Shown: in pieces, positions 1 to 64,000 of the stretch
How positions within the stretch are numbered: the stretch's first letter is position 1
How the letters are laid out: each line of letters begins with the position of its first letter
The notes under the pieces: model-generated
The model's database searches: none
What the model saw: the letters and a program-made list of their open reading frames with translations, nothing else
Told to the model about the DNA's origin: nothing
Made by a program: the position numbers and the translations under genes
Origin: Niabella agricola
Lineage (GTDB): Bacteria; Bacteroidota; Bacteroidia; Chitinophagales; Chitinophagaceae
Assembly (NCBI RefSeq): GCF_021538615.1
Contig: NZ_JAJHIZ010000003.1
Location: 868,001-932,000, forward strand
Length of the DNA: 64,000 nt
Direction of reading: 5' to 3'

Positions 1-104
1 TTTTGATGAAAAGAGCGTATGACCTGCCGGGCACCCTTTCGCAGGCTCTGAAAGACGAAATCCAAGAACAGCTATGTTGCCGGAGGCTGCACAGTTGCAA
101 CGCA

Positions 105-620
105 CTAATGCTTTGTATACCGCAACTGCAGCACATCATTACCCAAACGCTCCTGCCCGACAAAACGGAGGTTGATATTCAATGCACCGTTCCCACCCAG
201 CACACCTCCGGCGGTGATCATTGGCATCACGTTAAAAACCACGTCTGTAACCAGGTCCTTTTCCAGAAATACGTTACAGGTTTCCGTTCCGCCTCCGATC
301 AGTATTTCATCAAAACCCCTTTCTTCCAGGTATGTTACGGCTGCCTCAGGACTGGGGGCAACTTTATAAGCACTGGTTGTTTCCCGGGTTGCAGAAAGCC
401 ATACAAATACCACATCCGGCAGTACTTCCCTTACCCTGTCGATTCCACCAAAAGCCGTCACAAAATGTTCAAATGATTTTCTTCCCATTACCAGGTTGCC
501 CACCCGGTTGATCTGCTGCAGGGAAAGACCGATAATGTCCGGCGGTACCTGGTGGTTGGGGTTATCAGATAACAACAGTTTTCCGTTTACTGAAACATTC
601 GCATACAATGTTATTTTCAT
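105..620 (-). CDS. dihydrofolate reductase-like protein (RibD C-terminal domain family)
   Basis: 171 residues, a single RibD_C/DHFR-fold domain over nearly the whole length. The N-terminus MKITLYANVSVNGKLLLSD, the central VMGRKSFEHF segment and the IGGGTETCNVFL glycine-rich nucleotide-binding loop are typical of the bacterial NADPH-dependent DHFR-like proteins. These are not true FolA; the physiological substrate of most members is unknown. Starts at an ATG at 618-620 and is divergently transcribed from an HxlR regulator 90 bp away, an arrangement that suggests it is the regulator's target (inference). A minus-strand TATTTTTG box lies at 639-646, and an HxlR-type palindrome at 694-707. Confidence 0.85.
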   Translation of the reverse strand: MKITLYANVSVNGKLLLSDNPNHQVPPDIIGLSLQQINRVGNLVMGRKSFEHFVTAFGGIDRVREVLPDVVFVWLSATRETTSAYKVAPSPEAAVTYLEERGFDEILIGGGTETCNVFLEKDLVTDVVFNVMPMITAGGVLGGNGALNINLRFVGQERLGNDVLQLRYTKH

Positions 621-638
621 AAAAAGCGTTTATATCAT

Positions 639-646
639 CAAAAATA
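639..646 (-). promoter_or_regulatory. -7 box (TATTTTTG) of the DHFR-like gene
   Basis: Perfect match to the Bacteroidota -7 consensus TAnnTTTG on the minus strand, 18 nt before the ATG at 620. No clear -33 TTTG is seen at the usual distance, so the call rests on the -7 box and its placement. Confidence 0.45.
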
Positions 647-693
647 TCAGCGAATTCTTTTATTTTCATTATCCGTTAACGGCGGGTAACTAC

Positions 694-707
694 TTACTTG
701 GAAGTAA
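694..707. promoter_or_regulatory. palindromic operator candidate for the HxlR regulator
   Basis: TTACTTGGAAGTAA has perfect 6-bp inverted arms (TTACTT/AAGTAA) around GG. HxlR/YodB-type regulators commonly bind dyads with TACTT and AAGTA half-sites, and this one ends 2 bp before the regulator's ATG at 710, within the divergent intergenic region. Autoregulation and control of the DHFR-like gene are inferred. Confidence 0.55.
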
Positions 708-709
708 CT

Positions 710-1075
710 ATGCAGGTAAAAAAACTACCAATAACAAGACCGGAATGCACACAAAATCTGTTGGCACTAAGAGACAGTTTGGAACTTTTAGGCGGCAAGT
801 GGAAACTTTTGATCGTACTGCATATCAGCTGCCGGCCAAAAGAATTGCTGCATTTTAAAAAGCTAGAGAAAGTAATTGCCGGCATATCGGCCAAAATGCT
901 TTCTAAAGAATTGAAGACACTTGAAGAAAATAAGATTATAACCCGTACTATCCAGAATACCCGGCCTATTACGGTTACCTATGCCCTCACCGCATACGGG
1001 CAATCACTCATTCCCATTGCAAATGCGTTGCAACAATGGGGATTGAATCACCGGAAAATGATCAAGGGAAAATAA
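710..1075 (+). CDS. HxlR-family winged-helix transcriptional regulator
   Basis: About 121 residues. The core LALRDSLELLGGKWKLLIVL and the later KMLSKELKTLEENKIITR are the signature helices of the HxlR (MarR-like) winged-helix family, followed by a wing with VTYALTAYGQSL. The conserved Cys near the N-terminus (PECTQN) is the residue that senses thiol or electrophile stress in several HxlR/YodB homologues; whether it does so here is unknown. A TTG at 698 in the same frame could also start, but the ATG at 710 is preferred because it leaves the palindrome at 694-707 outside the coding region. Probably represses itself and the divergent DHFR-like gene. Confidence 0.88.
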   Translation: MQVKKLPITRPECTQNLLALRDSLELLGGKWKLLIVLHISCRPKELLHFKKLEKVIAGISAKMLSKELKTLEENKIITRTIQNTRPITVTYALTAYGQSLIPIANALQQWGLNHRKMIKGK

Positions 1076-1126
1076 CAAGAACAGCACACGCGGCTAGTAA
1101 TAAGCCGGCACAGGAAGCGCCAGGTT

Positions 1127-1891
1127 CTAATGAAAGATGCCGTTCATTTCTGTTAGTACGATCGGCTTGCCGCCCGTTACCACAACCGTATGTTCATGCT
1201 GCGCCATATAACCGCCTTTATCGCCAACCAGGGTCCAGCCATCACTCAATTCCGTTGCATAGGTTGAGCTTGTAGCAATAAAAGTTTCAATGGCTACAAC
1301 AGAGTTCTTTTTAAACCGGCGCTGGTCAAACCGGTTCCGGTAATTGAGCAGTTCCTCCGGCTGTTCATGCAGGCGGCTGCCAATACCATGCCCGCCAAGA
1401 TTTTTAATCACCATAAACCCCTTCTTTTTAGCTGCGGTTTCCATAATATATCCGATATCGGCAATCTTTACGCCGCCTTTAATATGTTCAAGCGCCTGTT
1501 TCAATATCTCCCTGGACGCCTCTACCAAGGGCTGATGCTGATGAAGGTCATTCCCCAGAACAAACGAAGCACCATTATCTGCCCAAAAGCCGTTCAGCTC
1601 TGCAGACACATCAATATTTACCAGGTCGCCTTCTTTTAAGATCCGTTTATCAGACGGTATGCCATGGCAAAATTCCTGGTCAACGCTGATACAGGCACAT
1701 CCCGGAAATCCATAGGTAAGCCGGGGAGCTGGTCTTGCTCCAAAACCGGCAAGTATCCTTGCCCCGTAATCGTCCAGTTCCTTGGTGCTCATTCCCGGCC
1801 GGGCATACTCCATCATTTGTTTTAACGTATGTGCAACCGCGTTACCCGCGTGTTGCATACCAATCAGTTCAGCCTCTTTTGTTATCGACAT
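1127..1891 (-). CDS. map: type I methionine aminopeptidase
   Basis: 254 residues, the usual length for bacterial MetAP-I. It removes the initiator methionine from nascent proteins in the cytosol. All five metal ligands are present: D94 (VNIDVSAE), D105 (FWADNG), H168 (GGHGIG), E202 (IETF) and E233 (QHEHT), with the substrate-contacting H76 in CHGIPS. Start is the ATG at 1889-1891. Stands alone, with the ankyrin gene 85 bp upstream on the same strand. In many bacteria map sits in the ribosomal protein operon, so this may be a dispersed copy; the window cannot tell whether another exists. Confidence 0.95.
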   Translation of the reverse strand: MSITKEAELIGMQHAGNAVAHTLKQMMEYARPGMSTKELDDYGARILAGFGARPAPRLTYGFPGCACISVDQEFCHGIPSDKRILKEGDLVNIDVSAELNGFWADNGASFVLGNDLHQHQPLVEASREILKQALEHIKGGVKIADIGYIMETAAKKKGFMVIKNLGGHGIGSRLHEQPEELLNYRNRFDQRRFKKNSVVAIETFIATSSTYATELSDGWTLVGDKGGYMAQHEHTVVVTGGKPIVLTEMNGIFH

Positions 1892-1976
1892 CGTGCTTAT
1901 TTTTAATTAAAACCCCGTTCCCATTAGCGAATATACCATTTAATTATTGCAGGCGCCACCAGCTCCGTTGAGTGCC

Positions 1977-3035
1977 TTATTCAAATATCTTGTCAATTTG
2001 CGCCGAAGGGTCGGCAAAAAATGCTTTAACGCTGCACAATTCTTTAAACTCCTGGTGCTCATAGTCGGCAAAGGCAAGGCATTTCTTTTTAGGATACCAA
2101 ACCAAAAAACCATCACTACCGTAATGATCCACCGTGCTCAGCAGGTCTAAGAACTTATGTTTCATCCAATGTACTTCCTTAACATTCAAAAGAGAGTTGA
2201 ATACAATATATCCCACGTTTTTATTACCGGGTAATTCCAGTTTCCGGTCCGTACTGCGCAATACCTGTAACAGTGCTTCGGGTATTTTGTAGCTCTTTAG
2301 ATCTGCCAGCCGTTGTTCCTCGTTGTGCCACTGCTCCGGCTCCAGTGCCTTCAGAAATGCCCTCATCTCCTCATTCCGGTTGGCCACGGCGCAATTATAA
2401 GGGCGTTCCCCGTAATGATCCTTTATCGTTACATCCGCTCCATGTGCTACCAGGCGTTTTACCATTTCCAGATCGTTGTTTCCTGCTGCGATATGCACCG
2501 GCGTGGAGTTATAAGGAAACACCATATCCGGTTTGCAAAAATTCACGTCTGCCCCATGTTCCAGCAGCAATGCGATGGCCTTATACTGCCGGTTGAAAAC
2601 AGCCTGCCGCAAGGAGCTGCCATCATTTTTAAGATCATAGCCGGCTTCGATCAGCAGCGGGATAAGGTCATAGTTATTGCCGTATAAGGCAGCATTCATG
2701 GCAGACTTCCCCGTTTTGTGCCGGGCATTTACATCGGCACCGCCCTCAATCAGACGCTTTACCGTTTTTGCATCGGTGTTGGAACAGGCCAGTAAAATGG
2801 CGGGCTGATCGTTATCGTTCAATGCTACATTTTTTAAAAGCAGCCAGTCCAGTACTTTTTTCTTTTTCTCACACAATGCAAGAGTAAGCGGTGTTTCAAT
2901 AATCCGGTCGGTGATCGGGATCTTTTGGTTTAGGTCCCATCCCTTTGCCACTTTCTGTTCCAGGGCCACAATATCTTCAGTCATGATCTGCCGGGCGGTT
3001 TCGGTCAGTTCAGCGTTGGGTCCAAATAATTTCAT
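1977..3035 (-). CDS. ankyrin-repeat protein
   Basis: 352 residues with about five ankyrin repeats between residues 45 and 235. Clear units include TVKRLIEGGADVNARHKTGK, AIALLLEHGADVNF and EMVKRLVAHGADVTIKDHYG. The C-terminal 110 residues are not ankyrin and hold a compact segment with VGYIVFNSLL and GFLVWYPKKKCLAFAD, which I do not recognise with confidence. There is no signal peptide, so a cytosolic protein-binding role is likely. Starts at an ATG at 3033-3035. Neighbours give no functional clue. Confidence 0.8.
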   Translation of the reverse strand: MKLFGPNAELTETARQIMTEDIVALEQKVAKGWDLNQKIPITDRIIETPLTLALCEKKKKVLDWLLLKNVALNDNDQPAILLACSNTDAKTVKRLIEGGADVNARHKTGKSAMNAALYGNNYDLIPLLIEAGYDLKNDGSSLRQAVFNRQYKAIALLLEHGADVNFCKPDMVFPYNSTPVHIAAGNNDLEMVKRLVAHGADVTIKDHYGERPYNCAVANRNEEMRAFLKALEPEQWHNEEQRLADLKSYKIPEALLQVLRSTDRKLELPGNKNVGYIVFNSLLNVKEVHWMKHKFLDLLSTVDHYGSDGFLVWYPKKKCLAFADYEHQEFKELCSVKAFFADPSAQIDKIFE

Positions 3036-3193
3036 CCTGTTATTTTTTGATGCAATTGTTCATTTGTTTACACCGATAGCCGGCACAAGATATCAATTTT
3101 AAGCATACGATGTCGCAGCCATAAACGGGTGTATGCCCGGTTGTAGTCGGCGTGCCAGTACGAAGCGGATGCACTTTCCGGGCTGACTGCCCC

Positions 3194-3676
3194 TCAGCGG
3201 ATCCCGCTATAGAACATCATTCCCAGGGCCAGTATTGAAAACAGCGTGCGGATATGATTGTACCGGTTCCAAGGGATCTCGAATCGGGAACGAACAGCCT
3301 CAGCCGTCTCCGGATCCAATGTATCGATACGTTGCCGGTCCAGGTAGTTGTTCAAGGGAACATTGCAGAACATAGTCACCATAAACACGCCGCCTGTATA
3401 AACCAGGGTAGTCACCAGCATCCACATAAACAGCCATCGATCCTCAAAAAAACGGATCATGGTGGTTCCGATAAGCAACAGCGGCGCACCGATAAAGCAC
3501 AAGAGGAATACGGGGTTCAGGATCGCTTTGTTGATCTTTTGCATCGCCCACAGATAGCTTTTATCATCCAGTTTTTTTAAGCCGCGCGTTACTGCAACGC
3601 TAAACGAAAAGAACAGTCCTGCCATCAGCGCCACCAGCAGCAGGGCTATAAAAAAACAGCTGTTACCCAGTATCAT
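3194..3676 (-). CDS. DUF1772 family four-helix membrane protein
   Basis: About 160 residues with four predicted membrane helices: near residues 5-28, 55-75, 82-104 and a C-terminal helix. The pattern FFIALLLVALMAGLFFSFS, the NVPLNNYLD motif and the WNRYNHIRTLFS motif match DUF1772 (anthrone-oxygenase-like) proteins, whose bacterial function is unknown. The frame extends to a TTG at 3712 that would overlap rsmE by 13 nt. I prefer the ATG at 3674-3676, which starts right before the first helix. Follows rsmE closely, so co-transcription is likely. Confidence 0.75.
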   Translation of the reverse strand: MILGNSCFFIALLLVALMAGLFFSFSVAVTRGLKKLDDKSYLWAMQKINKAILNPVFLLCFIGAPLLLIGTTMIRFFEDRWLFMWMLVTTLVYTGGVFMVTMFCNVPLNNYLDRQRIDTLDPETAEAVRSRFEIPWNRYNHIRTLFSILALGMMFYSGIR

Positions 3677-3699
3677 ATCGCAAAGTTTTACAATGTTTA

Positions 3700-4410
3700 T
3701 TACCGTACGCAAAGCAGGGCGGCGGCCACCACACCGGCCGTTTCCGTACGCAGCCTGGTAGTGCCAAGAGTCACCGGCTGGTATCCGTTTGCCAATGCAG
3801 CGCCGATCTCCTCTGTTGTAAAATCGCCCTCCGGCCCAATAAGAATGATGCTATCGTCCGCTGCGGCCTGGTCCTTCAGGGAATGTTTTTCATCTTCCAG
3901 GCAATGAGCAATAAATTTCCGCGTCATAGAATGAGCCCCGTGATCCTTTATAAAATCAGCATATTTTACAGGCTCCGGCATCTGCGGCAGCCATACCTGT
4001 TGGCTTTGCAATAAAGCGCTGATCAGTATCTGCTGCAATCGTTCCGTTTTCGCCCGTTCTTTTTCTGTGCGATCACTGATCAGGGGGATGATGGCCGCAA
4101 CGCCGATCTCGGTTGCTTTTTCGAGAAACCATTCAAAACGGTTCGCGTTTTTTAACAGGGAAATTGCGATGGTAACCCGCGGATGGCGGGGTGGTGAAAA
4201 AACAGTGTCGGCGACCATTACGGAACAATGCTTTTTATGCGGTGCTGCAATAACTGCGGTAAGCAAATGGCCTTTACCATCCGTTAAGTGTAGGGCTTCT
4301 CCCGTCTGCATCCGCAATACCTGTACTACGTGACGGGAATTGTTTTCATCCAGCACGATATGTTGCGCACCGGGTGTATACTCATTAATATAGAAAAAAG
4401 GAAGCTGCAA
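3700..4410 (-). CDS. rsmE: 16S rRNA (uracil-1498 N3) methyltransferase
   Basis: 236 residues. RsmE methylates N3 of U1498 in helix 44 of 16S rRNA. The N-terminal PUA-like part (LPFFY...HVVQVLRM) and the SPOUT-fold knot IGPEGDFTTEEI with the C-terminal TLGTTRLRTETAGVVA are diagnostic. No ATG lies at the right place: the family's usual M-x-LPFFY start corresponds to TTG at 4408-4410, so a TTG start is called. Sits between dnaB and the DUF1772 gene on the same strand. Confidence 0.92.
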   Translation of the reverse strand: MQLPFFYINEYTPGAQHIVLDENNSRHVVQVLRMQTGEALHLTDGKGHLLTAVIAAPHKKHCSVMVADTVFSPPRHPRVTIAISLLKNANRFEWFLEKATEIGVAAIIPLISDRTEKERAKTERLQQILISALLQSQQVWLPQMPEPVKYADFIKDHGAHSMTRKFIAHCLEDEKHSLKDQAAADDSIILIGPEGDFTTEEIGAALANGYQPVTLGTTRLRTETAGVVAAALLCVR

Positions 4411-4423
4411 AACGGGCGTTTGA

Positions 4424-4473
4424 TTTGAGGTTGGATGTTCAAACTTTAAGGTCCTACGTTAAACCTTAAACAA
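4424..4473. repeat. word-like degenerate repeat tract (rsmE-dnaB gap)
   Basis: The gap contains CAAACTTTAAGG and GTTAAACCTTAAAC, the same words found at 33880-33955. One of a family of degenerate intergenic tracts in this window. Confidence 0.35.
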
Positions 4474-4474
4474 A

Positions 4475-6058
4475 TTAAAAAGGCGCATCTTCCAGATCAT
4501 CAAACTCATCATCCTTCATCTTATTCATCTTGCTCTCTACCTGGAACAACTTGGCGCCGCCGCCACCGCCTTCTTCTTCATCGATCCGCTTCCAGCTGCT
4601 GCCTGGTGCGGCCATAATATTGTACGGGTCCTCTTCCCAACTGATAAACTTCTGAATATGTAACAATGCCTTCAGCTTAATGGTTTCAAGTGAGCCATTC
4701 CGGTGCTTGGCGATCTTTACTTCTGTCAACCCCCGCTGGTCCTCCCCTTCGGCATTGGTGTTCATATCATAGTAATCCGGCCGGTACAGGAACATTACCA
4801 TATCCGCATCCTGTTCGATGGCTCCGGACTCCCGCAGGTCACTCAGCTGTGGTACCCGGTTACCATCCTTGGAGCCCCGTTGTTCCACAGCACGGCTTAA
4901 CTGGGAAAGTGCAATAATAGGCACGCTTAGTTCCTTGGCCAATCCCTTCAGGTTCCGGCTGATAGAACTGATCTCCTGCTCGCGGTTTCCTTTAGAATCC
5001 CCGGATCCGCTCATCAGCTGCAGGTAGTCGATAATGATCATCCCAATATTGTGCTTATTCTTCAGCTTCCGGCATTTGGCCCGTAACTCAAAAATATTCA
5101 GCGCCGGTGTATCATCGATAAAAAGCGGAGCCTGCGACAATCGTTGGATCCCCTTGGTGTACAGCTGCTTCATTTCATGATCTTCCATCTTACCACGGGC
5201 AATCTTTTCCAGCATGATCTCGCTTTCGGCCGATAGTACCCGCTGCACCAGCTGGGCCGCACTCATCTCCAATGAAAAGAAGGCCACCGGGGTGGGGTGC
5301 TCCTTAATCTTGTTCATAACAGCATTGCGTGCCAGGTTGAGCGCAAAAGCGGTCTTCCCCACCGCAGGACGTGCCGCAAGGATGATCAGGTCCGTATTCT
5401 GCCATCCATAGGTTACCTTATCCAGCATTTTAAATCCGCTGGGCACACCGGTCACATCTTCGTTCCGGTGGCGCAGGTCTTCAATCCGTTGTATGGTTTG
5501 CACCAGTACCGAATCAATCGGTTGTATGGTACTGCGCAGGTGCGAGTTGGTTATTTCAAATAACTTAGATTCGGCGTCGTCCAGCAATTCAAATACATCC
5601 GTGCTGTCTTCAAATGCATCGTTGATGATTTCCCCGCTGATCCGGATCAACTCCCTTTGTATAAATTTTTGCAGTACGATCCGCGCATGCGATTCGATAT
5701 TCGCCGCTGAAACGACCGCATTGGTAAGGCGGGTAACATAGTAAGCGCCCCCTACCATTTCCAGCTCCTCCCGCATCCGCAATTCTTCCACCACGGTCAG
5801 GATATCGATGGGCTGACTTTTATGAGCCAGCGACTGCATGGCCCGGAAAATACGCTGGTTGGCGTCTACATAAAAACAGTCCGGTTTTAATACTTCGATA
5901 ACAGCGTCAAAGGCATTCTTCTCCAGCATGATGGCCCCCAGGATGGCTTCCTCCAGCTCTCTGGCCTGGGGAGGTACTTTTCCGTAAACCATGGTTCCCA
6001 GGTCAACCGCCGTTCTGCGTTTCTGCTTCCGATCTTTATTTATATCCTTTAAATCCAT
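4475..6058 (-). CDS. dnaB: replicative DNA helicase
   Basis: 527 residues. DnaB is the hexameric 5'-3' helicase of the replisome and binds the primase encoded 26 kb away in this window. The N-terminal helical DnaB_N domain (about 30-135) is followed by a RecA-like core with Walker A ARPAVGKTA (229-237, Lys235) and the Walker B-like IIIDYLQLM. The C-terminus is acidic and Gly-rich (EEEGGGGGAKLF...DDLEDAPF), a tail common in Bacteroidota DnaB. Start ATG at 6056-6058. No intein is seen. Confidence 0.96.
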   Translation of the reverse strand: MDLKDINKDRKQKRRTAVDLGTMVYGKVPPQARELEEAILGAIMLEKNAFDAVIEVLKPDCFYVDANQRIFRAMQSLAHKSQPIDILTVVEELRMREELEMVGGAYYVTRLTNAVVSAANIESHARIVLQKFIQRELIRISGEIINDAFEDSTDVFELLDDAESKLFEITNSHLRSTIQPIDSVLVQTIQRIEDLRHRNEDVTGVPSGFKMLDKVTYGWQNTDLIILAARPAVGKTAFALNLARNAVMNKIKEHPTPVAFFSLEMSAAQLVQRVLSAESEIMLEKIARGKMEDHEMKQLYTKGIQRLSQAPLFIDDTPALNIFELRAKCRKLKNKHNIGMIIIDYLQLMSGSGDSKGNREQEISSISRNLKGLAKELSVPIIALSQLSRAVEQRGSKDGNRVPQLSDLRESGAIEQDADMVMFLYRPDYYDMNTNAEGEDQRGLTEVKIAKHRNGSLETIKLKALLHIQKFISWEEDPYNIMAAPGSSWKRIDEEEGGGGGAKLFQVESKMNKMKDDEFDDLEDAPF

Positions 6059-6092
6059 TATATTAAAACAACTGTTTTTCTGACTTTTGAGA

Positions 6093-6124
6093 CAAAAATC
6101 CCGCTATCATCAGCGATACACCAA
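6093..6124 (-). promoter_or_regulatory. probable dnaB promoter
   Basis: On the minus strand TTG (6122-6124), a 21-bp spacer and GATTTTTG (6093-6100; one mismatch to TAnnTTTG) lie 35 nt before the dnaB start. Confidence 0.4.
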
Positions 6125-6670
6125 TGATTTCTTGGATCATTTTTCAACCTTAAATTTATCAATTTTAGGGGAGACTGCATGATGGTCCCTTGAAATCAGG
6201 AAGCGAATTTAGACCCTTAAAAGGGGAGAAACAAATCTTTATTTCTGGACCAATTATTAACAGGGTTATGCACAGGCGCTTTTTTGTTTCAGGTTTAACC
6301 TTCAGAAGTTTAACGTTGGATTCCGATCCCAAACTTGACGTCAAATCACTAATCCCGATAATCGCCAACCGGAAACTTGTTGCAAGGTACGGTTTGAGGT
6401 TGAAAGCCCGCCTGACGGGCAGGTTTCTGTTCCATACCCGATATGCTTCGCTTCTTCCTGCTCGCGGCTTGCTGTTCCCACTTGCAGCTATCGAACGGAG
6501 CGCAGGTCAGCAGGCCTTAATGGATTTCTATTTTTACATCTTCAAATGCTTACGACAACCCCTACCCTCCTAAATTTGGAATGGTCTCCGACTGATGAGC
6601 AGATCATAGAACCGGAACGGCCGCTGCATTTTCAAATTTTCAAATTTCCAAAAAACGCTTTCTTTGCAGT
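6125..6670. other. gene-free region between dnaB and rsmG
   Basis: About 550 bp with no convincing gene. Open frames here have no recognisable protein features. It contains two DnaA-box-like 9-mers 3 bp apart (TTATTAACA at 6254-6262 and TTATGCACA at 6266-6274), a short hairpin GCCCG-CCTGA-CGGGC at 6406-6420, a TTTAACC/GTTTAACG word tract around 6285-6330, and a TTTCTTTG box (6659-6666, one mismatch to TAnnTTTG) just before rsmG. Two DnaA-like sites are too few to call an origin. Confidence 0.5.
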
Positions 6671-7321
6671 ATGAACATCGTGCAGAAATACTTTGATGAT
6701 TTTACAGCTACGCAGCTGGACCAGCTAAAGGCTTTAGAGGGATTGTACCGCGACTGGAACGAAAAAATAAATGTAATCAGCCGCAAGGATATTGACAGCC
6801 TTTATGAAAAACATGTGCTGCACTCGCTTAGCATTGCCGCGGTATTTAACTTTCCGCCGGGCACACAGGTGGCAGACCTGGGCGCAGGTGGCGGCTTTCC
6901 CGGTATTCCGCTGGCTATTTTTTTTCCCGAAGTCGATTTTTTACTGGTAGACAGCATTGGTAAAAAATTAAAAGTGGTGGATGCGGTCAGCGAGGCCATC
7001 GGTTTAAAAAACCTCCGGACCCGGCACTGCCGTATCGAGGACGTAAAAGATAAAAAATTTGATTTTGTAGTGTCCCGGGCTGTGGCGCCGTTAAAAGAAC
7101 TATGGCAATGGAGCAAACCGCTGATCCGGAAAGACCCCGCCAGACAGCATACGCGCCTGGTTGAAAAAGGAGACCATGCCCCGGGACTGATCTGCCTGAA
7201 AGGCGGCGATCTTACAAAAGAAATCTTTGAAAGCGGCACCCGGCCCCATATAATGGCCATCAGCGATTTGTTTACCGAGCCCTTCTTTGAAGAAAAATAC
7301 CTCGTGTACGTGCCGAAGTAG
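6671..7321 (+). CDS. rsmG: 16S rRNA (guanine-527 N7) methyltransferase
   Basis: 216 residues. RsmG (GidB) makes m7G527 in the 530 loop of 16S rRNA; loss gives low-level streptomycin resistance in other bacteria. The SAM-binding motif VADLGAGGGFPGIPLAI, the following D-S-IGKKLKVVD and the FVVSRAVAPL motif are clear. Start ATG at 6671. Transcribed away from dnaB and convergent with the hypothetical gene at 7331, with only 9 bp between the stop codons. Confidence 0.95.
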   Translation: MNIVQKYFDDFTATQLDQLKALEGLYRDWNEKINVISRKDIDSLYEKHVLHSLSIAAVFNFPPGTQVADLGAGGGFPGIPLAIFFPEVDFLLVDSIGKKLKVVDAVSEAIGLKNLRTRHCRIEDVKDKKFDFVVSRAVAPLKELWQWSKPLIRKDPARQHTRLVEKGDHAPGLICLKGGDLTKEIFESGTRPHIMAISDLFTEPFFEEKYLVYVPK

Positions 7322-7330
7322 GTCCGTACT

Positions 7331-8182
7331 TTATTGCACAGGAGGAGGAGGAGGTCCTTCTTCTTCATCTTCCAACCAAGGAAGATCCTCTTCAATGGCC
7401 GTAAAACATACTACCTGTATCTTTTTACCATTCCATATTGTTTCTGAAATAACTGTTTCTTTTTCCATACGCGCCGGAACTTTACTGGAAGTGGCATGCA
7501 ATTCCTGGTCATAGATCACCATATTGAACATCAGGTCTACAATGACCACACGGATTCTCTTTTGATTAACCACAGCGGTATCAGCCTCTTTTTGAAGATA
7601 ATAAAATTCCCAGTTCAACCTGCCAGAGTCCGCAGCATATTTAAGTTCGAGGTCAATAAGATCCGGCTTATAGTTTTTGGCCTTTACATATTCAAGTGCA
7701 AGTTTATGCCCCCGTTCATATTCATTCAACGTTTGTTCCAGATAAAACAGGTAGCGCGGAAAATCAAATTTTAAAATCTGGCGGTATTGATCAAAGCTCA
7801 TCTCAAAGCAATACTCTTTTATCCGTTTTTCGGAAAAAGAAAATACAAACCAGAGCTGGTATTTCGGCACCAGCCTGTAATTAGACTGCGCCAGGATCTC
7901 ACCCTTAAAAAACCGTTCAGGCCGGTATATATTGGCACTGTGAAATACAACCTTCCCGGCCCATTGTTCAAGACTATCCTCCAGTACACGCTTTGCGATG
8001 GTTTGAATCTTTAGAGGAAGTTTATCAAACTGTTTCACCTCCCTGGGATGATGCTCCCATTCGTCCTTGCTATAATCATCCGGACCACACCTGATGCGAT
8101 GAAAAGAACCATACCCCATATAAGGCTGGTATACTATCGGATCTTCAGGATCAAAAGGTTCGGGGCGATAAGGATCGTTCAT
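7331..8182 (-). CDS. hypothetical protein with acidic proline-rich tail
   Basis: 283 residues from the ATG at 8180-8182. The frame extends 32 codons further upstream, but that stretch lacks conserved character. Not recognised. It is rich in aromatic and charged residues (FHRIRCGPDDYSKDEWEHH, QLWFVFSFSEKRIKEY), has no signal peptide or membrane helix, and ends in EDEEEGPPPPPVQ. It reads as a soluble cytosolic protein. Convergent with rsmG. Confidence 0.65.
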   Translation of the reverse strand: MNDPYRPEPFDPEDPIVYQPYMGYGSFHRIRCGPDDYSKDEWEHHPREVKQFDKLPLKIQTIAKRVLEDSLEQWAGKVVFHSANIYRPERFFKGEILAQSNYRLVPKYQLWFVFSFSEKRIKEYCFEMSFDQYRQILKFDFPRYLFYLEQTLNEYERGHKLALEYVKAKNYKPDLIDLELKYAADSGRLNWEFYYLQKEADTAVVNQKRIRVVIVDLMFNMVIYDQELHATSSKVPARMEKETVISETIWNGKKIQVVCFTAIEEDLPWLEDEEEGPPPPPVQ

Positions 8183-8355
8183 AAGCGGTATTTGAATAAA
8201 GTTAAAAACTTTTTGAACACCAAATTTAAATATCCAACAAGAACAATCAGATTTAAAAGCGTCAACGGTTCCGTTCATTGGCAGACGGCAAGACGATTTC
8301 CACTTTTGAATGCCTCATTCAATGTCGTTTACTTAAGCAACTTTTTATCATTGCG

Positions 8356-8438
8356 GCAGATACGCTGATTGCGCCTGCGGCGCTTTCACTGCGATGTTCT
8401 GAGTACTATTAAAGCCGGTACCATACCTGCGTATCTGC
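8356..8438. repeat. inverted repeat downstream of FkbM gene
   Basis: GCAGATACGC (8356-8365) and its exact complement GCGTATCTGC (8429-8438) are separated by 63 bp in the 290-bp gap between the genes at 7331-8182 and 8474-9253. The rest of the gap shows no gene. Confidence 0.45.
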
Positions 8439-8473
8439 GACCTTAACGAAACAACAGTGATGCCTTATTGCAA

Positions 8474-9253
8474 TTACATATGCAGCATTTCCCCTCCCGC
8501 ATCATAGGCCATAAAAAAATAGTTATATCCTTTTTCAAACTGACCGATGAACTCATGCCGGTTAAAACCGGGCTGGCCTTTCAGAAAATATTGCTGTAAG
8601 GTAAGCGTATAGCCCAGCCCATCAAAAAAATCAAACATCAGTTCCGGTGTGGCACCATAAAGATCACTTCCACCCTTTCCAAACTCAAACAATACCACCG
8701 GCCGGTGTTGCCGCAGGATCCGTTCCGCACCTTTCAATACTTCCAGCTCTGCTCCTTCCACATCGATCTTGATCAAACGGATGGGCATATCCGGTGGAAC
8801 CGCCTCTTCCAGCCGCTCTACCTTTACCCGGATCTTTTCCGTAGCATATTGCGCATGTTCAAAGTTCCGCTCTCTTAAACCGCTTACCGCCGGCCGGTCT
8901 TTAAATACCGTAAATTCCGCCTCGCCAGCCTCGCTGGAAAGGGCTGTGTTGAAAAGACGTACCCGGTTGCCGTATTTTTTTTGCAGCTGGGCAAACAGGT
9001 ACGGGATGGGTTCAAACCCCATATGCTGCCCCTGCGGCGCTCTTTTCAGAATGACAGACAGAATCTCCCCCTTGTGCGCCCCGATATCGATGCAGTTACT
9101 ATCCGCTTTTAATATCCGTTTGATGACGTCAAAGGTTTCAAAATCATACCGGTCAAATGGTGGTTGTAACACCTTCTCTGAAAAATGATAAAAACGATAG
9201 GCCATTTTTTTGGCCGCGGTTGTTACCACCTGTGGAACATATTTACGTTTCAT
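8474..9253 (-). CDS. FkbM-family SAM-dependent methyltransferase
   Basis: 259 residues from the ATG at 9251-9253 (MKRKYVPQV). The frame runs 40 codons further upstream, through sequence that also forms a repeat tract, so the longer start is unlikely. The Rossmann motif CIDIGAHKGEIL, then GFEPIPYLFAQL, and the family's IDVEGAELEVLKGAE and PVVLFEFG motifs mark an FkbM methyltransferase, generally O-methylating sugars or small molecules. No glycan cluster is next to it, so the substrate is unknown. Confidence 0.88.
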   Translation of the reverse strand: MKRKYVPQVVTTAAKKMAYRFYHFSEKVLQPPFDRYDFETFDVIKRILKADSNCIDIGAHKGEILSVILKRAPQGQHMGFEPIPYLFAQLQKKYGNRVRLFNTALSSEAGEAEFTVFKDRPAVSGLRERNFEHAQYATEKIRVKVERLEEAVPPDMPIRLIKIDVEGAELEVLKGAERILRQHRPVVLFEFGKGGSDLYGATPELMFDFFDGLGYTLTLQQYFLKGQPGFNRHEFIGQFEKGYNYFFMAYDAGGEMLHM

Positions 9254-9264
9254 GAATTGTAAAA

Positions 9265-9330
9265 ATAGGGCATTTAACCACAAAGGGCACCAGGGCACAC
9301 AAAGAACTTCGACATCATGTCGTTTTCTAC
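9265..9330. repeat. degenerate ACAAAG-type repeat tract
   Basis: AACCACAAAGGGCACC followed by GCACACAAAGAACTT. The same words occur at about 24020-24160 and, in variant form, at 52620-52930. Lies upstream of the FkbM start. Confidence 0.4.
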
Positions 9331-9428
9331 GGCCGGTCTTTAAAGCAGGAAAACTACCGGCAGCCAATGCCATCTGTGGTGACGGGCTCAGGGCGATTAT
9401 GAACGGCTACTGCGCTTGCGGGCGCAGG

Positions 9429-9824
9429 CTAAACGCCCGCTTCTACAATCAGTGCTTTTATCTGGTTAAACCAGTTTTGGTTGGCATTTCCGAAAAAGTG
9501 ATAGTCAATAAAAAAATACATTACCTGCCCGTTACTGGTGGTAATGCGTAATGGCTGACCACTCAAACCGAAATTAGGCATCAGTGTTTTCGTATAGTAT
9601 TCATCAAACCCGATATACAATTGAGAGATGCAATCCAGCGGAACCGAATAATATTCATTGCCCGATAACTCGATAGCCTTTTCTGTAAGTGCTATATCCG
9701 TTGCATGCTGATGAAAAGGTAGCGCTCCGGTAATAAAAAGCCCTCCAACACGTTCCTTATTACGCGTTAACACCTCATGTTTAAAACACCACAAGGCAGT
9801 ACCGGTTATCAATAGTGTTTCCAT
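9429..9824 (-). CDS. hypothetical protein, possibly PH-like fold
   Basis: 131 residues, not recognised. The alternating beta pattern (METLLITGTALWCFKHEVL, RVGGLFITGAL, YYSVPLDCISQLYIGF, PLRITTSNGQVMYFFIDYHF) and the final helix WFNQIKALIVEAGV resemble small bacterial PH/GRAM-like proteins; this is a fold-level guess only. No signal peptide. Starts at an ATG at 9822-9824. Confidence 0.6.
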   Translation of the reverse strand: METLLITGTALWCFKHEVLTRNKERVGGLFITGALPFHQHATDIALTEKAIELSGNEYYSVPLDCISQLYIGFDEYYTKTLMPNFGLSGQPLRITTSNGQVMYFFIDYHFFGNANQNWFNQIKALIVEAGV

Positions 9825-10022
9825 GCCTTAATAATGCACTTTAAAGGTACAGCTTTTTATTTTTTAACCGAAAGTGCCTATATTGGTGCAGCGCGTACAC
9901 AGAAACCTTACCGCCACAGCGGCGCCGGTGATTCCTGAGCCATCAGCGCAGGCCCAAATAGCTGCGATCATCCTGTACTGTTTATGCGTCCGCGCCAATA
10001 TGCTACAACTAATTTTTTTTAT

Positions 10023-11594
10023 ATGAACAGATCTGTTTCCCAGCTTTTTTGCATAGCGTTTTTGCTAACCAGTCCATTCCTGTCTGCGCAACCGGCGCCT
10101 CAGCCGCAGGAAAACCTGTTACCCATCGTGGAAAAAATAGTAGATGAGGTGCAGCAGCATTCCCAACTGGAAAAACTGGCCGGTGAGTTGCTGGATGGCA
10201 TCGGCCCCCGGCTGGTGGGTACACCGGAAATGCAAAAGGCCGGTGACTGGGCCATTGCCAGGTTTGAGAGCTGGGGGATCCGTAGCAATAAACAATCCTT
10301 TGGTGAATGGCGCGGCTGGCAACGGGGCATTTCCCAGGTTGATATGATTGCCCCCCGCATCAAAAGCCTGGAAGCTACGCAGCTGGCCTGGAGCCCGGCC
10401 ACCAAAACACCGGTACAGGGTGAGGTTGTACCATTGCCCTTTGTAAACAATGCTGGTGAGTTTACAGCATGGTTAAAAACGATAAAGGGAAAAGTGGTAT
10501 TGATTTCCCAATACCAGCGCTCAGGCCGGCCAGATTATCAGATCAAAGAGTTTGCCTCCCCTGAGCTTTACGAAAAGATGATGAAGGAACGGGCTGATGA
10601 TGCTGAAGCCTTTCGCAAGGCCATGATCAATACCGGCTACACCAGCAGCACCTTGCCGGAAGCCCTCGAAAAGGCCGGCGCCGCTGCGCTCGCCATTTCC
10701 AACTGGACGGGTATTATGGGTGCCAACCGCGTTTTTGGAGCGCGCACCAAAAAAATCCCTACCATCGATATCTCGGTAGAGGACTATGGTATGTTGTACC
10801 GGATGGCGGTAAACGGATTAGCTCCCCGGATCCGGATCCACGTACAATCCAAAGAACTGGGAATGGTGCCCACCTTTAACATCATCGGCCGCATCGACGG
10901 AAAGGAAAAACCGGATGAATATGTGATCCTTTCCGCGCATTTTGATTCCTGGGACGGAGCCCAGGGTGCCACCGACAACGGCACAGGAACCATCACCATG
11001 ATGGAGACCATACGGATATTGAAAAAACTGTACCCGGATAACAAACGCACCATACTGATTTGTCTTTGGGGAAGCGAAGAGCAGGGATTAAATGGCTCAC
11101 GCGCTTTTGTAAAAGATAATCCGCAGATCACAAAGAATATCCAGGCGGTATTTAACCAGGACAATGGCACTGGGCGCATTGCCAATATCAGCGGCCAGGG
11201 GTTTGTAAATGCATACGACTACCTGGGCAGATGGCTGGCAGCAGCTCCTAAAAAAATCACTGCGGGTATTGAAACCAGCTTCCCGGGAATGCCCGGCAGC
11301 GGTGGATCGGATCACGCTTCATTTGTAGCCGCAGGTGTACCGGCATTTGTATTAAGCTCTCTAAGCTGGGGATACGGTGGCTATACCTGGCATACCAATC
11401 GCGATACATATGATAAAATTGTTTTTGATGAAGTAAAAAACAATGTGATCCTTACTGCGGTACTGGCATATATGGCGTCTGAAGATCCCCGGCCGGCGAA
11501 CCGCGATCAGCGTGTGTTACCGGTTATCAACGGAAAACAAATTACCTGGCCGGAAATAAAAGAACCGGAGCGCCGCGGTGGCATTGAAAAATAG
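10023..11594 (+). CDS. secreted M28-family metallopeptidase with PA domain
   Basis: 523 residues from the ATG at 10023; an in-frame ATG at 9984 would put 13 residues before a good signal peptide (RSVSQLFCIAFLLTSPFLSAQ). A protease-associated domain lies around residues 120-270. The M28 dinuclear zinc site is complete: H306 and D318 (HFDSWDGAQGATDNGTG), catalytic E352/E353 (GSEEQGLNGS), D380 (NQDNGTG) and H431 (GSDHASF). Such enzymes are exo-acting aminopeptidases or carboxypeptidase-Q-like enzymes of the periplasm or cell surface. Monocistronic; followed by an imperfect hairpin at 11598-11636. Confidence 0.9.
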   Translation: MNRSVSQLFCIAFLLTSPFLSAQPAPQPQENLLPIVEKIVDEVQQHSQLEKLAGELLDGIGPRLVGTPEMQKAGDWAIARFESWGIRSNKQSFGEWRGWQRGISQVDMIAPRIKSLEATQLAWSPATKTPVQGEVVPLPFVNNAGEFTAWLKTIKGKVVLISQYQRSGRPDYQIKEFASPELYEKMMKERADDAEAFRKAMINTGYTSSTLPEALEKAGAAALAISNWTGIMGANRVFGARTKKIPTIDISVEDYGMLYRMAVNGLAPRIRIHVQSKELGMVPTFNIIGRIDGKEKPDEYVILSAHFDSWDGAQGATDNGTGTITMMETIRILKKLYPDNKRTILICLWGSEEQGLNGSRAFVKDNPQITKNIQAVFNQDNGTGRIANISGQGFVNAYDYLGRWLAAAPKKITAGIETSFPGMPGSGGSDHASFVAAGVPAFVLSSLSWGYGGYTWHTNRDTYDKIVFDEVKNNVILTAVLAYMASEDPRPANRDQRVLPVINGKQITWPEIKEPERRGGIEK

Positions 11595-11597
11595 CGT

Positions 11598-11636
11598 GGC
11601 TCTTTTCAGCCGCTCTTACGGGGCTCCTGAAAAGCC
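11598..11636 (+). terminator. imperfect hairpin after the M28 peptidase gene
   Basis: GGCTCTTTTCAG pairs with CTGAAAAGCC with one bulged base. There is no U-run behind it, so termination is uncertain. Confidence 0.3.
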
Positions 11637-11713
11637 GGGATTTCAATAATCCGATGCTGCGGAATTGCATGTCATCACCCCTCACTGGCTGTCTGGAATC
11701 GATATGGCTGCTT

Positions 11714-11971
11714 CTATTTTAAATTCCGTTCTTTTAGCAATTGTTCCAGCGCCTTATTTTTATTCCTGTTCCCGGCAGCAACCGGAATGTAAACCAGGGG
11801 AAGAAAACTGAGCAGGCCGAAACCATTTTTAACGGTACTAAAAACGGCCACTCCAATTAAGAACCCAAAGAGTACAGCATCGAAAAGCTTCGTTGATTTA
11901 CTTTTTTTTGCTTCCCGCAACAACGCTTCGTTGGTTAATGTTGCCAGTTCTTTTTGATTCATTGATATCAT
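11714..11971 (-). CDS. small two-helix membrane protein, unknown function
   Basis: 85 residues (82 if the second ATG at 11962 is used, MNQKELATLTNEALL). An N-terminal charged amphipathic stretch is followed by two hydrophobic segments (LFDAVLFGFLIGVAVFS and FGLLSFLPLVYIPVA) and a basic tail NRNKNKALEQLLKERN. Not recognised. No operon partner. Confidence 0.6.
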   Translation of the reverse strand: MISMNQKELATLTNEALLREAKKSKSTKLFDAVLFGFLIGVAVFSTVKNGFGLLSFLPLVYIPVAAGNRNKNKALEQLLKERNLK

Positions 11972-12175
11972 TTATTTTACTTGTTAAGTCTGTTAAGCAG
12001 TGTGCTGATATTACCGCTACCAGTAAAACAGCTGATGCATTTTCTTTCCGTCATCACTGGTTTGAAGTAATACACAGTTGAAACATTCCTCCAATGCCAG
12101 CCCGGGATGGCTATCATACCGCTTTATTTTCCGGCTTATGAAACAATATTCCTGCGCAGCAAATTGCGGAAGCGG

Positions 12176-14029
12176 TTAATACTTCAGCTCCAGCCGGTTG
12201 TTCCTCCGGTTTACATCTGCCATACGCTGCGAAGGATCGATTTCTGCAATAACAATCTCCGTTAACCGGTGATCGGTTACTATGGTATAATATTTATTAG
12301 TCCAGGGCCAGGGTTGGTATACCTTCCATTTTATTGTTTTATTTTCCGCCGGCTTGGCATGATACATCAGGTCCAGCGGCACATTATGCATTTCTTTTGT
12401 ACTGTCTTTAAACGTAATCAAAAAATCAACCGGCATCGGCATCATACCGTCATTCCGTAAGCGGATCTTTGTCTGGCCGCCTTCTTCCCAGAGACTGTCG
12501 ATCGCATAATCGATAGTACGGGTAGTGTAGATCCAGTAATCCCGGTACCAGTCCAGCTTTGTACCGCTGGTACGCTCTGCCACCCGCAGAAGATCATCCG
12601 GGTCGGGGTGTTTAAATTTCCATTGCTGGTAATAGTTGAGCAATATGCGGTCCCGCACATCTTCTCCCAGGATGTATCCCAGCTGTACAAGAAACAGCGC
12701 ACCCTTGATGTAGCTGCCCTGTCCATATGCATAGTTCGTATTGAAATGATCGGCGGGGGTGCTTAACGCTTCCTCTTTGCCACTTTTCACCAGGTTCAGA
12801 TAATAGATGTAGGTAGAATCCGGCCGGCTGTAGCCCGGCACGCCCTGCTGGTTCAGCCAGTGGGCAACACGGGTATCCGCATAGTCGGCTCCGCCTTCAT
12901 CCATCCAGGAATACCTTGTTTCATTAGTAGCCAGCCGTCCGTAAAACCATTCATGCATCCACTCGTGCAGCCAGGCACCGGGAGAGGCCAGTAAGGTAGC
13001 CATCGGGTATTCCATACCGCCATCCCCTCCGGTTATAAACGAATATTGTTTGTATGGATAGCGGCCAAAGGTTTGTTCTATATAGGGCAGCGCCTGCTCT
13101 GCATCGGATAACACTTTTTCCCATTTATCGGCCTTAAACTTTGCCTCCTTATACAGCAGGTGCAGTGTAAGATCGCTCCGAACTTTTTTGCTTTTGTGAA
13201 TAAACCCGGGATCTGCGGCCCACATAAAATCATGCACTTCCGGCGCAGTAAACTTCCAGGTCAGCCGGTCGCCCGCCGGCCGTTTAACAGTGGCGCCCTC
13301 GGCTTCATACCCATAACCGATCTGGTTGGCGTTGGTCAGATAACCGGTTCCTCCCAGGATATAATTCTTATCAATCGTGATGTTCACCTCAAAGTCACCG
13401 AAATTTCCAAAAAATTCACGCCCTACATAAGGGGTGGGATGCCAGCCGTCTTTGTCATATACACTGATCTTCGGGTACCACTGGCTCATGGAATAACGCA
13501 CTTTGGTATTGGGGTTATCCCTGCCGCTTCTCCGGATCTGCAAGGGCACCTGCGCCTCGAAATTCATATCAAAGATTACTTTTTGCCCCGGAAGGATGGG
13601 GCGGGTAAGCGTTACGATCAAAATGGTACCCTGTACTTCATAAGGCTGCGGCACCCCATTCATCCGCAGTGTATTCACTTTCTGGTACCCGATCTCATCC
13701 GGCTTCAGGTTAAAAATACGGTCCTTCACCCGCTGGTCCCAATCCGGTTTCTCCCCGATCAGGATCTTCCCCTGCCTCCTGCTGCGCTCATCCATCATAC
13801 TTCCGGGCTGAAAAGCATTCCAGAATAAGTGGTAGTACACCCGGTCCAGGGTATCCGGCGAATGGTTCCAGTACTCCAGCTGCTGTTTCCCTGTGAACCG
13901 GTTGGTGGCTACATTCATATCCACATCCATCGTATACTTCACCCGCTGCTGCCAGTAACCGTTTTGTGCATTTACCGAAATCACGAGGCCCGCCAGTAAT
14001 AAAAACAATAACCCTTTTGAGGTACGCAT
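12176..14029 (-). CDS. secreted M1-family metallopeptidase
   Basis: 617 residues from the ATG at 14027-14029 (MRTSKGLLFLLLAGLVISVNAQ signal peptide); the frame continues 50 codons upstream without protein-like character. The gluzincin zinc site is complete: H355-E356-x-x-H359 in HEWMHEW and E378 in MDEGGADY, exactly 18 residues after the second His. The GAMEN-type exopeptidase motif appears as GGMEYP (338-343), a common variant in this bacterial M1 subgroup. Probably a periplasmic or surface aminopeptidase. Confidence 0.92.
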   Translation of the reverse strand: MRTSKGLLFLLLAGLVISVNAQNGYWQQRVKYTMDVDMNVATNRFTGKQQLEYWNHSPDTLDRVYYHLFWNAFQPGSMMDERSRRQGKILIGEKPDWDQRVKDRIFNLKPDEIGYQKVNTLRMNGVPQPYEVQGTILIVTLTRPILPGQKVIFDMNFEAQVPLQIRRSGRDNPNTKVRYSMSQWYPKISVYDKDGWHPTPYVGREFFGNFGDFEVNITIDKNYILGGTGYLTNANQIGYGYEAEGATVKRPAGDRLTWKFTAPEVHDFMWAADPGFIHKSKKVRSDLTLHLLYKEAKFKADKWEKVLSDAEQALPYIEQTFGRYPYKQYSFITGGDGGMEYPMATLLASPGAWLHEWMHEWFYGRLATNETRYSWMDEGGADYADTRVAHWLNQQGVPGYSRPDSTYIYYLNLVKSGKEEALSTPADHFNTNYAYGQGSYIKGALFLVQLGYILGEDVRDRILLNYYQQWKFKHPDPDDLLRVAERTSGTKLDWYRDYWIYTTRTIDYAIDSLWEEGGQTKIRLRNDGMMPMPVDFLITFKDSTKEMHNVPLDLMYHAKPAENKTIKWKVYQPWPWTNKYYTIVTDHRLTEIVIAEIDPSQRMADVNRRNNRLELKY

Positions 14030-14102
14030 GATTAAAATTTTAAATTCCGGCGGAAAATAATCAAAAAAACAGAAAGGCCTGCGGGAAAATAGATAAACGT
14101 CC

Positions 14103-14603
14103 TTAGTACTGATATGGAGGCGCATGGAGCCGTTTCCCGGATTCGCTGAAATAATGATACCGCGGTGTTGTATCAGCATTTTTCAATAAGAGCCGGTAGG
14201 TTTCATATCCGCTTGGAATATAGACCACATCTACGTCTGCTACATGGGCGGCGTCCAGCCGGGAACGCCGGAAGCCTGATTTTATCTTTTCGGGGAGCCG
14301 GTCAAAACTAAAACTCATGACCGTATATTCCCACTCATTTTTTTTATAAATGGCTTCATATTGCTCGTTTTTCATCAGGAAGTCCACTACGGTCCGGTTT
14401 CCGTTTACCCGGCATTTAAGATCCGTTGCATAGGGGTACTGGATATAAAACAGTTCTGCAATGCCAGTGGGAACACCGGGTACCTGGGCCTTTGCCACCT
14501 GTATTGCGGCGGCCAGGCAGGCCCCTGCAAGGCACAAAAACCGGCACATCCTGCGCCCACCCTGTGAATAAAAGAAACGATATCGCATTTTATATAGCTT
14601 CAT
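14103..14603 (-). CDS. secreted PepSY-like (BLIP-type) protein
   Basis: About 166 residues from the ATG at 14601-14603; ATGs at 14588 or further in are also possible. The long open frame running up to 14819 overlaps cbpM and is not used. The hydrophobic stretch CRFLCLAGACLAAAIQVAKAQ is a signal peptide. The C-terminal part with LPEKIKSGFRRSRL, VADVDVVYIPSGYETYRLLL and YHYFSESGKRL matches the repeating pattern of periplasmic PepSY-like proteins of Bacteroidota. Function unknown. Confidence 0.65.
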   Translation of the reverse strand: MKLYKMRYRFFYSQGGRRMCRFLCLAGACLAAAIQVAKAQVPGVPTGIAELFYIQYPYATDLKCRVNGNRTVVDFLMKNEQYEAIYKKNEWEYTVMSFSFDRLPEKIKSGFRRSRLDAAHVADVDVVYIPSGYETYRLLLKNADTTPRYHYFSESGKRLHAPPYQY

Positions 14604-14685
14604 AATGAATACCGGAATATACGCCCGCTCCCGCAAACGGTCGGTTGATAAACATTTCCGCAATGCAAAACAGCGCCACCGGTTT

Positions 14686-14973
14686 TTAACGGCCCAGTTC
14701 ATTTCGAAGTGTGCGGATCTCGGTTTGCAGTGCCTGCACCTTGCCCAGCAAATGCGCGATGGTTTCAAGCCCCTCCATGTTGATGTCGAGATCATAATGC
14801 ATATGCATGTATTTCTCAAGGTCCGTCAGTTGTTCAAACCCGATAAATACGCCTTCTTCCCGTTGCGTCAGTTCAATCAGCCCGTGCTCACTCAGAGACT
14901 GAACAAAAGACACCTCGATACTGTAATAGGAGCAGCATTGTTCTACAGATATGCTGTGGATGTGTTCTGTCAT
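14686..14973 (-). CDS. cbpM: chaperone modulator CbpM
   Basis: 95 residues. CbpM binds the J-domain of CbpA and inhibits its co-chaperone activity. The MerR-like N-terminal part ([26 protein letters not shown]) and the C-terminal coiled-coil [21 protein letters not shown] are typical. Its ATG overlaps the TGA of the upstream cbpA gene (ATGA), so translation is coupled. Confidence 0.85.
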
Positions 14974-15890
14974 GATTTACTTTCTGCCTCCTTTGCTAGT
15001 TCTTTAAACAATTCTTTTTCTTTTTCGGATAAATTTTTGGGTAATTGTACCTGGTAAGTAATGTACAAATCGCCAAAACGCCCTTCGTTCTTATACACCG
15101 GAAAGCCCTTCCCCTTCAGGCGTACTTTTGTGTCATTCTGCGTTTCCGGCGGAATGGTTAATTTCACTTTCCCATCCATGGTATCAATGGTTTCCGTTCC
15201 TCCTAAAACGGCCTTGTACAGGCTGACCGGAACGTTGGAGTACAGATCATTTCCCTTTCTGACGAATGGCGTATCGTTCTGTACGGTAAATGTAATGTAC
15301 AGATCTCCGTTAGGTCCCCCGTTCACACCGGGAGCTCCATAACCGGCGATCCTGATCTCCTGGCCGTTCTCGATACCTGCCGGTACGGTGATCCGGATAT
15401 GCTTCCCGTTTACGGTAAACGTCTGCTGATGCGTTTTATAGGCATCCGAAAGGTTCAGGGTCACTGAAGCTTTATAATCCTGGCCTTTAAACCGGGTGGC
15501 CGACCGGCCGCTGCGGCCTGCGCCCTGTCCGAACAGCGACGAAAAGAAATCGGAGAAATCACCTTCGTCACCAGACTGGTAACTGTAATATTCTCCGCCC
15601 TCAAAAGGCGCTCCCTGCTGTCTCTCTGAAGCTTGCTGCTTCCGAGCCTGTTCAAACTGATCGGCATGCTTCCATTCGGCCCCGTACTGGTCGTACTTTT
15701 TTCGTTTTTCGGGGTCACTCAACACCTCATGTGCTTCATTGATCTGCTGAAAGAGCTTTACCGCTTCCTTATCATCCGGGTTCAGATCCGGGTGATGCTT
15801 CCGCGCCAGTTTGCGGTATGCTTTTTTTATATCCTCCGCCGAAGCATCCCTGGCAACTCCCAGGATCTTATAATAGTCGATATAATCCAT
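14970..15890 (-). CDS. cbpA: DnaJ-like co-chaperone CbpA
   Basis: 306 residues. N-terminal J-domain (1-70) with the HPD motif at 33-35 (KHHPDL) that stimulates DnaK ATPase, a Gly/Phe/Ser-rich linker (about 75-130), then two DnaJ C-terminal substrate-binding domains. No CxxCxGxG zinc finger is present, which separates CbpA (class II) from DnaJ. Start ATG at 15888-15890. First gene of the cbpA-cbpM pair. Confidence 0.9.
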
Positions 15891-15957
15891 TTACTCAAAA
15901 TATGTTTCAAGTTAAAACATAAATGGAAGAGTTCCAACAAACACCCCTTGATAATTT

Positions 15958-16146
15958 TTATGCGAACAGGAGATAGATCGCCGCAATGGCCAGTAGGGAA
16001 ATCAGCCATAGGCTCACCAGGGAAACTTTCAGGATCGTAACATATTTTTCCTTAAACAACCGATCCTTCAAAAAAATATACATCGTAATCGAATAAATGC
16101 TGTTTGCAACAATCCAGACTACGGGAAATAACAGAAAGGGATTCAT
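15958..16146 (-). CDS. small two-helix membrane protein, hypothetical
   Basis: 62 residues with two hydrophobic helices (PFLLFPVVWIVANSIYSITM and ILKVSLVSLWLISLLAIAA) joined by a basic loop, FLKDRLFKEK. Starts at an ATG at 16144-16146. No recognised family. The composition is that of a genuine membrane protein, but the short length limits certainty. Confidence 0.5.
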   Translation of the reverse strand: MNPFLLFPVVWIVANSIYSITMYIFLKDRLFKEKYVTILKVSLVSLWLISLLAIAAIYLLFA

Positions 16147-16340
16147 CTGAAGTGGTTTAGCGTGATAATAAAAATAGCCAAAATCAGCAACCCCGCGCCC
16201 CTGTAACTGTTAATTTAGTGATTTCATAACATCCCCCGGATATTCTTCATACCTAGAAAGCTACAAACCAGCCAGATACCTGGTTTCAACAAATGTTTGC
16301 GTTTCTGAACAGAGTTATTATTTTTACTCAAATTAGCAGC

Positions 16341-17018
16341 ATGGAAGTAGCAATTGAGCAATCCTGGAAGAAAGAACTACAGGAAGAATTTCAGAAACCC
16401 TATTTTGAAACGCTGGCAACCCACCTAAAAACAGAAAAACAGGCGGGCAAGACCATTTATCCTGCCGGCAAGCATATCTTCAATGCTTTTAATACCACTC
16501 CCTTTGACCAGGTAAAAGTACTGCTGCTGGGACAGGATCCTTATCATGGACCCGGCCAGGCGCATGGTCTCTGCTTTTCAGTGCAGAAGGGCGTTCCGCC
16601 TCCACCATCACTGGTAAATATTTACAAGGAGCTGCATGCGGACCTGGGTGTTCCCATTCCTAAAAGCGGGGACCTGACCCACTGGGCGCAGCAGGGCGTT
16701 TTTATGCTCAATGCTTCTTTAACGGTAAGGGCAGGCGAACCGATGAGCCATGCAAAGATTGGCTGGGCAACATTTACGGATGCCGTAATCCGGAAGGTAT
16801 CGGAACATAAACAACATGTAGTTTTTATTTTATGGGGCCGGTTTGCACAGGAAAAAGCATCCTTTATTGATGCATCCAAACACTTCATCATTAAATCGGC
16901 GCATCCCTCCCCTCTTTCTGCACATAACGGGTTCTTTGGGAGCCGGCCGTTCTCCAAAACCAATGAGTACCTGGTAGCCCAGGGAATTGATCCCATTGAC
17001 TGGAAGATCGATGGATAG
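16341..17018 (+). CDS. ung: uracil-DNA glycosylase, family 1
   Basis: 225 residues from the ATG at 16341; the frame extends 16 codons upstream, but the family's N-terminus fits MEVAIEQSWKKELQEEF. Removes uracil from DNA in base-excision repair. The catalytic water-activating motif GQDPYHG has D66 and H69, and the C-terminal HPSPLSAHNGFFG motif carries the leucine intercalation loop. Upstream of pyrD on the same strand, with a repeat tract in between. Confidence 0.95.
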   Translation: MEVAIEQSWKKELQEEFQKPYFETLATHLKTEKQAGKTIYPAGKHIFNAFNTTPFDQVKVLLLGQDPYHGPGQAHGLCFSVQKGVPPPPSLVNIYKELHADLGVPIPKSGDLTHWAQQGVFMLNASLTVRAGEPMSHAKIGWATFTDAVIRKVSEHKQHVVFILWGRFAQEKASFIDASKHFIIKSAHPSPLSAHNGFFGSRPFSKTNEYLVAQGIDPIDWKIDG

Positions 17019-17090
17019 GGATTTGAGAATTGAGATTTTAGATCTGTGGGCTGACGGCTGAAGTCTGATATCTGATATCTGAATTCTAGT
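17019..17090. repeat. word-like degenerate repeat tract (ung-pyrD gap)
   Basis: Tandem-like words such as TTTGAGAATTGAGATTTTAG and CTGATATCTGATATCTGAA follow the ung stop. Member of the intergenic tract family also seen near 20610, 29775, 33765, 59035 and 60400. Confidence 0.4.
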
Positions 17091-17091
17091 T

Positions 17092-17099
17092 TATATTTG
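17092..17099 (+). promoter_or_regulatory. -7 box (TATATTTG) of pyrD
   Basis: Perfect TAnnTTTG, 6 nt before the pyrD ATG at 17106, so the transcript would be nearly leaderless. No clear -33 element. Confidence 0.4.
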
Positions 17100-17105
17100 C
17101 ATTTT

Positions 17106-18146
17106 ATGTACCATCTTTTACGCAAGCTTTATTTTACATTTCCTCCCGAACGTGCTCACTATATGGCCATGCACCATTTGCAGCTGTTTACCAAAAACAG
17201 GTTTGGGAAAACCATTGTCCGTTCTTTCACCGATGCCCCGGTAAAAGAGACGCGCTTTTTGAACCTCACCTTTAAAAACCCGGTAGGTCTGGGAGCCGGC
17301 TTTGATAAGAATGCCGTCTTTTTGAATGAGCTGGAAGCCCTTGGATTTGGTTTCGTGGAGATCGGCACTGTTACGCCGTTGCCGCAGGACGGCAATGAGC
17401 AGCCCCGCCTGTTTCGCCTTCCGGCAGACAAAGCACTGATTAACCGGATGGGATTTAACAACGATGGGGTTGAAAAAATTGCGCAACGCCTGGAAGCCTG
17501 GCGTACAAAAAAGGCAGGCAGCAAGGAGCCATACCCGCTGATCATCGGGGGCAATATCGGCAAAAATAAGATCACTCCTAATGAAAACGCCTGGCAGGAT
17601 TATGCCACCTGTTTTACCAGGCTCCATCCTTTTGTTGATTATTTCGTGGTAAATGTGAGCAGCCCCAATACCCCTGGTCTCCGGGAACTGCAGGACAAGG
17701 ATGCGCTTCGTAAAATTCTGCTGAACCTGGCCATGATCAACAACGGAAAAGCGTTTGCCAAACCCATCCTGCTGAAAATTGCGCCAGACCTCAGCCAGGA
17801 GCAGATCGATGATGTTATTTCCCTGGCACTGGAAATTAAGCTCGACGGGTTAGTGGCCACTAATACCACTATCGACCGGAGTAACCTGGTTACGCCTGCG
17901 AGTGAAGTGGAGGCCATTGGAGCCGGAGGACTGAGCGGCAAACCCGTGCAGCAAAAAAGCACCGCAATCGTGAAATACATTACCGAGCAAACCAATGGTG
18001 CCATCCCGATTATTGCGTCTGGCGGCATTTTTACAGCGGCAGACGCCAAAGAGAAGCTGGCAGCAGGCGCCTCGCTGGTACAGATCTGGACCGGCTTTAT
18101 CTATGAAGGTCCTACGATTGTAAAAAATATCTGCTCCCAATTATAA
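17106..18146 (+). CDS. pyrD: dihydroorotate dehydrogenase (quinone), class 2
   Basis: 346 residues from the ATG at 17106; a TTG at 17097 is in frame but lies inside the promoter box. Oxidises dihydroorotate to orotate at the membrane, passing electrons from FMN to quinone (pyrimidine synthesis). Class 2 features are the N-terminal membrane-associating helices (MYHLLRKLYFTFPPERAHY), the FMN-site NPVGLGAGFDKN, the catalytic-serine motif NVSSPNTPGLR and GGLSGKPV near the C-terminus. Followed 13 bp later by the terC-like gene. Confidence 0.95.
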   Translation: MYHLLRKLYFTFPPERAHYMAMHHLQLFTKNRFGKTIVRSFTDAPVKETRFLNLTFKNPVGLGAGFDKNAVFLNELEALGFGFVEIGTVTPLPQDGNEQPRLFRLPADKALINRMGFNNDGVEKIAQRLEAWRTKKAGSKEPYPLIIGGNIGKNKITPNENAWQDYATCFTRLHPFVDYFVVNVSSPNTPGLRELQDKDALRKILLNLAMINNGKAFAKPILLKIAPDLSQEQIDDVISLALEIKLDGLVATNTTIDRSNLVTPASEVEAIGAGGLSGKPVQQKSTAIVKYITEQTNGAIPIIASGGIFTAADAKEKLAAGASLVQIWTGFIYEGPTIVKNICSQL

Positions 18147-18159
18147 ACCAAATCATATT

Positions 18160-18978
18160 ATGACTCCAATATTTATTTCAACTGCTGAGCTGTTTACTAT
18201 GGATTCACTCATCAGTTTCCTGATCCTTTCGATTTTAGAAGTGGTGCTGGGGATCGATAATGTTATTTTTGTTAGCATCATTCTTAACCGGCTGCACAAA
18301 GACTCAAGGAAAAAGGCCCGTCGCGTGTGGATGGTTACCGGTATTTTATCCCGCTGCCTGTTACTGATGGGACTGAGCTGGCTGCTGGCCCAAAAAGGTA
18401 AACACATCATTCCGGAATCCTGGTTTGGTAAAGGGTTCGACCTGGCAAGCATTGTTATGCTGGCGGGCGGACTTTTCCTGATTTATAAATCGGTTAAAGA
18501 AATTCACCATAAACTGGAAGGTGAAGATCCTTCAGCTGCTACGCAAAACCAAAAACAAATCAGCTTTGGACAGGCCATTGGCCAGATCCTGGTGATTGAT
18601 GCCGTTTTTTCATTTGACAGTGTCATCACAGCAGGCGGAACCGCCAAACATATCGAGATCATGATTGCTGCCGTAATTGTAGCCATGACCGTGATGTTTA
18701 CATTCAGCGCAAAAATTTCCGACTTTATCCACAACCATCCCACTATTAAAATGCTGGCACTCTCCTTCCTGGTTATGATTGGCGTGAGCCTGATCGTGGA
18801 AGGATGGAATTCAGAAATGGCGCATGAGCTGCATTTAAAGAACTACATTTATTTTGCGATGGCATTTTCTTTTATTGTAGAGTTGCTGAATTTGTTTATG
18901 CGGAAAAAACAACAACAGCATGTGGTACAGCTAAACGGCCCGGTATTGCCTAAAAACGAAGAAGAAAAGACAGAATAG
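18160..18978 (+). CDS. TerC-family integral membrane protein
   Basis: 272 residues with about seven membrane helices. The family signatures are LEVVLGIDNVIFVSIIL and its internal counterpart IDAVFSFDSVITAGG, whose acidic residues lie in the membrane and are implicated in metal (Mn) export in homologues such as Alx/MeeF. The C-terminal tail is polar (RKKQQQH...NEEEKTE). Probably co-transcribed with pyrD. Despite the name, tellurite resistance is not implied. Confidence 0.88.
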   Translation: MTPIFISTAELFTMDSLISFLILSILEVVLGIDNVIFVSIILNRLHKDSRKKARRVWMVTGILSRCLLLMGLSWLLAQKGKHIIPESWFGKGFDLASIVMLAGGLFLIYKSVKEIHHKLEGEDPSAATQNQKQISFGQAIGQILVIDAVFSFDSVITAGGTAKHIEIMIAAVIVAMTVMFTFSAKISDFIHNHPTIKMLALSFLVMIGVSLIVEGWNSEMAHELHLKNYIYFAMAFSFIVELLNLFMRKKQQQHVVQLNGPVLPKNEEEKTE

Positions 18979-19216
18979 TTATGGTTCACTATCGGCATCT
19001 TCTTATCAACCGACGGGCGGCAGCCAGGCATAGGTTTCAGGTTTGATCCATTTTACACCTGATGTGCTTCTGCACCTGCTGGCTAAATATTGGTCGGAGT
19101 AAAGATCATCGGAGCAGCAACGGCATCTTCATTTTTACATTTCCCGAAGAAGAAGGTTTCACATTGGCCTCGTTTCGTACTTGATGCAGGTATCAAGTCC
19201 TCCATACCAAACGCAA
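18979..19216. other. non-coding region left of the insertion sequence
   Basis: About 240 bp between terC and the IS. A minus-strand open frame of 40 codons (19083-19205) is present but I cannot support it as a gene. Nothing else recognised. Confidence 0.4.
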
Positions 19217-19350
19217 TGTCGTGTCCTGAAAAAAGTGGACAGGTTTTGTGTGTTATAAAATGTTGTTTCTGATTCAAGGCATTAATAAAAGTTAACCTTA
19301 GAAAATACACCGCCGCGCGGCGAGCGCACCTGTTTTTGTGATAAGACTTA

Positions 19351-20154
19351 CTACGCAGCCTGGTGGATCTGGGCGGGAAAGGCTAATTTCAATGACCAGT
19401 GCGGACGACGGTAATTGTAAGTACAGATAGCCTCTCTAACAGCTCTTAACGCCTCTTGCTGGTTATCAAAGGTCCTGTCCAGCAAAAATTCTTGTTTCAA
19501 AATACCATTGACCCGCTCTGCACAGGCATTTTCATAACAATGATTTTGTTCGGTCATACTGATTTCCATGCCCGCCTTTTGCAGCAAGGACACATACGTC
19601 CCACAGCAATATTGAATGCCCCGGTCAGAATGATGAATAACACCTTTGGTAACAGCGCATTGTTTTAGGCTCATTTTAAGAGCAGCAACAGCTCCTTCTA
19701 TGGCCAGGCTATTGCTTAGATGCCAGCCCGTGATCTTGCGCGACCAGGCATCCATCTGCAAAAACAAATAAAGAAAACCCTGCTCTGTTCTCAAATAGGT
19801 AATATCACTGACAAAAGCCTGATTCGGACCTGTTAATACCCTGTCTCTCAGCTCGTTCTTATACTTGTAAAACCGATGATAAGAGTCCGTCGTCCTCACG
19901 TACTTCTTTGTCCTTTTGACCAGTAAACCCCGCTTGCGTAGTATCTCAAAGAACTTATCACGACCCATCCCGGCTACACTTTTAGCCAGCCCCTCCCTTA
20001 AGAGCCAATAGAGTTTTTTACCCCCGATCATCGGCTGATCACGACGGATGGCCATCACTAAATCCAAAACCTGTTCACTCTTAAAACGGGCCTTAAGGCA
20101 TGCTTTTAATGATTTATAATACGCCGACCGGCTGTACGCAAAGCACGCACACAA
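19351..20154 (-). CDS. IS3-family transposase OrfB (DDE integrase core)
   Basis: 267 residues as an independent frame beginning at TTG 20154. The rve catalytic triad is visible: D in FVSDITYLRT, D in IHHSDRGIQY and E in ENACAERVNG. N-terminal HTH_21-like part SRSAYYKSLKAC...RRDQPMIGGKKLYWLLRE. The frame is open without stops back to the poly-A slippage site in orfA, so the working transposase is probably an OrfAB fusion made by -1 frameshifting. Confidence 0.92.
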   Translation of the reverse strand: MCACFAYSRSAYYKSLKACLKARFKSEQVLDLVMAIRRDQPMIGGKKLYWLLREGLAKSVAGMGRDKFFEILRKRGLLVKRTKKYVRTTDSYHRFYKYKNELRDRVLTGPNQAFVSDITYLRTEQGFLYLFLQMDAWSRKITGWHLSNSLAIEGAVAALKMSLKQCAVTKGVIHHSDRGIQYCCGTYVSLLQKAGMEISMTEQNHCYENACAERVNGILKQEFLLDRTFDNQQEALRAVREAICTYNYRRPHWSLKLAFPAQIHQAA

Positions 20155-20159
20155 CTTCC

Positions 20160-20558
20160 TTATTTCCCAGCCTTGCTGTCCCGCTCTTTGGATGACTGTG
20201 GTCCTAAATTTTTTTTTACATCCGTATCATAATGCTCATTGACCACATCTATGAGTATTTCCAATGTCCGCTTCTCCAACGTGCTGTCTGCCAAGGCCAA
20301 CTTAAGCTTGCTAACCTCTGCTTCCAATGCCTTGATCCGGTCTTTTTCTTCTCGTGTTTCCACTCGTACTACTTTGTTTAATAAATGAGTTTTACCATAT
20401 CGCTTTAACCAGCTTTGGACCGTTTGGGACCCGGGGATCCCATACCGTAACCTGATCTCCGATATGGTCAAACCCTCCGTTTCTATCTCCCGAACTACCT
20501 TCTGCTTAAAGCTAATACTGTACCGAATAACCGTTCTGCCTGATTTTGTCATCTTCAT
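20160..20558 (-). CDS. IS3-family OrfA (helix-turn-helix protein)
   Basis: 132 residues. N-terminal transposase_8 helix-turn-helix (FKQKVVREIETEGLTISEI, GIPGSQTVQSWLKRYG) and a leucine-zipper-like coiled coil (KDRIKALEAEVSKLKLALAD) that dimerises in IS3 elements. Begins at an ATG 23 bp inside the right inverted repeat. Its stop lies 6 bp before the OrfB TTG. Confidence 0.9.
   Translation of the reverse strand: MKMTKSGRTVIRYSISFKQKVVREIETEGLTISEIRLRYGIPGSQTVQSWLKRYGKTHLLNKVVRVETREEKDRIKALEAEVSKLKLALADSTLEKRTLEILIDVVNEHYDTDVKKNLGPQSSKERDSKAGK
20209..20217 (-). promoter_or_regulatory. probable -1 programmed frameshift site (A9) in orfA
   Basis: Nine adenines on the coding (minus) strand form the A-AAA-AAA slippery heptamer. 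Shifting -1 here joins the OrfA DVKK end to a frame (KFRTTVIQRAGQQGWEIRKL) that runs into OrfB with no stop. Confidence 0.65.
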
Positions 20559-20605
20559 TGACCGCTTTTGCCAAAAATCATGTCAACCTATTTCAGGACA
20601 TGACA

Positions 20606-20772
20606 CAATCAACTGATAGCTGATTACTGACAACTAATGGCCAAAGCAGAAAGCATTTTCACATTCCCACACTCCTGCCATTTCAAACTTTCAAATCACC
20701 GCTCCATGTTATTAAATTCCCCCGAAATTGTGTAATTTACAATCAGATCGCATCATAGATAAAACAGTTTTT
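20606..20772. other. region between the IS and the DUF4251 gene
   Basis: Starts with the CAA duplication and a word-like tract (AACTGATAGCTGATTACTGAC) and continues with no gene or clear promoter. Confidence 0.35.
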
Positions 20773-21291
20773 ATGAAAACAATACATCGTCCGTTGCTGA
20801 TCTTTTTGTCAGCAATCGTTATGCTCAACGCCTGCTCCACACAACAGCAAGCAACCGGTTCATCCACCGCAGTATCGGATGCTGTTACCGCGCGTAATTA
20901 TACATTTATTGCCACCAGTGTTTTCCCAACAGAAGACAGCCGGTTCAACCCCCGGCTCTTGTTTCCTAATGCCGCCAATCTTTACCAGCTCACATCCCGT
21001 TATGACGTAAGGGTAACGCCGGATTCGGTGGTTGCCTACCTGCCTTTTTTTGGCCGGTCGTATACAGCACCGATGGATCCGACCAAGGGAGGGATAAAAT
21101 TCACCTCCACCAGATTCGACTATAAAAAAACACAACGGAAAAGCAATTATGAAATTGAGATCACACCAAAAGACAACACGGAAGTACGGTCGCTCTACCT
21201 CACTGTTGCCCCGTCGGGATTCGCCTCTCTTCGTGTGCTCAGCACCAATAAGACGCCTATATCCTTCAACGGGAATGTAGAGGCAAATTAG
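20773..21291 (+). CDS. DUF4251 lipoprotein
   Basis: 172 residues from the ATG at 20773. Signal peptide with lipobox LNAC (MKTIHRPLLIFLSAIVMLNAC), so it is a lipoprotein. The remainder (ARNYTFIATSVFP, DVRVTPDSVVAYLPFFGRSY, GGIKFTSTRFDY, SLYLTVAPSGFASLRVLSTN) matches DUF4251, a Bacteroidota beta-rich family of unknown function. Lies just right of the IS, which seems to have landed in its upstream region. Confidence 0.85.
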   Translation: MKTIHRPLLIFLSAIVMLNACSTQQQATGSSTAVSDAVTARNYTFIATSVFPTEDSRFNPRLLFPNAANLYQLTSRYDVRVTPDSVVAYLPFFGRSYTAPMDPTKGGIKFTSTRFDYKKTQRKSNYEIEITPKDNTEVRSLYLTVAPSGFASLRVLSTNKTPISFNGNVEAN

Positions 21292-21312
21292 CAAATAAGC
21301 AGCCCTGTTTTT

Positions 21313-21382
21313 GTTGCACAAGTGAAGGAAGCAGCTACCCAAGGCTTTAGAAAGCGCAGCTTCTGACCTGCACTTGTGCAAC
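21313..21382. repeat. 12-bp inverted repeat (large stem-loop)
   Basis: GTTGCACAAGTG (21313-21324) and its exact complement CACTTGTGCAAC (21371-21382) enclose 46 bp, inside which GAAGC and GCTTC can pair further. Located just after the DUF4251 stop, in the 244-bp gap before the next gene. No U-run follows. Confidence 0.5.
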
Positions 21383-21535
21383 TTGCTTTTCTGTTGGCAG
21401 TGAGATGCAGATCCGCTGGATCTGCCGAAATCTGCAGGAAACGCGCCGGCCCAAAAGATCCGCCCGGCCGGCGGAAATAAAAAACCAGTACTCCCGTGTT
21501 TCCATGGAAAAACAAAAATCATTATTTTCGGGATC

Positions 21536-22462
21536 ATGATGACCGCGCCCCTGAAAACAACGATCAAAAATATTGTTTTTATTACGCTCCTGGCATTCCT
21601 CGAACTTCCCGGGCGCGCCATTACCATACCCCCGGGAGATAGCGCCCGCAGGAGCACCCCTGCCCAGGCCCTGCAGTACCTGGGCAGCATTAAAGACCTG
21701 CAGCAAAGCAAATGGTGGCCCAATGTTCCCCCGGCCCAGTTACTGAATAACCTGCGGACCTTTACGATCGAACCGCTCGCCTTTTATGAAGGCAAAACCA
21801 CTAATTTTTGTTCTTATTCAGCACTTACCTATATACCGCTTACCTACGACCCGCTGGGCTTTGCCCGCTTTATGATTGAACTGTATAAGAACGGGCAGGC
21901 TAATTTTGGCAAGAACCAGTTAAAGCCCAGCAAACCTGTGCGGATGGAGGCAGGACTGTTGCGTTACAAGGGATCCCTGGATATCAACCCTGCAGGGCAG
22001 ATGTGGTTTCTTACTCTGGCGGACCACTATAAAGGCTATCTGAATTTTTTTAACCGGCGCTTTCAAAAAGGCGATGAAAATACGTTTTGGGCCTCCACAA
22101 ATTTTGCAAAATTCAACCGGATGCTCCGGCGCCTTTTCAAAGGGACGATAAAAGCCCAGGGTGCCGATTTGTTCCGCCCCGCGATAAAGGATCTGCCGTC
22201 TTACCTGGAAACCCAAATGCAGAAGGGCCTGGTATTTCTTTACCTGAACAACAAAAAACTTTACCGGAAATCGCATAAACAATCCCTGATCAGTACGCCC
22301 ACACACTACGTATTGCTGACCAATATCCGGAAACTCCCCGATGGCAATATCGAGTTCGAGTACTGGGACTACGGGGCAAGAGCCCTGCAGCAACTATCTC
22401 CTGAATTTTTAAAAAACATCATCTATGGGGTCAGCGTCTGGACCCCGCGGGTTTCAAAATGA
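21536..22462 (+). CDS. exported protein with possible papain-like Cys-His-Asp triad
   Basis: 308 residues; N-terminal signal-like segment (NIVFITLLAFLELPGRA). No family recognised. The single cysteine, C92, sits at the start of a helix-like stretch (TNFCSYSALTYIPLTYDP). H257 opens a strand (THYVLLTNIRKL), followed by D278 in EYWDYGARAL. The order Cys ... His-aromatic-hydrophobic ... Asp is that of papain-like (C39 or transglutaminase-like) folds, so a peptidase or amidase is suggested but unproven. The stop overlaps the start of the next gene by 4 nt, implying coupled translation. Confidence 0.6.
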   Translation: MMTAPLKTTIKNIVFITLLAFLELPGRAITIPPGDSARRSTPAQALQYLGSIKDLQQSKWWPNVPPAQLLNNLRTFTIEPLAFYEGKTTNFCSYSALTYIPLTYDPLGFARFMIELYKNGQANFGKNQLKPSKPVRMEAGLLRYKGSLDINPAGQMWFLTLADHYKGYLNFFNRRFQKGDENTFWASTNFAKFNRMLRRLFKGTIKAQGADLFRPAIKDLPSYLETQMQKGLVFLYLNNKKLYRKSHKQSLISTPTHYVLLTNIRKLPDGNIEFEYWDYGARALQQLSPEFLKNIIYGVSVWTPRVSK

Positions 22463-23067
22463 AGAAATATACTTACATATTCACCGGAATTTACGGGCTG
22501 CTCAGCATACTGGTGTCCTGTTCATATCCAAGAAATTTCCCAACAAATTTCTACGCCCGGAACGAATCCAGGCTGGAAGCCATTAAGAATGACTTCAGCC
22601 AACTGTATGCCCGGCATCCGTTTTCCATTCTCTTCGAAGAAAAATCGTTCACCCATATATCCTTCGAGTTTAATGAAGACAGTATCAAATATATTTACCA
22701 TTTTAACATCCACGAACGGGCATTCACCGATAGCCTGAAAGCACATCATTACAATGCGCCGGCAGTAAAAAAACTGGTAGAGGATATGCGTGCCATCCAA
22801 TGCACATGGATTGCAAACGTAGATTATTATGAAGGTTTCCAGGCACGAAAACTGGTACAGATGTCGGTAAGAAATAAAGCCCTCAACAATAAACTAAAAG
22901 GGGAAAGTTATTGTATCCTGGTATTTTTTGAAACGCCGCAACCTTTTAACAATAAAGGTATTTTCCTGGACCGTTCCGACCGGAAACGACGCCGGCAAAT
23001 CAATGGGAATCTGCTAAAAAGAGTCAACGACAAGGTAGGATTTGCCATCAATAAACAATACCGGTAA
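22459..23067 (+). CDS. lipoprotein of unknown function, coupled to the upstream gene
   Basis: 202 residues. Signal peptide with lipobox LVSC (Cys21). The body is mixed alpha/beta with no recognised family (THISFEFNEDSIKYIYHFNI, AFTDSLKAHHYNAPAVKKL, YCILVFFETPQPF) and a basic C-terminus. The ATGA overlap with the preceding putative papain-like protein implies a functional partnership, for example substrate, inhibitor or anchor (inference). Confidence 0.65.
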   Translation: MKKYTYIFTGIYGLLSILVSCSYPRNFPTNFYARNESRLEAIKNDFSQLYARHPFSILFEEKSFTHISFEFNEDSIKYIYHFNIHERAFTDSLKAHHYNAPAVKKLVEDMRAIQCTWIANVDYYEGFQARKLVQMSVRNKALNNKLKGESYCILVFFETPQPFNNKGIFLDRSDRKRRRQINGNLLKRVNDKVGFAINKQYR

Positions 23068-23133
23068 GTGTTAAATATACACAGTTGTTAGTAATTCTTG
23101 ACCGGGATTAAGTACCATTAGGGCTTCAATCGT

Positions 23134-23141
23134 TATTTTTG
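23134..23141 (+). promoter_or_regulatory. -7 box (TATTTTTG) of the amidotransferase-like gene
   Basis: Perfect TAnnTTTG ending 4 nt before the ATG at 23146, giving a nearly leaderless mRNA. No TTG at the normal -33 spacing. Confidence 0.4.
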
Positions 23142-23145
23142 CAGG

Positions 23146-23997
23146 ATGTTGATGGAAAAAGAATGTGTTCGTTTTGCGATCCTCGACCTGAATGCAGGGC
23201 TTCCCAACCAGGGCATGCGCTGTATCCGGGAAATTGTAGAAAGGTGGGCAAACGAAAAACAGGTTGACCTGATTTATGATGTATTTGATGTTCGGGTTAA
23301 GAACGAATTACCGGACCTCTCATACGACATCTACATTTCAAGCGGCGGGCCCGGAGATCCATTGAGCACCCGTTTTGACGATTGGGATATTAACTGGAAT
23401 AAATGGCTGAAGGAAACGTTGCGGTGGAATGAAAACCCCGGGAACGAGCAAAAAAAATATGTTTTTTTTATCTGCCATTCTTTTCAATTGGCCAGCAGGT
23501 ATTTTAATGCCGGACTGATTTGCAAACGTAAGTCCACTTCCTTTGGTGTGTTTCCCATGCATATGCTGCCGGAAGCTGGCGACAACCCGGTATTTGAAAA
23601 CCTGAGTGATCCGTTTTATGCGGTGGACAGCCGCGACTTTCAGCTGATTCAACCCAATTTCGATATCTTAAATGAAATGGGAGCCTATATCACCTGTATA
23701 GAAAAGGAGCGCCCGCATGTGCCTTACGAAAGAGCGGTAATGGGTATTTCATTTAACCCATACATGTTCGGTACCCAGTTTCATCCCGAAGCAGATGCCG
23801 CAGGTATGCTGAAGCATTTTCAATCGGAAGACAAACGCAACATGGTGATCGAAAATCACGGAGCGCAGAAGCTATCCAGTATGATCGATCAGCTGAAAGA
23901 TCCGGATAAGATCATGTGGACCAACCGGCACCTAATCCCCAATTTTTTAAACGAAGCCTACAGTCATATTGTATCTGTAAGCCTTGTTGAATCTTAA
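23146..23997 (+). CDS. class I glutamine amidotransferase-like protein
   Basis: 283 residues. The GATase1 fold is shown by the oxyanion region SSGGPGDPLS, the nucleophile elbow FFICHSFQLA with Cys110, and the His-Glu pair in GTQFHPEAD (H213, E215). It lacks a synthetase domain, so it is a stand-alone amidotransferase-like protein of the GMP-synthase-related type; the acceptor is unknown. The last 60 residues extend beyond the core domain. Monocistronic. Confidence 0.82.
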   Translation: MLMEKECVRFAILDLNAGLPNQGMRCIREIVERWANEKQVDLIYDVFDVRVKNELPDLSYDIYISSGGPGDPLSTRFDDWDINWNKWLKETLRWNENPGNEQKKYVFFICHSFQLASRYFNAGLICKRKSTSFGVFPMHMLPEAGDNPVFENLSDPFYAVDSRDFQLIQPNFDILNEMGAYITCIEKERPHVPYERAVMGISFNPYMFGTQFHPEADAAGMLKHFQSEDKRNMVIENHGAQKLSSMIDQLKDPDKIMWTNRHLIPNFLNEAYSHIVSVSLVES

Positions 23998-24160
23998 CCA
24001 TTGCGGTATAATGGCCCTGCAGCTAAGACTTAACACAAAGGGCACAAAAGAGTCGAAAAGGACGCTATATTACAGCAACGCTTTGCGGACCTTGTGTAAA
24101 CCACCACGTTCTTTGTGGTAAAAAAAATCTCCGCGACCTCCACGGTAAAAAAATCTCCAC
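23998..24160. repeat. degenerate repeat tract (GCAACG / ACAAAG / TTTGTGG words)
   Basis: Contains AACACAAAGGGCACAAAAG, TTACAGCAACGCTTTGCGG, CCACGTTCTTTGTGGTAAA and CTCCACGGTAAAAAAATC. TTACAGCAACG recurs exactly at the tandem tract at 52620-52930. Lies between convergent genes. Confidence 0.5.
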
Positions 24161-24197
24161 AAAAAAAGAGGCCGCTCCTTCCGGGAACAGCCTCTTT
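24161..24197 (-). terminator. intrinsic terminator of the Gfo/Idh/MocA operon
   Basis: On the minus strand the stem AAAGAGGC...GCCTCTTT, extended internally by GTTCC/GGAGC, is followed by a run of U (A7 at 24161-24167 on the plus strand). Located 20 bp after the stop of the last gene. Confidence 0.75.
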
Positions 24198-24217
24198 ATA
24201 CGTTCTTCAATGATGCT

Positions 24218-25663
24218 TTAGAACTTCAGTTCCGGCCATCCTTCACGATAGGTACGTTTTACGTACTGGTTAGCCGGCTCAAAATTGGTTACTTTCATCT
24301 TGGCACCATCCCATTGCAGGGTAATACCTCTTCCGGGGAATTTGCCATTCGCGTCTTTGTAATTAAAGCTGCGGATCGCCAGGTTGCCCATCAGTATGCT
24401 TTCGGTAAGCGGCACCGCATAACCTATAAAGGGAGAATCTACCATTTTGCTTCCCTTTTCATAGCCCGCAATACAGGCATCCACCCATTGCTTATAATGT
24501 CCTTCAGCACCACCGGGAATACGCGCGTACTTTTTGGCCACTTTTAATCCGTTCATTTTGGAAACTGGCAGCAATGTAGGATCCTGTCCGTACACACCGC
24601 ACATCATCTTTCCTTTGGTTCCGATAAACAGCGCGCCGTTACCCACATCACCCTTGCCCCCCATGATGTCATTCGGGCCCAGTTCATCCGGGCGCTCCGG
24701 CTGCATACCTCCGTCCATCCAATGCACTTTGATATTTTTGCCGTTCTTGCCCTTGTATTTAAAATGAATGGATGAGGAAACCGGCGGACTATCCGGCGCA
24801 TACACCTGGTTCCAGTTCTTAACATAGGGCGTAGAAACACTGCAGGTCACTTCTTCGGGGAAGCCCAATCCCAATACCTTAAATACAGGCCCCACGATAT
24901 GGCAGGCCATATCCCCTAATGCCCCGGTACCGTAATCCCACCATCCACGCCAATTAAAAGGCACTACATTATCTTCATAGGCACGATAAGGTGCCGTACC
25001 CAGCCAAAGGTCCCAATTCAACCCTTCCGGAACGGCGGGTTTTTCCTGGGGCCATGTAATTCCCTGCGGCCATACCGGGCGGTTTGTCCAGCAATATACC
25101 GATTCCACCTCTCCGATCAGTCCCGCCTCATACCATTCCCGCAGGTCACGGACACCATCGTTCGAAGAACCCTGGTCGCCCATCTGGGTAACCACCTTGT
25201 AACGCTTGGCAGCCTCGCCCAGCATCCGCGATTCCCAGATGTCGTGCGTAAGCGGCTTTTGCACGTATACGTGTTTGTTGAGCTGCATGGCATGGAAGGC
25301 CACGATTGCATGCGTATGGTCCGGCGTACTAACACTTACGGCGTCAAAATGCTTGCTTTCTTTATCGAGCAGCTCTCTCCAGTCTGCATAGTACTTTGCC
25401 TTTGGAAACCGTTTCCTGCTACCGGCCGCCTGTCGGTCATCCACATCGCATAAAAACCCGATCTCCGCATTGCCGCCTTTATAAAAACTGTTGATATCGC
25501 CGGCACCCTTTCCGCCAACGCCCACACCGGCCACTACCAGCTTATCGCTGGGCGCCACATAACCTCTTCCCAGTACATGCCGCGGCACAATAAAAAATGC
25601 GCCGCCTGCAAGCGCAGCGTTCTGTATGAATTTTCTCCGTGAGTTATCTTTTTTTTGATCCAT
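24218..25663 (-). CDS. Tat-exported Gfo/Idh/MocA family oxidoreductase (second of tandem pair)
   Basis: 481 residues. Twin-arginine signal (SRRKFIQNAALAGGAFFIVP), then an NAD(P)-binding Rossmann domain (KLVVAGVGVGGKGAGDI, EIGFLCDVDDRQ) with the family motif VQKPLTHDI, whose Lys is catalytic in the MocA family. The C-terminal alpha/beta domain includes the GTGALGDMACHIVGP motif with a conserved His. Exported members with an internal cofactor act on sugars or polyols in the periplasm. About half identical by eye to the gene 28 bp upstream, so a tandem duplication is likely. Confidence 0.9.
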   Translation of the reverse strand: MDQKKDNSRRKFIQNAALAGGAFFIVPRHVLGRGYVAPSDKLVVAGVGVGGKGAGDINSFYKGGNAEIGFLCDVDDRQAAGSRKRFPKAKYYADWRELLDKESKHFDAVSVSTPDHTHAIVAFHAMQLNKHVYVQKPLTHDIWESRMLGEAAKRYKVVTQMGDQGSSNDGVRDLREWYEAGLIGEVESVYCWTNRPVWPQGITWPQEKPAVPEGLNWDLWLGTAPYRAYEDNVVPFNWRGWWDYGTGALGDMACHIVGPVFKVLGLGFPEEVTCSVSTPYVKNWNQVYAPDSPPVSSSIHFKYKGKNGKNIKVHWMDGGMQPERPDELGPNDIMGGKGDVGNGALFIGTKGKMMCGVYGQDPTLLPVSKMNGLKVAKKYARIPGGAEGHYKQWVDACIAGYEKGSKMVDSPFIGYAVPLTESILMGNLAIRSFNYKDANGKFPGRGITLQWDGAKMKVTNFEPANQYVKRTYREGWPELKF

Positions 25664-25691
25664 AATCGCGTTAAAAATAGTTTGAATCCCC

Positions 25692-27134
25692 TTACAGGTT
25701 CAGGCTCCATCCTTCCCTGTAGGTTCTTTTTACAAATTGGTTGGCTTCATCAAAGTTGGTGATCTTCATATTCTTTGCATCCCAAAGCAGTTTTTTCCGG
25801 CCGGTAAATTTGCTTTTGCCCCAACCGGATATACTTGGATCCATATAGAGAGCACTGCGGATGGCCAGGTTCCCCATCAGGATGCTTTCGGTAAACGGAC
25901 CGGCATACTCAAACGGAGAACTGGTTACCCCTTTGCCATAACCCGCGATACAGGCGTTCACCCACTGCAGGTAATGCCCGTCGGTTCCACCCGGCACACG
26001 GGCAATGGTTTGTTTCACCGCTTTTGCACTTTCATTCTTTGATAAAGGCAGCAACCTTGGGTTTGCTCCATAGCAATCGGCCAGCAATTTACCCTTGGTT
26101 CCGATAAACAGTACCCCACCATCCCAGTTACCAAACGATTCTTCCGGCTGCAGTTCATCCGGACGCTTGGGCAGTAAGCCCCCATCGTACCAGGAAACTT
26201 TCAGCGTTCCTTTTTTATCTTTCCGCGGATACTCGAGATGAATGATGGATGCCACAGGGCAGCTGGCGCTATTGTTCGCTTCCTGGTTCATACCCGTCCA
26301 CTGGTTGGCAATGCTGCACTCGGCCGATGTTGGATAATCGATGGGCAGGATCCGGTAAATAGGATCCATGATATGACAGGCCATATCACCCAGGGCTCCG
26401 GTGCCATAGGCCCAGAATCCCCGCCAGTTAAATGGCACATAGGCCGGGTTGTAATCTTCCTTCGGCGCAGTTCCCAGCCACAGGTCCCAATCCAGTTCAC
26501 TGGGCACCGGATGATTTCCCGAAGGTTTGGGTACGCCCTGCGGCCAGATGGGCCGGTTGGTCCAGGCCTGCGCTTCTACAATGTCACCGATCAAACCGGC
26601 ATTGTACAATTCTTTCATCCTCCTTACACCATCTCCGGAACCGCCCTGGTTGCCCATTTGGGTAACCACCTTATATTTCTTGGCTGCTTCCGCCAGGATA
26701 CGCGCTTCATAGATATCGTGCGTTAATGGCTTTTGCGTATATACGTGCTTTCCTAATTGCATCGCCGCAAGGGTAGCCACTGCATGTGTATGGTCCGGTG
26801 TACTGATACTACAGGCATCTATATTCTTCGCTTCTTTTTGCAGCATCTCCCGGAAGTCTTTGTAGTAATTAGCCTTTGGGAAATTTTTCCTTGAGTTGAC
26901 TGCCTGGCGGTCATCCACATCACAAAGCGCCACAATATTTACATTGGGGCTTTTTGCAAAAGACGCCAGATCGCTTTCACCTTTTCCTCCTGCACCAATT
27001 CCCGCGATATTCAGCTTATCACTGGGAGCCACATGCCCCCGTCCCAGTACATGCCGGGGCACAATAAAAAAGGCACTGCCGGCCAGCGCTGAGTTGCGGA
27101 TAAATTTTCTCCTGGATTGATTTTTTGGTTTCAT
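25692..27134 (-). CDS. Tat-exported Gfo/Idh/MocA family oxidoreductase (first of tandem pair)
   Basis: 480 residues. Same architecture as its downstream paralogue: twin-arginine signal SRRKFIRNSALAGSAFFIVP, Rossmann domain (KLNIAGIGAGGKGESDL, NIVALCDVDDRQ), TQKPLTHDI with the conserved Lys, and GTGALGDMACHIMDP. The Tat signal fits folding with bound NAD(P) in the cytoplasm before export. Transcribed divergently from the GMC dehydrogenase further right, with the DUF4230 gene upstream on the same strand. Confidence 0.9.
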   Translation of the reverse strand: MKPKNQSRRKFIRNSALAGSAFFIVPRHVLGRGHVAPSDKLNIAGIGAGGKGESDLASFAKSPNVNIVALCDVDDRQAVNSRKNFPKANYYKDFREMLQKEAKNIDACSISTPDHTHAVATLAAMQLGKHVYTQKPLTHDIYEARILAEAAKKYKVVTQMGNQGGSGDGVRRMKELYNAGLIGDIVEAQAWTNRPIWPQGVPKPSGNHPVPSELDWDLWLGTAPKEDYNPAYVPFNWRGFWAYGTGALGDMACHIMDPIYRILPIDYPTSAECSIANQWTGMNQEANNSASCPVASIIHLEYPRKDKKGTLKVSWYDGGLLPKRPDELQPEESFGNWDGGVLFIGTKGKLLADCYGANPRLLPLSKNESAKAVKQTIARVPGGTDGHYLQWVNACIAGYGKGVTSSPFEYAGPFTESILMGNLAIRSALYMDPSISGWGKSKFTGRKKLLWDAKNMKITNFDEANQFVKRTYREGWSLNL

Positions 27135-27240
27135 AATGGCGAAAAAATTTAAATTTAGTTTTAAAAAACGATCAAAATAATGAATTTCATTTAAACAGCA
27201 TATTAACGGTTGATAGTTTTTGCAGTTTTTTCGAAATTAT

Positions 27241-27870
27241 TTAATTCAGCGGGCGGTTTACCTTGCTTTTTATTTCATCTTTGAAAACGATCGACACCTT
27301 ATACTGCATCGGGGCATAGTATTGTTCCAGTACTTTCCGGATTTTTTCTTTTGCCTGTTCTATATACAGGGTATAGGTTTCCATTTGTTTGCGGGTATCG
27401 GTATACAGTTTTTTTTCCACCGTACTGTATGAAGCATCTCCCGGGTTTACCAGCAATCCCCTCCGGGTCATGGCATCTGCCCGGTCAAGCCGCAACTCAT
27501 AACTCAGCAGTTGCGGTACCGGCAATACAATATATACCTGTTTATTTTTTTCTTCAATGGTAAGTTGCTGTGCCTTCAGGTTTACCCCGTACTTGGCAAT
27601 ATAGGGAACCGTTATATTCAGGGTTTGCTCGGTGAATATTTTCCGGAACTCATCACTCAGGCTGCCGTCATTGGCAATATTGGAGGTTTTGATACTGGCC
27701 GAGCCCTGTACCTCCAGCGAAGCCAGCTCCGCCACTTCCTGAACAAAGGCTGCATTCAATGCAATATGATCAACCGTTTTGGTACCATTTTTTTTTCCCA
27801 GGAAATAGGCCAGTATCCCAATGCCCGCCACACAAAATAAGATCACCACAGGTAAACAGCTTTTTTGCAT
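27241..27870 (-). CDS. DUF4230 membrane-anchored protein
   Basis: 209 residues from the ATG at 27868-27870; the frame also starts from a TTG eight codons upstream. One N-terminal membrane helix (LPVVILFCVAGIGILAYFLG), then an extracytoplasmic domain with the DUF4230 pattern (LASLEVQGSASIKTSN, TLNITVPYIAKYGVNL, VYIVLPVPQLLSYELRLD) and a C-terminal helical segment. Family function unknown. Upstream of the tandem oxidoreductases, 106 bp away; any link to them is positional only. Confidence 0.82.
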   Translation of the reverse strand: MQKSCLPVVILFCVAGIGILAYFLGKKNGTKTVDHIALNAAFVQEVAELASLEVQGSASIKTSNIANDGSLSDEFRKIFTEQTLNITVPYIAKYGVNLKAQQLTIEEKNKQVYIVLPVPQLLSYELRLDRADAMTRRGLLVNPGDASYSTVEKKLYTDTRKQMETYTLYIEQAKEKIRKVLEQYYAPMQYKVSIVFKDEIKSKVNRPLN

Positions 27871-28030
27871 AAGTACACATTTTGTCGGTTTCAAATTCCC
27901 GTTAAAATTAGCCGAAAATCACTGAAAACCATGTTCCGGTTCAAGACTTAAAAAATAGGATTTATAATTATAAACATTTCATTGTATATTGGGTCTCCAT
28001 TTTAAAAAAAATTAAACAGGCCATCTGAAT

Positions 28031-29770
28031 ATGAAAGAATTGCAAATTAAGAAACAGGGCAAAAAATATGATGTGGTGATTGTGGGATCGGGCGCCGGTG
28101 GCGGTATGGCTGCATATACGCTGTCAAAAGCCGGATTGAGTGTATGTGTGCTGGAGGCAGGCCCTATGTACGACCCTCAAAAAGAAATCTATCAGTTGAA
28201 AAACCCCTGGGAATCAAAACGCAGGGGCCGCTCTACAAAATACCGCCCGTTTGGTGATTTTGACGCCTGTTATGGCGGATGGGAGATTGAAGGCGAACCT
28301 TACACCAAAGAGAACGGAACAGAGTGGGAATGGTTCCGGGCCCGCATGCTTGGAGGCCGCACCAACCACTGGGGGCGTATCTCCCTTCGTTTCGGTCCAA
28401 GGGATTTTAAAGGCTACAGCCACGATGGTATTGGAGCCGACTGGCCCATCAGCTATGAGGATATCAAACCCTATTATGACAAAGTAGATCAGCTGATCGG
28501 GATCTTCGGCAGCGTGGAAAACCTGCCCAACGAACCGGACGGTATCTTTCTGCCACCACCCAAACCCCGCCTTCATGAGCTTTTTATAAAAAAAGGCGCA
28601 CAGAAATCAAACGTGCCCATCATCCCTTCACGCCTTTCCATCCTTACCAAAAAACTAAACGATGAGCGGGGCTCCTGTTTCTTCTGTGCCCAATGCGGCC
28701 GGAACTGCAGTATGGCCAAGGCCGACTTCTCCGCTTCAAATGTATTGATCTATCCCGCATTAAAAACCGGGAAGCTCGAAGTGATCGCCAACGCCATGGC
28801 CCGTGAGGTGTTGACCAACTCCGAGGGCATTGCAACCGGTGTTTCCTACGTAAACAAGGATGATATGCTGGAATACCAGGTAGAAGGACGGGTGGTGATC
28901 CTGGCGGCCAGTGCCTGCGAAACGGCCCGGCTCCTGCTGAACTCCAAATCGCAACGTCATCCCAACGGGCTGGCCAACAGCAGCAATGTGGTAGGCAAAT
29001 ACCTGCAGGACAGTACGGGCGCGGCCATGGGCGGATATATTCCGGAACTCTTTGGCCGGAAGCGGTATAATGAAGATGGTGTGGGCGGCATGCACGTATA
29101 TTCACCCTGGTGGGGCGACGATAAAAAACTGGACTTTCCAAGGGGTTATCATATCGAGTACTGGGGCGGCTTCGGTCAGCCCGCCTACGGGTTTGGCATG
29201 GGCATCGAATCCTTCAATGGCAAATACCCGGTAAACGGCAAGAAAAAAGAAGCCGGGGGCTACGGGAAATCGTTAAAAGAGGATCAGCGTTATTTTTATG
29301 GCGCTACCGTAGGTATGGCCGGGCGCGGAGAAGCGATTGCTTTTGAGCATAACCGCTGCGAGATTGACCCGAATGTAGTGGATAAATATGGCATCCCCGT
29401 GTTGAAGTTTAATGTGAAGCTCAGCGATTATGAAGTTAAGCAGGCCAAGCACATGAAAGAAACCTTTAAGGAAATCATGCATAATATGGGTGCCGTGATC
29501 ACCTGGGGAGACGATGGCCCGGAAAATAATTACGGCATTGATAAACCGGGGTATATCATTCATGAAGCAGGAACTGCACGCATGGGTGATGACGCCAAAA
29601 CTTCGGCCCTTAATAAATGGAGCCAGGCCCATGATTGTAAAAACCTCTTCTGTGTAGACGGAAGCCAGTTTACCTCACAGGCCAATAAGAACATCACCTG
29701 GACGATCCTGGCATTGAGCATGCGGGCCAGCGAATACATTATCGAGGAAATGAAAAAACAGAATTTGTAG
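28031..29770 (+). CDS. GMC-family FAD oxidoreductase (sugar/polyol dehydrogenase large subunit)
   Basis: 579 residues. N-terminal FAD-binding motif [17 protein letters not shown] with the ribose-binding acidic residue in VLEAGP, the [14 protein letters not shown] motif, an [15 protein letters not shown] cysteine cluster that could hold an Fe-S centre as in some gluconate or FAD-dependent glucose dehydrogenases, and the C-terminal catalytic His in [12 protein letters not shown]. No signal peptide of its own; such subunits are exported by hitch-hiking on a Tat-carrying small subunit. That partner is encoded 62 bp downstream. Confidence 0.92.
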
Positions 29771-29825
29771 GATTCGGCATACAGAATTCAGTATACAGAC
29801 AGCATACAGCATCAAAAATCAAATG
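29771..29825. repeat. word-like repeat tract between the GMC subunit genes
   Basis: TTCGGCATACAGAATTCAG followed by GACAGCATACAGCATC, with repeated CATACAG words, lies between the two subunit genes without interrupting the probable operon. Confidence 0.35.
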
Positions 29826-29832
29826 GATAACA

Positions 29833-30504
29833 ATGAAAAGACGTGATTCACTCAAATATATAGCCGCCGGTGCCCTGGCAACCGGAACCCTGGCCATTGG
29901 TTGTAAAACCGAAGAGAAGAAAAACGATACCGCTGCCGCGGCGCCCGACAAGAAAACCGGGCTTCACCGGTACGAGGATGAAAAAGCGCATGAAGAAGAC
30001 GTAGATAAAATGCCCGATTTTTTCAACGCACACGAAATGGCCACTATTACCGTTTTGGCCGATATCATCATTCCCAAAGACGAAGTAAGCGGCAGCGCCA
30101 GCGATGCAAAAGTGCCAGACTTCATCCATTTCACCGTAAAGGATCAGCCCAGGCTGCAAACGCCCCTGCGTGGAGGCCTTCGCTGGCTGGATGTGCAATG
30201 CCTGAACAAATTCGGCAAGCCTTTTAAGGATTGCAGCGCGGAGCAGCAAATTCAGCTGGTGGACCTGATCGCCTACCCCGACCGGGCAAAGGACAAACCG
30301 GAGCTGAGCCAGGGTGTAGCGTTCTTTAAGCAGATGCGCGACCTTACCTGCACCGGCTTTTATACTTCAGAGATCGGGATCAAAGACATTGGATATGCCG
30401 GCAATAAACCCAATCAATGGAACGGTGTGCCAGACGATGTATTAAAACAATACGGCCTGGCCTATACCGAAAAAGAGTTAAAAGAATGCGTCAGCTTCAG
30501 TTGA
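29833..30504 (+). CDS. gluconate 2-dehydrogenase subunit 3 family protein
   Basis: 223 residues. Short N-terminus with Arg-Arg (MKRRDSLKYIAAGALATGTL) followed by a lipobox-like AIGC at Cys24, so it is a Tat-type and possibly lipid-anchored protein. The body (FNAHEMATITVLADIIIPKDE, GLRWLDVQCLNKFG, QQIQLVDLIAYPDRA, TGFYTSEIGIKDIGYAGN) matches the subunit-3 family that partners GMC dehydrogenases. It probably carries the catalytic subunit through the Tat system. Followed by a strong terminator. Confidence 0.9.
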   Translation: MKRRDSLKYIAAGALATGTLAIGCKTEEKKNDTAAAAPDKKTGLHRYEDEKAHEEDVDKMPDFFNAHEMATITVLADIIIPKDEVSGSASDAKVPDFIHFTVKDQPRLQTPLRGGLRWLDVQCLNKFGKPFKDCSAEQQIQLVDLIAYPDRAKDKPELSQGVAFFKQMRDLTCTGFYTSEIGIKDIGYAGNKPNQWNGVPDDVLKQYGLAYTEKELKECVSFS

Positions 30505-30524
30505 TCCGCATCGTAATAAACCAG

Positions 30525-30555
30525 AAAGCCATCTCTTCGGAAGATGGCTTTTTTT
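30525..30555 (+). terminator. intrinsic terminator of the GMC dehydrogenase operon
   Basis: Stem AAAGCCATCT/AGATGGCTTT (10 bp) with loop CTTCGGA, followed by a U-run, 20 bp after the stop codon. Confidence 0.85.
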
Positions 30556-30630
30556 ATGCAATGGCTGCCGGTGTTACCGGATGCGACTGACCTGCTGAAC
30601 CGGGCCGCTTTTTTCGGGACGCGTCAATCT

Positions 30631-30680
30631 GTTGCACTTTTTTATGTTGCAATTATTTCTGCAACAAAATTGTCTGCAAC
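30631..30680. promoter_or_regulatory. cluster of GTTGCA/TGCAAC half-sites
   Basis: GTTGCA at 30631-30636 and 30646-30651, then TGCAAC at 30660-30665 and 30675-30680: two direct and two inverted copies, each pair spaced 15 bp, upstream of the phzF-like gene. Operator-like arrangement; no regulator can be named. Confidence 0.35.
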
Positions 30681-30806
30681 AAAACCTGAATGCCCCTGCA
30701 GCAGAAACACCTTAAGACACCCGTTTTAGTTTATCTTAGCAGAGCAAAGACCTGTTTGAGATCGATGCTGAACGCAAAGCACAATGGCTTTCAAATCAAT
30801 ATCCCC

Positions 30807-31595
30807 ATGACACAACGCATATACCAGGTAGATGCTTTTACCAATACGGTTTTTTCCGGTAACCCGGCCGCTGTATGCCCGCTGGAGTACTGGCTGCCGG
30901 ATGATCTGCTGCAAAAGATCGCCATGGAAAACAACCTGGCCGAAACGGCGTTTTATGTACCACAGGCAGACCAGTTCGGGATCCGGTGGTTTACGCCAAC
31001 CGTAGAAGTAGACCTTTGCGGCCATGCCACGCTGGCGGCTGCCTTTGTATTGTTTCACCGGGAAGAATATGCCGGCACCACTATCCGGTTCCACTCTCCC
31101 AGAAGCGGCATTTTAACGGTTAGACGCGAGGAAACATGGCTGACCCTCGATTTTCCCGCGGACGCCTTGCAAGAAGTGCCGTTGACCGAACAGCTGAAAA
31201 GCTGCTTTAATGAGGAGCCCCGCCTGGCTTTTAAAGGCAAAACCGATTACATGCTGGTATTTGAAACAGCCGATGCAATCACCAACCTGCAACCCGATTT
31301 TGGCGCTATCAGCTTACTGGATGCCCGTGGAGTGATTGTGACCGCACCGGGGCAAGCCACCGATTTTGTATCCCGCTTTTTTGCGCCGCAATCCGGCATC
31401 CCGGAAGATCCTGTTACCGGCTCTGCACATACCAGCCTGGTCCCTTATTGGGCCAAACTGCTGAACAAAAAGCAGCTCTCCGCGTTGCAACTTTCCGAAC
31501 GGCAGGGCTTTTTGCAATGCCACTACCTGGATGACCGTGTGGAGATCAGCGGACAGGGAAAACTGTACCTCACCGGCGAAATCTACCTCGATTAG
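30807..31595 (+). CDS. PhzF-family isomerase/epimerase-like protein
   Basis: 262 residues from the ATG at 30807 (MTQRIYQVDAFTNTVFSGNPAAVCPL); the frame runs further upstream through the half-site cluster region without conserved sequence. The family's catalytic Glu lies in NNLAETAFYV, with RWFTPTVEVDLCGHATLA and the later GIPEDPVTGSAHTSL, giving the two-lobed diaminopimelate-epimerase-like fold. Only some members act in phenazine synthesis; no phz genes are nearby, so the substrate is unknown. dnaG starts 58 bp downstream. Confidence 0.9.
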   Translation: MTQRIYQVDAFTNTVFSGNPAAVCPLEYWLPDDLLQKIAMENNLAETAFYVPQADQFGIRWFTPTVEVDLCGHATLAAAFVLFHREEYAGTTIRFHSPRSGILTVRREETWLTLDFPADALQEVPLTEQLKSCFNEEPRLAFKGKTDYMLVFETADAITNLQPDFGAISLLDARGVIVTAPGQATDFVSRFFAPQSGIPEDPVTGSAHTSLVPYWAKLLNKKQLSALQLSERQGFLQCHYLDDRVEISGQGKLYLTGEIYLD

Positions 31596-31653
31596 CCCGG
31601 TCCCGAAGGAATATTTAGTTCTTTTTTACCGGCAATCCTTGTAATTTCGGCCC

Positions 31654-33678
31654 GTGATTTCACAGAATACCATACAGGAGATTTTAGCCCGGATCGACAT
31701 CCTGGACGTAGTAGGCGAATTTGTTAAGTTAAAGAAAAGAGGCGCCAACTACCTGGGTGTTTGTCCCTTTCATAATGAAAAGACCCCTTCCTTTACCGTA
31801 TCCCCTTCCAAGGAAATTTACAAATGCTTCGGATGCGGCAAAAGCGGCAATACCATCAGCTTCATTATGGAGCATGAAAAATACAGCTATGTAGAAACCC
31901 TCAAATGGCTGGCTAACCGCTATGGAATTGAAGTGGAAGAAACCTTTGCCAGCGCGGAGCAAAAAGAACAATACCAGATCGCAGACAGTCTGTTTATCAT
32001 TAATAATTTTGCCGAACAATATTTTTCACGGGCGTTAATGCAATCGGAAGAGGGCCGGGCTATCGGTCTCAGTTATTTCAAGGAGCGTGGATTCCGCGAA
32101 GGGATTATTGAAAAATTCAAACTCGGTTATGCCCCGGCCGAACGGGATGCATTTACCAAAGAAGCCCTGGCCAAACAATACAATAAAGACCTGTTGATCA
32201 AAACAGGGCTGGTGGTAGAGCGGAACGGCACCCTGCTCGACAATTACCGGGGAAGGGTGATCTTTCCCGTCCACAATCACAGCGGTAAGGTAATGGGCTT
32301 TGGCGCCCGGATTTTAAAAACCACGGATAAAGCGCCCAAATACATTAATACACCCGAGAACGAGATCTATATCAAAAGCAAGATCCTTTACGGTTCCTAT
32401 TTTGCCCGCACGGCTATTGAAAAAGCAGATGAATGCCTGCTCGTGGAAGGATATACCGACGTGGTATCCCTGCACCAGGCCGGCATTGAAAACGTGGTTG
32501 CATCAGGGGGCACCTCCCTTACGGTAGACCAGCTGCGTTTGATTAAAAAGTACACCAACAACCTCACCATTATTTACGACGGGGATGCGGCCGGCGTAAA
32601 GGCCGCACTGCGGGGCCTCGACCTGGCACTGGAGGAAAGCCTCAATGTAAAGCTGGTGCTGATACCGGATAAGGAAGACCCGGACAGCTATGTAAACAAA
32701 GTAGGTGCCACTGCCTTTACGGAGTTTATCAAAAAGAACAAGAAAGACTTTATCCTGTTTCAACTGGAATCATCTTTAACGGCCATCGGCGATGACCCGG
32801 TAAAAAAATCGGAACTCGTGAATAAGATCGCCGAATCGATCAGCCGGATCAATAAAGCGGAGGATTTTACCAAACAGCAGGACTATATCAAGGAGTCTGC
32901 CGCTATTTTACAGATCGATGAAGCCGGCCTGCATGCGTTGGTTAACAAATACATCCGGGACAAAGTAACAGCCCTGGAACGCAAAGCAGCCGGCAACACC
33001 CGGAAAGAAGCTTCCGCCCCGGAAACGGAGATCAGCAGTTATGATGATGCCACTTTTGACCTGCTGTTTAAAGACCAGTTGCAGGAAAAGGAGCTGGCAC
33101 GGGTGCTGCTGGAATACGGGAACCGGCAATGGGATGAAAATTCATTGATCGCCCAGCATATCTTTGATGAAATCGACGAACTGGAGATTGAAGACCCTGA
33201 AGTAAATCTTTTGATTGCATCCATTAAACAGTTGCTGCGTAACCATCCTGAACAACTGAGCGATAAATATTTTATCTACAACCAGGATAAAGAACTCAGC
33301 GCCTTTGCTGTATCGCTGCTCAACCATCCTTACGAAGAAAGCGAACGCTGGGCCGCCGATTTTAGTCCCAATACCGGTTACCAGCGCGACCTTTTCAAAC
33401 AAAGCTTCGAGGCTTTTTCACAGGTAATCAGCAAAGGGAATGAAAAGGACCTGAACAAATACAAACTCATTTCAGAAGACCGGACCAATCAAAAAGTAGC
33501 ATCGGCCATTCAATACCTCAAACTGAAAAAGATTCGCCGCATGCTGTTGCAAAACCAGAATGATATGGCAGGTCCCCTGAGTGATCATAAATTCAAGGAG
33601 CTTCATTTTATCCATAAATCGTTAAAAGATATGGAACGGGAGATTACCAATATTTTGGGAACCGTGATCCTGCATTAG
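31654..33678 (+). CDS. dnaG: DNA primase
   Basis: 674 residues starting at GTG (31654), which matches the normal N-terminus. Makes RNA primers for replication. The CHC2 zinc ribbon has C37, H40, C58, C61 (VCPFHNEK...YKCFGCGKSG). The TOPRIM catalytic domain shows LLVEGYTDVVSLHQAG and IIYDGDAAGVKAAL. The C-terminal third is the helicase-interaction region, more diverged as usual. A perfect 12-bp palindrome (GGTTCCGGAACC, 33679-33690) follows the stop. Confidence 0.96.
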   Translation: MISQNTIQEILARIDILDVVGEFVKLKKRGANYLGVCPFHNEKTPSFTVSPSKEIYKCFGCGKSGNTISFIMEHEKYSYVETLKWLANRYGIEVEETFASAEQKEQYQIADSLFIINNFAEQYFSRALMQSEEGRAIGLSYFKERGFREGIIEKFKLGYAPAERDAFTKEALAKQYNKDLLIKTGLVVERNGTLLDNYRGRVIFPVHNHSGKVMGFGARILKTTDKAPKYINTPENEIYIKSKILYGSYFARTAIEKADECLLVEGYTDVVSLHQAGIENVVASGGTSLTVDQLRLIKKYTNNLTIIYDGDAAGVKAALRGLDLALEESLNVKLVLIPDKEDPDSYVNKVGATAFTEFIKKNKKDFILFQLESSLTAIGDDPVKKSELVNKIAESISRINKAEDFTKQQDYIKESAAILQIDEAGLHALVNKYIRDKVTALERKAAGNTRKEASAPETEISSYDDATFDLLFKDQLQEKELARVLLEYGNRQWDENSLIAQHIFDEIDELEIEDPEVNLLIASIKQLLRNHPEQLSDKYFIYNQDKELSAFAVSLLNHPYEESERWAADFSPNTGYQRDLFKQSFEAFSQVISKGNEKDLNKYKLISEDRTNQKVASAIQYLKLKKIRRMLLQNQNDMAGPLSDHKFKELHFIHKSLKDMEREITNILGTVILH

Positions 33679-33690
33679 GGTTCCGGAACC
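33679..33690. repeat. 12-bp perfect palindrome after dnaG
   Basis: GGTTCCGGAACC directly follows the TAG stop. Too short and without a U-run to be a typical terminator. Confidence 0.4.
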
Positions 33691-33759
33691 ATTTCTGGTT
33701 TCAAGTGCTGCTTTCAACCGTTGGGGCCTTTTTTGCTTGACCAACTTTTGTTCAAAGTA

Positions 33760-33955
33760 CAGGTTCTGATTTCTGACTTCTGATTTCTCATTTCTCATCC
33801 CGTGAAACCTTACGCCCCTTACGGGAACGTAAAAGTGAAGCTACCGTGCCTGCTCCGTGAACTTCCTACAGTCAATATCTATCGCCTGGCATCTAGTGTC
33901 TGGCATTCAAGACCTTAATTCCAACCCACCCTGGAACTTTAAACCTTAAACAACT
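33760..33955. repeat. word-like degenerate repeat tracts (dnaG-tag gap)
   Basis: TTCTGATTTCTGACTTCTG and ATTTCTCATTTCTCAT at 33768-33800, and CTTTAAACCTTAAAC near 33939-33953. Between convergent dnaG and tag. No gene found in this 267-bp gap. Confidence 0.45.
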
Positions 33956-34494
33956 CTCATCCACATGGGCTTCTTCTTAAGGATCTTTTTATACGTAGGG
34001 CAATCTTCTGCATGACAGCCGGGCAGGTAACCGGTGCTCATCAGGAACTCGTTGACAATTTCGCCCCCGGTAAACCTAAAATGCTTTTTAAACAGTTTTA
34101 CCCACTCGTCCTTTGTTTTGGGATGATGTTGATCCAGCCAGTTTTTAAAAGACCCAAATTCCTTTTGCATACCGGTGATTACTTTGGCATTCTCAATGGC
34201 AGCCTGAATTTTCAGCCGGTTCCGGATGATACCGGCATCCGCCATCAGTGCATCGAACTTTTTTTGTGTGTACCGGCTCACCTTTTTAATATCAAACTGG
34301 TCGAACGCGGTGTAGAACGCTTCTTTCTTTTTCAGGATTGTTTCCCAGCTTAAACCCGCCTGGTTGATCTCCAGCACCAGCCGGGCAAATAACTCGTTAT
34401 CCGATTCCAGCGGAAAGCCGTATTCGGTATCGTGATAAACCTCATGAACCGTCCCTTTTCCCTTTTCCTTAACAAATGTGCAGTAAAATGACAT
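33946..34494 (-). CDS. tag: DNA-3-methyladenine glycosylase I
   Basis: 182 residues. Excises 3-methyladenine in base-excision repair. Family motifs present: YHDTEYGFPLESDNELFARL, LEINQAGLSWETILKKKEAF (with the HhH-superfamily catalytic region), and the C-terminal zinc site residues in YLPGCHAEDCPTY together with Cys5 and His17-type ligands near the N-terminus. Start ATG at 34492-34494, transcribed away from the tRNA. Confidence 0.93.
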   Translation of the reverse strand: MSFYCTFVKEKGKGTVHEVYHDTEYGFPLESDNELFARLVLEINQAGLSWETILKKKEAFYTAFDQFDIKKVSRYTQKKFDALMADAGIIRNRLKIQAAIENAKVITGMQKEFGSFKNWLDQHHPKTKDEWVKLFKKHFRFTGGEIVNEFLMSTGYLPGCHAEDCPTYKKILKKKPMWMRVV

Positions 34495-34529
34495 ACTGCA
34501 AAATGCAATAAAATTTTTTTAAAAAATAT

Positions 34530-34561
34530 TTTGAATATAAGAAAACTTCCCCTTATCTTTG
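34530..34561 (+). promoter_or_regulatory. promoter of tRNA-Val
   Basis: TTTG (34530-34533), a 20-bp spacer, then TATCTTTG (34554-34561): a complete match to the Bacteroidota -33/-7 consensus. Best promoter in the window. Confidence 0.8.
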
Positions 34562-34631
34562 CAATCCATTTACGGGACAACACACTGTAAAACAGGGACA
34601 AAGAAACTTCAAAAGAAGTATTTGACATATC

Positions 34632-34706
34632 GGGAGTTTAGCTCAGTTGGTTCAGAGCATCTGCCTTACAAGCAGAGGGTCGGCGGTTCGAGCCCGTCAA
34701 CTCCCA
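34632..34706 (+). tRNA. tRNA-Val (anticodon TAC)
   Basis: 75 nt with a full cloverleaf: acceptor GGGAGTT/AACTCCC, D-arm GCTC/GAGC, anticodon stem TCTGC/GCAGA around loop CTTACAA, T-arm GGCGG TTCGAGC CCGTC, discriminator A. Anticodon TAC reads Val GUN codons. The 3' CCA is not encoded. Flanked by a perfect promoter and an intrinsic terminator, so it is a monocistronic tRNA gene. Confidence 0.97.
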
Positions 34707-34710
34707 CTAC

Positions 34711-34738
34711 AGCCTCGCAAATTTGCGGGGCTTTTTTA
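34711..34738 (+). terminator. intrinsic terminator of tRNA-Val
   Basis: AGCCTCGCAAA pairs with TTTGCGGGGCT, followed by T6, 5 bp after the tRNA. Confidence 0.85.
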
Positions 34739-34744
34739 TTGCCT

Positions 34745-34867
34745 GTGTTTTACACTTATATGTTATACTCCCACCCAAAAAAAAGCTACTACATCTGTTT
34801 TACCGGCAAGGATCTTAAAGAACGTTTAGGGATACATCTGCCGCAACGAATGGCAGGAAGCAAATAA
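34745..34867 (+). pseudogene. remnant of a GIY-YIG nuclease gene
   Basis: 40 codons from a GTG at 34745 to TAA. The translation begins FYTYMLYSHPKKSYYICFTG and continues KDLKERLGIH, which aligns by eye with the start of YhbQ/UPF0213-like GIY-YIG domains (Y-x-Y-x-LYS...YYIGYTG-DLEERL-H). The second Gly-Tyr of YIGY is changed to Cys-Phe, and the domain, normally 80-100 residues with a catalytic Glu further on, stops after the first third. I read it as a decayed gene. GIY-YIG genes next to tRNA genes are common in Bacteroidota (recollection, not checked). Confidence 0.6.
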
Positions 34868-34911
34868 AAAAGAACAGGTTTTGAAGTAATGATCAATGCG
34901 TCAATTCCAGA

Positions 34912-36048
34912 TCAGTCCTTATTGAATCCTTTGTCTTTTATCGTTCTCCCAAGCGCTTCATTTACGGCTTTAGCAAATTTTCCTTTATTCTGAAGATGCT
35001 CTTCCAAAAAAGCTGCAGTCAATTTCAGCGCCGATAAATAACGCATATTACCCGGGCAACCGCCGGCCTTAGGAACTATATACGAGAAACAATCAAAATC
35101 TTCATGCTTTGCAAAATCGATAGTAAAGATTTGAGCATGGAGAATATGATGGCCTGAAAAATTATAAACAGAATCCTTTTTAACGGGATTTGCTGGCGGC
35201 GCACTCTCCAGCCGGAGATAGGGCAGCATTAACCGCATTTTTTTAAACGCTTCATTCTTTTTGATCTCATCGAAATCCTCATCGCCTTTTTTGTCGTTTC
35301 CATAATGATGAAACTCTGATCCTTCGAGGGAAACCAGGCAACGCAATCCTTCGATTTTGTTTGCCAACAGGACGCCGGCCAACCCTCCCCAGCTGTACCC
35401 AACAATTCCAACGTTCTTAAAGTCAATATTTGAGTCCATTCTCAGCATTTTAACAGCGGTTTCTGCATCTCTTACCTGTTCCATGAGGTCCTGCGATTTC
35501 ATAGTCATATCTCCCGGAAAACGACCAATTGAACTTATCGATACAACAACGATCCCCTTTCTTGCTAATTGCTCAAACAGGTAGAAGTTTTCATAACTCA
35601 TCCCATTAAAAGCTGTCATATATATAACAAGGGGAAACCTGCCTTTAGCAGCGGCGGCGTTCCTGCGGCTACTTGTTTTGAAATGAAGCAATTCGACCGG
35701 AGACCCGCATTTGAAAGTTTCACTGAAAAATTGAGCTAGTTGCAGCGCTATTCCGTTCCCGATGTTTGATCCGGAATAAAAATTAGCGCGTGTTTCAAGT
35801 AATCCAAGGAGGTCATTCACGCGCAACATACTATCGGCCGGATGCTCATAAGCAGGGTACCAGAGATCTAAATCGACAATTCTGTAATGCAATGGATCGC
35901 CTGTTTTTGTATCAGGCTTGTATGTTCTTGAAGAATCAACAACGCTTTTGGTGGTAAACCCTACCGGGTAATTTCGACCGGTCACTTTTTGTGCCTTTAA
36001 ACATTGGGCAGTAAACAATATTAAAAACAATAAATAGCAGCTTCTCAT
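34912..36048 (-). CDS. secreted alpha/beta-hydrolase-fold protein
   Basis: 378 residues from the ATG at 36046-36048 (MRSCYLLFLILFTAQCLKAQ signal peptide); the frame also opens 14 codons earlier. The nucleophile elbow is GIVGYSWGGLAGVLLA (Ser in GYSWG), with an oxyanion-side strand RFPLVIYMTAFNGMSYENF and later SLEGSEFHHYG. It resembles PAF-acetylhydrolase or dienelactone-hydrolase-like exported esterases of Bacteroidota. The substrate is unknown. Monocistronic. Confidence 0.82.
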   Translation of the reverse strand: MRSCYLLFLILFTAQCLKAQKVTGRNYPVGFTTKSVVDSSRTYKPDTKTGDPLHYRIVDLDLWYPAYEHPADSMLRVNDLLGLLETRANFYSGSNIGNGIALQLAQFFSETFKCGSPVELLHFKTSSRRNAAAAKGRFPLVIYMTAFNGMSYENFYLFEQLARKGIVVVSISSIGRFPGDMTMKSQDLMEQVRDAETAVKMLRMDSNIDFKNVGIVGYSWGGLAGVLLANKIEGLRCLVSLEGSEFHHYGNDKKGDEDFDEIKKNEAFKKMRLMLPYLRLESAPPANPVKKDSVYNFSGHHILHAQIFTIDFAKHEDFDCFSYIVPKAGGCPGNMRYLSALKLTAAFLEEHLQNKGKFAKAVNEALGRTIKDKGFNKD

Positions 36049-36185
36049 TATTGATCTTTTAATATGAAATTTACTCTTATTTTCATCCATATTTTGTTAA
36101 AGTCGGTTAACAAGTTAAATTGAATCTACAATTTCCATCTGTGCACACATACCGGAATGGGATTACAGATCCCGACAACTAACAA

Positions 36186-36791
36186 ATGACAGCATTGGAA
36201 ATATTCAGAATTATCTGCCTGGTTTTAGTTTGTTTTAGCGGTGCTATAACAGTTACCATTGACATGCTCCAGAAACCCAAACCGCCAGGCATCGGCAAAG
36301 ATGATAAAAGAGCATTGAAAATCGACCGGATTAACCCCTGGGAATATCTAATCATTATTCTTCCGGGTACACTACTGTTAATCGGGTTATTTGCGACTGA
36401 CAGAGCGGAAAAACTTACCAGTTTTGCAATACTTGGGCTTGTTCCTGCATGTTTAATTTTGTCGCCTTACAACAACCGGTTTAGCATACCCTGGGTGTAT
36501 AAGACCGTTTTCGTAATGAGCCTGACACCTGCCCTAATTGCATATTCGCTTTCCAGGACTGACTATAATTATGAGCTTCAAACAGGCGTAAGTGCAATAA
36601 CAATAATGTCGTTGCCAATATTGCTGTATACTTACATCATAGCTGCCCGGATAATCATTAAACGGGCCACAAAAACATATCCCCTGACACTTGGCGGGGA
36701 CCCTCGCTCCCGGCCTGGGCGCTTCTCAACAAGGTTGAACCGAAAAGCAAATTACTGGGATCCGATCTGGACAATCTGGAATATTATGTGA
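36186..36791 (+). CDS. multi-pass membrane protein, unknown function
   Basis: 201 residues with about five hydrophobic helices (IFRIICLVLVCFSGAITVTI, WEYLIIILPGTLLLIGLF, FAILGLVPACLILS, TVFVMSLTPALIAYSL, ISAITIMSLPILLYTYIIAARI in approximate order). Not recognised. Basic C-terminal tail (RSRPGRFSTRLNRKANYWD). Starts at an ATG at 36186, divergent from the hydrolase gene. Followed by a terminator-like hairpin at 36888. Confidence 0.65.
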   Translation: MTALEIFRIICLVLVCFSGAITVTIDMLQKPKPPGIGKDDKRALKIDRINPWEYLIIILPGTLLLIGLFATDRAEKLTSFAILGLVPACLILSPYNNRFSIPWVYKTVFVMSLTPALIAYSLSRTDYNYELQTGVSAITIMSLPILLYTYIIAARIIIKRATKTYPLTLGGDPRSRPGRFSTRLNRKANYWDPIWTIWNIM

Positions 36792-36887
36792 ATTCCCGCA
36801 ATAATTGTCTATTTTGTATTAATAAGAAAGTAACGAAATGGGCTGTATAAAACGTATTTTTTTTACATCCCGGTTTCCCCAAAACAC

Positions 36888-36918
36888 AAAGGGTTCCGGC
36901 AAACCTGAACCCTTTTTT
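36888..36918 (+). terminator. terminator hairpin between convergent genes
   Basis: AAAGGGTTC/GAACCCTTT (9 bp, 10-nt loop) followed by T6 on the plus strand. On the minus strand the trailing sequence is also U-rich, so it may serve both genes. Confidence 0.65.
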
Positions 36919-37029
36919 CGAACTTCCAACGCACCCCTACCGATGTTGCACTTAACATGGAGCTCTGCTCCTGTCATTTCATTTGGCACAAGGTAGCGGT
37001 CATACCGGTTAACCATGCGCTCCGGCGTA

Positions 37030-37800
37030 TTACTCATAGGTCAATTCTACCGTTGACGTTTCTCCGGCAGTTAAAATATCTACCGTGTATTTAGCTACCG
37101 ATCCGTCATTAGCCATTGTATAATTGGTTTTGGTATGCCAGTAGAGGTTACCATTTGTTTGAAAAGTTTTAGCTTCTACCACCAGGTTTTTTGATGGTTT
37201 GCCAAACAACGTTGTTACTGGCCAGTACGCATAAAAACCACCGGGTTGTTTATTGGCCACATTATTGAACAAATACTGCTTATTGTAGATCGCGCCTCCG
37301 CTGAACGTGGTTTTGGAAGCAATATAATTTCCATCTTTAAGTTCAGGCGCTTCTTCGAAACTGCTTGTCCCACTGGAGCCTTTTACACCCGTCATATAAC
37401 CATCGCTGTTGTAAGTGTACGTATACGTGTAGGTAACGACACCCGCTGTATTTTTAAACCGCATTTCAGTAATGGCACCCTGTTCATTTAACGTGCATTC
37501 GTAGGTCCGGCTCGGTACGTTGCCGGGCAGATCATATTCAGCAACCAGTAACCGGTCTGTTGACTGAAAATCAAAAACGTCTTTTTTGCTGTCGCTTGTA
37601 TAAATGGCAGGCCTCCCCTTGGCATCATACGTCAATGTATAGGTTTCTTTACTACCATCCGAATAGGTTTCTACTGATTTTGAAATCCGTTTAAACGCTA
37701 CCGGCACCTTTTCAGCAGGAATGTCTTTTACATCTTTTTTACAGCTTGCAATACCCAGTGCAACCGTCATCATCACTCCGAAGATTTTTAATACTTTCAT
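37030..37800 (-). CDS. lipoprotein with beta-strand repeats, unknown function
   Basis: 256 residues. Signal peptide with lipobox IASC (FGVMMTVALGIASCKKD). The rest shows an alternating pattern reminiscent of RHS/YD-like or DUF4595 proteins (ETYTLTYDAKGRPAIYTS, YECTLNEQGAITEMRF, TYTYTYTYNSDGYMTGVKG). Beyond surface or periplasmic location no function can be given. Start ATG at 37798-37800. Confidence 0.7.
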   Translation of the reverse strand: MKVLKIFGVMMTVALGIASCKKDVKDIPAEKVPVAFKRISKSVETYSDGSKETYTLTYDAKGRPAIYTSDSKKDVFDFQSTDRLLVAEYDLPGNVPSRTYECTLNEQGAITEMRFKNTAGVVTYTYTYTYNSDGYMTGVKGSSGTSSFEEAPELKDGNYIASKTTFSGGAIYNKQYLFNNVANKQPGGFYAYWPVTTLFGKPSKNLVVEAKTFQTNGNLYWHTKTNYTMANDGSVAKYTVDILTAGETSTVELTYE

Positions 37801-38011
37801 GGTCTTGTTTTTTTATTGATCATTTTTGTTTTGTAATACAAAAATGCTATCCATGCACACCGTATTCAAAAAACAGTTATATCAAACGGATAAACAACAC
37901 ATCGAAGTGATCGTTTGCATCATTCAGGCAGGTGGAGATATGGCCAGCAATCATGCAACAGAATGCCCACCCAGACACAGTTGCGCTTTATAAGAACATC
38001 GGCAGCTCAAA

Positions 38012-38782
38012 TTACCGGTCGATCCATTTTTTAAACAACGGCGCTTTCTCGCGGCTGATGTCAATTTCAAGCTTTAAGGGGTGTTTTAATTGGATGACCA
38101 GTTTTTGATTACCATGCGGTTTTACCGACTGGATGGAGTAAATATTGATAATGGCCTGTCGGTTCGCTCTGAAAAAAACAGCAGGATCCAGCACTTCTTC
38201 GATATCTTCCAATGCCGAAAAATCGTAGATAAACCGATCCCCGTTGAAGGTATATACATAATTAAGATTATCCTTATAAAAAAGCGCGATATCCTTTGTT
38301 TCCACCGGCGCCCATTTACTACCGGAATTGATTACAAACCGTTCTTTATATTGTGTTTTTGCAAGCGAAGGGTTGGAAAAATATTGCATCAGCTGCTGCA
38401 GGTTGCCCGGAATAAAGCTTTTATCCGCGCTCATGCTTCTTACTTTATCAATGGCTCGCTTCAGATCTTCCTCCTGTACTGGTTTTAGCAAGTAGTCCAC
38501 ACCGTTTACTTTAAATGCGCGGATGGCATATTCTTCATAAGCTGTGCAGAAAATAACCGGGCACTGCAATGTAAACTCGTCAAAGAGCTCAAAACTCAAT
38601 CCATCACCTAAACGGATATCCATAAACAGCAAATCGGGTACAGCATTGCTCATAAACCATTTACGGGCCGTTTTTAGACTGGGCAGCATTTCGATCACCT
38701 GCACATCGCCGGCCAGCACAGTAATATTCGCCTTCATTTCTTCCGCAATCAGGCTTTCATCTTCTATAATTACAGCTTTCAT
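38012..38782 (-). CDS. LytTR-family response regulator
   Basis: 256 residues. Receiver domain (1-120) with acidic pocket IEDE (about 6-9), phosphoacceptor D55 (LLFMDIRLGDG), Thr in FCTAYEEYA and Lys in LLKPVQEED. A C-terminal LytTR DNA-binding domain (about 150-256) has VETKDIALFYKDNLNYVYTF and FFRANRQAIINIYSIQSV. It lies 121 bp downstream of the large histidine kinase on the same strand and is its likely partner. Start ATG at 38780-38782. Confidence 0.93.
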   Translation of the reverse strand: MKAVIIEDESLIAEEMKANITVLAGDVQVIEMLPSLKTARKWFMSNAVPDLLFMDIRLGDGLSFELFDEFTLQCPVIFCTAYEEYAIRAFKVNGVDYLLKPVQEEDLKRAIDKVRSMSADKSFIPGNLQQLMQYFSNPSLAKTQYKERFVINSGSKWAPVETKDIALFYKDNLNYVYTFNGDRFIYDFSALEDIEEVLDPAVFFRANRQAIINIYSIQSVKPHGNQKLVIQLKHPLKLEIDISREKAPLFKKWIDR

Positions 38783-38903
38783 GTATATCTTTTTTTATCG
38801 GTTTCAATCACCCGGCCATCTGATCGGGCTTGCAGTATTGTTAGATAAACATGCCCCCAATCAATCTGTAAACCGGCAGATGAATTTAGTCTTCAGAGCC
38901 CTC

Positions 38904-41894
38904 TCATAATAAGGGTATTTTAACAATAAAAAACCGGCCGTCTTCAATGATCTGCACCGGCTTATCGGAATAATAACGGTACAGGGTTTGCAGATTGGCC
39001 AGGCCCCGTTTATTGCTTGTTTCAACGATGCGGTACCGCTGCAGGTTATTGCGCACAACCACATAATCCGTCTCTGTATAAATGCAAATCCGCAGCGGAC
39101 TGTCTATATCCGCTGTATTATGTTTTATCGCATTTTCCACTAGGTTCTGCAGCGTTACGGGCACCATATATTTATTAAGGAATGCATCAGGCACCTCAAT
39201 AGCCACTGCCAACCCTTCTTTAAAACGGATCTTCTGTAACTCTACAAAGGTGGTAACAAATCCGAGCTCGTCCCCAAGGTACACCAGCTCCTGTTCATCG
39301 CTCTTTAACACATAGCGGTACACCCTGCTCATTCCATCCAGGAAGGCGGTGGCGGTTTTGGCGTCCGTTTTAATCAAACTGCGCAAGGCGGTTAACGAGT
39401 TAAACAGGAAATGCGGGTTCAAATGTTGTTTTAAACTTTCATATTGCACCAGCGTCTTTTCTTTTTCCAACGATTCAGCTTTTGTTTCAAGACTCATGAT
39501 CTGCCGCTGCTTGTTCATTCGGAAACGGTAAGTCATAAAAGCCGAAGCAACGATGAGCAGGAACACAATGATTTTAAACCACCCGGTTTTGTAAAAAACA
39601 TCGGCTACCTGTAACCTGAGCTGCTTTTCCCTACCACCCCAGTCGCTTATATTGGTAGAGGCCTTATATTTAAACGTATAATCACCACCTGGTACACTGC
39701 TATATACCACTTTCGGGTCTTGTGTATAGTGCCAGTCTTTTTCGAGGCCTTCCATTTTATAGGCATACCACAAAGGCGCATTGAAATGTACCGCCTCCAG
39801 TTCAATAGTAAAAAAGTTTTCATCATCTTTCAATGCAATGGCACCGTTCCCATTGATCCTGCGCATGGGGATATGTTTATTTCCGCCGATACCGATATCG
39901 GCAATAAAACAGTTAACAGCGCTGCTATCCGTCTTATACTGTAAGGGATCAAACTGTACATAGCCTTTACGGGAAGGCATTATATATTCACCGTTCTTTA
40001 ATTTAAAAGCCGGATGCTCCACAAAATCGGTAATCAGCAATCCTGCACCGGCGCCTATGGGGGTAAAAAAGCGTCTTGATTGTTCCAGCATGACCATACC
40101 AGCCGCTGTACCCAGCCAGATCCGGTTACGATCGTCAACAGCAATCCCTCCCACACTGTTACTGGGCAAGCCATTCTTTACCGTATAAGAGGTAAAGGTA
40201 TATTTGTCGGTATCGATGCAGGTAATGCCATTCAGGGTAGCTACCCATATCCTGCCGGATTTATCTTCGTTAATACTAACAACCACATCACCGATAATGG
40301 TATTGGGTGTTTTGTCTGTGCTTCGCCAAAGTTGGGTGGTGCCGGTTGCCGGATCATACAACGACAAGCCATCGCCGTTATAACCAAACCAAATTCTTTT
40401 TCTGCGATCCTCGAAAACAAAACGCACCGCATACCCGGCATACTTTTTCAATACAGGGTGGCTGGTGATACTGTGAAATTTCTTTTCCGCCGGCAGATAA
40501 AAATAAAGCCCGTCATAATCCCGCGCGCCAAACCATACCGTACCGTCACTTGTTTTGTTCGCGCTAAAATAAAACGACTGCGGTATAGAATCTTTAATGG
40601 TGAGGAAATCCATGCCGCCGGTTGCCCGGTTCAGGCGATTCACTCCTGCTCCCGTAGCCACCCAGATATCATGATTTATATCTTCCACAACGGCACGAAC
40701 GGAGTTGAAATAGATCATATCCTGCTTGCCGGGCTGGTTTTGCCAAACCTTGTAGGTGCCCTCCCGCACATTGTACCTGGAGATGCCGTTTCCGGTGGTA
40801 AACCAAAGGTTTCCTTCATGGTCTTCTTCAATGCCCCGGGTAACAGCATGTGCCCGGGCGTTGCCAAAGGGATACCCCACCCGGAATATATTCCGCTGCT
40901 GATCTATATAATTAACACCGATATCCGTCCCCAGCCAGATCCTTTTATCCTTCCCCCTCCAGATGGAATACATCAGGTTACTGAGCAACGAATTTTTTGC
41001 GCCCGGATCATACCGGTAATGCTCCAGCTTTTTTTGCTGCGGGTTATAACAAAGCACCCCATTCAGGTTGGTAATGATCCAGATCGTATGACGTTCATCT
41101 TCGGCAAATCCATTTACAAGACTTTTTACATCGCGCTGGTCTTTCACCAGGAAATGGTCCAGCACCTCCGTCTGGTGCGTTTGCCCGTCAATCCGCAGCA
41201 AGCGGAAACCGGCATGGCTGGCCAGCCAAAGATCGCCGGAAGCCGATACCATAATTTTATTAACAGCTTTTCCTTCCAGCGCTTTTACTTCGTGATAACT
41301 GGCCATTCCCGATCGTACGTTATAAATCACATAACAGCCATCGCCGCCGATATACAGGTCGCTTCCTTTCAAAAACGCGCTGCCGGCCTTTATTGTTTTC
41401 AATAACCGGCTGGAGGCAGCGTCACCGCTCAGCGCTTCAAACCGGTCGGCAACGGGATTATAGCAGCGCAAACCGGATCTTGACACCAGGTATAACCGGT
41501 CGGCGGCAACGGGCACAATTGTGTTTACATTAAAACCGGAGGCCTTTTTTATCTTCCGGAATGCAAAAGAGGAATAGTCAAATTCCACGATCTCGTTCCA
41601 AAAACTAAACCAGAGCCGGCCGTCGGCGCCACAGGCAATCGCGCTACAAACCGAAGCCGGGGGCGATGTACTGTCGGTACGGTCGTAACCAAACTGTTTG
41701 ATCGTTCTTCCATTATAACGATTTAATGCACCACCCGAAGCAAACCACATGTAGCCATATTTATCCTGGCAGATGGCATGAATCCAGCCATCGTTCAAAC
41801 CATCGGCAGTGGTAATCTGATGAAAGACAGCCGGTTGCTGCGCAGGCAGCCGGCCTCCAAAAAACAGCAGCAAAACAAGGATGCTCTTTTTCAT
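38904..41894 (-). CDS. periplasmic-sensor histidine kinase (Reg_prop beta-propellers, Y_Y_Y, LytS-type kinase)
   Basis: 996 residues from the ATG at 41892-41894. Signal peptide (KKSILVLLLFFGGRLPAQ), then about 600 residues of Reg_prop repeats forming two beta-propellers (units such as IWLGTDIGVNYIDQQ, IWVATGAGVNRLNRA, IWVATLNGITCIDT), a Y_Y_Y domain (VHFNAPLWYAYKMEGLEKDW), one membrane helix (IIVFLLIVASAFMTYRF) and a His_kinase core with LNPHFLFNSLTALRSL (phosphoacceptor His) and N-box NLVENAIKHN. Senses a periplasmic ligand and probably phosphorylates the adjacent LytTR regulator. There is no fused AraC domain, unlike classical hybrid two-component systems. Confidence 0.93.
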   Translation of the reverse strand: MKKSILVLLLFFGGRLPAQQPAVFHQITTADGLNDGWIHAICQDKYGYMWFASGGALNRYNGRTIKQFGYDRTDSTSPPASVCSAIACGADGRLWFSFWNEIVEFDYSSFAFRKIKKASGFNVNTIVPVAADRLYLVSRSGLRCYNPVADRFEALSGDAASSRLLKTIKAGSAFLKGSDLYIGGDGCYVIYNVRSGMASYHEVKALEGKAVNKIMVSASGDLWLASHAGFRLLRIDGQTHQTEVLDHFLVKDQRDVKSLVNGFAEDERHTIWIITNLNGVLCYNPQQKKLEHYRYDPGAKNSLLSNLMYSIWRGKDKRIWLGTDIGVNYIDQQRNIFRVGYPFGNARAHAVTRGIEEDHEGNLWFTTGNGISRYNVREGTYKVWQNQPGKQDMIYFNSVRAVVEDINHDIWVATGAGVNRLNRATGGMDFLTIKDSIPQSFYFSANKTSDGTVWFGARDYDGLYFYLPAEKKFHSITSHPVLKKYAGYAVRFVFEDRRKRIWFGYNGDGLSLYDPATGTTQLWRSTDKTPNTIIGDVVVSINEDKSGRIWVATLNGITCIDTDKYTFTSYTVKNGLPSNSVGGIAVDDRNRIWLGTAAGMVMLEQSRRFFTPIGAGAGLLITDFVEHPAFKLKNGEYIMPSRKGYVQFDPLQYKTDSSAVNCFIADIGIGGNKHIPMRRINGNGAIALKDDENFFTIELEAVHFNAPLWYAYKMEGLEKDWHYTQDPKVVYSSVPGGDYTFKYKASTNISDWGGREKQLRLQVADVFYKTGWFKIIVFLLIVASAFMTYRFRMNKQRQIMSLETKAESLEKEKTLVQYESLKQHLNPHFLFNSLTALRSLIKTDAKTATAFLDGMSRVYRYVLKSDEQELVYLGDELGFVTTFVELQKIRFKEGLAVAIEVPDAFLNKYMVPVTLQNLVENAIKHNTADIDSPLRICIYTETDYVVVRNNLQRYRIVETSNKRGLANLQTLYRYYSDKPVQIIEDGRFFIVKIPLL

Positions 41895-42038
41895 TAAACT
41901 CAAAATAACAAGGAAGCGTTCTATGTACAAAAGCAGTATTGCCAACCGGATATTTTCTGGTCCAAACCGGATCAATTATCCACCGAAGCGTTCGGCTAAA
42001 GAATCGATTCGCACGACCTCGTTGACATCTTTACGAAG

Positions 42039-42308
42039 CTAACCCGGACACTTAACAGGACTAAAAATCACTGGCCGGTAGATCCCGGCAGGAATAAGCC
42101 GACTGCTTTTTGGTCCGCAACAAAGCGCAGCATCCCAGCCATTGTCCGTAAAACTGATGATGGTACTATTTGAAATACCTTCGGTTCTTAAAATAGTCGT
42201 ATACCCCGTAAAGGCAATATCGCCGGTTGAAAGCCGTTGTGCAGTTCCCTTGCTGACGCTGCCAAACAACAAAAACACCAGGATCATACGCAGGTAGGAT
42301 TTTCTCAT
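42039..42308 (-). pseudogene. truncated exported protein fragment (lamin-tail/adhesin-like N-terminus)
   Basis: 89 codons: a signal peptide (RMILVFLLFGSVSKGTAQ) followed by LSTGDIAFTGYTTILRTEGI and SNSTIISFTDNGWDA. The GDIAFTGY...FTDNGW pattern is the start of large exported Bacteroidota proteins that normally continue for several hundred residues. Here the stretch between the two motifs looks shortened and the frame ends soon after. Probably the decayed 5' end of such a gene; I see no continuation downstream. Confidence 0.45.
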
Positions 42309-42496
42309 TTGCAGGAAGATTTAAAATGCAAGTTAAACCGATGGCGTACATATTTAAAATAAAATTACCGGAGTCCCGTCTGGCTTCACTTCCCGGATCC
42401 CGGCGAAAGGGGAAAACAGCCGTTTCCCTTTAACGACTGATTTTTGATGAAATGTAGGTTCCGGGTCATCCTCAATTGCCAGGGAGCAATATATTA

Positions 42497-42532
42497 AAAC
42501 AGGCTGCGGGAATGGTTTCCCGCAGCCTGTTT
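42497..42532 (-). terminator. strong terminator of the sulfatase-SusD-SusC operon
   Basis: 16-bp perfect stem beginning AAACAGGCTGCGGGAA with a 4-nt loop, then a U-rich tail on the minus strand, 45 bp after the sulfatase stop. Confidence 0.85.
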
Positions 42533-42576
42533 AGTCGCATGAATTACGGTTGCGTTATAAAACGATATGCGTTTTT

Positions 42577-44109
42577 TTACTCCGCCATTATCTTTTCCAA
42601 CAGTGTCTTAAGCTCCTGCACCCGTTGCGGATATTTTGCAGCGAGGTTCGCCTGTTCTCCCGGATCCTTTTTCAGATCGTATAACTGCCCCTCCGGGCTG
42701 TACCCGGTTTCGATATTCACCGCTCCCATCAATGCGGGTCCTTTTGAAGGCGACAGGTATTTCCAGCCGTCCTTCACGATGCACAACGCACTGTTGGCCG
42801 GCTGTTCCACAATAAAATCGCGGGATTTCATGCTTTGGCCCATTAAAGTTGAAAAATAGTTCCGGCTGTCGGTAAACTCCCCGCCGGGCAGCTTTACCTG
42901 AAGGAATGCGGCAAACGAAGCCATGAGGTCGATTTGGCTCACCAGGGCATCCGATCTTTTGCCAGCGGCGATCTTTGCCGGCCACTGTACAATAAAGGGC
43001 ACCCTTGTACCGGCTTCAAAAGCACTGTACTTACCGCCCCGGTATACACCTCCCGGTTTATGATTGAGGGCCGTGGCCGTTTCTGCAGACTGGTCCATAT
43101 AGCCATCATTGAGTACCGGGCCATTGTCACTGCTGAAAATAACGATGGTGTTCTTCAATACCCCCCGTTCCTTCAATGCAGCCATCACCACGCCTACGCT
43201 ATGGTCCATCTCAAGGATCACGTCCCCCCGGTATCCCAGCTTGCTCTTTCCTTTGAATTCCGTTCCAGGCATCCGGGGCACATGGATGTTATGAATGGCA
43301 TAATAAAGGAAGAAGGGCTTTTTATGTTTCAGGCTCTGGTCGATAAAATCGACGGCCTTGTTATTAAACACATATCCCAGTTCTTCGTCTGTCCATTCAC
43401 TGCGTGTCCCACCTTGCATAAACCCGATACGGCCAATACCGTTTACAATATGCCCGTCGTGCCCCTGCCGGGGATCACTGGGCTGCTTTAATAATTCAGG
43501 ATGTTCTTTTCCCGTTCGTTCACCGGGGAATGCTTTTTGATAGTCAACGGCGATCGGATCTTTTTCCTCCAAACCAAGGGCCTTTTGATTTTCCATAAAG
43601 ATCGTGGGAACCCGGTCGGCCGTTGCAGGAAATATAAAAGAATAATCAAACCCTACTTCTCTTGGTCCGGGTGCAACTTCCTTATTCCAGTCTACCGGCG
43701 ATTGATTGCCCAGCCCCAGGTGCCATTTCCCTACAACCCCGGTGATATAGCCGGCCCGCTGAAACACTTTGGGCAGCGTGGTAATATCAGTAGGAATTAT
43801 CAGGTTGGCATCACCCGGAAGGATATTGGTTCCTTTCTTACGCCAGGCATACCTGCCCGAAAGCAGGGAATACCGGGAGGGCGTACAAGTAGAGGCCGTT
43901 GCATGCGCGTTGGAAAAATTAATTCCGTTTTGCGCCAGCTGGTCGATATTGGGCGTTGCAATCACTTTAGCCCCATTGCAACTCAGGTCTCCGTAACCTA
44001 CATCATCGGTATAAATGATCAGCACATTTGGGCGGTTGTTGGTTTGGGAAAAACCAGCTAGCATACTCCAGGCGAGCATTGCGGTAAGTATCCATTTTTT
44101 CTGCATCAT
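42577..44109 (-). CDS. formylglycine-dependent sulfatase (exported)
   Basis: 510 residues from the ATG at 44107-44109 (a TTG and another ATG flank it). Signal peptide KKWILTAMLAWSMLAGFSQ. Metal-binding Asp pair in IIYTDDVGYGD (about 34-35) and the maturation motif TCTPSRYSLLSGRY, where Cys75 becomes formylglycine. Also GVVGKWHLG and SSDNGP, both active-site motifs of the alkaline-phosphatase-like sulfatases. Removes sulfate esters from glycans or small molecules in the periplasm. Last gene of the SusC-SusD-sulfatase run. Confidence 0.93.
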   Translation of the reverse strand: MMQKKWILTAMLAWSMLAGFSQTNNRPNVLIIYTDDVGYGDLSCNGAKVIATPNIDQLAQNGINFSNAHATASTCTPSRYSLLSGRYAWRKKGTNILPGDANLIIPTDITTLPKVFQRAGYITGVVGKWHLGLGNQSPVDWNKEVAPGPREVGFDYSFIFPATADRVPTIFMENQKALGLEEKDPIAVDYQKAFPGERTGKEHPELLKQPSDPRQGHDGHIVNGIGRIGFMQGGTRSEWTDEELGYVFNNKAVDFIDQSLKHKKPFFLYYAIHNIHVPRMPGTEFKGKSKLGYRGDVILEMDHSVGVVMAALKERGVLKNTIVIFSSDNGPVLNDGYMDQSAETATALNHKPGGVYRGGKYSAFEAGTRVPFIVQWPAKIAAGKRSDALVSQIDLMASFAAFLQVKLPGGEFTDSRNYFSTLMGQSMKSRDFIVEQPANSALCIVKDGWKYLSPSKGPALMGAVNIETGYSPEGQLYDLKKDPGEQANLAAKYPQRVQELKTLLEKIMAE

Positions 44110-44121
44110 CAAAAATATAAT

Positions 44122-45777
44122 TTATTTCAGATTGGGGTTAATATTTACTTCAGCCTGTGGCACCGGCCAGGGATAATTTTCGGCTTTAAAATTCTTAGTT
44201 GTCACATACCAGCGGCTGTTGGGATCAGTAGCCCCGTCAGGAGCCTTTCTTAAGTTTTTTGCGCCGGGATAAGCGGCACCGAAGAATTTACCCTGCAGTA
44301 CCGTTACGGCATCGTTCCAGCGGTAGAGATCCCATAAACGGGTGCCTTCCAGCGCCAGCTCCACGCGGCGTTCTTTCTTCAGAATGGCCATCAGCTTTAC
44401 CGGATCCTGTTCGGTAACCGGGGGCATGGATACAGAAGCGCGGGCACGCACTTTATTAATCGTTTCGTCCAGCAGGCCCTGCCCTGCAATACCCATCCGC
44501 ACCTGTGCTTCCAGGTAACTGAGCAGCACCTCTGCATAGCGGATAATCGGCAGGTCGATACCGGAATTCTGCAGATCACCGCCTCCAAATCCATCATAGG
44601 CAAATTTCCGCATGCTGAAACCCGTTCTCGTAGCTTGTTTACTCAGCGTTAGCTGATCCGGAGAAGAGGTCACATCCGGATGACTGATATACGGCGCTCC
44701 TTTAAAAAGCGCATTGCTGTAAAGGATAGTTGCGGCCAGCCGCGGATCACGGTTCTTTCCAAAATCTGCGGGATCGTACTGCGGACTGTTATACGAAAAC
44801 GCGCTGCCATCTTTAAAATCATATGCTTCGGCCAGGCTTCCGAGCGGACAAAAAATACCCCACCCCGCTGACATTGCCGGAAAGAAATGCTGTAACATCC
44901 CATTGGGTGCCAGGTCAACCAGGTACTGCGTTGCAAAGATGATTTCCTTGCTGCTTTCGTTGGTGCCGTTAAACAAACTGGCATAATCCGGATCAATCAG
45001 GTGCTCATTCAGATCTATGATCTTTTTATAAGTGACCGCCGCCTGTTGCCAGTTTTCCTGGTTCAGGTACAGGCGCCCCAAAAAAGCAAGTGCCGCCTGT
45101 TGGGTAGCTCGTCCTCTTTCCGGTGCAGCCAGTTGTTTGGCTGTTGGGAGGTCGGCGGCCGCGTCCGTGAGTTCTTTTGCTACAAAAGCCTGCACCTCGC
45201 TTAAAGGGGCTTTGGTTACCTTATTGGCCTGCTCGGGTTGCAATACCGCAGTAACCAACGGAACAGCGCCAAAATACGTGGACAGATACAGATACTGTGT
45301 GGCGCGCAGAAACCGGGCCTCAGCAATCACCCGCTTTCTGAGGGCATCCCCGATGGCCGCTTTACCGATATTATCCAGGAAATAATTGCAGCGCGAAATC
45401 CTGGAGTAACTGTTGCTCCAGTAATTAGGATAATCACCAGTATTGGCAGTAAGCGTTCCGTTGGTAAGTTTGTTAAAGTTGGAGTTATCGCCTCTGCGGT
45501 CATATGCATTATCGGTTGCAAACTCTAGAAACAGCAACCCGTTGTAAGACCACCAGTCGGTTGGCCCGAACTCAGCGGCTTTCTGCATCTGGATGTTTCC
45601 GCGGTACAAAGCGGTCAGTGCAACGTTTACGTTGGCCTCACTGGTCCAGAAAACATCATTGGCAAACTGATCCCTGGGATACAGGTCCAGCTTTTTGGCA
45701 CAGGAGCAAAAAGTAACAATAACCAGGGCCACATAAGCCCAAACAAGGTCTTTTTTTTGAACTATCATTTGTTTCAT
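44122..45777 (-). CDS. SusD/RagB-type nutrient-binding lipoprotein
   Basis: 551 residues from the ATG at 45775-45777; in-frame ATGs at 45804 and 45768 are alternatives. Lipobox FCSC (VALVIVTFCSCAKKLDLYP). TPR-like helices and the family end pattern (RRVELALEGTRLWDLYRWND near residue 490, then ENYPWPVPQAEVNINPNL). SusD proteins sit on the outer surface as the lid of the SusC transporter. Directly follows susC (42 bp) and precedes the sulfatase, so the pair probably imports a sulfated or desulfated ligand. Confidence 0.95.
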   Translation of the reverse strand: MKQMIVQKKDLVWAYVALVIVTFCSCAKKLDLYPRDQFANDVFWTSEANVNVALTALYRGNIQMQKAAEFGPTDWWSYNGLLFLEFATDNAYDRRGDNSNFNKLTNGTLTANTGDYPNYWSNSYSRISRCNYFLDNIGKAAIGDALRKRVIAEARFLRATQYLYLSTYFGAVPLVTAVLQPEQANKVTKAPLSEVQAFVAKELTDAAADLPTAKQLAAPERGRATQQAALAFLGRLYLNQENWQQAAVTYKKIIDLNEHLIDPDYASLFNGTNESSKEIIFATQYLVDLAPNGMLQHFFPAMSAGWGIFCPLGSLAEAYDFKDGSAFSYNSPQYDPADFGKNRDPRLAATILYSNALFKGAPYISHPDVTSSPDQLTLSKQATRTGFSMRKFAYDGFGGGDLQNSGIDLPIIRYAEVLLSYLEAQVRMGIAGQGLLDETINKVRARASVSMPPVTEQDPVKLMAILKKERRVELALEGTRLWDLYRWNDAVTVLQGKFFGAAYPGAKNLRKAPDGATDPNSRWYVTTKNFKAENYPWPVPQAEVNINPNLK

Positions 45778-45819
45778 TGTCGTAAAGTTTATGCACGGTT
45801 TCACAATCGGAAGCGGGTA

Positions 45820-48800
45820 TTAAAAATTCACATTTACACCCAGGGTAAAGTTGGCCAGGATAGGGTAATAATCTCCGGCTGTATTGATCTCCGGATCCCA
45901 TCCTCTCGGATAGCGGCTAAAGGTTGCCAGGTTTTCGGCTGCTGCAAATATCCGCAGCGACTGTATCCTCATCCATTTAAGATTTTTATCCCCCAGGGTA
46001 TAACCCAGTTGAATGTTTTTAATACGGAGATAGCTGCCGTTCAGCAACCAGAAATCCGATAGCAGGGTATTGGGCGTACCTGTATTGGCAATTTCTTCCA
46101 TACGGGGATAACGTGCATTCCGGTCAGGATCCTGCGCCGTCCATCTTCCATCCAGTTGCCACCGCTGAATGTTCCCGTTCTGGTACATGGCGTAGCCTGC
46201 ATAGTTGGTCAGACGGCCATTTACGCCGCTTACACCCTGCAGCAAGGCACTGAAATCCACTCCGGCATATCCTGCATGTAATGCGATCCCGTAGGTATAT
46301 TTGGGAATATTGGTGCCCAGTATTGCCCGGTCGTAAGTGGCATCCACCTTGCCATCCGGCTTTCCGTCGGGACCGCTGATATCTTTATAACGGATATCTC
46401 CCGGTTTCGGCTTGGGATTGATCGCCGTTTGATTGGCGTACGCGTCAATATCTGCCTGGTCTACAAACAAACCGTCTGCGCGATACCCGTAATACAGATC
46501 GATCGGATAGCCCAGGAAGCGGCTGGAACCATTTCCTACCAGGCCGTTGGGTTGCGGAATATTCAGCCCTGGTCCCAGGTCCAGTACCTTGTTCCGGATC
46601 ACCGAAAGGTTAGCCCGCATTCCATAGGTGAATTTGTTCCGGGTTTCATTATATCCCAGTTCAAATTCCCAGCCTTTATTGCTCAGTTTACCGGCATTGA
46701 TGGTTCCCACACCAAATCCCAGCACCGCAGAATAACTGCTTCCGGGGTTGGCCAGGATATCGTACCCATAGCGGTCGAAATACGCCGCGCTGAAACTTAG
46801 CCGCCCCTTTAGCGCGGTTCCCTCCAATGCAATATCCTTGGTACGGGTAGACTCCCAGTGAAGCGTGGTATCTGTAAGCGTGGTTAAGATAGAACCGGCC
46901 GCAATCGTATTTCCGAACGGATAACTGTAATTGCCGCCCAGCGCCAGCACCAGCTGCCAGGGATAATTACCAATATTCTGATTGCCCAGCGTACCATAAG
47001 AAGCCCGGAGCTTGAGTTCATTGATCCACGGAATATGTTGCTTAAAAAACGGTTCCTCAGAAATACGCCAGCCCAAGGCATAGCCGGGAAAATCAGCATA
47101 ACGGAGTGTGGGCGGGAACCGTGAGGATCCATCCCTACGTACAGTCACTTCGGCCAGGTAACGTGTTGCATAATTGTATTGAAGCCGGCCAAAATAAGAA
47201 TCCATGGCCCACTCCGTTTTATTACCGGAATTGGTTTGGGTTCCGGGATCACCTGCGTTTAGCTCGGTAAGACTGTTGGATACATACCCGTTCCGGAAAT
47301 TGGAAGAAACGCGATCGCCGTTGTATTCATAGGTATGGCCCAGCAATACGTTGACCGCATGCTGCCCAAAGGTGTTTTTATATTCCAGTAATTGCTGCAG
47401 GGTTTTATATTCTACTTCTTCATTGTTCTGGGTCAGGTTCCCCGGCCCCAGCCTCACCGCGGCATTCAATACCTGGCTCGATAAGAACCGCCGCGACCAG
47501 TTGGAGCTGTTGGTATATCCGCCGATGCCGGAAAGCGTAAGCCCGTGCACAATCTCCCAGTCGAGCCGCAGATTACCCGCCAGGTTCGTCCACTTTGAGT
47601 TAAAGAAGGACTCATTATTAAGATAGGTATAAGGCGTACCCTTGTTGGCAAGGCCCGTACCAAAATCGCCATTGCTGAGCAGATAAGGAAAGGTTGCCGG
47701 TATCCGCACCACCTGGCTGATGGCCGTAAGCATATCACTGAAGTCCTGGGTAGCCGACGGAGCGGGCTGATCATTGAGCTCCTGCGTGGCAGACAGTCTT
47801 GTTGAAAGCTTTAATTTTTCGGCCAGCCGGTTCGACATATTAAAACGCAGGTTGTAGCGCTGGTAATCATTCCGGGCAACAATACCGTTTTGATAAAGAT
47901 AGCCCAGCGACAGCAGGTAATCGGTATTGGCGGTTTTATTCGCCACAGACAAATTATGCCCCGTTTGTAACGTACCTTTTTTAAACATCAGGTCGATATA
48001 ATTTACATCCGGGTAATGATCTGGATCCGAGCCATCGCGAAACTTCCGGATCTCCTCTTCCGTATAAGTACCGGGTGTGGCTTCGTTGCGTGCCTGCGCG
48101 TATTCCCATGAATGCACAAACTCCGGATATTGCGTGGCCCGTTGCGTGCCGATATAACCATTATAACTGATCTTTATTTTTCCATTCATCCCCTGTCCGG
48201 ATTTTGTGGTAACCAGGATCACACCATTTGCCGCCCTTGAACCGTAGATTGCTGCCGATGCAGCGTCTTTTAGCACCGATATGCTTGATATATCATTCGG
48301 GTCTATATTGCTTAGCTGACCGGGAATACCGTCGATCAATACCAATGCATCCGGGTTGGCACCAAAGGATGCAACGCCACGGATCCGGATCGTTCCTGCA
48401 CTGCCCCCTCCCGGCTGCCCCGAACGCTGGATGACCGTAACACCCGGCATCTGACCGGTGAGTGCCTGGGTAGCCTGTGTAACCGCCCGGTTATTGAGGT
48501 CCTTAGCGTTTACCTGTGAAATGGCACCGATCACGTTTACCCTTCTTTGCGTACCATATCCCACTACCACCACTTCATCCATTTGACCGGGTAAGGCCGC
48601 CAGCCGCATCATAATGCTGCTTTTTTCCCCGGCATTCAGTGAAAAACGTTTCAATGAGTCGTTCCGGTATCCCACGAACGAAAAATAAAGATCATAGGAA
48701 CGTCCATACACCATCTGGGCGGCAAACCCGCCCGTTGCATCCGTGACCTGGTGCACTACCGTTGCAGGATTTTGTACATCTACGATCCTAACCGAAGCGC

Positions 48801-48924
48801 CCGGAAGCGGCTCGCCTCCCTGGCTCAATACCAATCCCCGCACTTCGGCATTGTGTTGTGCCATGCCCTGCAGGGAGCAAAGCATGACCAGTGCGATTAA
48901 AACGCGATAAAATTTTAACTGCAT
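45820..48924 (-). CDS. SusC/RagA-type TonB-dependent transporter
   Basis: 1034 residues from the ATG at 48922-48924; the frame extends 13 codons upstream. Signal peptide (FYRVLIALVMLCSLQGMAQ), a carboxypeptidase-regulatory-like beta-sandwich (about 25-110), TonB-box-like segment MDEVVVVGYGTQRR, plug domain (with RIRGVASFGANPDALVLIDG) and a 22-strand outer-membrane barrel ending in FTLGVNVNF. It lacks the extra N-terminal STN signalling domain expected in transporters that signal through FecR. Confidence 0.95.
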   Translation of the reverse strand: MQLKFYRVLIALVMLCSLQGMAQHNAEVRGLVLSQGGEPLPGASVRIVDVQNPATVVHQVTDATGGFAAQMVYGRSYDLYFSFVGYRNDSLKRFSLNAGEKSSIMMRLAALPGQMDEVVVVGYGTQRRVNVIGAISQVNAKDLNNRAVTQATQALTGQMPGVTVIQRSGQPGGGSAGTIRIRGVASFGANPDALVLIDGIPGQLSNIDPNDISSISVLKDAASAAIYGSRAANGVILVTTKSGQGMNGKIKISYNGYIGTQRATQYPEFVHSWEYAQARNEATPGTYTEEEIRKFRDGSDPDHYPDVNYIDLMFKKGTLQTGHNLSVANKTANTDYLLSLGYLYQNGIVARNDYQRYNLRFNMSNRLAEKLKLSTRLSATQELNDQPAPSATQDFSDMLTAISQVVRIPATFPYLLSNGDFGTGLANKGTPYTYLNNESFFNSKWTNLAGNLRLDWEIVHGLTLSGIGGYTNSSNWSRRFLSSQVLNAAVRLGPGNLTQNNEEVEYKTLQQLLEYKNTFGQHAVNVLLGHTYEYNGDRVSSNFRNGYVSNSLTELNAGDPGTQTNSGNKTEWAMDSYFGRLQYNYATRYLAEVTVRRDGSSRFPPTLRYADFPGYALGWRISEEPFFKQHIPWINELKLRASYGTLGNQNIGNYPWQLVLALGGNYSYPFGNTIAAGSILTTLTDTTLHWESTRTKDIALEGTALKGRLSFSAAYFDRYGYDILANPGSSYSAVLGFGVGTINAGKLSNKGWEFELGYNETRNKFTYGMRANLSVIRNKVLDLGPGLNIPQPNGLVGNGSSRFLGYPIDLYYGYRADGLFVDQADIDAYANQTAINPKPKPGDIRYKDISGPDGKPDGKVDATYDRAILGTNIPKYTYGIALHAGYAGVDFSALLQGVSGVNGRLTNYAGYAMYQNGNIQRWQLDGRWTAQDPDRNARYPRMEEIANTGTPNTLLSDFWLLNGSYLRIKNIQLGYTLGDKNLKWMRIQSLRIFAAAENLATFSRYPRGWDPEINTAGDYYPILANFTLGVNVNF

Positions 48925-49068
48925 AGTTACCTGTCTTTTATATTCAATAAAATAGTTGTTCAAAACGCATGTGCTTTTGTTCGTCCCTGTTCAGCACAGT
49001 GACGCTGCTTTAAAAAATGAACGGAATGCTCCTGTAAAGGAATGGCAGTTATCCGTATGCCCACAGGG

Positions 49069-50142
49069 TCAATCGTTTTTCTCTATTGTAATTTGGTTCT
49101 CACTTTTTTGATACCGCAATCCGTTCAACTGGCAAAGTTGTTCCAGTAAAACATCCAGCGAATCGCTATACATGATCGTTCCTGTAAACAGGTAATCTCC
49201 GATCTCCTTTGTTTTTAATACAATCGTTACGTGGTACCGTTGTTCGATCCGGTCGAATACCCGGCGCAATGTTTCGCGGTTAAACGAATAGGCCTTATTT
49301 CCCCACACTACCGCTCCATGCGCGGATGTTAACTGCCCGCGGGCCGCTGGGGTTGCTTTATGAGCCGCCATCCCGGCGGCATCCTTCCGGGCGGGCCGTA
49401 TAACCCGGGCCACGCCATTCCTGCGGTCTACCAGCACGCCTTCCCCCGGCACCAGGATCACGGGCTCCAGTATGGCCGCATGATCCAGATCGCGCACCGC
49501 TATTTTTCCTTCCGTCAGATCTACCTGTATCGTTGCCTGCTCCCGGTTTTCCTGTACCCAAAACTCGGTACCCAGTGCCCGCACACGTATGCCGTTTGCC
49601 TCTACAAGAAAAGGATGCAGTGAATCTTTCGCTACTTTGAAATAAGCTGTTCCTGTTAAGCACAATTGCCGCTGCTCCTTAAATGTGCCCGCATACTCTA
49701 CCCGGCTGCCGGGTTGCAACCGCAGCACAGATCCATCGGGTAATTGCAGCGCCGTTTCTTTTCCGGAAGGATTTTCAACAACCGTAAATGCAGGTTCCGT
49801 ATGGCGGATTCCCCGCTTGCCGCCACCCAGGAAATTTAACAACGCATATCCTGCCAAAACCAGTGCCAGCACGGCTGCCGCTGCCAGCATCTTTTGTAAA
49901 TAGCGCGTTTTTTTCTTCTTGTTGATCCCCTGTGCTACAGCCTTCCACATTGCTGCTTTCCACGGCTCCTCCAGCTGCTGTGTTTCCGGCATCTGGCGGA
50001 ATGCCGCATCCGGAATATAGTGCTGCAGTACTTCGGGGTGCGCTTTGAGAAATGCCGTTACTTTTTCAGCCTCTGCCTCATCCGATTGATTGTCGAAGAA
50101 CCGCTCCACCATCTCCTTTGTGACAGCATTATCCATTTTCAT
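49069..50142 (-). CDS. FecR-family anti-sigma factor
   Basis: 357 residues. N-terminal anti-sigma part (1-85), one membrane helix (AAAAVLALVLAGYALLNFLG, about 88-107), FecR domain (FTVVENPSGKETALQLPDGSVLRLQPGS) and a C-terminal DUF4974 domain (AYSFNRETLRRVFDRIEQRY...TGTIMYSDSLDVLLEQL), which is STN-like. Holds the adjacent ECF sigma factor at the membrane until a signal from the transporter arrives. 144 bp upstream of susC on the same strand. Confidence 0.93.
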   Translation of the reverse strand: MKMDNAVTKEMVERFFDNQSDEAEAEKVTAFLKAHPEVLQHYIPDAAFRQMPETQQLEEPWKAAMWKAVAQGINKKKKTRYLQKMLAAAAVLALVLAGYALLNFLGGGKRGIRHTEPAFTVVENPSGKETALQLPDGSVLRLQPGSRVEYAGTFKEQRQLCLTGTAYFKVAKDSLHPFLVEANGIRVRALGTEFWVQENREQATIQVDLTEGKIAVRDLDHAAILEPVILVPGEGVLVDRRNGVARVIRPARKDAAGMAAHKATPAARGQLTSAHGAVVWGNKAYSFNRETLRRVFDRIEQRYHVTIVLKTKEIGDYLFTGTIMYSDSLDVLLEQLCQLNGLRYQKSENQITIEKND

Positions 50143-50190
50143 TTATGTATAACGTTTGCAAATAAAAAATCCCCTAGCGGAAAAAAAAAA

Positions 50191-50715
50191 TTATAAAAAA
50201 AAGAATACAGTGGTCAGCATCCTGCGCAATTGTTTCAGCGCCTGCCGCACATGGTTATCTACTGTTTTAACCGACAGGTTCATTAAAACAGCAATTTCTT
50301 TATAGGAATAGCCTTCCAGGTGCTTTAAGCGGATCACTTTACGGCGCATTGCCGGCAGCCGCCGGATAGCAAGATGCAGCTGTTCATGATCCGTTAATAC
50401 TGCCGGGGATTGTGTATAAAATGCTTCGGCCACGGCCCGGCGTTTCCGTTGCGTGGCCTCTTTACGCAACCAGTCGATAAATACCAGCCGGGCATTCTGG
50501 AACAGCATGGTTTCTAATGAATGGGTATCGGAGAGTCCGGAGCGGTATTGCCACATCTTAATAAACGTCTGTTGGGTAAGGTCGGCAGCATCGGCCTCGT
50601 TGCCGGTTTTTTTCAGAAAAAGAAAAAAAACACGCTCCGACCAAAGCGCATAGAACGCCTCGAACGCTTTTTGGTTTCCATCCCTGATATCTTGTACCTG
50701 GTTCAACATATACAT
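50191..50715 (-). CDS. ECF-type RNA polymerase sigma factor
   Basis: 174 residues. Region 2 (ALWSERVFFLFLKKTGNEADAADLTQQTFIKMW) and region 4 (LPAMRRKVIRLKHLEGYSYKEIAVLMNLSVKTVDNHV) are clear; it belongs to the Bacteroidota sigma-70 family 1 that pairs with FecR proteins. Likely activates the susC-susD-sulfatase genes downstream. ATG at 50713-50715, with another at 50709. Confidence 0.93.
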   Translation of the reverse strand: MYMLNQVQDIRDGNQKAFEAFYALWSERVFFLFLKKTGNEADAADLTQQTFIKMWQYRSGLSDTHSLETMLFQNARLVFIDWLRKEATQRKRRAVAEAFYTQSPAVLTDHEQLHLAIRRLPAMRRKVIRLKHLEGYSYKEIAVLMNLSVKTVDNHVRQALKQLRRMLTTVFFFL

Positions 50716-51120
50716 TTACAACAAACAAAATGCGCTGCCGCGATAAGGACAGCCAATAGCCGCCATTCTGTTTCCATTACGCCCTCCTTCATATAATATA
50801 CAACACCCACCCGGCTTTCCCGGTTCCTGCAGACGCGCTTAAGTACGAATTTCTTTAAACAAGCAGCACTGGCAAACACTGGCGCAAAGTAAATTTAAAA
50901 TATTGAGAGTATTGAAGACTGTACGAAAAAATCAGCACCGGTGTGCATTCGTTTGCACAAACAACACCAACAGCCATGCGGCTTTTTACAAATACATTAC
51001 CTTCGTGCCTGCTCGTTCCATTTTGTAACCCGCTGATCTCCGCCGGCCGGTCTCAGGAGCATGATCTCAAAATACAATTACAAAACCATACTGGCTCCTG
51101 CCAGTAAAATACAGATCATT
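50716..51120. other. intergenic region between sigma factor and second sulfatase
   Basis: About 400 bp with no supported gene. Contains GTTTGCACAAAC (50951-50962), a dyad with CA centre that could bind a regulator, and TACCTTCG (50998-51005; one mismatch to TAnnTTTG) before the sulfatase. Confidence 0.35.
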
Positions 51121-52617
51121 GTGAAAAAAATACTGCTCATTATGACCGGGCTGTTTGTATATGTTACTACCATCACTGCCCAACAAAAACCCAATGTCAT
51201 TTACATTTATGCCGATGATATGGGCTACGGGGAATTGGGTTGCTACGGTCAACAAAAAATCAAAACGCCACACCTGGATCAGATGGCCGCCGAGGGCATG
51301 CGGTTTATCCAACACTACTCCGGCACACCGGTATGCGCACCGGCACGTTGTATGCTGCTGACCGGAAAAAATGGGGGACATTCCTACATAAGAGGCAACT
51401 ATGAACTGGGAGGCTTCCCGGACAGTTTGGAAGGCGGCCAGATGCCGCTGCCCGAAGGCAGTTTCACCCTGGGACATCTTTTTAAGAATGCGGGGTATGC
51501 AACAGCAGCCATCGGAAAATGGGGCTTGGGATCTGTACATACCACGGGGCACCCATTATTGCAGGGCTTCGATTATTTTTATGGATACCTCGATCAGAAA
51601 CAGGCGCACAATTACTATCCCACACATCTTTGGGAAAACCATACATGGGACACGCTGAACAACCCCAACATCTGGGTACACCGGCAGCTCAACCCGCAAA
51701 CCGCCACCGATAGCGACTTTGATTATTTCAAAGGCAATGTGTATTCCATTGATAAGATGACGGAGAAAGCACTGGGGTTTATCCGTACACACCGGCAACA
51801 ACCTTTCTTTCTTTACCTGCCCTACACCATTCCGCATGTCTCACTGCAGGTACCGGAAAAATACATCAATATGTACAAGGGACAGTTTGATGAAAAGCCC
51901 TACTATGGGCAAAATGGCTATGCAGCATCTAAATACCCGCTATCCACCTATGCCGGCATGATTACCTGTCTCGACGACCAGGTAGGCCTCATTATGAATG
52001 AGATCAAAAAGCTGGGACTGGATCAAAATACCCTGATCCTGTTCTCCAGCGATAACGGAGCTACTTTTAACGGCGGGGTTGACGCCGCTTTTTTTAACAG
52101 CGTACAGGGACTACGCGGTTTGAAAATGGATGTTTATGAAGGCGGCTTCAGGGAGCCCTTTATCGCCCGCTGGCCGGGCAAGATTCCTGCGGGCAAAACC
52201 AGTGCCCTGCTTTCCGTGCAATATGATATGATGCCCACATTTGCCGAGCTTATCCGGCAACGGTTGCCCTATGCCGTTAACGGCCTTTCGCTGCTACCGG
52301 AGCTATTGGGCAAAGGAACCCAGCAACAACACCCCTATCTTTATTTTGAATATCCTGAAAAGGGAGGTCAGGTGGCAATCCGGATTGGAAAATGGAAAGG
52401 CATACGTACCGGTGTACAGAAAGACAAAGGGGCATCCTGGCAGCTTTACAACCTGGAAACAGATTTGCGTGAAACAGATGATATTGCCACTCGGCACCCC
52501 GGCATTATCCAACAGATGCAGGCCATTGCAACAAAAGAGCATCAGCATCCGCATATAAAAGAATGGGAATTTATAGACCCGAAATTTGAGAAGGCCGCAG
52601 AGGCGCAGAAACGCTGA
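51121..52617 (+). CDS. formylglycine-dependent arylsulfatase (exported)
   Basis: 498 residues from GTG at 51121, which gives the compact signal peptide VKKILLIMTGLFVYVTTITA; an ATG at 51061 in frame would add a 20-residue polar extension. Metal Asp pair in YIYADDMGYGELG (D32, D33), maturation motif VCAPARCMLLTG with Cys72 converted to formylglycine, AAIGKWGLG and SSDNGATF active-site motifs. Distinct in sequence from the sulfatase at 42577, suggesting a different sulfate position or sugar. Transcribed divergently from the sigma factor. Confidence 0.92.
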   Translation: MKKILLIMTGLFVYVTTITAQQKPNVIYIYADDMGYGELGCYGQQKIKTPHLDQMAAEGMRFIQHYSGTPVCAPARCMLLTGKNGGHSYIRGNYELGGFPDSLEGGQMPLPEGSFTLGHLFKNAGYATAAIGKWGLGSVHTTGHPLLQGFDYFYGYLDQKQAHNYYPTHLWENHTWDTLNNPNIWVHRQLNPQTATDSDFDYFKGNVYSIDKMTEKALGFIRTHRQQPFFLYLPYTIPHVSLQVPEKYINMYKGQFDEKPYYGQNGYAASKYPLSTYAGMITCLDDQVGLIMNEIKKLGLDQNTLILFSSDNGATFNGGVDAAFFNSVQGLRGLKMDVYEGGFREPFIARWPGKIPAGKTSALLSVQYDMMPTFAELIRQRLPYAVNGLSLLPELLGKGTQQQHPYLYFEYPEKGGQVAIRIGKWKGIRTGVQKDKGASWQLYNLETDLRETDDIATRHPGIIQQMQAIATKEHQHPHIKEWEFIDPKFEKAAEAQKR

Positions 52618-52619
52618 AG

Positions 52620-52930
52620 TTTTTTTGTATTTCTTGTGGTTTGTTCTTTACCGCAACGGTTGCAAAGCATCCGCAAAGAACGCAATGAGAACCGGAGCGA
52701 GCATCGTTACAACCTCCTTCGCTACTTTGCGAAAATCCTCGCGTATTTTCGTGGTTTGTTTTTTACAGCAACGATCGCAAAGAAAGCCGGATTAATCATC
52801 GCTCAAAAACACATAGCACACTTCGCGAACATCCTTGCGATCTTTGCGGTTCGTTTTTACCAACAAGCACCGCAACGATCCCAATGAAAACCGGTGGCAG
52901 CATCGTTATCGCGCTGCGTTGGTTGCGGTT
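52620..52930. repeat. three tandem degenerate units (GTGGTTTG...GCAACG..GCAAAG)
   Basis: Units begin near 52636, 52751 and 52846. The first two share GTGGTTTGTT and CAGCAACGATCGCAAAG-like words, and the third reads GCGGTTCGTTTTTACC then CCGCAACGATCCCAATG. No coding function is apparent in this gap between convergent genes. Confidence 0.55.
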
Positions 52931-52983
52931 AGCTATCGCTAAGAAAGCGCCGAACAATTATATGCCTGTAAAAACGGTGCCAT

Positions 52984-53009
52984 AAAAAAAGCCACTGTTA
53001 CCAGTGGCT
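52984..53009 (-). terminator. intrinsic terminator of pckA
   Basis: AGCCACTG/CAGTGGCT stem with a 4-nt loop, then U7 on the minus strand, about 30 bp after the pckA stop. Confidence 0.85.
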
Positions 53010-53037
53010 CCTTCATAAAACAAACACTAGCTTTCTA

Positions 53038-54642
53038 TCAACGTTTCGGTCCGGCCGCCGTTACTGCTGCTGCAACTATAGTTTCGTAGCTTTCAAAGTT
53101 CTTTATAAACTGTGCTGCCAGGTTCTGCGCCTGGGCATCATAGGCCTCCGGGTGCTGCCACGTCTGGCTCGGGTTTAATACGTTCGGATCCACACCGGGG
53201 CAGGTACCCGGTATCATCAGGCCGAAAACAGGATCTTTGTGATAAATGACATTATCCAGGCTTCCGTTCAGCGCAGCCCGGATCATTGCCCGGGAGTCTG
53301 CAAGTTTCATCCGGCTTCCGGTGCCATAAGCGCCACCCGTCCAGCCGGTATTCACCATCCATACTTTTACACCGTGCTGGGCAATGCGGTCGCCCAGCAT
53401 CGTTGCATAACGCGCAGGATGCAGCGGCAGAAAGGGGGCACCGAAGCAGGCACTGAAAGTAGCTTTGGGTTCCGTAACCCCGGTTTCAGTGCCCGCTACT
53501 TTTGCAGTGTAGCCGCTGATAAAATAATACAGCGCCTGCTCGCGCGAGAGCCGGGCAATGGGCGGCAGCACTCCATAAGCATCACAGGTTAAAAAGAATA
53601 GATTCCTGGGAATGCCACCGGTTCCTTCCGGAACACTGTTCTCCACAAAATCGATGGGATAGGCTACCCTTGTATTTTCAGTAACCGAAGCATCATCAAA
53701 ATTGATCCGGTTGGTACCCGGGAAAAAGCTAACATTTTCAACAAGCGCCCCTTTTCTTACTGCACGATAGATTTCCGGCTCCTTTTCCGCAGAAAGTCCG
53801 ATACACTTTGCATAGCAGCCTCCTTCAAAGTTAAACACACCGTTATCATCCCAGCCATGCTCATCATCGCCGATCAGTTTCCGGTCCGGGTCCGTACTCA
53901 GGGTTGTTTTTCCCGTACCGCTCAATCCGAAGAACAGGGCTGTATCACCCTTCTTTCCCTTGTTGGCGGCACAATGCATACTAAGCACGCCGCGGGTTTG
54001 CGGCAGCAGGTAATTCAATATTGAAAAAACCCCTTTTTTGATTTCGCCAGTATAGGCACTGCCGGCAATCAGGATCATTTTATGTTTAAAGCTTACAACA
54101 GTAGTGTTGCCCTGCCGGGTGCCGCAACGTACCGGATCCAGCTCCAGGGAAGGCGCGGACAGAATATGCCAGTCCGGCTCAAAATGCTCCAGCTCCTCTT
54201 CAGAAGGTCGTAAAAAAAGATGGTGCGCGAACAGGTTCATCCAGGGCAGCTCGTTTACGACCCGGATATTCAGCCGGTATTCCGGTGCGGCACAGGCATA
54301 GGCATCTCTTACCCACAACTCTTTGCGGCTGTTTAAATAATTGCGCACGTCTTCCAGGATCCGGTCGAAATAGAATTCCTCGATCGGGTTATTAAAATTT
54401 CCCCAATCGATGGTTGCTGCTGTTACAGCATCTTTCACAACAAATTTGTCGCGGGGCGAACGTCCGGTGAACCTGCCGGTAGAAATAACCAGGGCCCCGG
54501 TATCATTCAGCCTCCCCTGGTGATTCATAAGCGCATCATCTACCAGCTCATCAGGGGACAACTGGTAATGGATCTGGTTGTTTAGGTTTAACCCCGCTGC
54601 CTTGAGCTGTTTTCCGGGGATTTCGAATGGCTTTGTAAGCAT
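53038..54642 (-). CDS. pckA: phosphoenolpyruvate carboxykinase (ATP)
   Basis: 534 residues, the normal length. Interconverts oxaloacetate and PEP in gluconeogenesis. The P-loop FFGLSGTGKTTLS and the following IGDDEHGWDD, the substrate/metal region with FVVKD...RSPRDKFV, and LFLTCDAYGVLPPIARLS are conserved. Start ATG at 54640-54642. A minus-strand TATTTTTG box lies 27 nt upstream, in an AT-rich leader. Confidence 0.96.
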   Translation of the reverse strand: MLTKPFEIPGKQLKAAGLNLNNQIHYQLSPDELVDDALMNHQGRLNDTGALVISTGRFTGRSPRDKFVVKDAVTAATIDWGNFNNPIEEFYFDRILEDVRNYLNSRKELWVRDAYACAAPEYRLNIRVVNELPWMNLFAHHLFLRPSEEELEHFEPDWHILSAPSLELDPVRCGTRQGNTTVVSFKHKMILIAGSAYTGEIKKGVFSILNYLLPQTRGVLSMHCAANKGKKGDTALFFGLSGTGKTTLSTDPDRKLIGDDEHGWDDNGVFNFEGGCYAKCIGLSAEKEPEIYRAVRKGALVENVSFFPGTNRINFDDASVTENTRVAYPIDFVENSVPEGTGGIPRNLFFLTCDAYGVLPPIARLSREQALYYFISGYTAKVAGTETGVTEPKATFSACFGAPFLPLHPARYATMLGDRIAQHGVKVWMVNTGWTGGAYGTGSRMKLADSRAMIRAALNGSLDNVIYHKDPVFGLMIPGTCPGVDPNVLNPSQTWQHPEAYDAQAQNLAAQFIKNFESYETIVAAAVTAAGPKR

Positions 54643-54668
54643 ATTGCGTTGAAACTTTGTTGAAACAG

Positions 54669-54676
54669 CAAAAATA
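54669..54676 (-). promoter_or_regulatory. -7 box (TATTTTTG) of pckA
   Basis: Perfect TAnnTTTG on the minus strand, 27 nt before the pckA start; no -33 TTG at standard spacing. Confidence 0.45.
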
Positions 54677-54822
54677 TAATTTGAAAAAATCTAAAAAAAA
54701 TATATTTTAAAGATCAACAATTAGATATTTTAAAACAAACAACGAATAAATAAAGAATAATTTTCAACATTTAATTATTAAGCTAACAATTGTTTGCATT
54801 TCTGTCTGAAATACAATTTCTT

Positions 54823-54849
54823 AGCCCGGGATTGATCCTGGGCTTTTTT
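54823..54849 (+). terminator. terminator-like hairpin upstream of the methionine operon promoter
   Basis: AGCCCGGGAT/ATCCTGGGCT with a 2-nt loop and T6 on the plus strand. No plus-strand gene precedes it, so it may insulate the riboswitch transcript or end a short unknown transcript. Confidence 0.55.
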
Positions 54850-54866
54850 CTTTCCTTTTTGTTTCC

Positions 54867-54874
54867 TACCTTTG
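54867..54874 (+). promoter_or_regulatory. -7 box (TACCTTTG) of the methionine operon
   Basis: Perfect TAnnTTTG, about 58 bp before the SAM aptamer. A TTTG at 54858 is too close to be the -33 element. Confidence 0.5.
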
Positions 54875-54911
54875 CGCCGGCCTGGTAAAGGTTATTTATA
54901 GTTCTTTTTAT

Positions 54912-54931
54912 TTTCCCGCCCCGGCGGGAAA
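54912..54931 (+). promoter_or_regulatory. 9-bp hairpin directly 5' of the SAM aptamer
   Basis: TTTCCCGCC, a CC loop, then GGCGGGAAA, ending 1 nt before the aptamer P1 stem. Possibly a 5' stabilising hairpin or part of the leader fold. Confidence 0.45.
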
Positions 54932-54932
54932 C

Positions 54933-55036
54933 CTTATCAAGAAAGGCAGAGGGTTTGGCCCTGTGAAGCCTTGGCAACCTGTTATGAGGATAACAAGGTG
55001 CCAATTCCAGCTCCCGCAAAACGGGAGGAAGATAAG
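54933..55036 (+). ncRNA. SAM-I (S-box) riboswitch aptamer
   Basis: P1 CTTATC/GATAAG closes a four-way junction. The conserved core reads CAAGAAAGGCAGAGGG, then GGCCCTGTGAAGCC, TTGGCAACC and AGGTGCCAATTCC; P3 is CCTGTTAT/ATAACAAGG and P4 CTCCCG/CGGGAG. This is the S-box consensus, which binds S-adenosylmethionine. Its position before metY-metX-hom fits methionine feedback. Confidence 0.95.
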
Positions 55037-55070
55037 TCGGATCGTAGCATATTAAAAAACTTAATAGAAC

Positions 55071-55103
55071 AGCTCATCTGGTTTATCCGGGTGGGCTTTT
55101 TTT
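55071..55103 (+). terminator. riboswitch-controlled transcription terminator
   Basis: AGCTCATCTGG pairs with CCGGGTGGGCT (11 bp with G-U pairs) and is followed by T7. Located 34 nt after the aptamer, as expected for the off-state terminator when SAM is bound. Confidence 0.85.
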
Positions 55104-55140
55104 ATGCAACGGCGAACTGCTGCCTGTAATTTTTTTGAAT

Positions 55141-55248
55141 ATGAAACAAAACTCTACTAAATTCGTAGTCTGCATGAAACAAAACGCAACATATCCTATT
55201 TTGTACATTACGCCCGTAATGTGTTGCTGCATCTGCTGTATGCCCTAG
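55141..55248 (+). CDS. short Cys/Met-rich upstream ORF, candidate leader peptide
   Basis: 35 codons, ATG to TAG, between the riboswitch terminator and metY. The peptide starts MKQNSTKFVVCMKQNAT, with an MKQN word repeated after 11 residues, and ends in VMCCCICCMP. Six Cys and four Met in 35 residues is far above normal for a bacterium. No signal peptide or family recognised. Placed in the leader of a Met/Cys biosynthetic operon, it resembles amino-acid-sensing leader peptides (inference). Hairpins flank the Cys codons. It could still be chance. Confidence 0.45.
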   Translation: MKQNSTKFVVCMKQNATYPILYITPVMCCCICCMP

Positions 55249-55257
55249 CCGGCATAC
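55205..55257 (+). promoter_or_regulatory. two hairpins flanking the Cys codons of the leader ORF
   Basis: ACATTAC-GCCC-GTAATGT (55205-55222), whose 3' arm reaches into the first TGT codon, and GTATGCC-CTAGCC-GGCATAC (55238-55257), whose loop holds the TAG stop. The Cys codons TGT TGC TGC ATC TGC TGT start inside the first arm and end inside the second. Confidence 0.4.
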
Positions 55258-55290
55258 CTTCTACCTTATACCCCAACAGGTGTTCTTTAA

Positions 55291-56658
<1,368 letters not shown>

Positions 56659-56663
56659 AAAAC

Positions 56664-56715
56664 AAGACCTGCAAGATTTCCCCTTATTCAGATCGGTGAA
56701 CATCTTGCAGGTCTT
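56664..56715 (+). promoter_or_regulatory. 14-bp stem-loop between metY and metX
   Basis: AAGACCTGCAAGAT (56664-56677) and ATCTTGCAGGTCTT (56702-56715) pair perfectly with a 24-nt loop, filling the 66-bp gap. It may attenuate or process the mRNA between the two genes. Confidence 0.6.
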
Positions 56716-56724
56716 TCAAAAAGA

Positions 56725-57765
56725 ATGCAACAACACGTATTTACATATTCAGCTCCCTTTGTATTGGAAAGCGGTGTCCGCTTTCAGAACCTGCGGCTGG
56801 CGTATACAACCTATGGCAGCATCAATGAAGAACAATCCAATATTGTATGGATTTTTCATGCGCTGACGGCCAACAGCAACCCGCATGAATGGTGGCCCGA
56901 AATGATTGGTGCAGGAAGGGCTTTTGATCCCGCAAAGGATTTTATTATTTGCGTAAATATGCCGGGCAGCTGTTACGGAAGCAGCAGTCCGCTGGATCTG
57001 AACCCGGCAACCGGAGAGCCGTACTATCATGACTTTCCGTTCTTCACGATCCGCGACATGGCACGCGCCTACCAGCTGTTACAAAAAGAGCTGGGCATTC
57101 AAAAAATCAAGATCGGTATTGGCGGCAGCACCGGTGGTCAACAACTCCTGGAATGGGCGGTACTGGACCCTGAGCTCTTTGAATACATCGTTCCGCTGGC
57201 CACCAACGCGGTACATTCGCCCTGGGGGAAAGCCTTTAACGCTTCCCAGCGGTTTGCCATTGAAGCCGATCAAACCTGGCAAACGAAAAATCCGGAAGCA
57301 GGATTGAAAGGCATGGAAGTAGCACGGGGTATTGCCCTGCTTTCCTATCGTAATGCTACGGCCTATAATAAAACGCAATCCGAACATTCTGATGAACAAC
57401 TGGAAGCTTTCCGGAGTGAAAGTTACCAGCGCTACCAGGGCACCAAGCTAGCAGCACGGTTCAATGCGTTCAGCTATTATGCCCTTAGTAAAAGTATGGA
57501 CAGCCATAACCTGGGCCGCGGCCGTGGCGGCGTGATTAAGGCACTGGAAACCATTAAGGCAAAAACCCTGGCGCTGGCCCTGGAAGGCGATCTGTTATTT
57601 CCCCCGGAAGAACAGGAATTTTTAGCCGAACATATTCCCGGAGCGATTGAGAAACTGATCCGCTCCGACTACGGGCACGACGGATTCCTGCTGGAATTTG
57701 ACCAGATATCAGAGGCAATAAAAAAATTCACAACCCGTCATGCCAAGAGCGTGGCGATAAAATAA
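56725..57765 (+). CDS. metX: homoserine O-acetyltransferase
   Basis: 346 residues. Alpha/beta-hydrolase enzyme that acetylates homoserine from acetyl-CoA, providing the MetY substrate. Nucleophile Ser135 in IGIGGSTGGQQLLEW, oxyanion and CoA region HALTANSNPHEWW with PGSCYGSSSP, Asp in LEGDLLFPP and His in SDYGHDGFLLE. Ends 5 bp before hom. Confidence 0.95.
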   Translation: MQQHVFTYSAPFVLESGVRFQNLRLAYTTYGSINEEQSNIVWIFHALTANSNPHEWWPEMIGAGRAFDPAKDFIICVNMPGSCYGSSSPLDLNPATGEPYYHDFPFFTIRDMARAYQLLQKELGIQKIKIGIGGSTGGQQLLEWAVLDPELFEYIVPLATNAVHSPWGKAFNASQRFAIEADQTWQTKNPEAGLKGMEVARGIALLSYRNATAYNKTQSEHSDEQLEAFRSESYQRYQGTKLAARFNAFSYYALSKSMDSHNLGRGRGGVIKALETIKAKTLALALEGDLLFPPEEQEFLAEHIPGAIEKLIRSDYGHDGFLLEFDQISEAIKKFTTRHAKSVAIK

Positions 57766-57770
57766 AAATA

Positions 57771-59027
57771 ATGGGCGAACATAGAGAATTAGTGATCGGG
57801 CTATTTGGCTTTGGTGTTGTAGGAGAAGGATTGTATAAGGTATTGCAGCAAACGCCTTCTTTGAAAGCCTCGATCAAAAAAGTCTGCATCAAGCATCCCG
57901 GAAAAAAAAGAAATGCTCCGGAAGACCTGTTTACAACCGACCGCAATGAGCTGTTAAACGACACCTCCATCAACCTGATCGTAGAGGTGATCGACGACGC
58001 TGTTGCCGGCTTTGAAATTGTAAGCACTGCATTAAAAAATGGAAAGGACGTAGTTAGCTCTTCCAAAAAAATGATCGCGGAAAACCTGCCGGCGTTGCTG
58101 CAGCTGCAACAAAAAACCGGGAGGTCCCTGTTGTACGAATCCTCTGCCTGCGCCTCCATACCCGTTATCCGGAACCTGGAGGAATATTACGACAATGATC
58201 TTTTACACAGTATCCGTGCCATCGTAAACGGAAGCACCAACTTTATACTTACCAAGATCTTTGAAGAGAACCTGGCGTTTAAAGACGCGTTGCTCCTGGC
58301 GCAACAGCTGGGCTTTGCAGAAAGCGATCCCACCCTGGATGTAGAAGGATACGATGCCCTCAATAAATGGACCATCCTGCTGCTTCATGCCTATGGAATT
58401 GTGGCGCACCCGGATCATATCCTGTTTAACGGCATTCAGAATATTGCCAAAACCGACGCAGCGGTAGCCAAGGCACGCGGACAGCAGATCAAGCTGGTAG
58501 CACAAGCTAAAAAACTGATCAACGGCGGCGTGGGCGCTTATGTACTGCCCCAGTTTGTAAATACCGACAGTCCGCTGTCCTTTGTAAAAAATGAGTACAA
58601 CGGTGTGGTCATCGAAAGCGGGTTTGCAGATCAGCAGTTCTTTTATGGTAAAGGTGCAGGCAGCTTTCCTACCGCTTCTGCAGTACTCAGCGATATCTCT
58701 GCCCTGCGTTATGAATACCGCTACGAGTATAAAAAACTCTACCATCACAAGCCGCATCAACTCAACGATGCCATTTACCTCAAAGTATTTGTAAGCTTCA
58801 CCGACCTGGCGAATATTCCCAAAGAAGACTTCGAATGGATCGAGGAATGGCATGCCCAGGAGAGCCGCAAATATTTATCCGGCGTAATTGCATTACAGAA
58901 ATTAAAACAAAATTCCTGGTGGAAAGAGAACAGCACTTCCTTAATTGTGGAAGCCGATGGCATTATTGAAGATATCGAGGAACGGAAGTTAAAGAAGAAA
59001 AGCCTGGAGCTGGCAGGGCTGCTATAA
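57771..59027 (+). CDS. hom: homoserine dehydrogenase
   Basis: 418 residues. NAD(P)-dependent reduction of aspartate semialdehyde to homoserine. NAD-binding GLFGFGVVGEGLYKVL, the catalytic domain with SSACASIPVIRNLEEYY, IVNGSTNFILTKIFE and AESDPTLDVEGYDALNKW. The N-terminal aspartokinase is absent and the C-terminal tail does not look like a typical ACT domain. Completes a homoserine-to-homocysteine operon (hom, metX, metY) under SAM control. Confidence 0.93.
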   Translation: MGEHRELVIGLFGFGVVGEGLYKVLQQTPSLKASIKKVCIKHPGKKRNAPEDLFTTDRNELLNDTSINLIVEVIDDAVAGFEIVSTALKNGKDVVSSSKKMIAENLPALLQLQQKTGRSLLYESSACASIPVIRNLEEYYDNDLLHSIRAIVNGSTNFILTKIFEENLAFKDALLLAQQLGFAESDPTLDVEGYDALNKWTILLLHAYGIVAHPDHILFNGIQNIAKTDAAVAKARGQQIKLVAQAKKLINGGVGAYVLPQFVNTDSPLSFVKNEYNGVVIESGFADQQFFYGKGAGSFPTASAVLSDISALRYEYRYEYKKLYHHKPHQLNDAIYLKVFVSFTDLANIPKEDFEWIEEWHAQESRKYLSGVIALQKLKQNSWWKENSTSLIVEADGIIEDIEERKLKKKSLELAGLL

Positions 59028-59101
59028 GTTCCAGGTTCCTGGTTTCAAGTTCCTGGTTCAAAGTTCAGGTTTGGTCTAAACATTGAACCAGGAACGCTGA
59101 A
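59028..59101. repeat. inverted and tandem word repeat between hom and tsaD
   Basis: TTCCAGGTTCCTGGTTTC and AAGTTCCTGGTTCAAAG are followed by TTGAACCAGGAAC. GTTCCTGGTTCAA (59049-59061) pairs perfectly with TTGAACCAGGAAC (59083-59095), giving a 13-bp stem between convergent genes. Confidence 0.55.
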
Positions 59102-60145
59102 CTAAAATCCCCGCGCCATAGAGGGCACCGACAGATCTGCAAAATCATGCACCAGGTATTTATAGTACCCGGTGATGGCGATCATACCGGCATTGTCGGT
59201 GCAATACTGAAAATCGGGAATAAAGGTATTCCAGCCTTTCTGTTCGCCCATTTCCTTGAAAGCCTTGCGCAGCCCGCTATTGGCAGATACGCCGCCAGCG
59301 ATACAAAGATCTTTTATCCCCAGGTCTTTTGCAGCCTTGCTCAATTTGTTCAACAAGATTGAGATGATCCGGTTCTGAATGGAAGCACAGATATCCCGCA
59401 GGTTTTCATCTATAAAACGTTGGCGTTCCTCCGTGGTGGCAGCAAACGCTTCTTTATACACCTGGGCAGTACCTGCGTTTCTCAGGAAATAAAGAATAGC
59501 GGTCTTCAGTCCGCTGAAGCTGAAATTGTACCCCGGTATTTTTGGCTCGGGAAACTGAAAGCGCTCCGGGTTACCCTCTTTTGCATATTTATCTACCAGG
59601 GGTCCGCCCGGGTAAGGCAGCCCCAGCATTTTTGCAGCCTTATCGAAAGCCTCACCTGCTGCGTCATCAATGGTTTCTCCGATAATTTCCAGTTGAGTCG
59701 GTGAAACACATTTTACGATTTGTGTATGGCCGCCGCTTACCGTTAAGCAAAGAAAAGGGAACGATGGTTTATCGTCAGGAATCAGGTTTGCCAGTACATG
59801 CGCCTGCATATGGTTTACCGCAATCAATGGTTTATTTAATGCCAGCGACAGCGATTTGGCAAACTGCCCGCCCACCAGCAAACTCCCGATCAGCCCCGGG
59901 GCCTGGGTAAAGGCGATCGCGTTCATCTCCTCCAGCTGCAAACCGCTTTGCTTTAAGGCTACATCCACCACCGGTACGATGTGTTGCATATGTGCCCGCG
60001 ATGCCAGCTCCGGAACGACGCCCCCATGCTCGGCATGTACCGCCTGTGTGGCGATCCGGTTGGATAATATTTTTCCATCGCTGCAAACTGCAGCAGAAGT
60101 TTCGTCACAACTCGATTCAATTGCCAGTATATTGATCTTGCTCAT
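59102..60145 (-). CDS. tsaD: tRNA N6-adenosine threonylcarbamoyltransferase
   Basis: 347 residues. Transfers the threonylcarbamoyl group to A37 of ANN-decoding tRNAs (t6A). ASKHA fold: LAIESSCDETSAAV, ALNKPLIAVNHMQAHVLA with the two metal-binding His residues, LTVSGGHTQIV, PGGPLVDKYAKEG and CIAGGVSANSGLR. Start ATG at 60143-60145. Convergent with the methionine operon. Confidence 0.96.
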   Translation of the reverse strand: MSKINILAIESSCDETSAAVCSDGKILSNRIATQAVHAEHGGVVPELASRAHMQHIVPVVDVALKQSGLQLEEMNAIAFTQAPGLIGSLLVGGQFAKSLSLALNKPLIAVNHMQAHVLANLIPDDKPSFPFLCLTVSGGHTQIVKCVSPTQLEIIGETIDDAAGEAFDKAAKMLGLPYPGGPLVDKYAKEGNPERFQFPEPKIPGYNFSFSGLKTAILYFLRNAGTAQVYKEAFAATTEERQRFIDENLRDICASIQNRIISILLNKLSKAAKDLGIKDLCIAGGVSANSGLRKAFKEMGEQKGWNTFIPDFQYCTDNAGMIAITGYYKYLVHDFADLSVPSMARGF

Positions 60146-60446
60146 TGTTTTATTTTATTCGATATCTATTCACATTCAATGCCGGTTTCTTTACCGTTTT
60201 TTATAGCTGCTGCAGATCACCTCCGGGCGCGACAAGTTGCGCTGATTGCGTCTACAGTGCCGTATAATATATTGTTGAATACGACCAAAGCTGCTGCCAA
60301 ATCTGAAGTTCAGATTTAACGCGATGGACGCAAAGTTTCTACAACGGCCGCAATGGGAGCCTGGATGTTAAAAATCCCCTTCGTGTTCCTTGGAAACGAC
60401 ATTGATTCACCATTAACTATTAACCATTGACTATTGCCTGCTACCC
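60146..60446. other. gene-free region between tsaD and the ABC permease
   Basis: 300 bp without a gene. Contains AACGCGATGGACGCAAAG (related to the GCAACG/GCAAAG tract family) and the word tract CACCATTAACTATTAACCAT at about 60410-60437. Confidence 0.4.
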
Positions 60447-61694
60447 TCAACTCCGGATCGCCACCACCGGGTTCATTTTTGCCGCCTGCACCGCCGGAAC
60501 AATGCCCGCAACCACGCCCACGATTACGCAGATCAGAAAGGTCCAGATCATATTTCCAATGGATATAAATACCGGGAAATCGAGCGCCCTGCTCAGGATC
60601 TGTGCCAGCAGGTATACCAGGAACAAACCGATCAACCCGCCCAGCATACAGAGAAAGGCCGATTCCAGCAAAAACTCTGTGAGGATGATCTGACGCTTGG
60701 CCCCGAGGGCTTTTTTTAAACCGATCTGCGAAGTTCGTTCTTTTACGGTAACAAACATGATATTGGCCACGCCAAACAACCCAACGATCAAACTGATTCC
60801 TCCGATCACGGCCCCTCCGATATTCAATCCCGCAAATGCCTCTTCCACCTGGTCGCCGATATCATTGATATCATTCAACGCAAAATTATCCTCCTGCTTC
60901 GGGCTAAGTTTATGAAGGCTTCGCATGGTTACCATCAGCTCATCCTTCAACCCCTTACTGGTGATCTGCTCCCGGCCCTGCACCATAATCACCGGGTCCG
61001 TCTTTTCTTCATTGTAGATGGTACGCCCAAACAGAAAAGGCAGGATCACGCTTTGATCAAATCCCCAGCCACCGATCATCTGCTTCCCCTGTTTCTCGAT
61101 CACCCCGGCCACCATGATCTTTTTTCCGGCAATGGTGATGATTTTATTAACCGCCAGTTCCGGTTCATTAAACAACTTTTCAGCGATCTCGTAGCCGATC
61201 ACAGCCACATTGGTACCATAGTTAAACTCAGCATCAGAAATAAATCGACCAAATCCCATGGTCAGCGGCTGGATCTTGATGTATTCTTCGCTCACACTAT
61301 ACACGTTCACTCCGTTTAACAGGTACCCCGAAAACTCCACGTTACCCTTCCCCTGCAGGGTAAAAGCCACATACCGGGCATTAGGCGTCCGCTCTTTAAT
61401 CGGCTTTACTTCATCGTAACGGGGAACCGGCCGGTTCACATATTTCCACCAGGGATAGTCCGGTCCGCCCCCATAATCCCATTTATCCACATAGATCGTA
61501 TTGGATCCCAGAGTCTTTATTTCATTCTGTATGTTTTGTTGCAGGCTGTTTACTGTAGCCAGAACCCCGATGATGCAAAAGATACCAATGGTGATACCGA
61601 AAAGCGACAGGAAGGTACGCAGCTTGTTTTTCCATAACTCCTGCATGGCCATACGAAAACTACTGCTTATGATTTCCAGTGGGCGCCTTAACAT
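60447..61694 (-). CDS. MacB-like ABC transporter permease
   Basis: 415 residues. First membrane helix (FLSLFGITIGIFCIIGVLA), a MacB-type periplasmic core (about 45-280; GSNTIYVDKWDYGGG...), then three helices of the FtsX domain (IGGAVIGGISLIVGLFGVANIMFV, FLLESAFLCMLGGLIGLFLVYLLA, IWTFLICVIVGVVAGIVPAVQAA) with the coupling motif ERTSQIGLKKALGAKRQII. Mechanotransmission exporter permease; no ATPase is next to it within the window. Start ATG at 61692-61694. Confidence 0.9.
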   Translation of the reverse strand: MLRRPLEIISSSFRMAMQELWKNKLRTFLSLFGITIGIFCIIGVLATVNSLQQNIQNEIKTLGSNTIYVDKWDYGGGPDYPWWKYVNRPVPRYDEVKPIKERTPNARYVAFTLQGKGNVEFSGYLLNGVNVYSVSEEYIKIQPLTMGFGRFISDAEFNYGTNVAVIGYEIAEKLFNEPELAVNKIITIAGKKIMVAGVIEKQGKQMIGGWGFDQSVILPFLFGRTIYNEEKTDPVIMVQGREQITSKGLKDELMVTMRSLHKLSPKQEDNFALNDINDIGDQVEEAFAGLNIGGAVIGGISLIVGLFGVANIMFVTVKERTSQIGLKKALGAKRQIILTEFLLESAFLCMLGGLIGLFLVYLLAQILSRALDFPVFISIGNMIWTFLICVIVGVVAGIVPAVQAAKMNPVVAIRS

Positions 61695-61876
61695 AGGTAC
61701 AAATATAGCTACGTTTTGATTGCTTTTTACAACAGAAGCGTTGAAGCGTATTTACCACCGGCGGCCAAGCCCCCCTGTTGCAATGCGATGGCGTTCGGGA
61801 GCCGCCCCTGGCATCGCGGACAAGATTGCAGGCCGTAAAAAAACTGATCCGGTAGTCAAATACGTAGCTAACTACC

Positions 61877-61884
61877 TATATTTG
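61877..61884 (+). promoter_or_regulatory. -7 box (TATATTTG) of the GNAT gene
   Basis: Perfect TAnnTTTG, 21 nt before the ATG at 61906; -33 element not evident. Confidence 0.45.
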
Positions 61885-61905
61885 CATTTTAAAACACATT
61901 TTACC

Positions 61906-62397
61906 ATGTTTACAATCCGGCAACTGAACAACGCCGATATACCGCAGGTTATCGAATTGATCTTACACATCCAGCAGGTAGAATTCAATGTACCCGTTAC
62001 GCTGGAAGGCCAGCCTGATCTGCAGGATATTGAACGCTTCTATATAGAACCCGGCGGAAATTTCTGGGGTGCTTTTTCCGGCAGCACCCTGGCCGGCACC
62101 ATTGCCCTGATCCGCGCCGAAGCACAAACCGGTGTGATCCGGAAAATGTTTGTAAAAAAAGAATACCGGGGTGCGCAGCCAGGAATAGCCCGGGAACTGC
62201 TGGATACCCTGATCCGCTATTGCCGGCAACAGCAGATTAAAACCCTTTACCTGGGCACGGTTCACCTGCTAAAAGCTGCAATGCGGTTTTATGAAAAGCA
62301 GGGCTTTACCCCGGTAGCCGAGACGGAACTTCCCTCCTTTTTTCCAAGGATGCCGGTTGACAACCGGTTTTATACCCTTTCACTTAAAAACCCATAA
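61906..62397 (+). CDS. GNAT-family N-acetyltransferase
   Basis: 163 residues from the ATG at 61906 (MFTIRQLNNADIPQVIELI); upstream in-frame codons precede the promoter box and are excluded. GNAT fold: strand GAFSGSTLAGTIALI, the acetyl-CoA loop KMFVKKEYRGAQPGIARELLDTLI and the late AAMRFYEKQGFTPV. Substrate unknown. The MarR gene starts 4 bp after its stop, so the two are co-transcribed. Confidence 0.88.
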   Translation: MFTIRQLNNADIPQVIELILHIQQVEFNVPVTLEGQPDLQDIERFYIEPGGNFWGAFSGSTLAGTIALIRAEAQTGVIRKMFVKKEYRGAQPGIARELLDTLIRYCRQQQIKTLYLGTVHLLKAAMRFYEKQGFTPVAETELPSFFPRMPVDNRFYTLSLKNP

Positions 62398-62401
62398 AGA
62401 G

Positions 62402-62890
62402 ATGCATATAATTGACGAAGCGGGCATCCTGGCACTGGCCACCCGGCTACAGCGACTGAGCGAGCGCATCCGCAAACAGGGACATGAAGTATACCAGGCC
62501 TGCGGCATTGACTTTGACCCCAAATGGTTTCCCGTGATTTACGCGCTTCATAAAAAAAGCGTGCTGGGTGTAATGGAGCTGGCGGGGGAAATCGGATACA
62601 CCCACCCTTCTACCATCAGTCTTTTAAAGGAGCTGGAGAAAAAAAAGCTGATCCGTTCAAAAAAACACCCGGCCGACGAGCGAAAACGCCTCCTGAGCCT
62701 TTCTTCCCAGGGGCAGTTACTGGTAGCAAAAATGCAGCCGGTATGGACATTGCTGGTGCAGGCCATTACACAGGTAACCGATACACGGAACAACCTGTTT
62801 AAATCCATTGTGGAAGTAGAGCAACAGCTGGGCCAGACCGCATTGGTAGATGCTGCATTACAGTTGCAGCAGAAAAGAACCGGCGGCTAA
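62402..62890 (+). CDS. MarR-family transcriptional regulator
   Basis: 162 residues from the ATG at 62402; in-frame upstream codons overlap the GNAT gene. Winged helix-turn-helix: SVLGVMELAGEIGYTHPSTISLLKELEKKKLIRSKKHPADERKRLLSLSSQG in order, with the typical wing DERKR. An N-terminal helix (about 1-40) provides dimerisation. Probably regulates the GNAT operon in which it lies. Confidence 0.88.
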   Translation: MHIIDEAGILALATRLQRLSERIRKQGHEVYQACGIDFDPKWFPVIYALHKKSVLGVMELAGEIGYTHPSTISLLKELEKKKLIRSKKHPADERKRLLSLSSQGQLLVAKMQPVWTLLVQAITQVTDTRNNLFKSIVEVEQQLGQTALVDAALQLQQKRTGG

Positions 62891-62987
62891 GCCAGCAATA
62901 CCCGGAGTTTCTTTTTGAATTCCGGAAGCCGCGAACCGCCGGTTGACATAACCAGATTGAGGATTGGTGATTTCCGGCCGGCCTGCC

Positions 62988-63638
62988 CTATGCATTCCGG
63001 GAACCTTCCGCTTCCCGGTAGCACCAGCGGATGATCTGCTCTATCGCTTTAAAAATCTGTTCCCGCCCCTTTTTGGCAGTAGCATCAATACCGCAGATCG
63101 TATTGTTATGATACCGGGAATGCAGGGTAATGTAGTAAATCGCCGACACGAGGAGCGCGTTCACCGCCCGGAAGTTTACCGAAGATCCTTTAAAATACTT
63201 ATCAGACAGCTTGAACAGCTGTTCACCAAAGCGTTCGCGCTCACCCAGAATATCCTGTAGCAGCGGGTTCTTTTCACTCAATTCCCACAGGATGATGTGC
63301 TGCATCTCCGGCGAATGCTCCAGGAATGTAAACTGCCCTTTTAAAATCTCTATTACCGTTTCTGCCGGCAGGTCGGTAAGCGGCGACTGCTCCGTTATTA
63401 ACTCCGTGCGCTTCCAGAAATCATTTTCTTTCAGATACGCGTCAATCAGGCCACTCAAACTTCCGTAATAATTATAGATGAGTTTTTTATCAAGCTTTGC
63501 ATGCGCCGCAATACGATGTGCTTTTAACGCCTTGTACCCGTCTTTCTCAAGGATTGCCCCTACCGAATGCAGCAATTTTTGCATGGATTTCTGCTTATCC
63601 CGCTTCGGCTCCTGTGTATTTTTTTGTTTTGTTTTCAT
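62988..63638 (-). CDS. TetR/AcrR-family transcriptional regulator
   Basis: 216 residues from the ATG at 63636-63638; a TTG five codons earlier is an alternative. N-terminal helix-turn-helix ILEKDGYKALKAHRIAAHAKLDKKLIYNYYGSLSGL in order, where the IAAHAKLDKKLIYNYYG part is the recognition region. The rest is helical ligand-binding and dimerisation domain. The ligand is unknown. Its upstream region holds a strong palindrome at 63824-63845. Confidence 0.88.
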   Translation of the reverse strand: MKTKQKNTQEPKRDKQKSMQKLLHSVGAILEKDGYKALKAHRIAAHAKLDKKLIYNYYGSLSGLIDAYLKENDFWKRTELITEQSPLTDLPAETVIEILKGQFTFLEHSPEMQHIILWELSEKNPLLQDILGERERFGEQLFKLSDKYFKGSSVNFRAVNALLVSAIYYITLHSRYHNNTICGIDATAKKGREQIFKAIEQIIRWCYREAEGSRNA

Positions 63639-63823
63639 GGTAACAAACTTCAAAGGCCATGATGGTTGGGAAGCAGGCCCCCGGGACCCGCATTAGATAT
63701 ATTAGAAATATTTTCAACAAAAAACTAAATATTTACAAAAAATAGACCCGGCTTTTGCACACAACACGCAATTCTCAGCAAGTAAGTATATTTTTTCAAT
63801 TATCCGGAACTGCTTAATCGTTT

Positions 63824-63845
63824 TAAGTCAACGGCCGGTGACTTA
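63824..63845. promoter_or_regulatory. 22-bp near-perfect palindromic operator candidate
   Basis: Arms TAAGTCA and TGACTTA surround a centre containing the palindrome CGGCCG; 20 of 22 positions are symmetric. It lies 15 bp upstream of a TACCTTTG box, over the expected -33 region. Confidence 0.55.
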
Positions 63846-63860
63846 TAATGATTAAAGATA

Positions 63861-63868
63861 TACCTTTG
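63861..63868 (+). promoter_or_regulatory. -7 box (TACCTTTG) at the right end
   Basis: Perfect TAnnTTTG on the plus strand; the downstream gene lies outside the window. Confidence 0.4.
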
Positions 63869-64000
63869 CTTCATTCAAAATTGCAGAACCTGTAAAAAAT
63901 TTACGATTCCTGTTTTTTTGATGCAAATGTGCCGTTGCTAGTTAAAACAAGCCAACTGAGGTGCTTTTGAGACGCATGGTAGCTACAGGTTGATAATGGA

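Follow-up and report, generated by a model that had tools for sequence, protein, structure and literature searches.

The metY gene of Niabella agricola is preceded by a short ORF that encodes a run of Cys residues and that lies downstream of a SAM-I riboswitch. Comparative analysis revealed this Cys leader to be real, conserved and coding, and not the product of chance. On the strength of sequence comparisons, the ORF is proposed to act, quite probably, as a ribosome-stalling attenuator that would sense cysteine-tRNA downstream of, and in series with, the SAM switch. The window referred to here is the whole stretch of N. agricola DNA that was analyzed, 64,000 nucleotides in length, with positions being counted from its first letter.

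Results

Organization of the metY locus

Examination of the plus strand of the window revealed a SAM-I aptamer, a terminator, a short ORF, metY, a metX-like gene and a homoserine dehydrogenase gene, in that order (Table 1). An expression platform, comprising a stem and a T run, is present 3' of the RF00162 aptamer, and a response to SAM is predicted from the sequence. The gap of some 240 nt that had been described between the riboswitch terminator and metY was borne out by the coordinates of the two features. Upstream, the divergent gene at 53038-54642 on the minus strand encodes what we take, from its sequence, to be an ATP-dependent phosphoenolpyruvate carboxykinase-like protein, and a terminator-like stem (54823-54844) lies between this gene and the SAM aptamer.

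Table 1. Features of the metY leader and of the downstream genes in the window.
Feature	Positions	Strand	Basis
SAM-I (S-box) riboswitch aptamer	54931..55038	+	RF00162, 94.1 bits (cut-off 44.4)
Intrinsic terminator of the SAM riboswitch	55071..55103	+	11-bp stem 55071-55097, then T run
N-terminal extension of the reported frame	55141..55173	+	Open frame beginning with ATGAAACAAAAC; codons 1-11 without coding constraint
Leader ORF proper, MKQNATYPILYITPVMCCCICCMP and stop, 24 codons	55174..55248	+	Coding bias; similar start spacing in 28/44 loci
Predicted pairing of GCAAC (55186-55190) with GTTGC (55223-55227, start of the Cys run), enclosing P1	55186..55227	+	Single-sequence fold
Hairpin P1 (ACATTAC-gccc-GTAATGT), just 5' of the Cys run	55205..55222	+	Two-sided changes at 2/7 pairs, 16 genus sequences
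Cys codon run C-C-C-I-C-C (TGT TGC TGC ATC TGC TGT), putative stall site	55222..55239	+	Four or more Cys within 8 residues in 15/17 genus leaders; synonymous variation
Hairpin P2 (GTATGCC-[stop codon in loop]-GGCATAC), starting inside the last Cys codon	55238..55257	+	5/6 tested pairs invariant, 16 genus sequences
Spacer rich in C (28%) and poor in G (7%), possibly a loading region for Rho	55249..55344	+	Composition; position-matched comparison
metY, O-acetylhomoserine/O-acetylserine sulfhydrylase	55345..56658	+	TIGR01326, 672.8 bits (cut-off 495.1)
metX-like homoserine acyltransferase	56725..57765	+	TIGR01392, 329.2 bits (below cut-off 500); top match in its list
Homoserine dehydrogenase (hom)	57771..59027	+	NF004976, 292.5 bits (cut-off 205)

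The reading of the leader as a cysteine T-box was considered and rejected, as the Rfam matches up to E 10 in 54900-55400 included no T-box. When the leader was searched against Rfam at a permissive E-value, RF00162 alone scored above its cut-off, with the other matches being weak and below theirs.

The leader ORF is coding from codon 12

The initial annotation had described a 35-codon frame at 55141-55248 that ends in VMCCCICCMP and contains six Cys and four Met residues. This frame is present in both the sequence and the ORF list, and its translation reads MKQNSTKFVVCMKQNATYPILYITPVMCCCICCMP. The coding nature of the frame held up, while its proposed start did not, with the conserved leader probably beginning at 55174. 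In a gapless alignment of eight genus sequences (eight of nine rows, L047 having been left out as misaligned), pN/pS for codons 12-35 was 0.30 in frame, the shifted frames giving 0.93 and 0.86, and for codons 27-35 (MCCCICCMP) was 0.06 in frame, as compared to 0.93 and 0.32. Codons 1-11 gave 1.42 in frame, with 0.32 and 0.91 for the shifted frames, and these 11 N-terminal codons were rejected as part of the leader given the value of 1.42. Because codons 1-11 are unconstrained while codons 12-35 are constrained, and because in 28 of 44 loci with a Cys run (see below) the first in-frame ATG encountered on going upstream, from a minimum of 10 codons, is 15-20 codons away from the run, the internal ATG at 55174 is the probable start. 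The frame is thus real from codon 12 and not from codon 1. Both the frame and the Cys codons were conserved among the relatives aligned, and substitutions in the Cys tract were nearly all synonymous, as the initial annotation had anticipated of a true leader. It was also observed that ATGAAACAAAAC appears twice in the frame, at 55141 and at 55174, 33 bases apart, and that both ATG codons are retained in all eight aligned close relatives, despite the lack of constraint on codons 1-11.

In all, 70 metY regions were pooled (17 from the genus, 26 from the family and 27 from the class), with the duplicates L001, L006 and L024 (of L033, L046 and L043, respectively) being dropped; a Cys run was present in 44. 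In these 44 loci, TGN codons inside the runs comprised 151 TGT, 79 TGC and 2 TGG, the last Cys lay 0-3 residues from the leader stop in 37 instances, and the distance from the leader stop to metY had a median of 98.5 nt (range 76-557). The frame remained open over 15 or more codons 5' of the run in 43 of 44 loci, as compared to 17 and 29 for the other frames, although this is a weak test because the manner in which ORFs were picked favors frame 0. Residues outside the Cys run varied widely among distant loci, and the peptide of the window itself matched no Pfam or NCBIfam family.

Cys leader ORFs recur upstream of metY

The distribution of such leaders was considered using a single criterion, namely, a short ORF with at least four Cys in any eight residues within the metY upstream region of up to 480 nt (hereafter, Cys ORF). 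In the genus, a Cys ORF precedes metY in 15 of 17 genomes, the exceptions being L041, which contains a SAM aptamer and no such ORF, and L048, in which the sequence MCYCMRCMP provides three Cys in a window. At the family level, SAM-I aptamers were detected in 118 of 147 genomes, and 132 of the 139 places listed were used. Sorted by downstream gene, these comprised metY (29), metB-like genes (68), hom (15), metX (6), SusC-type genes (3) and untyped genes (11). Cys ORFs were found in 15/29 metY leaders and 1/6 metX leaders and in none of the 68 metB-like or 15 hom leaders; by eye, they were also seen in 2/3 SusC-type and 3/11 untyped leaders. Seven of the 14 family metY leaders without a Cys ORF offer only 143-218 nt after the aptamer. 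At the class level, MetY was detected at E < 1e-150 in 29 of 198 genomes, a number reduced to 27 upon removal of the window's own genome and of L324, a stretch starting close to the end of a contig, for which the fixed start position was unsuited. A Cys ORF was found within 480 nt of metY in 15 of these 27 loci, with L304 and L309 having one further upstream. Some of the leaders that fell below the threshold (14/29 in the family, 12/27 in the class) hold shorter or more upstream Cys runs. Four metY leaders were also read directly at class SAM loci, revealing a Cys ORF in L269 and L293 and none in L279 and L285; three of these four genomes are also part of the MetY-based class survey.

Such recurrence greatly exceeds that expected by chance. 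Dinucleotide-keeping shuffles yielded a mean of 0.05, 0.15 and 0.15 Cys ORFs per set for the genus, family and class, respectively, with a maximum of one, as compared to the 15 observed in each; the genus and family sets have three genomes in common and are not independent. On the reverse strand, 0, 2 and 0 such ORFs were found. Because metB-like leaders are shorter (mean 195 nt versus 362 nt), length-keeping shuffles represent the better control. Of all amino acids, Cys showed by far the largest excess of enriched windows (15 versus 0.17 in the class and 15 versus 0.10 in the family). Val windows numbered four in each set, versus 0.47 (class) and 0.33 (family) in shuffles, which we infer to reflect shifted reading of TGTTGT, and smaller excesses were seen for Ala and Phe in the class set and for Thr in the family set. 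Of the two residues put forward in the initial annotation as the signal, Cys is thus strongly enriched, whereas Met is weaker, with Met-rich windows being in excess in the class (6/27 versus 0.03 in shuffles) and absent from the family set (0/29); on these counts, Met was rejected as the main signal. In L300, L301 and L128, Met and Cys runs occur mixed (e.g., MHRMHHCMCMCCMCM of L301), a hint that these leaders may sense both sulphur amino acids.

A pattern combining the Cys codons with hairpin P2 was used to scan the genome_contigs collection (described as holding 84,980 species), yielding 25 loci, of which 21 are from Bacteroidota and four from other phyla. All 21 Bacteroidota loci contain the ORF and a metY start 100-186 nt downstream, with MetY identities of 78-97%, while the four loci from other phyla contain neither. 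Genomes encoding a MetY that is 96-97% identical are labelled Niabella. The pattern ATGCC-N-GGCATRCARCA was found in 39 of 395 phylum genomes, with the reversed control appearing in 10 among the matches listed; its context was read within the genus only, and these numbers therefore carry no information on how widely the hairpin is spread. A search of the window's own genome for four consecutive TGY codons gave 133 matches, versus 10 for the control; 30 loci were opened, giving nine ORFs, and the four contexts inspected lay within or over larger ORFs of other kinds.

The SAM-I riboswitch usually precedes the Cys ORF

A SAM-I aptamer was present in 16 of the 17 genus metY stretches, with the remaining one, L044, having only 285 nt upstream, and in 19 of 28 class metY stretches (16/20 and 3/8). 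As the aptamer was found in 10 of the 15 class loci with a Cys ORF, the serial arrangement is usual but not universal. Among the Bacteroidota loci identified in the pattern scan, an aptamer was detected in 14 of the 18 scanned (of 21). Of those lacking one, L195, L200 and L215 have the pattern no more than some 400 bases from where the stretch ends, while L198 showed no aptamer in 2.7 kb.

Hairpins flanking the Cys run

In the genus, the Cys run sits between hairpins P1 and P2. Folding of 55177-55344 gave a value of -25.9 kcal/mol (z -2.41), with 3 of 200 shuffles being as low, and the predicted pairing of leader codons with Cys codons appeared similar, by eye, in the folds of several relatives. 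For P1, the percentage paired, the cells with two-sided changes and the covariation score exceeded those of all 500 shuffles, while the number of two-sided pairs was reached by 231 and that of further pair types by 483 of the 500; covariation thus provides moderate evidence for P1. L041, having no leader, was left out of the hairpin alignment. As P2 is almost invariant, its pairing is neither supported nor refuted by these sequences. The near invariance of TATGCC-stop-GGCATA was observed even though the partners could covary, and L148 retains P2 without a Cys run. In the family, L116 contains GTATGT-agtaa-ACATAC at the position of P2, a paired replacement.

Across 27 family loci, stem scores were 5.94 for P1 and 8.39 for P2, with shuffles giving 3.65 and 5.33, respectively. 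The scores of the 15 class loci were not above those of shuffles (4.30 versus 4.39 for P1 and 4.97 versus 5.05 for P2). L318 and L323 were left out of the class structure and composition tests given their unreliable ORF choice, and were kept in the counts of 44 and of 15/27. Since the stems exceed shuffles in the family and not in the class, the hairpins correspond to a family-level trait, whereas the Cys ORF is found class-wide.

The spacer and the mode of control

A hairpin with a T-rich tail follows the ORF in 7/27 family leaders (2.0 in shuffles) and 7/15 class leaders (3.05 in shuffles), and the best post-ORF stem of the window itself is weak (-3.0 kcal/mol). As only 7 of 27 family leaders contain such a hairpin, and as no common antiterminator was seen in the folds of the leaders, a classical attenuator does not appear to be the general mode. 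At the same time, the spacer is biased in composition. In the family, the median C/G ratio was 2.34 in the 27 loci with a leader, 1.18 in 67 metB-like loci, 0.89 in 15 hom loci and 1.20 in nine metY loci without a leader. Comparison of position-matched windows gave p values of about 2e-8 for the windows closest to the gene and 0.004 for the most distant ones, values that are optimistic given that the loci are related. In class spacers, the bias is weak (1.57), with a C/G ratio of at least 2 in 1/15 loci. In view of the C-rich spacer and the few terminators, Rho-dependent or translational control is favored, although not proven, over a terminator switch. For this window, we estimate Rho-type termination to be a tentative first choice and translational control a possible second, with an intrinsic terminator being unlikely.

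Cys leaders upstream of other genes

Genes encoding the PF01507 (cysH-type) domain were sought in 60 family genomes, and 300 nt upstream were read at 30 loci, counted from the domain match in L334 and L351, in which no start codon was found. Cys ORFs were present in 6/30 loci (L337, L338, L342, L350, L353 and L354), as compared to 0.075 in shuffles and none on the reverse strand, and the leaders of L348 and L349 end in CCC, below the threshold. The six genes correspond to frames of cysH length (240-260 aa). An Rfam scan of all 30 loci revealed a SAM-I aptamer in L338 alone among these six. In L134, a SAM-I riboswitch and a Cys ORF precede a gene encoding, presumably, a PAPS reductase-like protein, recognized by eye. 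In L353, L342 and L348, the leader ends 42-51 nt before the cysH-type gene (a stretch that is U/A-rich in L353), leaving little room for either mode of control at some of these genes. The cysH locus of the window's own genome contains no Cys run.

That genome does contain a second SAM-I riboswitch, at C3:2733310 on the minus strand (loci L002/L325), which is followed by a Cys ORF ending in KMACCCCRS and then by genes that we take to encode a SusC/RagA-type receptor of 1057 aa, a SusD-like protein and a TlpA-like protein. This is possibly an uptake locus controlled by both SAM and cysteine. In L080 and L088 (at about 240-350 of the oriented stretch), a SAM-I riboswitch, a leader ORF ending in CPCLCCPHACCCCN (or PQACCCCN) and a porin-like gene were recognized by eye. 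metY, cysH and uptake genes draw on a common sulphur supply, and the type of leader that they share carries Cys codons to be read. The Cys ORF recurs across the class and also upstream of cysH-type genes, where a SAM switch is mostly absent, and this fits cysteine sensing better than a response to SAM only.

Discussion

SAM-I riboswitches terminate transcription when SAM is plentiful. The proposal of two sensors in series, i.e., SAM and then charged tRNA-Cys, advanced in the initial annotation, gains support from the conservation, coding bias and metY association of the leader. In the mechanism envisaged, the riboswitch would end transcription when SAM is plentiful, such that the 24-codon leader ORF would be present only in transcripts that extend past the SAM switch. 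Ribosomes translating the leader would slow at the Cys codons were charged tRNA-Cys in short supply, and a ribosome so stalled would be positioned beside the hairpin containing the stop codon, adjacent to the C-rich spacer that precedes metY. The stall could keep RNA polymerase going, with a Rho site or terminator being masked, or else open metY for translation; by our estimate, it would probably turn metY on. Full expression of metY-metX-hom would thus require both low SAM and a shortage of cysteine.

Leaders of this kind are already known; their occurrence in Bacteroidota and their position behind a SAM-I riboswitch are without a report that we found. None of the literature matches listed describes a Cys leader ORF in Bacteroidota or behind a SAM riboswitch, although supplements may list one. 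For Flavobacterium psychrophilum, strong clues were described that amino-acid operons are preceded by leader-peptide attenuators, with the details, which may already include a cysteine case, being given in the supplement (PMC9723704). Leader-peptide candidates are also mentioned in general terms in PMC7366714.

In Actinobacteria, including mycobacteria, polycysteine leader ORFs precede cys operons and, in Bifidobacterium, cbs (PMC1262725), and the mycobacterial leaders are reported to be cysteine-responsive attenuators (Canestrari 2020, as cited in PMC9094748 and PMC13236596). The leaders considered here are similar in that the Cys run lies near the stop codon (0-3 residues after the last Cys in 37/44 loci), ahead of sulphur genes and without conserved terminator hairpins, with possible Rho sites having been raised for the actinobacterial leaders as a weak prediction (PMC1262725). 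They differ in phylum and target genes, and no SAM riboswitch is mentioned ahead of the actinobacterial leaders in the passages considered. Moreover, while the mycobacterial ORFs are leaderless, going by the title of Canestrari 2020, the ORF considered here begins 243 nt 3' of the aptamer's first base and so is not leaderless on the SAM transcript. A second parallel is offered by uORFC-8-2 ahead of cysS in the alphaproteobacterial Rhodobacterales, where tandem Cys codons and stems led to a proposal of ribosome-mediated attenuation; uORFC-8-2 differs in that two Cys codons usually occupy positions 14-15, in a terminal U run fitting an intrinsic terminator and in its cysS target (PMC8632094). 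Finally, SAM-I/T-box(Met) tandems before metX and metY, where a SAM-I OFF switch is followed by an ON switch responding to uncharged tRNA, are reported to obey NOT A AND B logic, with two examples being given (PMC9481103). There, the second sensor is a T-box that binds tRNA-Met, whereas here it is a Cys-codon leader ORF that is putatively translated.

As in amino-acid leader-peptide attenuators, the leader described here offers a short ORF rich in regulating codons, given its Cys run, coding bias and open frame, and serves a target in the same amino-acid metabolism, namely, metY and, elsewhere, cysH-type PF01507 genes. In the mgtA and mgtC leaders of Salmonella, short ORFs that are translated likewise occur together with RNA structure within a single long 5' leader, although these respond to Mg2+ and other signals, not through Cys codons, and do not lie behind a SAM-I riboswitch. 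By analogy of mechanism, the present leader would most likely work like the actinobacterial polycysteine leaders and uORFC-8-2.

The sign of the response has to be weighed with care. MetY competes for sulphide, as established enzymology has it, and a stalled ribosome could instead lower metY expression, through uncoupling or Rho access, so that scarce sulphide would go to cysteine and not to homocysteine. Sequence alone does not reveal the sign, and only 7/27 family leaders showed a terminator. Nonetheless, the same type of leader appears before cysH-type genes, which are expected to be induced and not shut off when cysteine is short, and the cysS analogue was proposed to induce upon starvation (PMC8632094), rendering this opposite sign rather improbable. 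It is also conceivable that what is conserved is a structured RNA element comprising P1 and P2, perhaps binding a protein or ligand, with the Cys frame being a by-product of UGY-rich RNA. Consistent with this are the near invariance of P2 in the genus, the stem scores of P1 and P2 in the family, the predicted pairing of N-terminal codons with Cys codons and the presence of P2 in L148 without the Cys run. Yet Cys ORFs persist in the 15 class loci in which the stems score at shuffle level, the runs contain 230 TGY and 2 TGG codons, and synonymous bias is restricted to the coding frame. On these three grounds, a pure RNA element was rejected, and we consider it highly unlikely.

The conserved Cys cluster, set among otherwise freely varying residues, could also be taken to suggest that the peptide acts in trans, for instance as a small thiol- or metal-binding peptide. 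However, the sequence outside the run differs widely between loci, the ORFs examined lie in leaders of sulphur or uptake genes and the peptide of the window matches no Pfam or NCBIfam family, making a trans-acting peptide even less plausible than an RNA element. As for a chance open frame, short frames are common, with 136 ORFs of at least 25 aa overlapping 51000-61000; still, the shuffle controls and the association with metY at 21/21 Bacteroidota pattern loci already refute this explanation, the probability of which is negligible. A cysteine-responsive attenuator behind the SAM switch thus stands as the preferred reading.

Because they are short, and as the peptide of the window matches no Pfam or NCBIfam model, Cys leaders are easily missed, while runs of Cys codons reveal them readily. 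It is conceivable, although somewhat short of an even call, that in much of Bacteroidia sulphur assimilation is subject to a cysteine (and partly methionine) leader-peptide regulon, often behind SAM-I riboswitches and largely without intrinsic terminators. If the proposed mechanism is true, a single transcript would carry a two-input gate that opens when SAM is low and the cell is starved for cysteine, and Bacteroidota, for which the searches found no described cysteine leader, would possess a simple cysteine sensor. Operation largely without an intrinsic terminator would further imply that in Bacteroidota a ribosome is able to control RNA polymerase or Rho close behind it. The finding bears on whether the coupling of transcription and translation in this phylum is tight enough for leader-peptide attenuation, and on how these bacteria split sulphide between cysteine and methionine.
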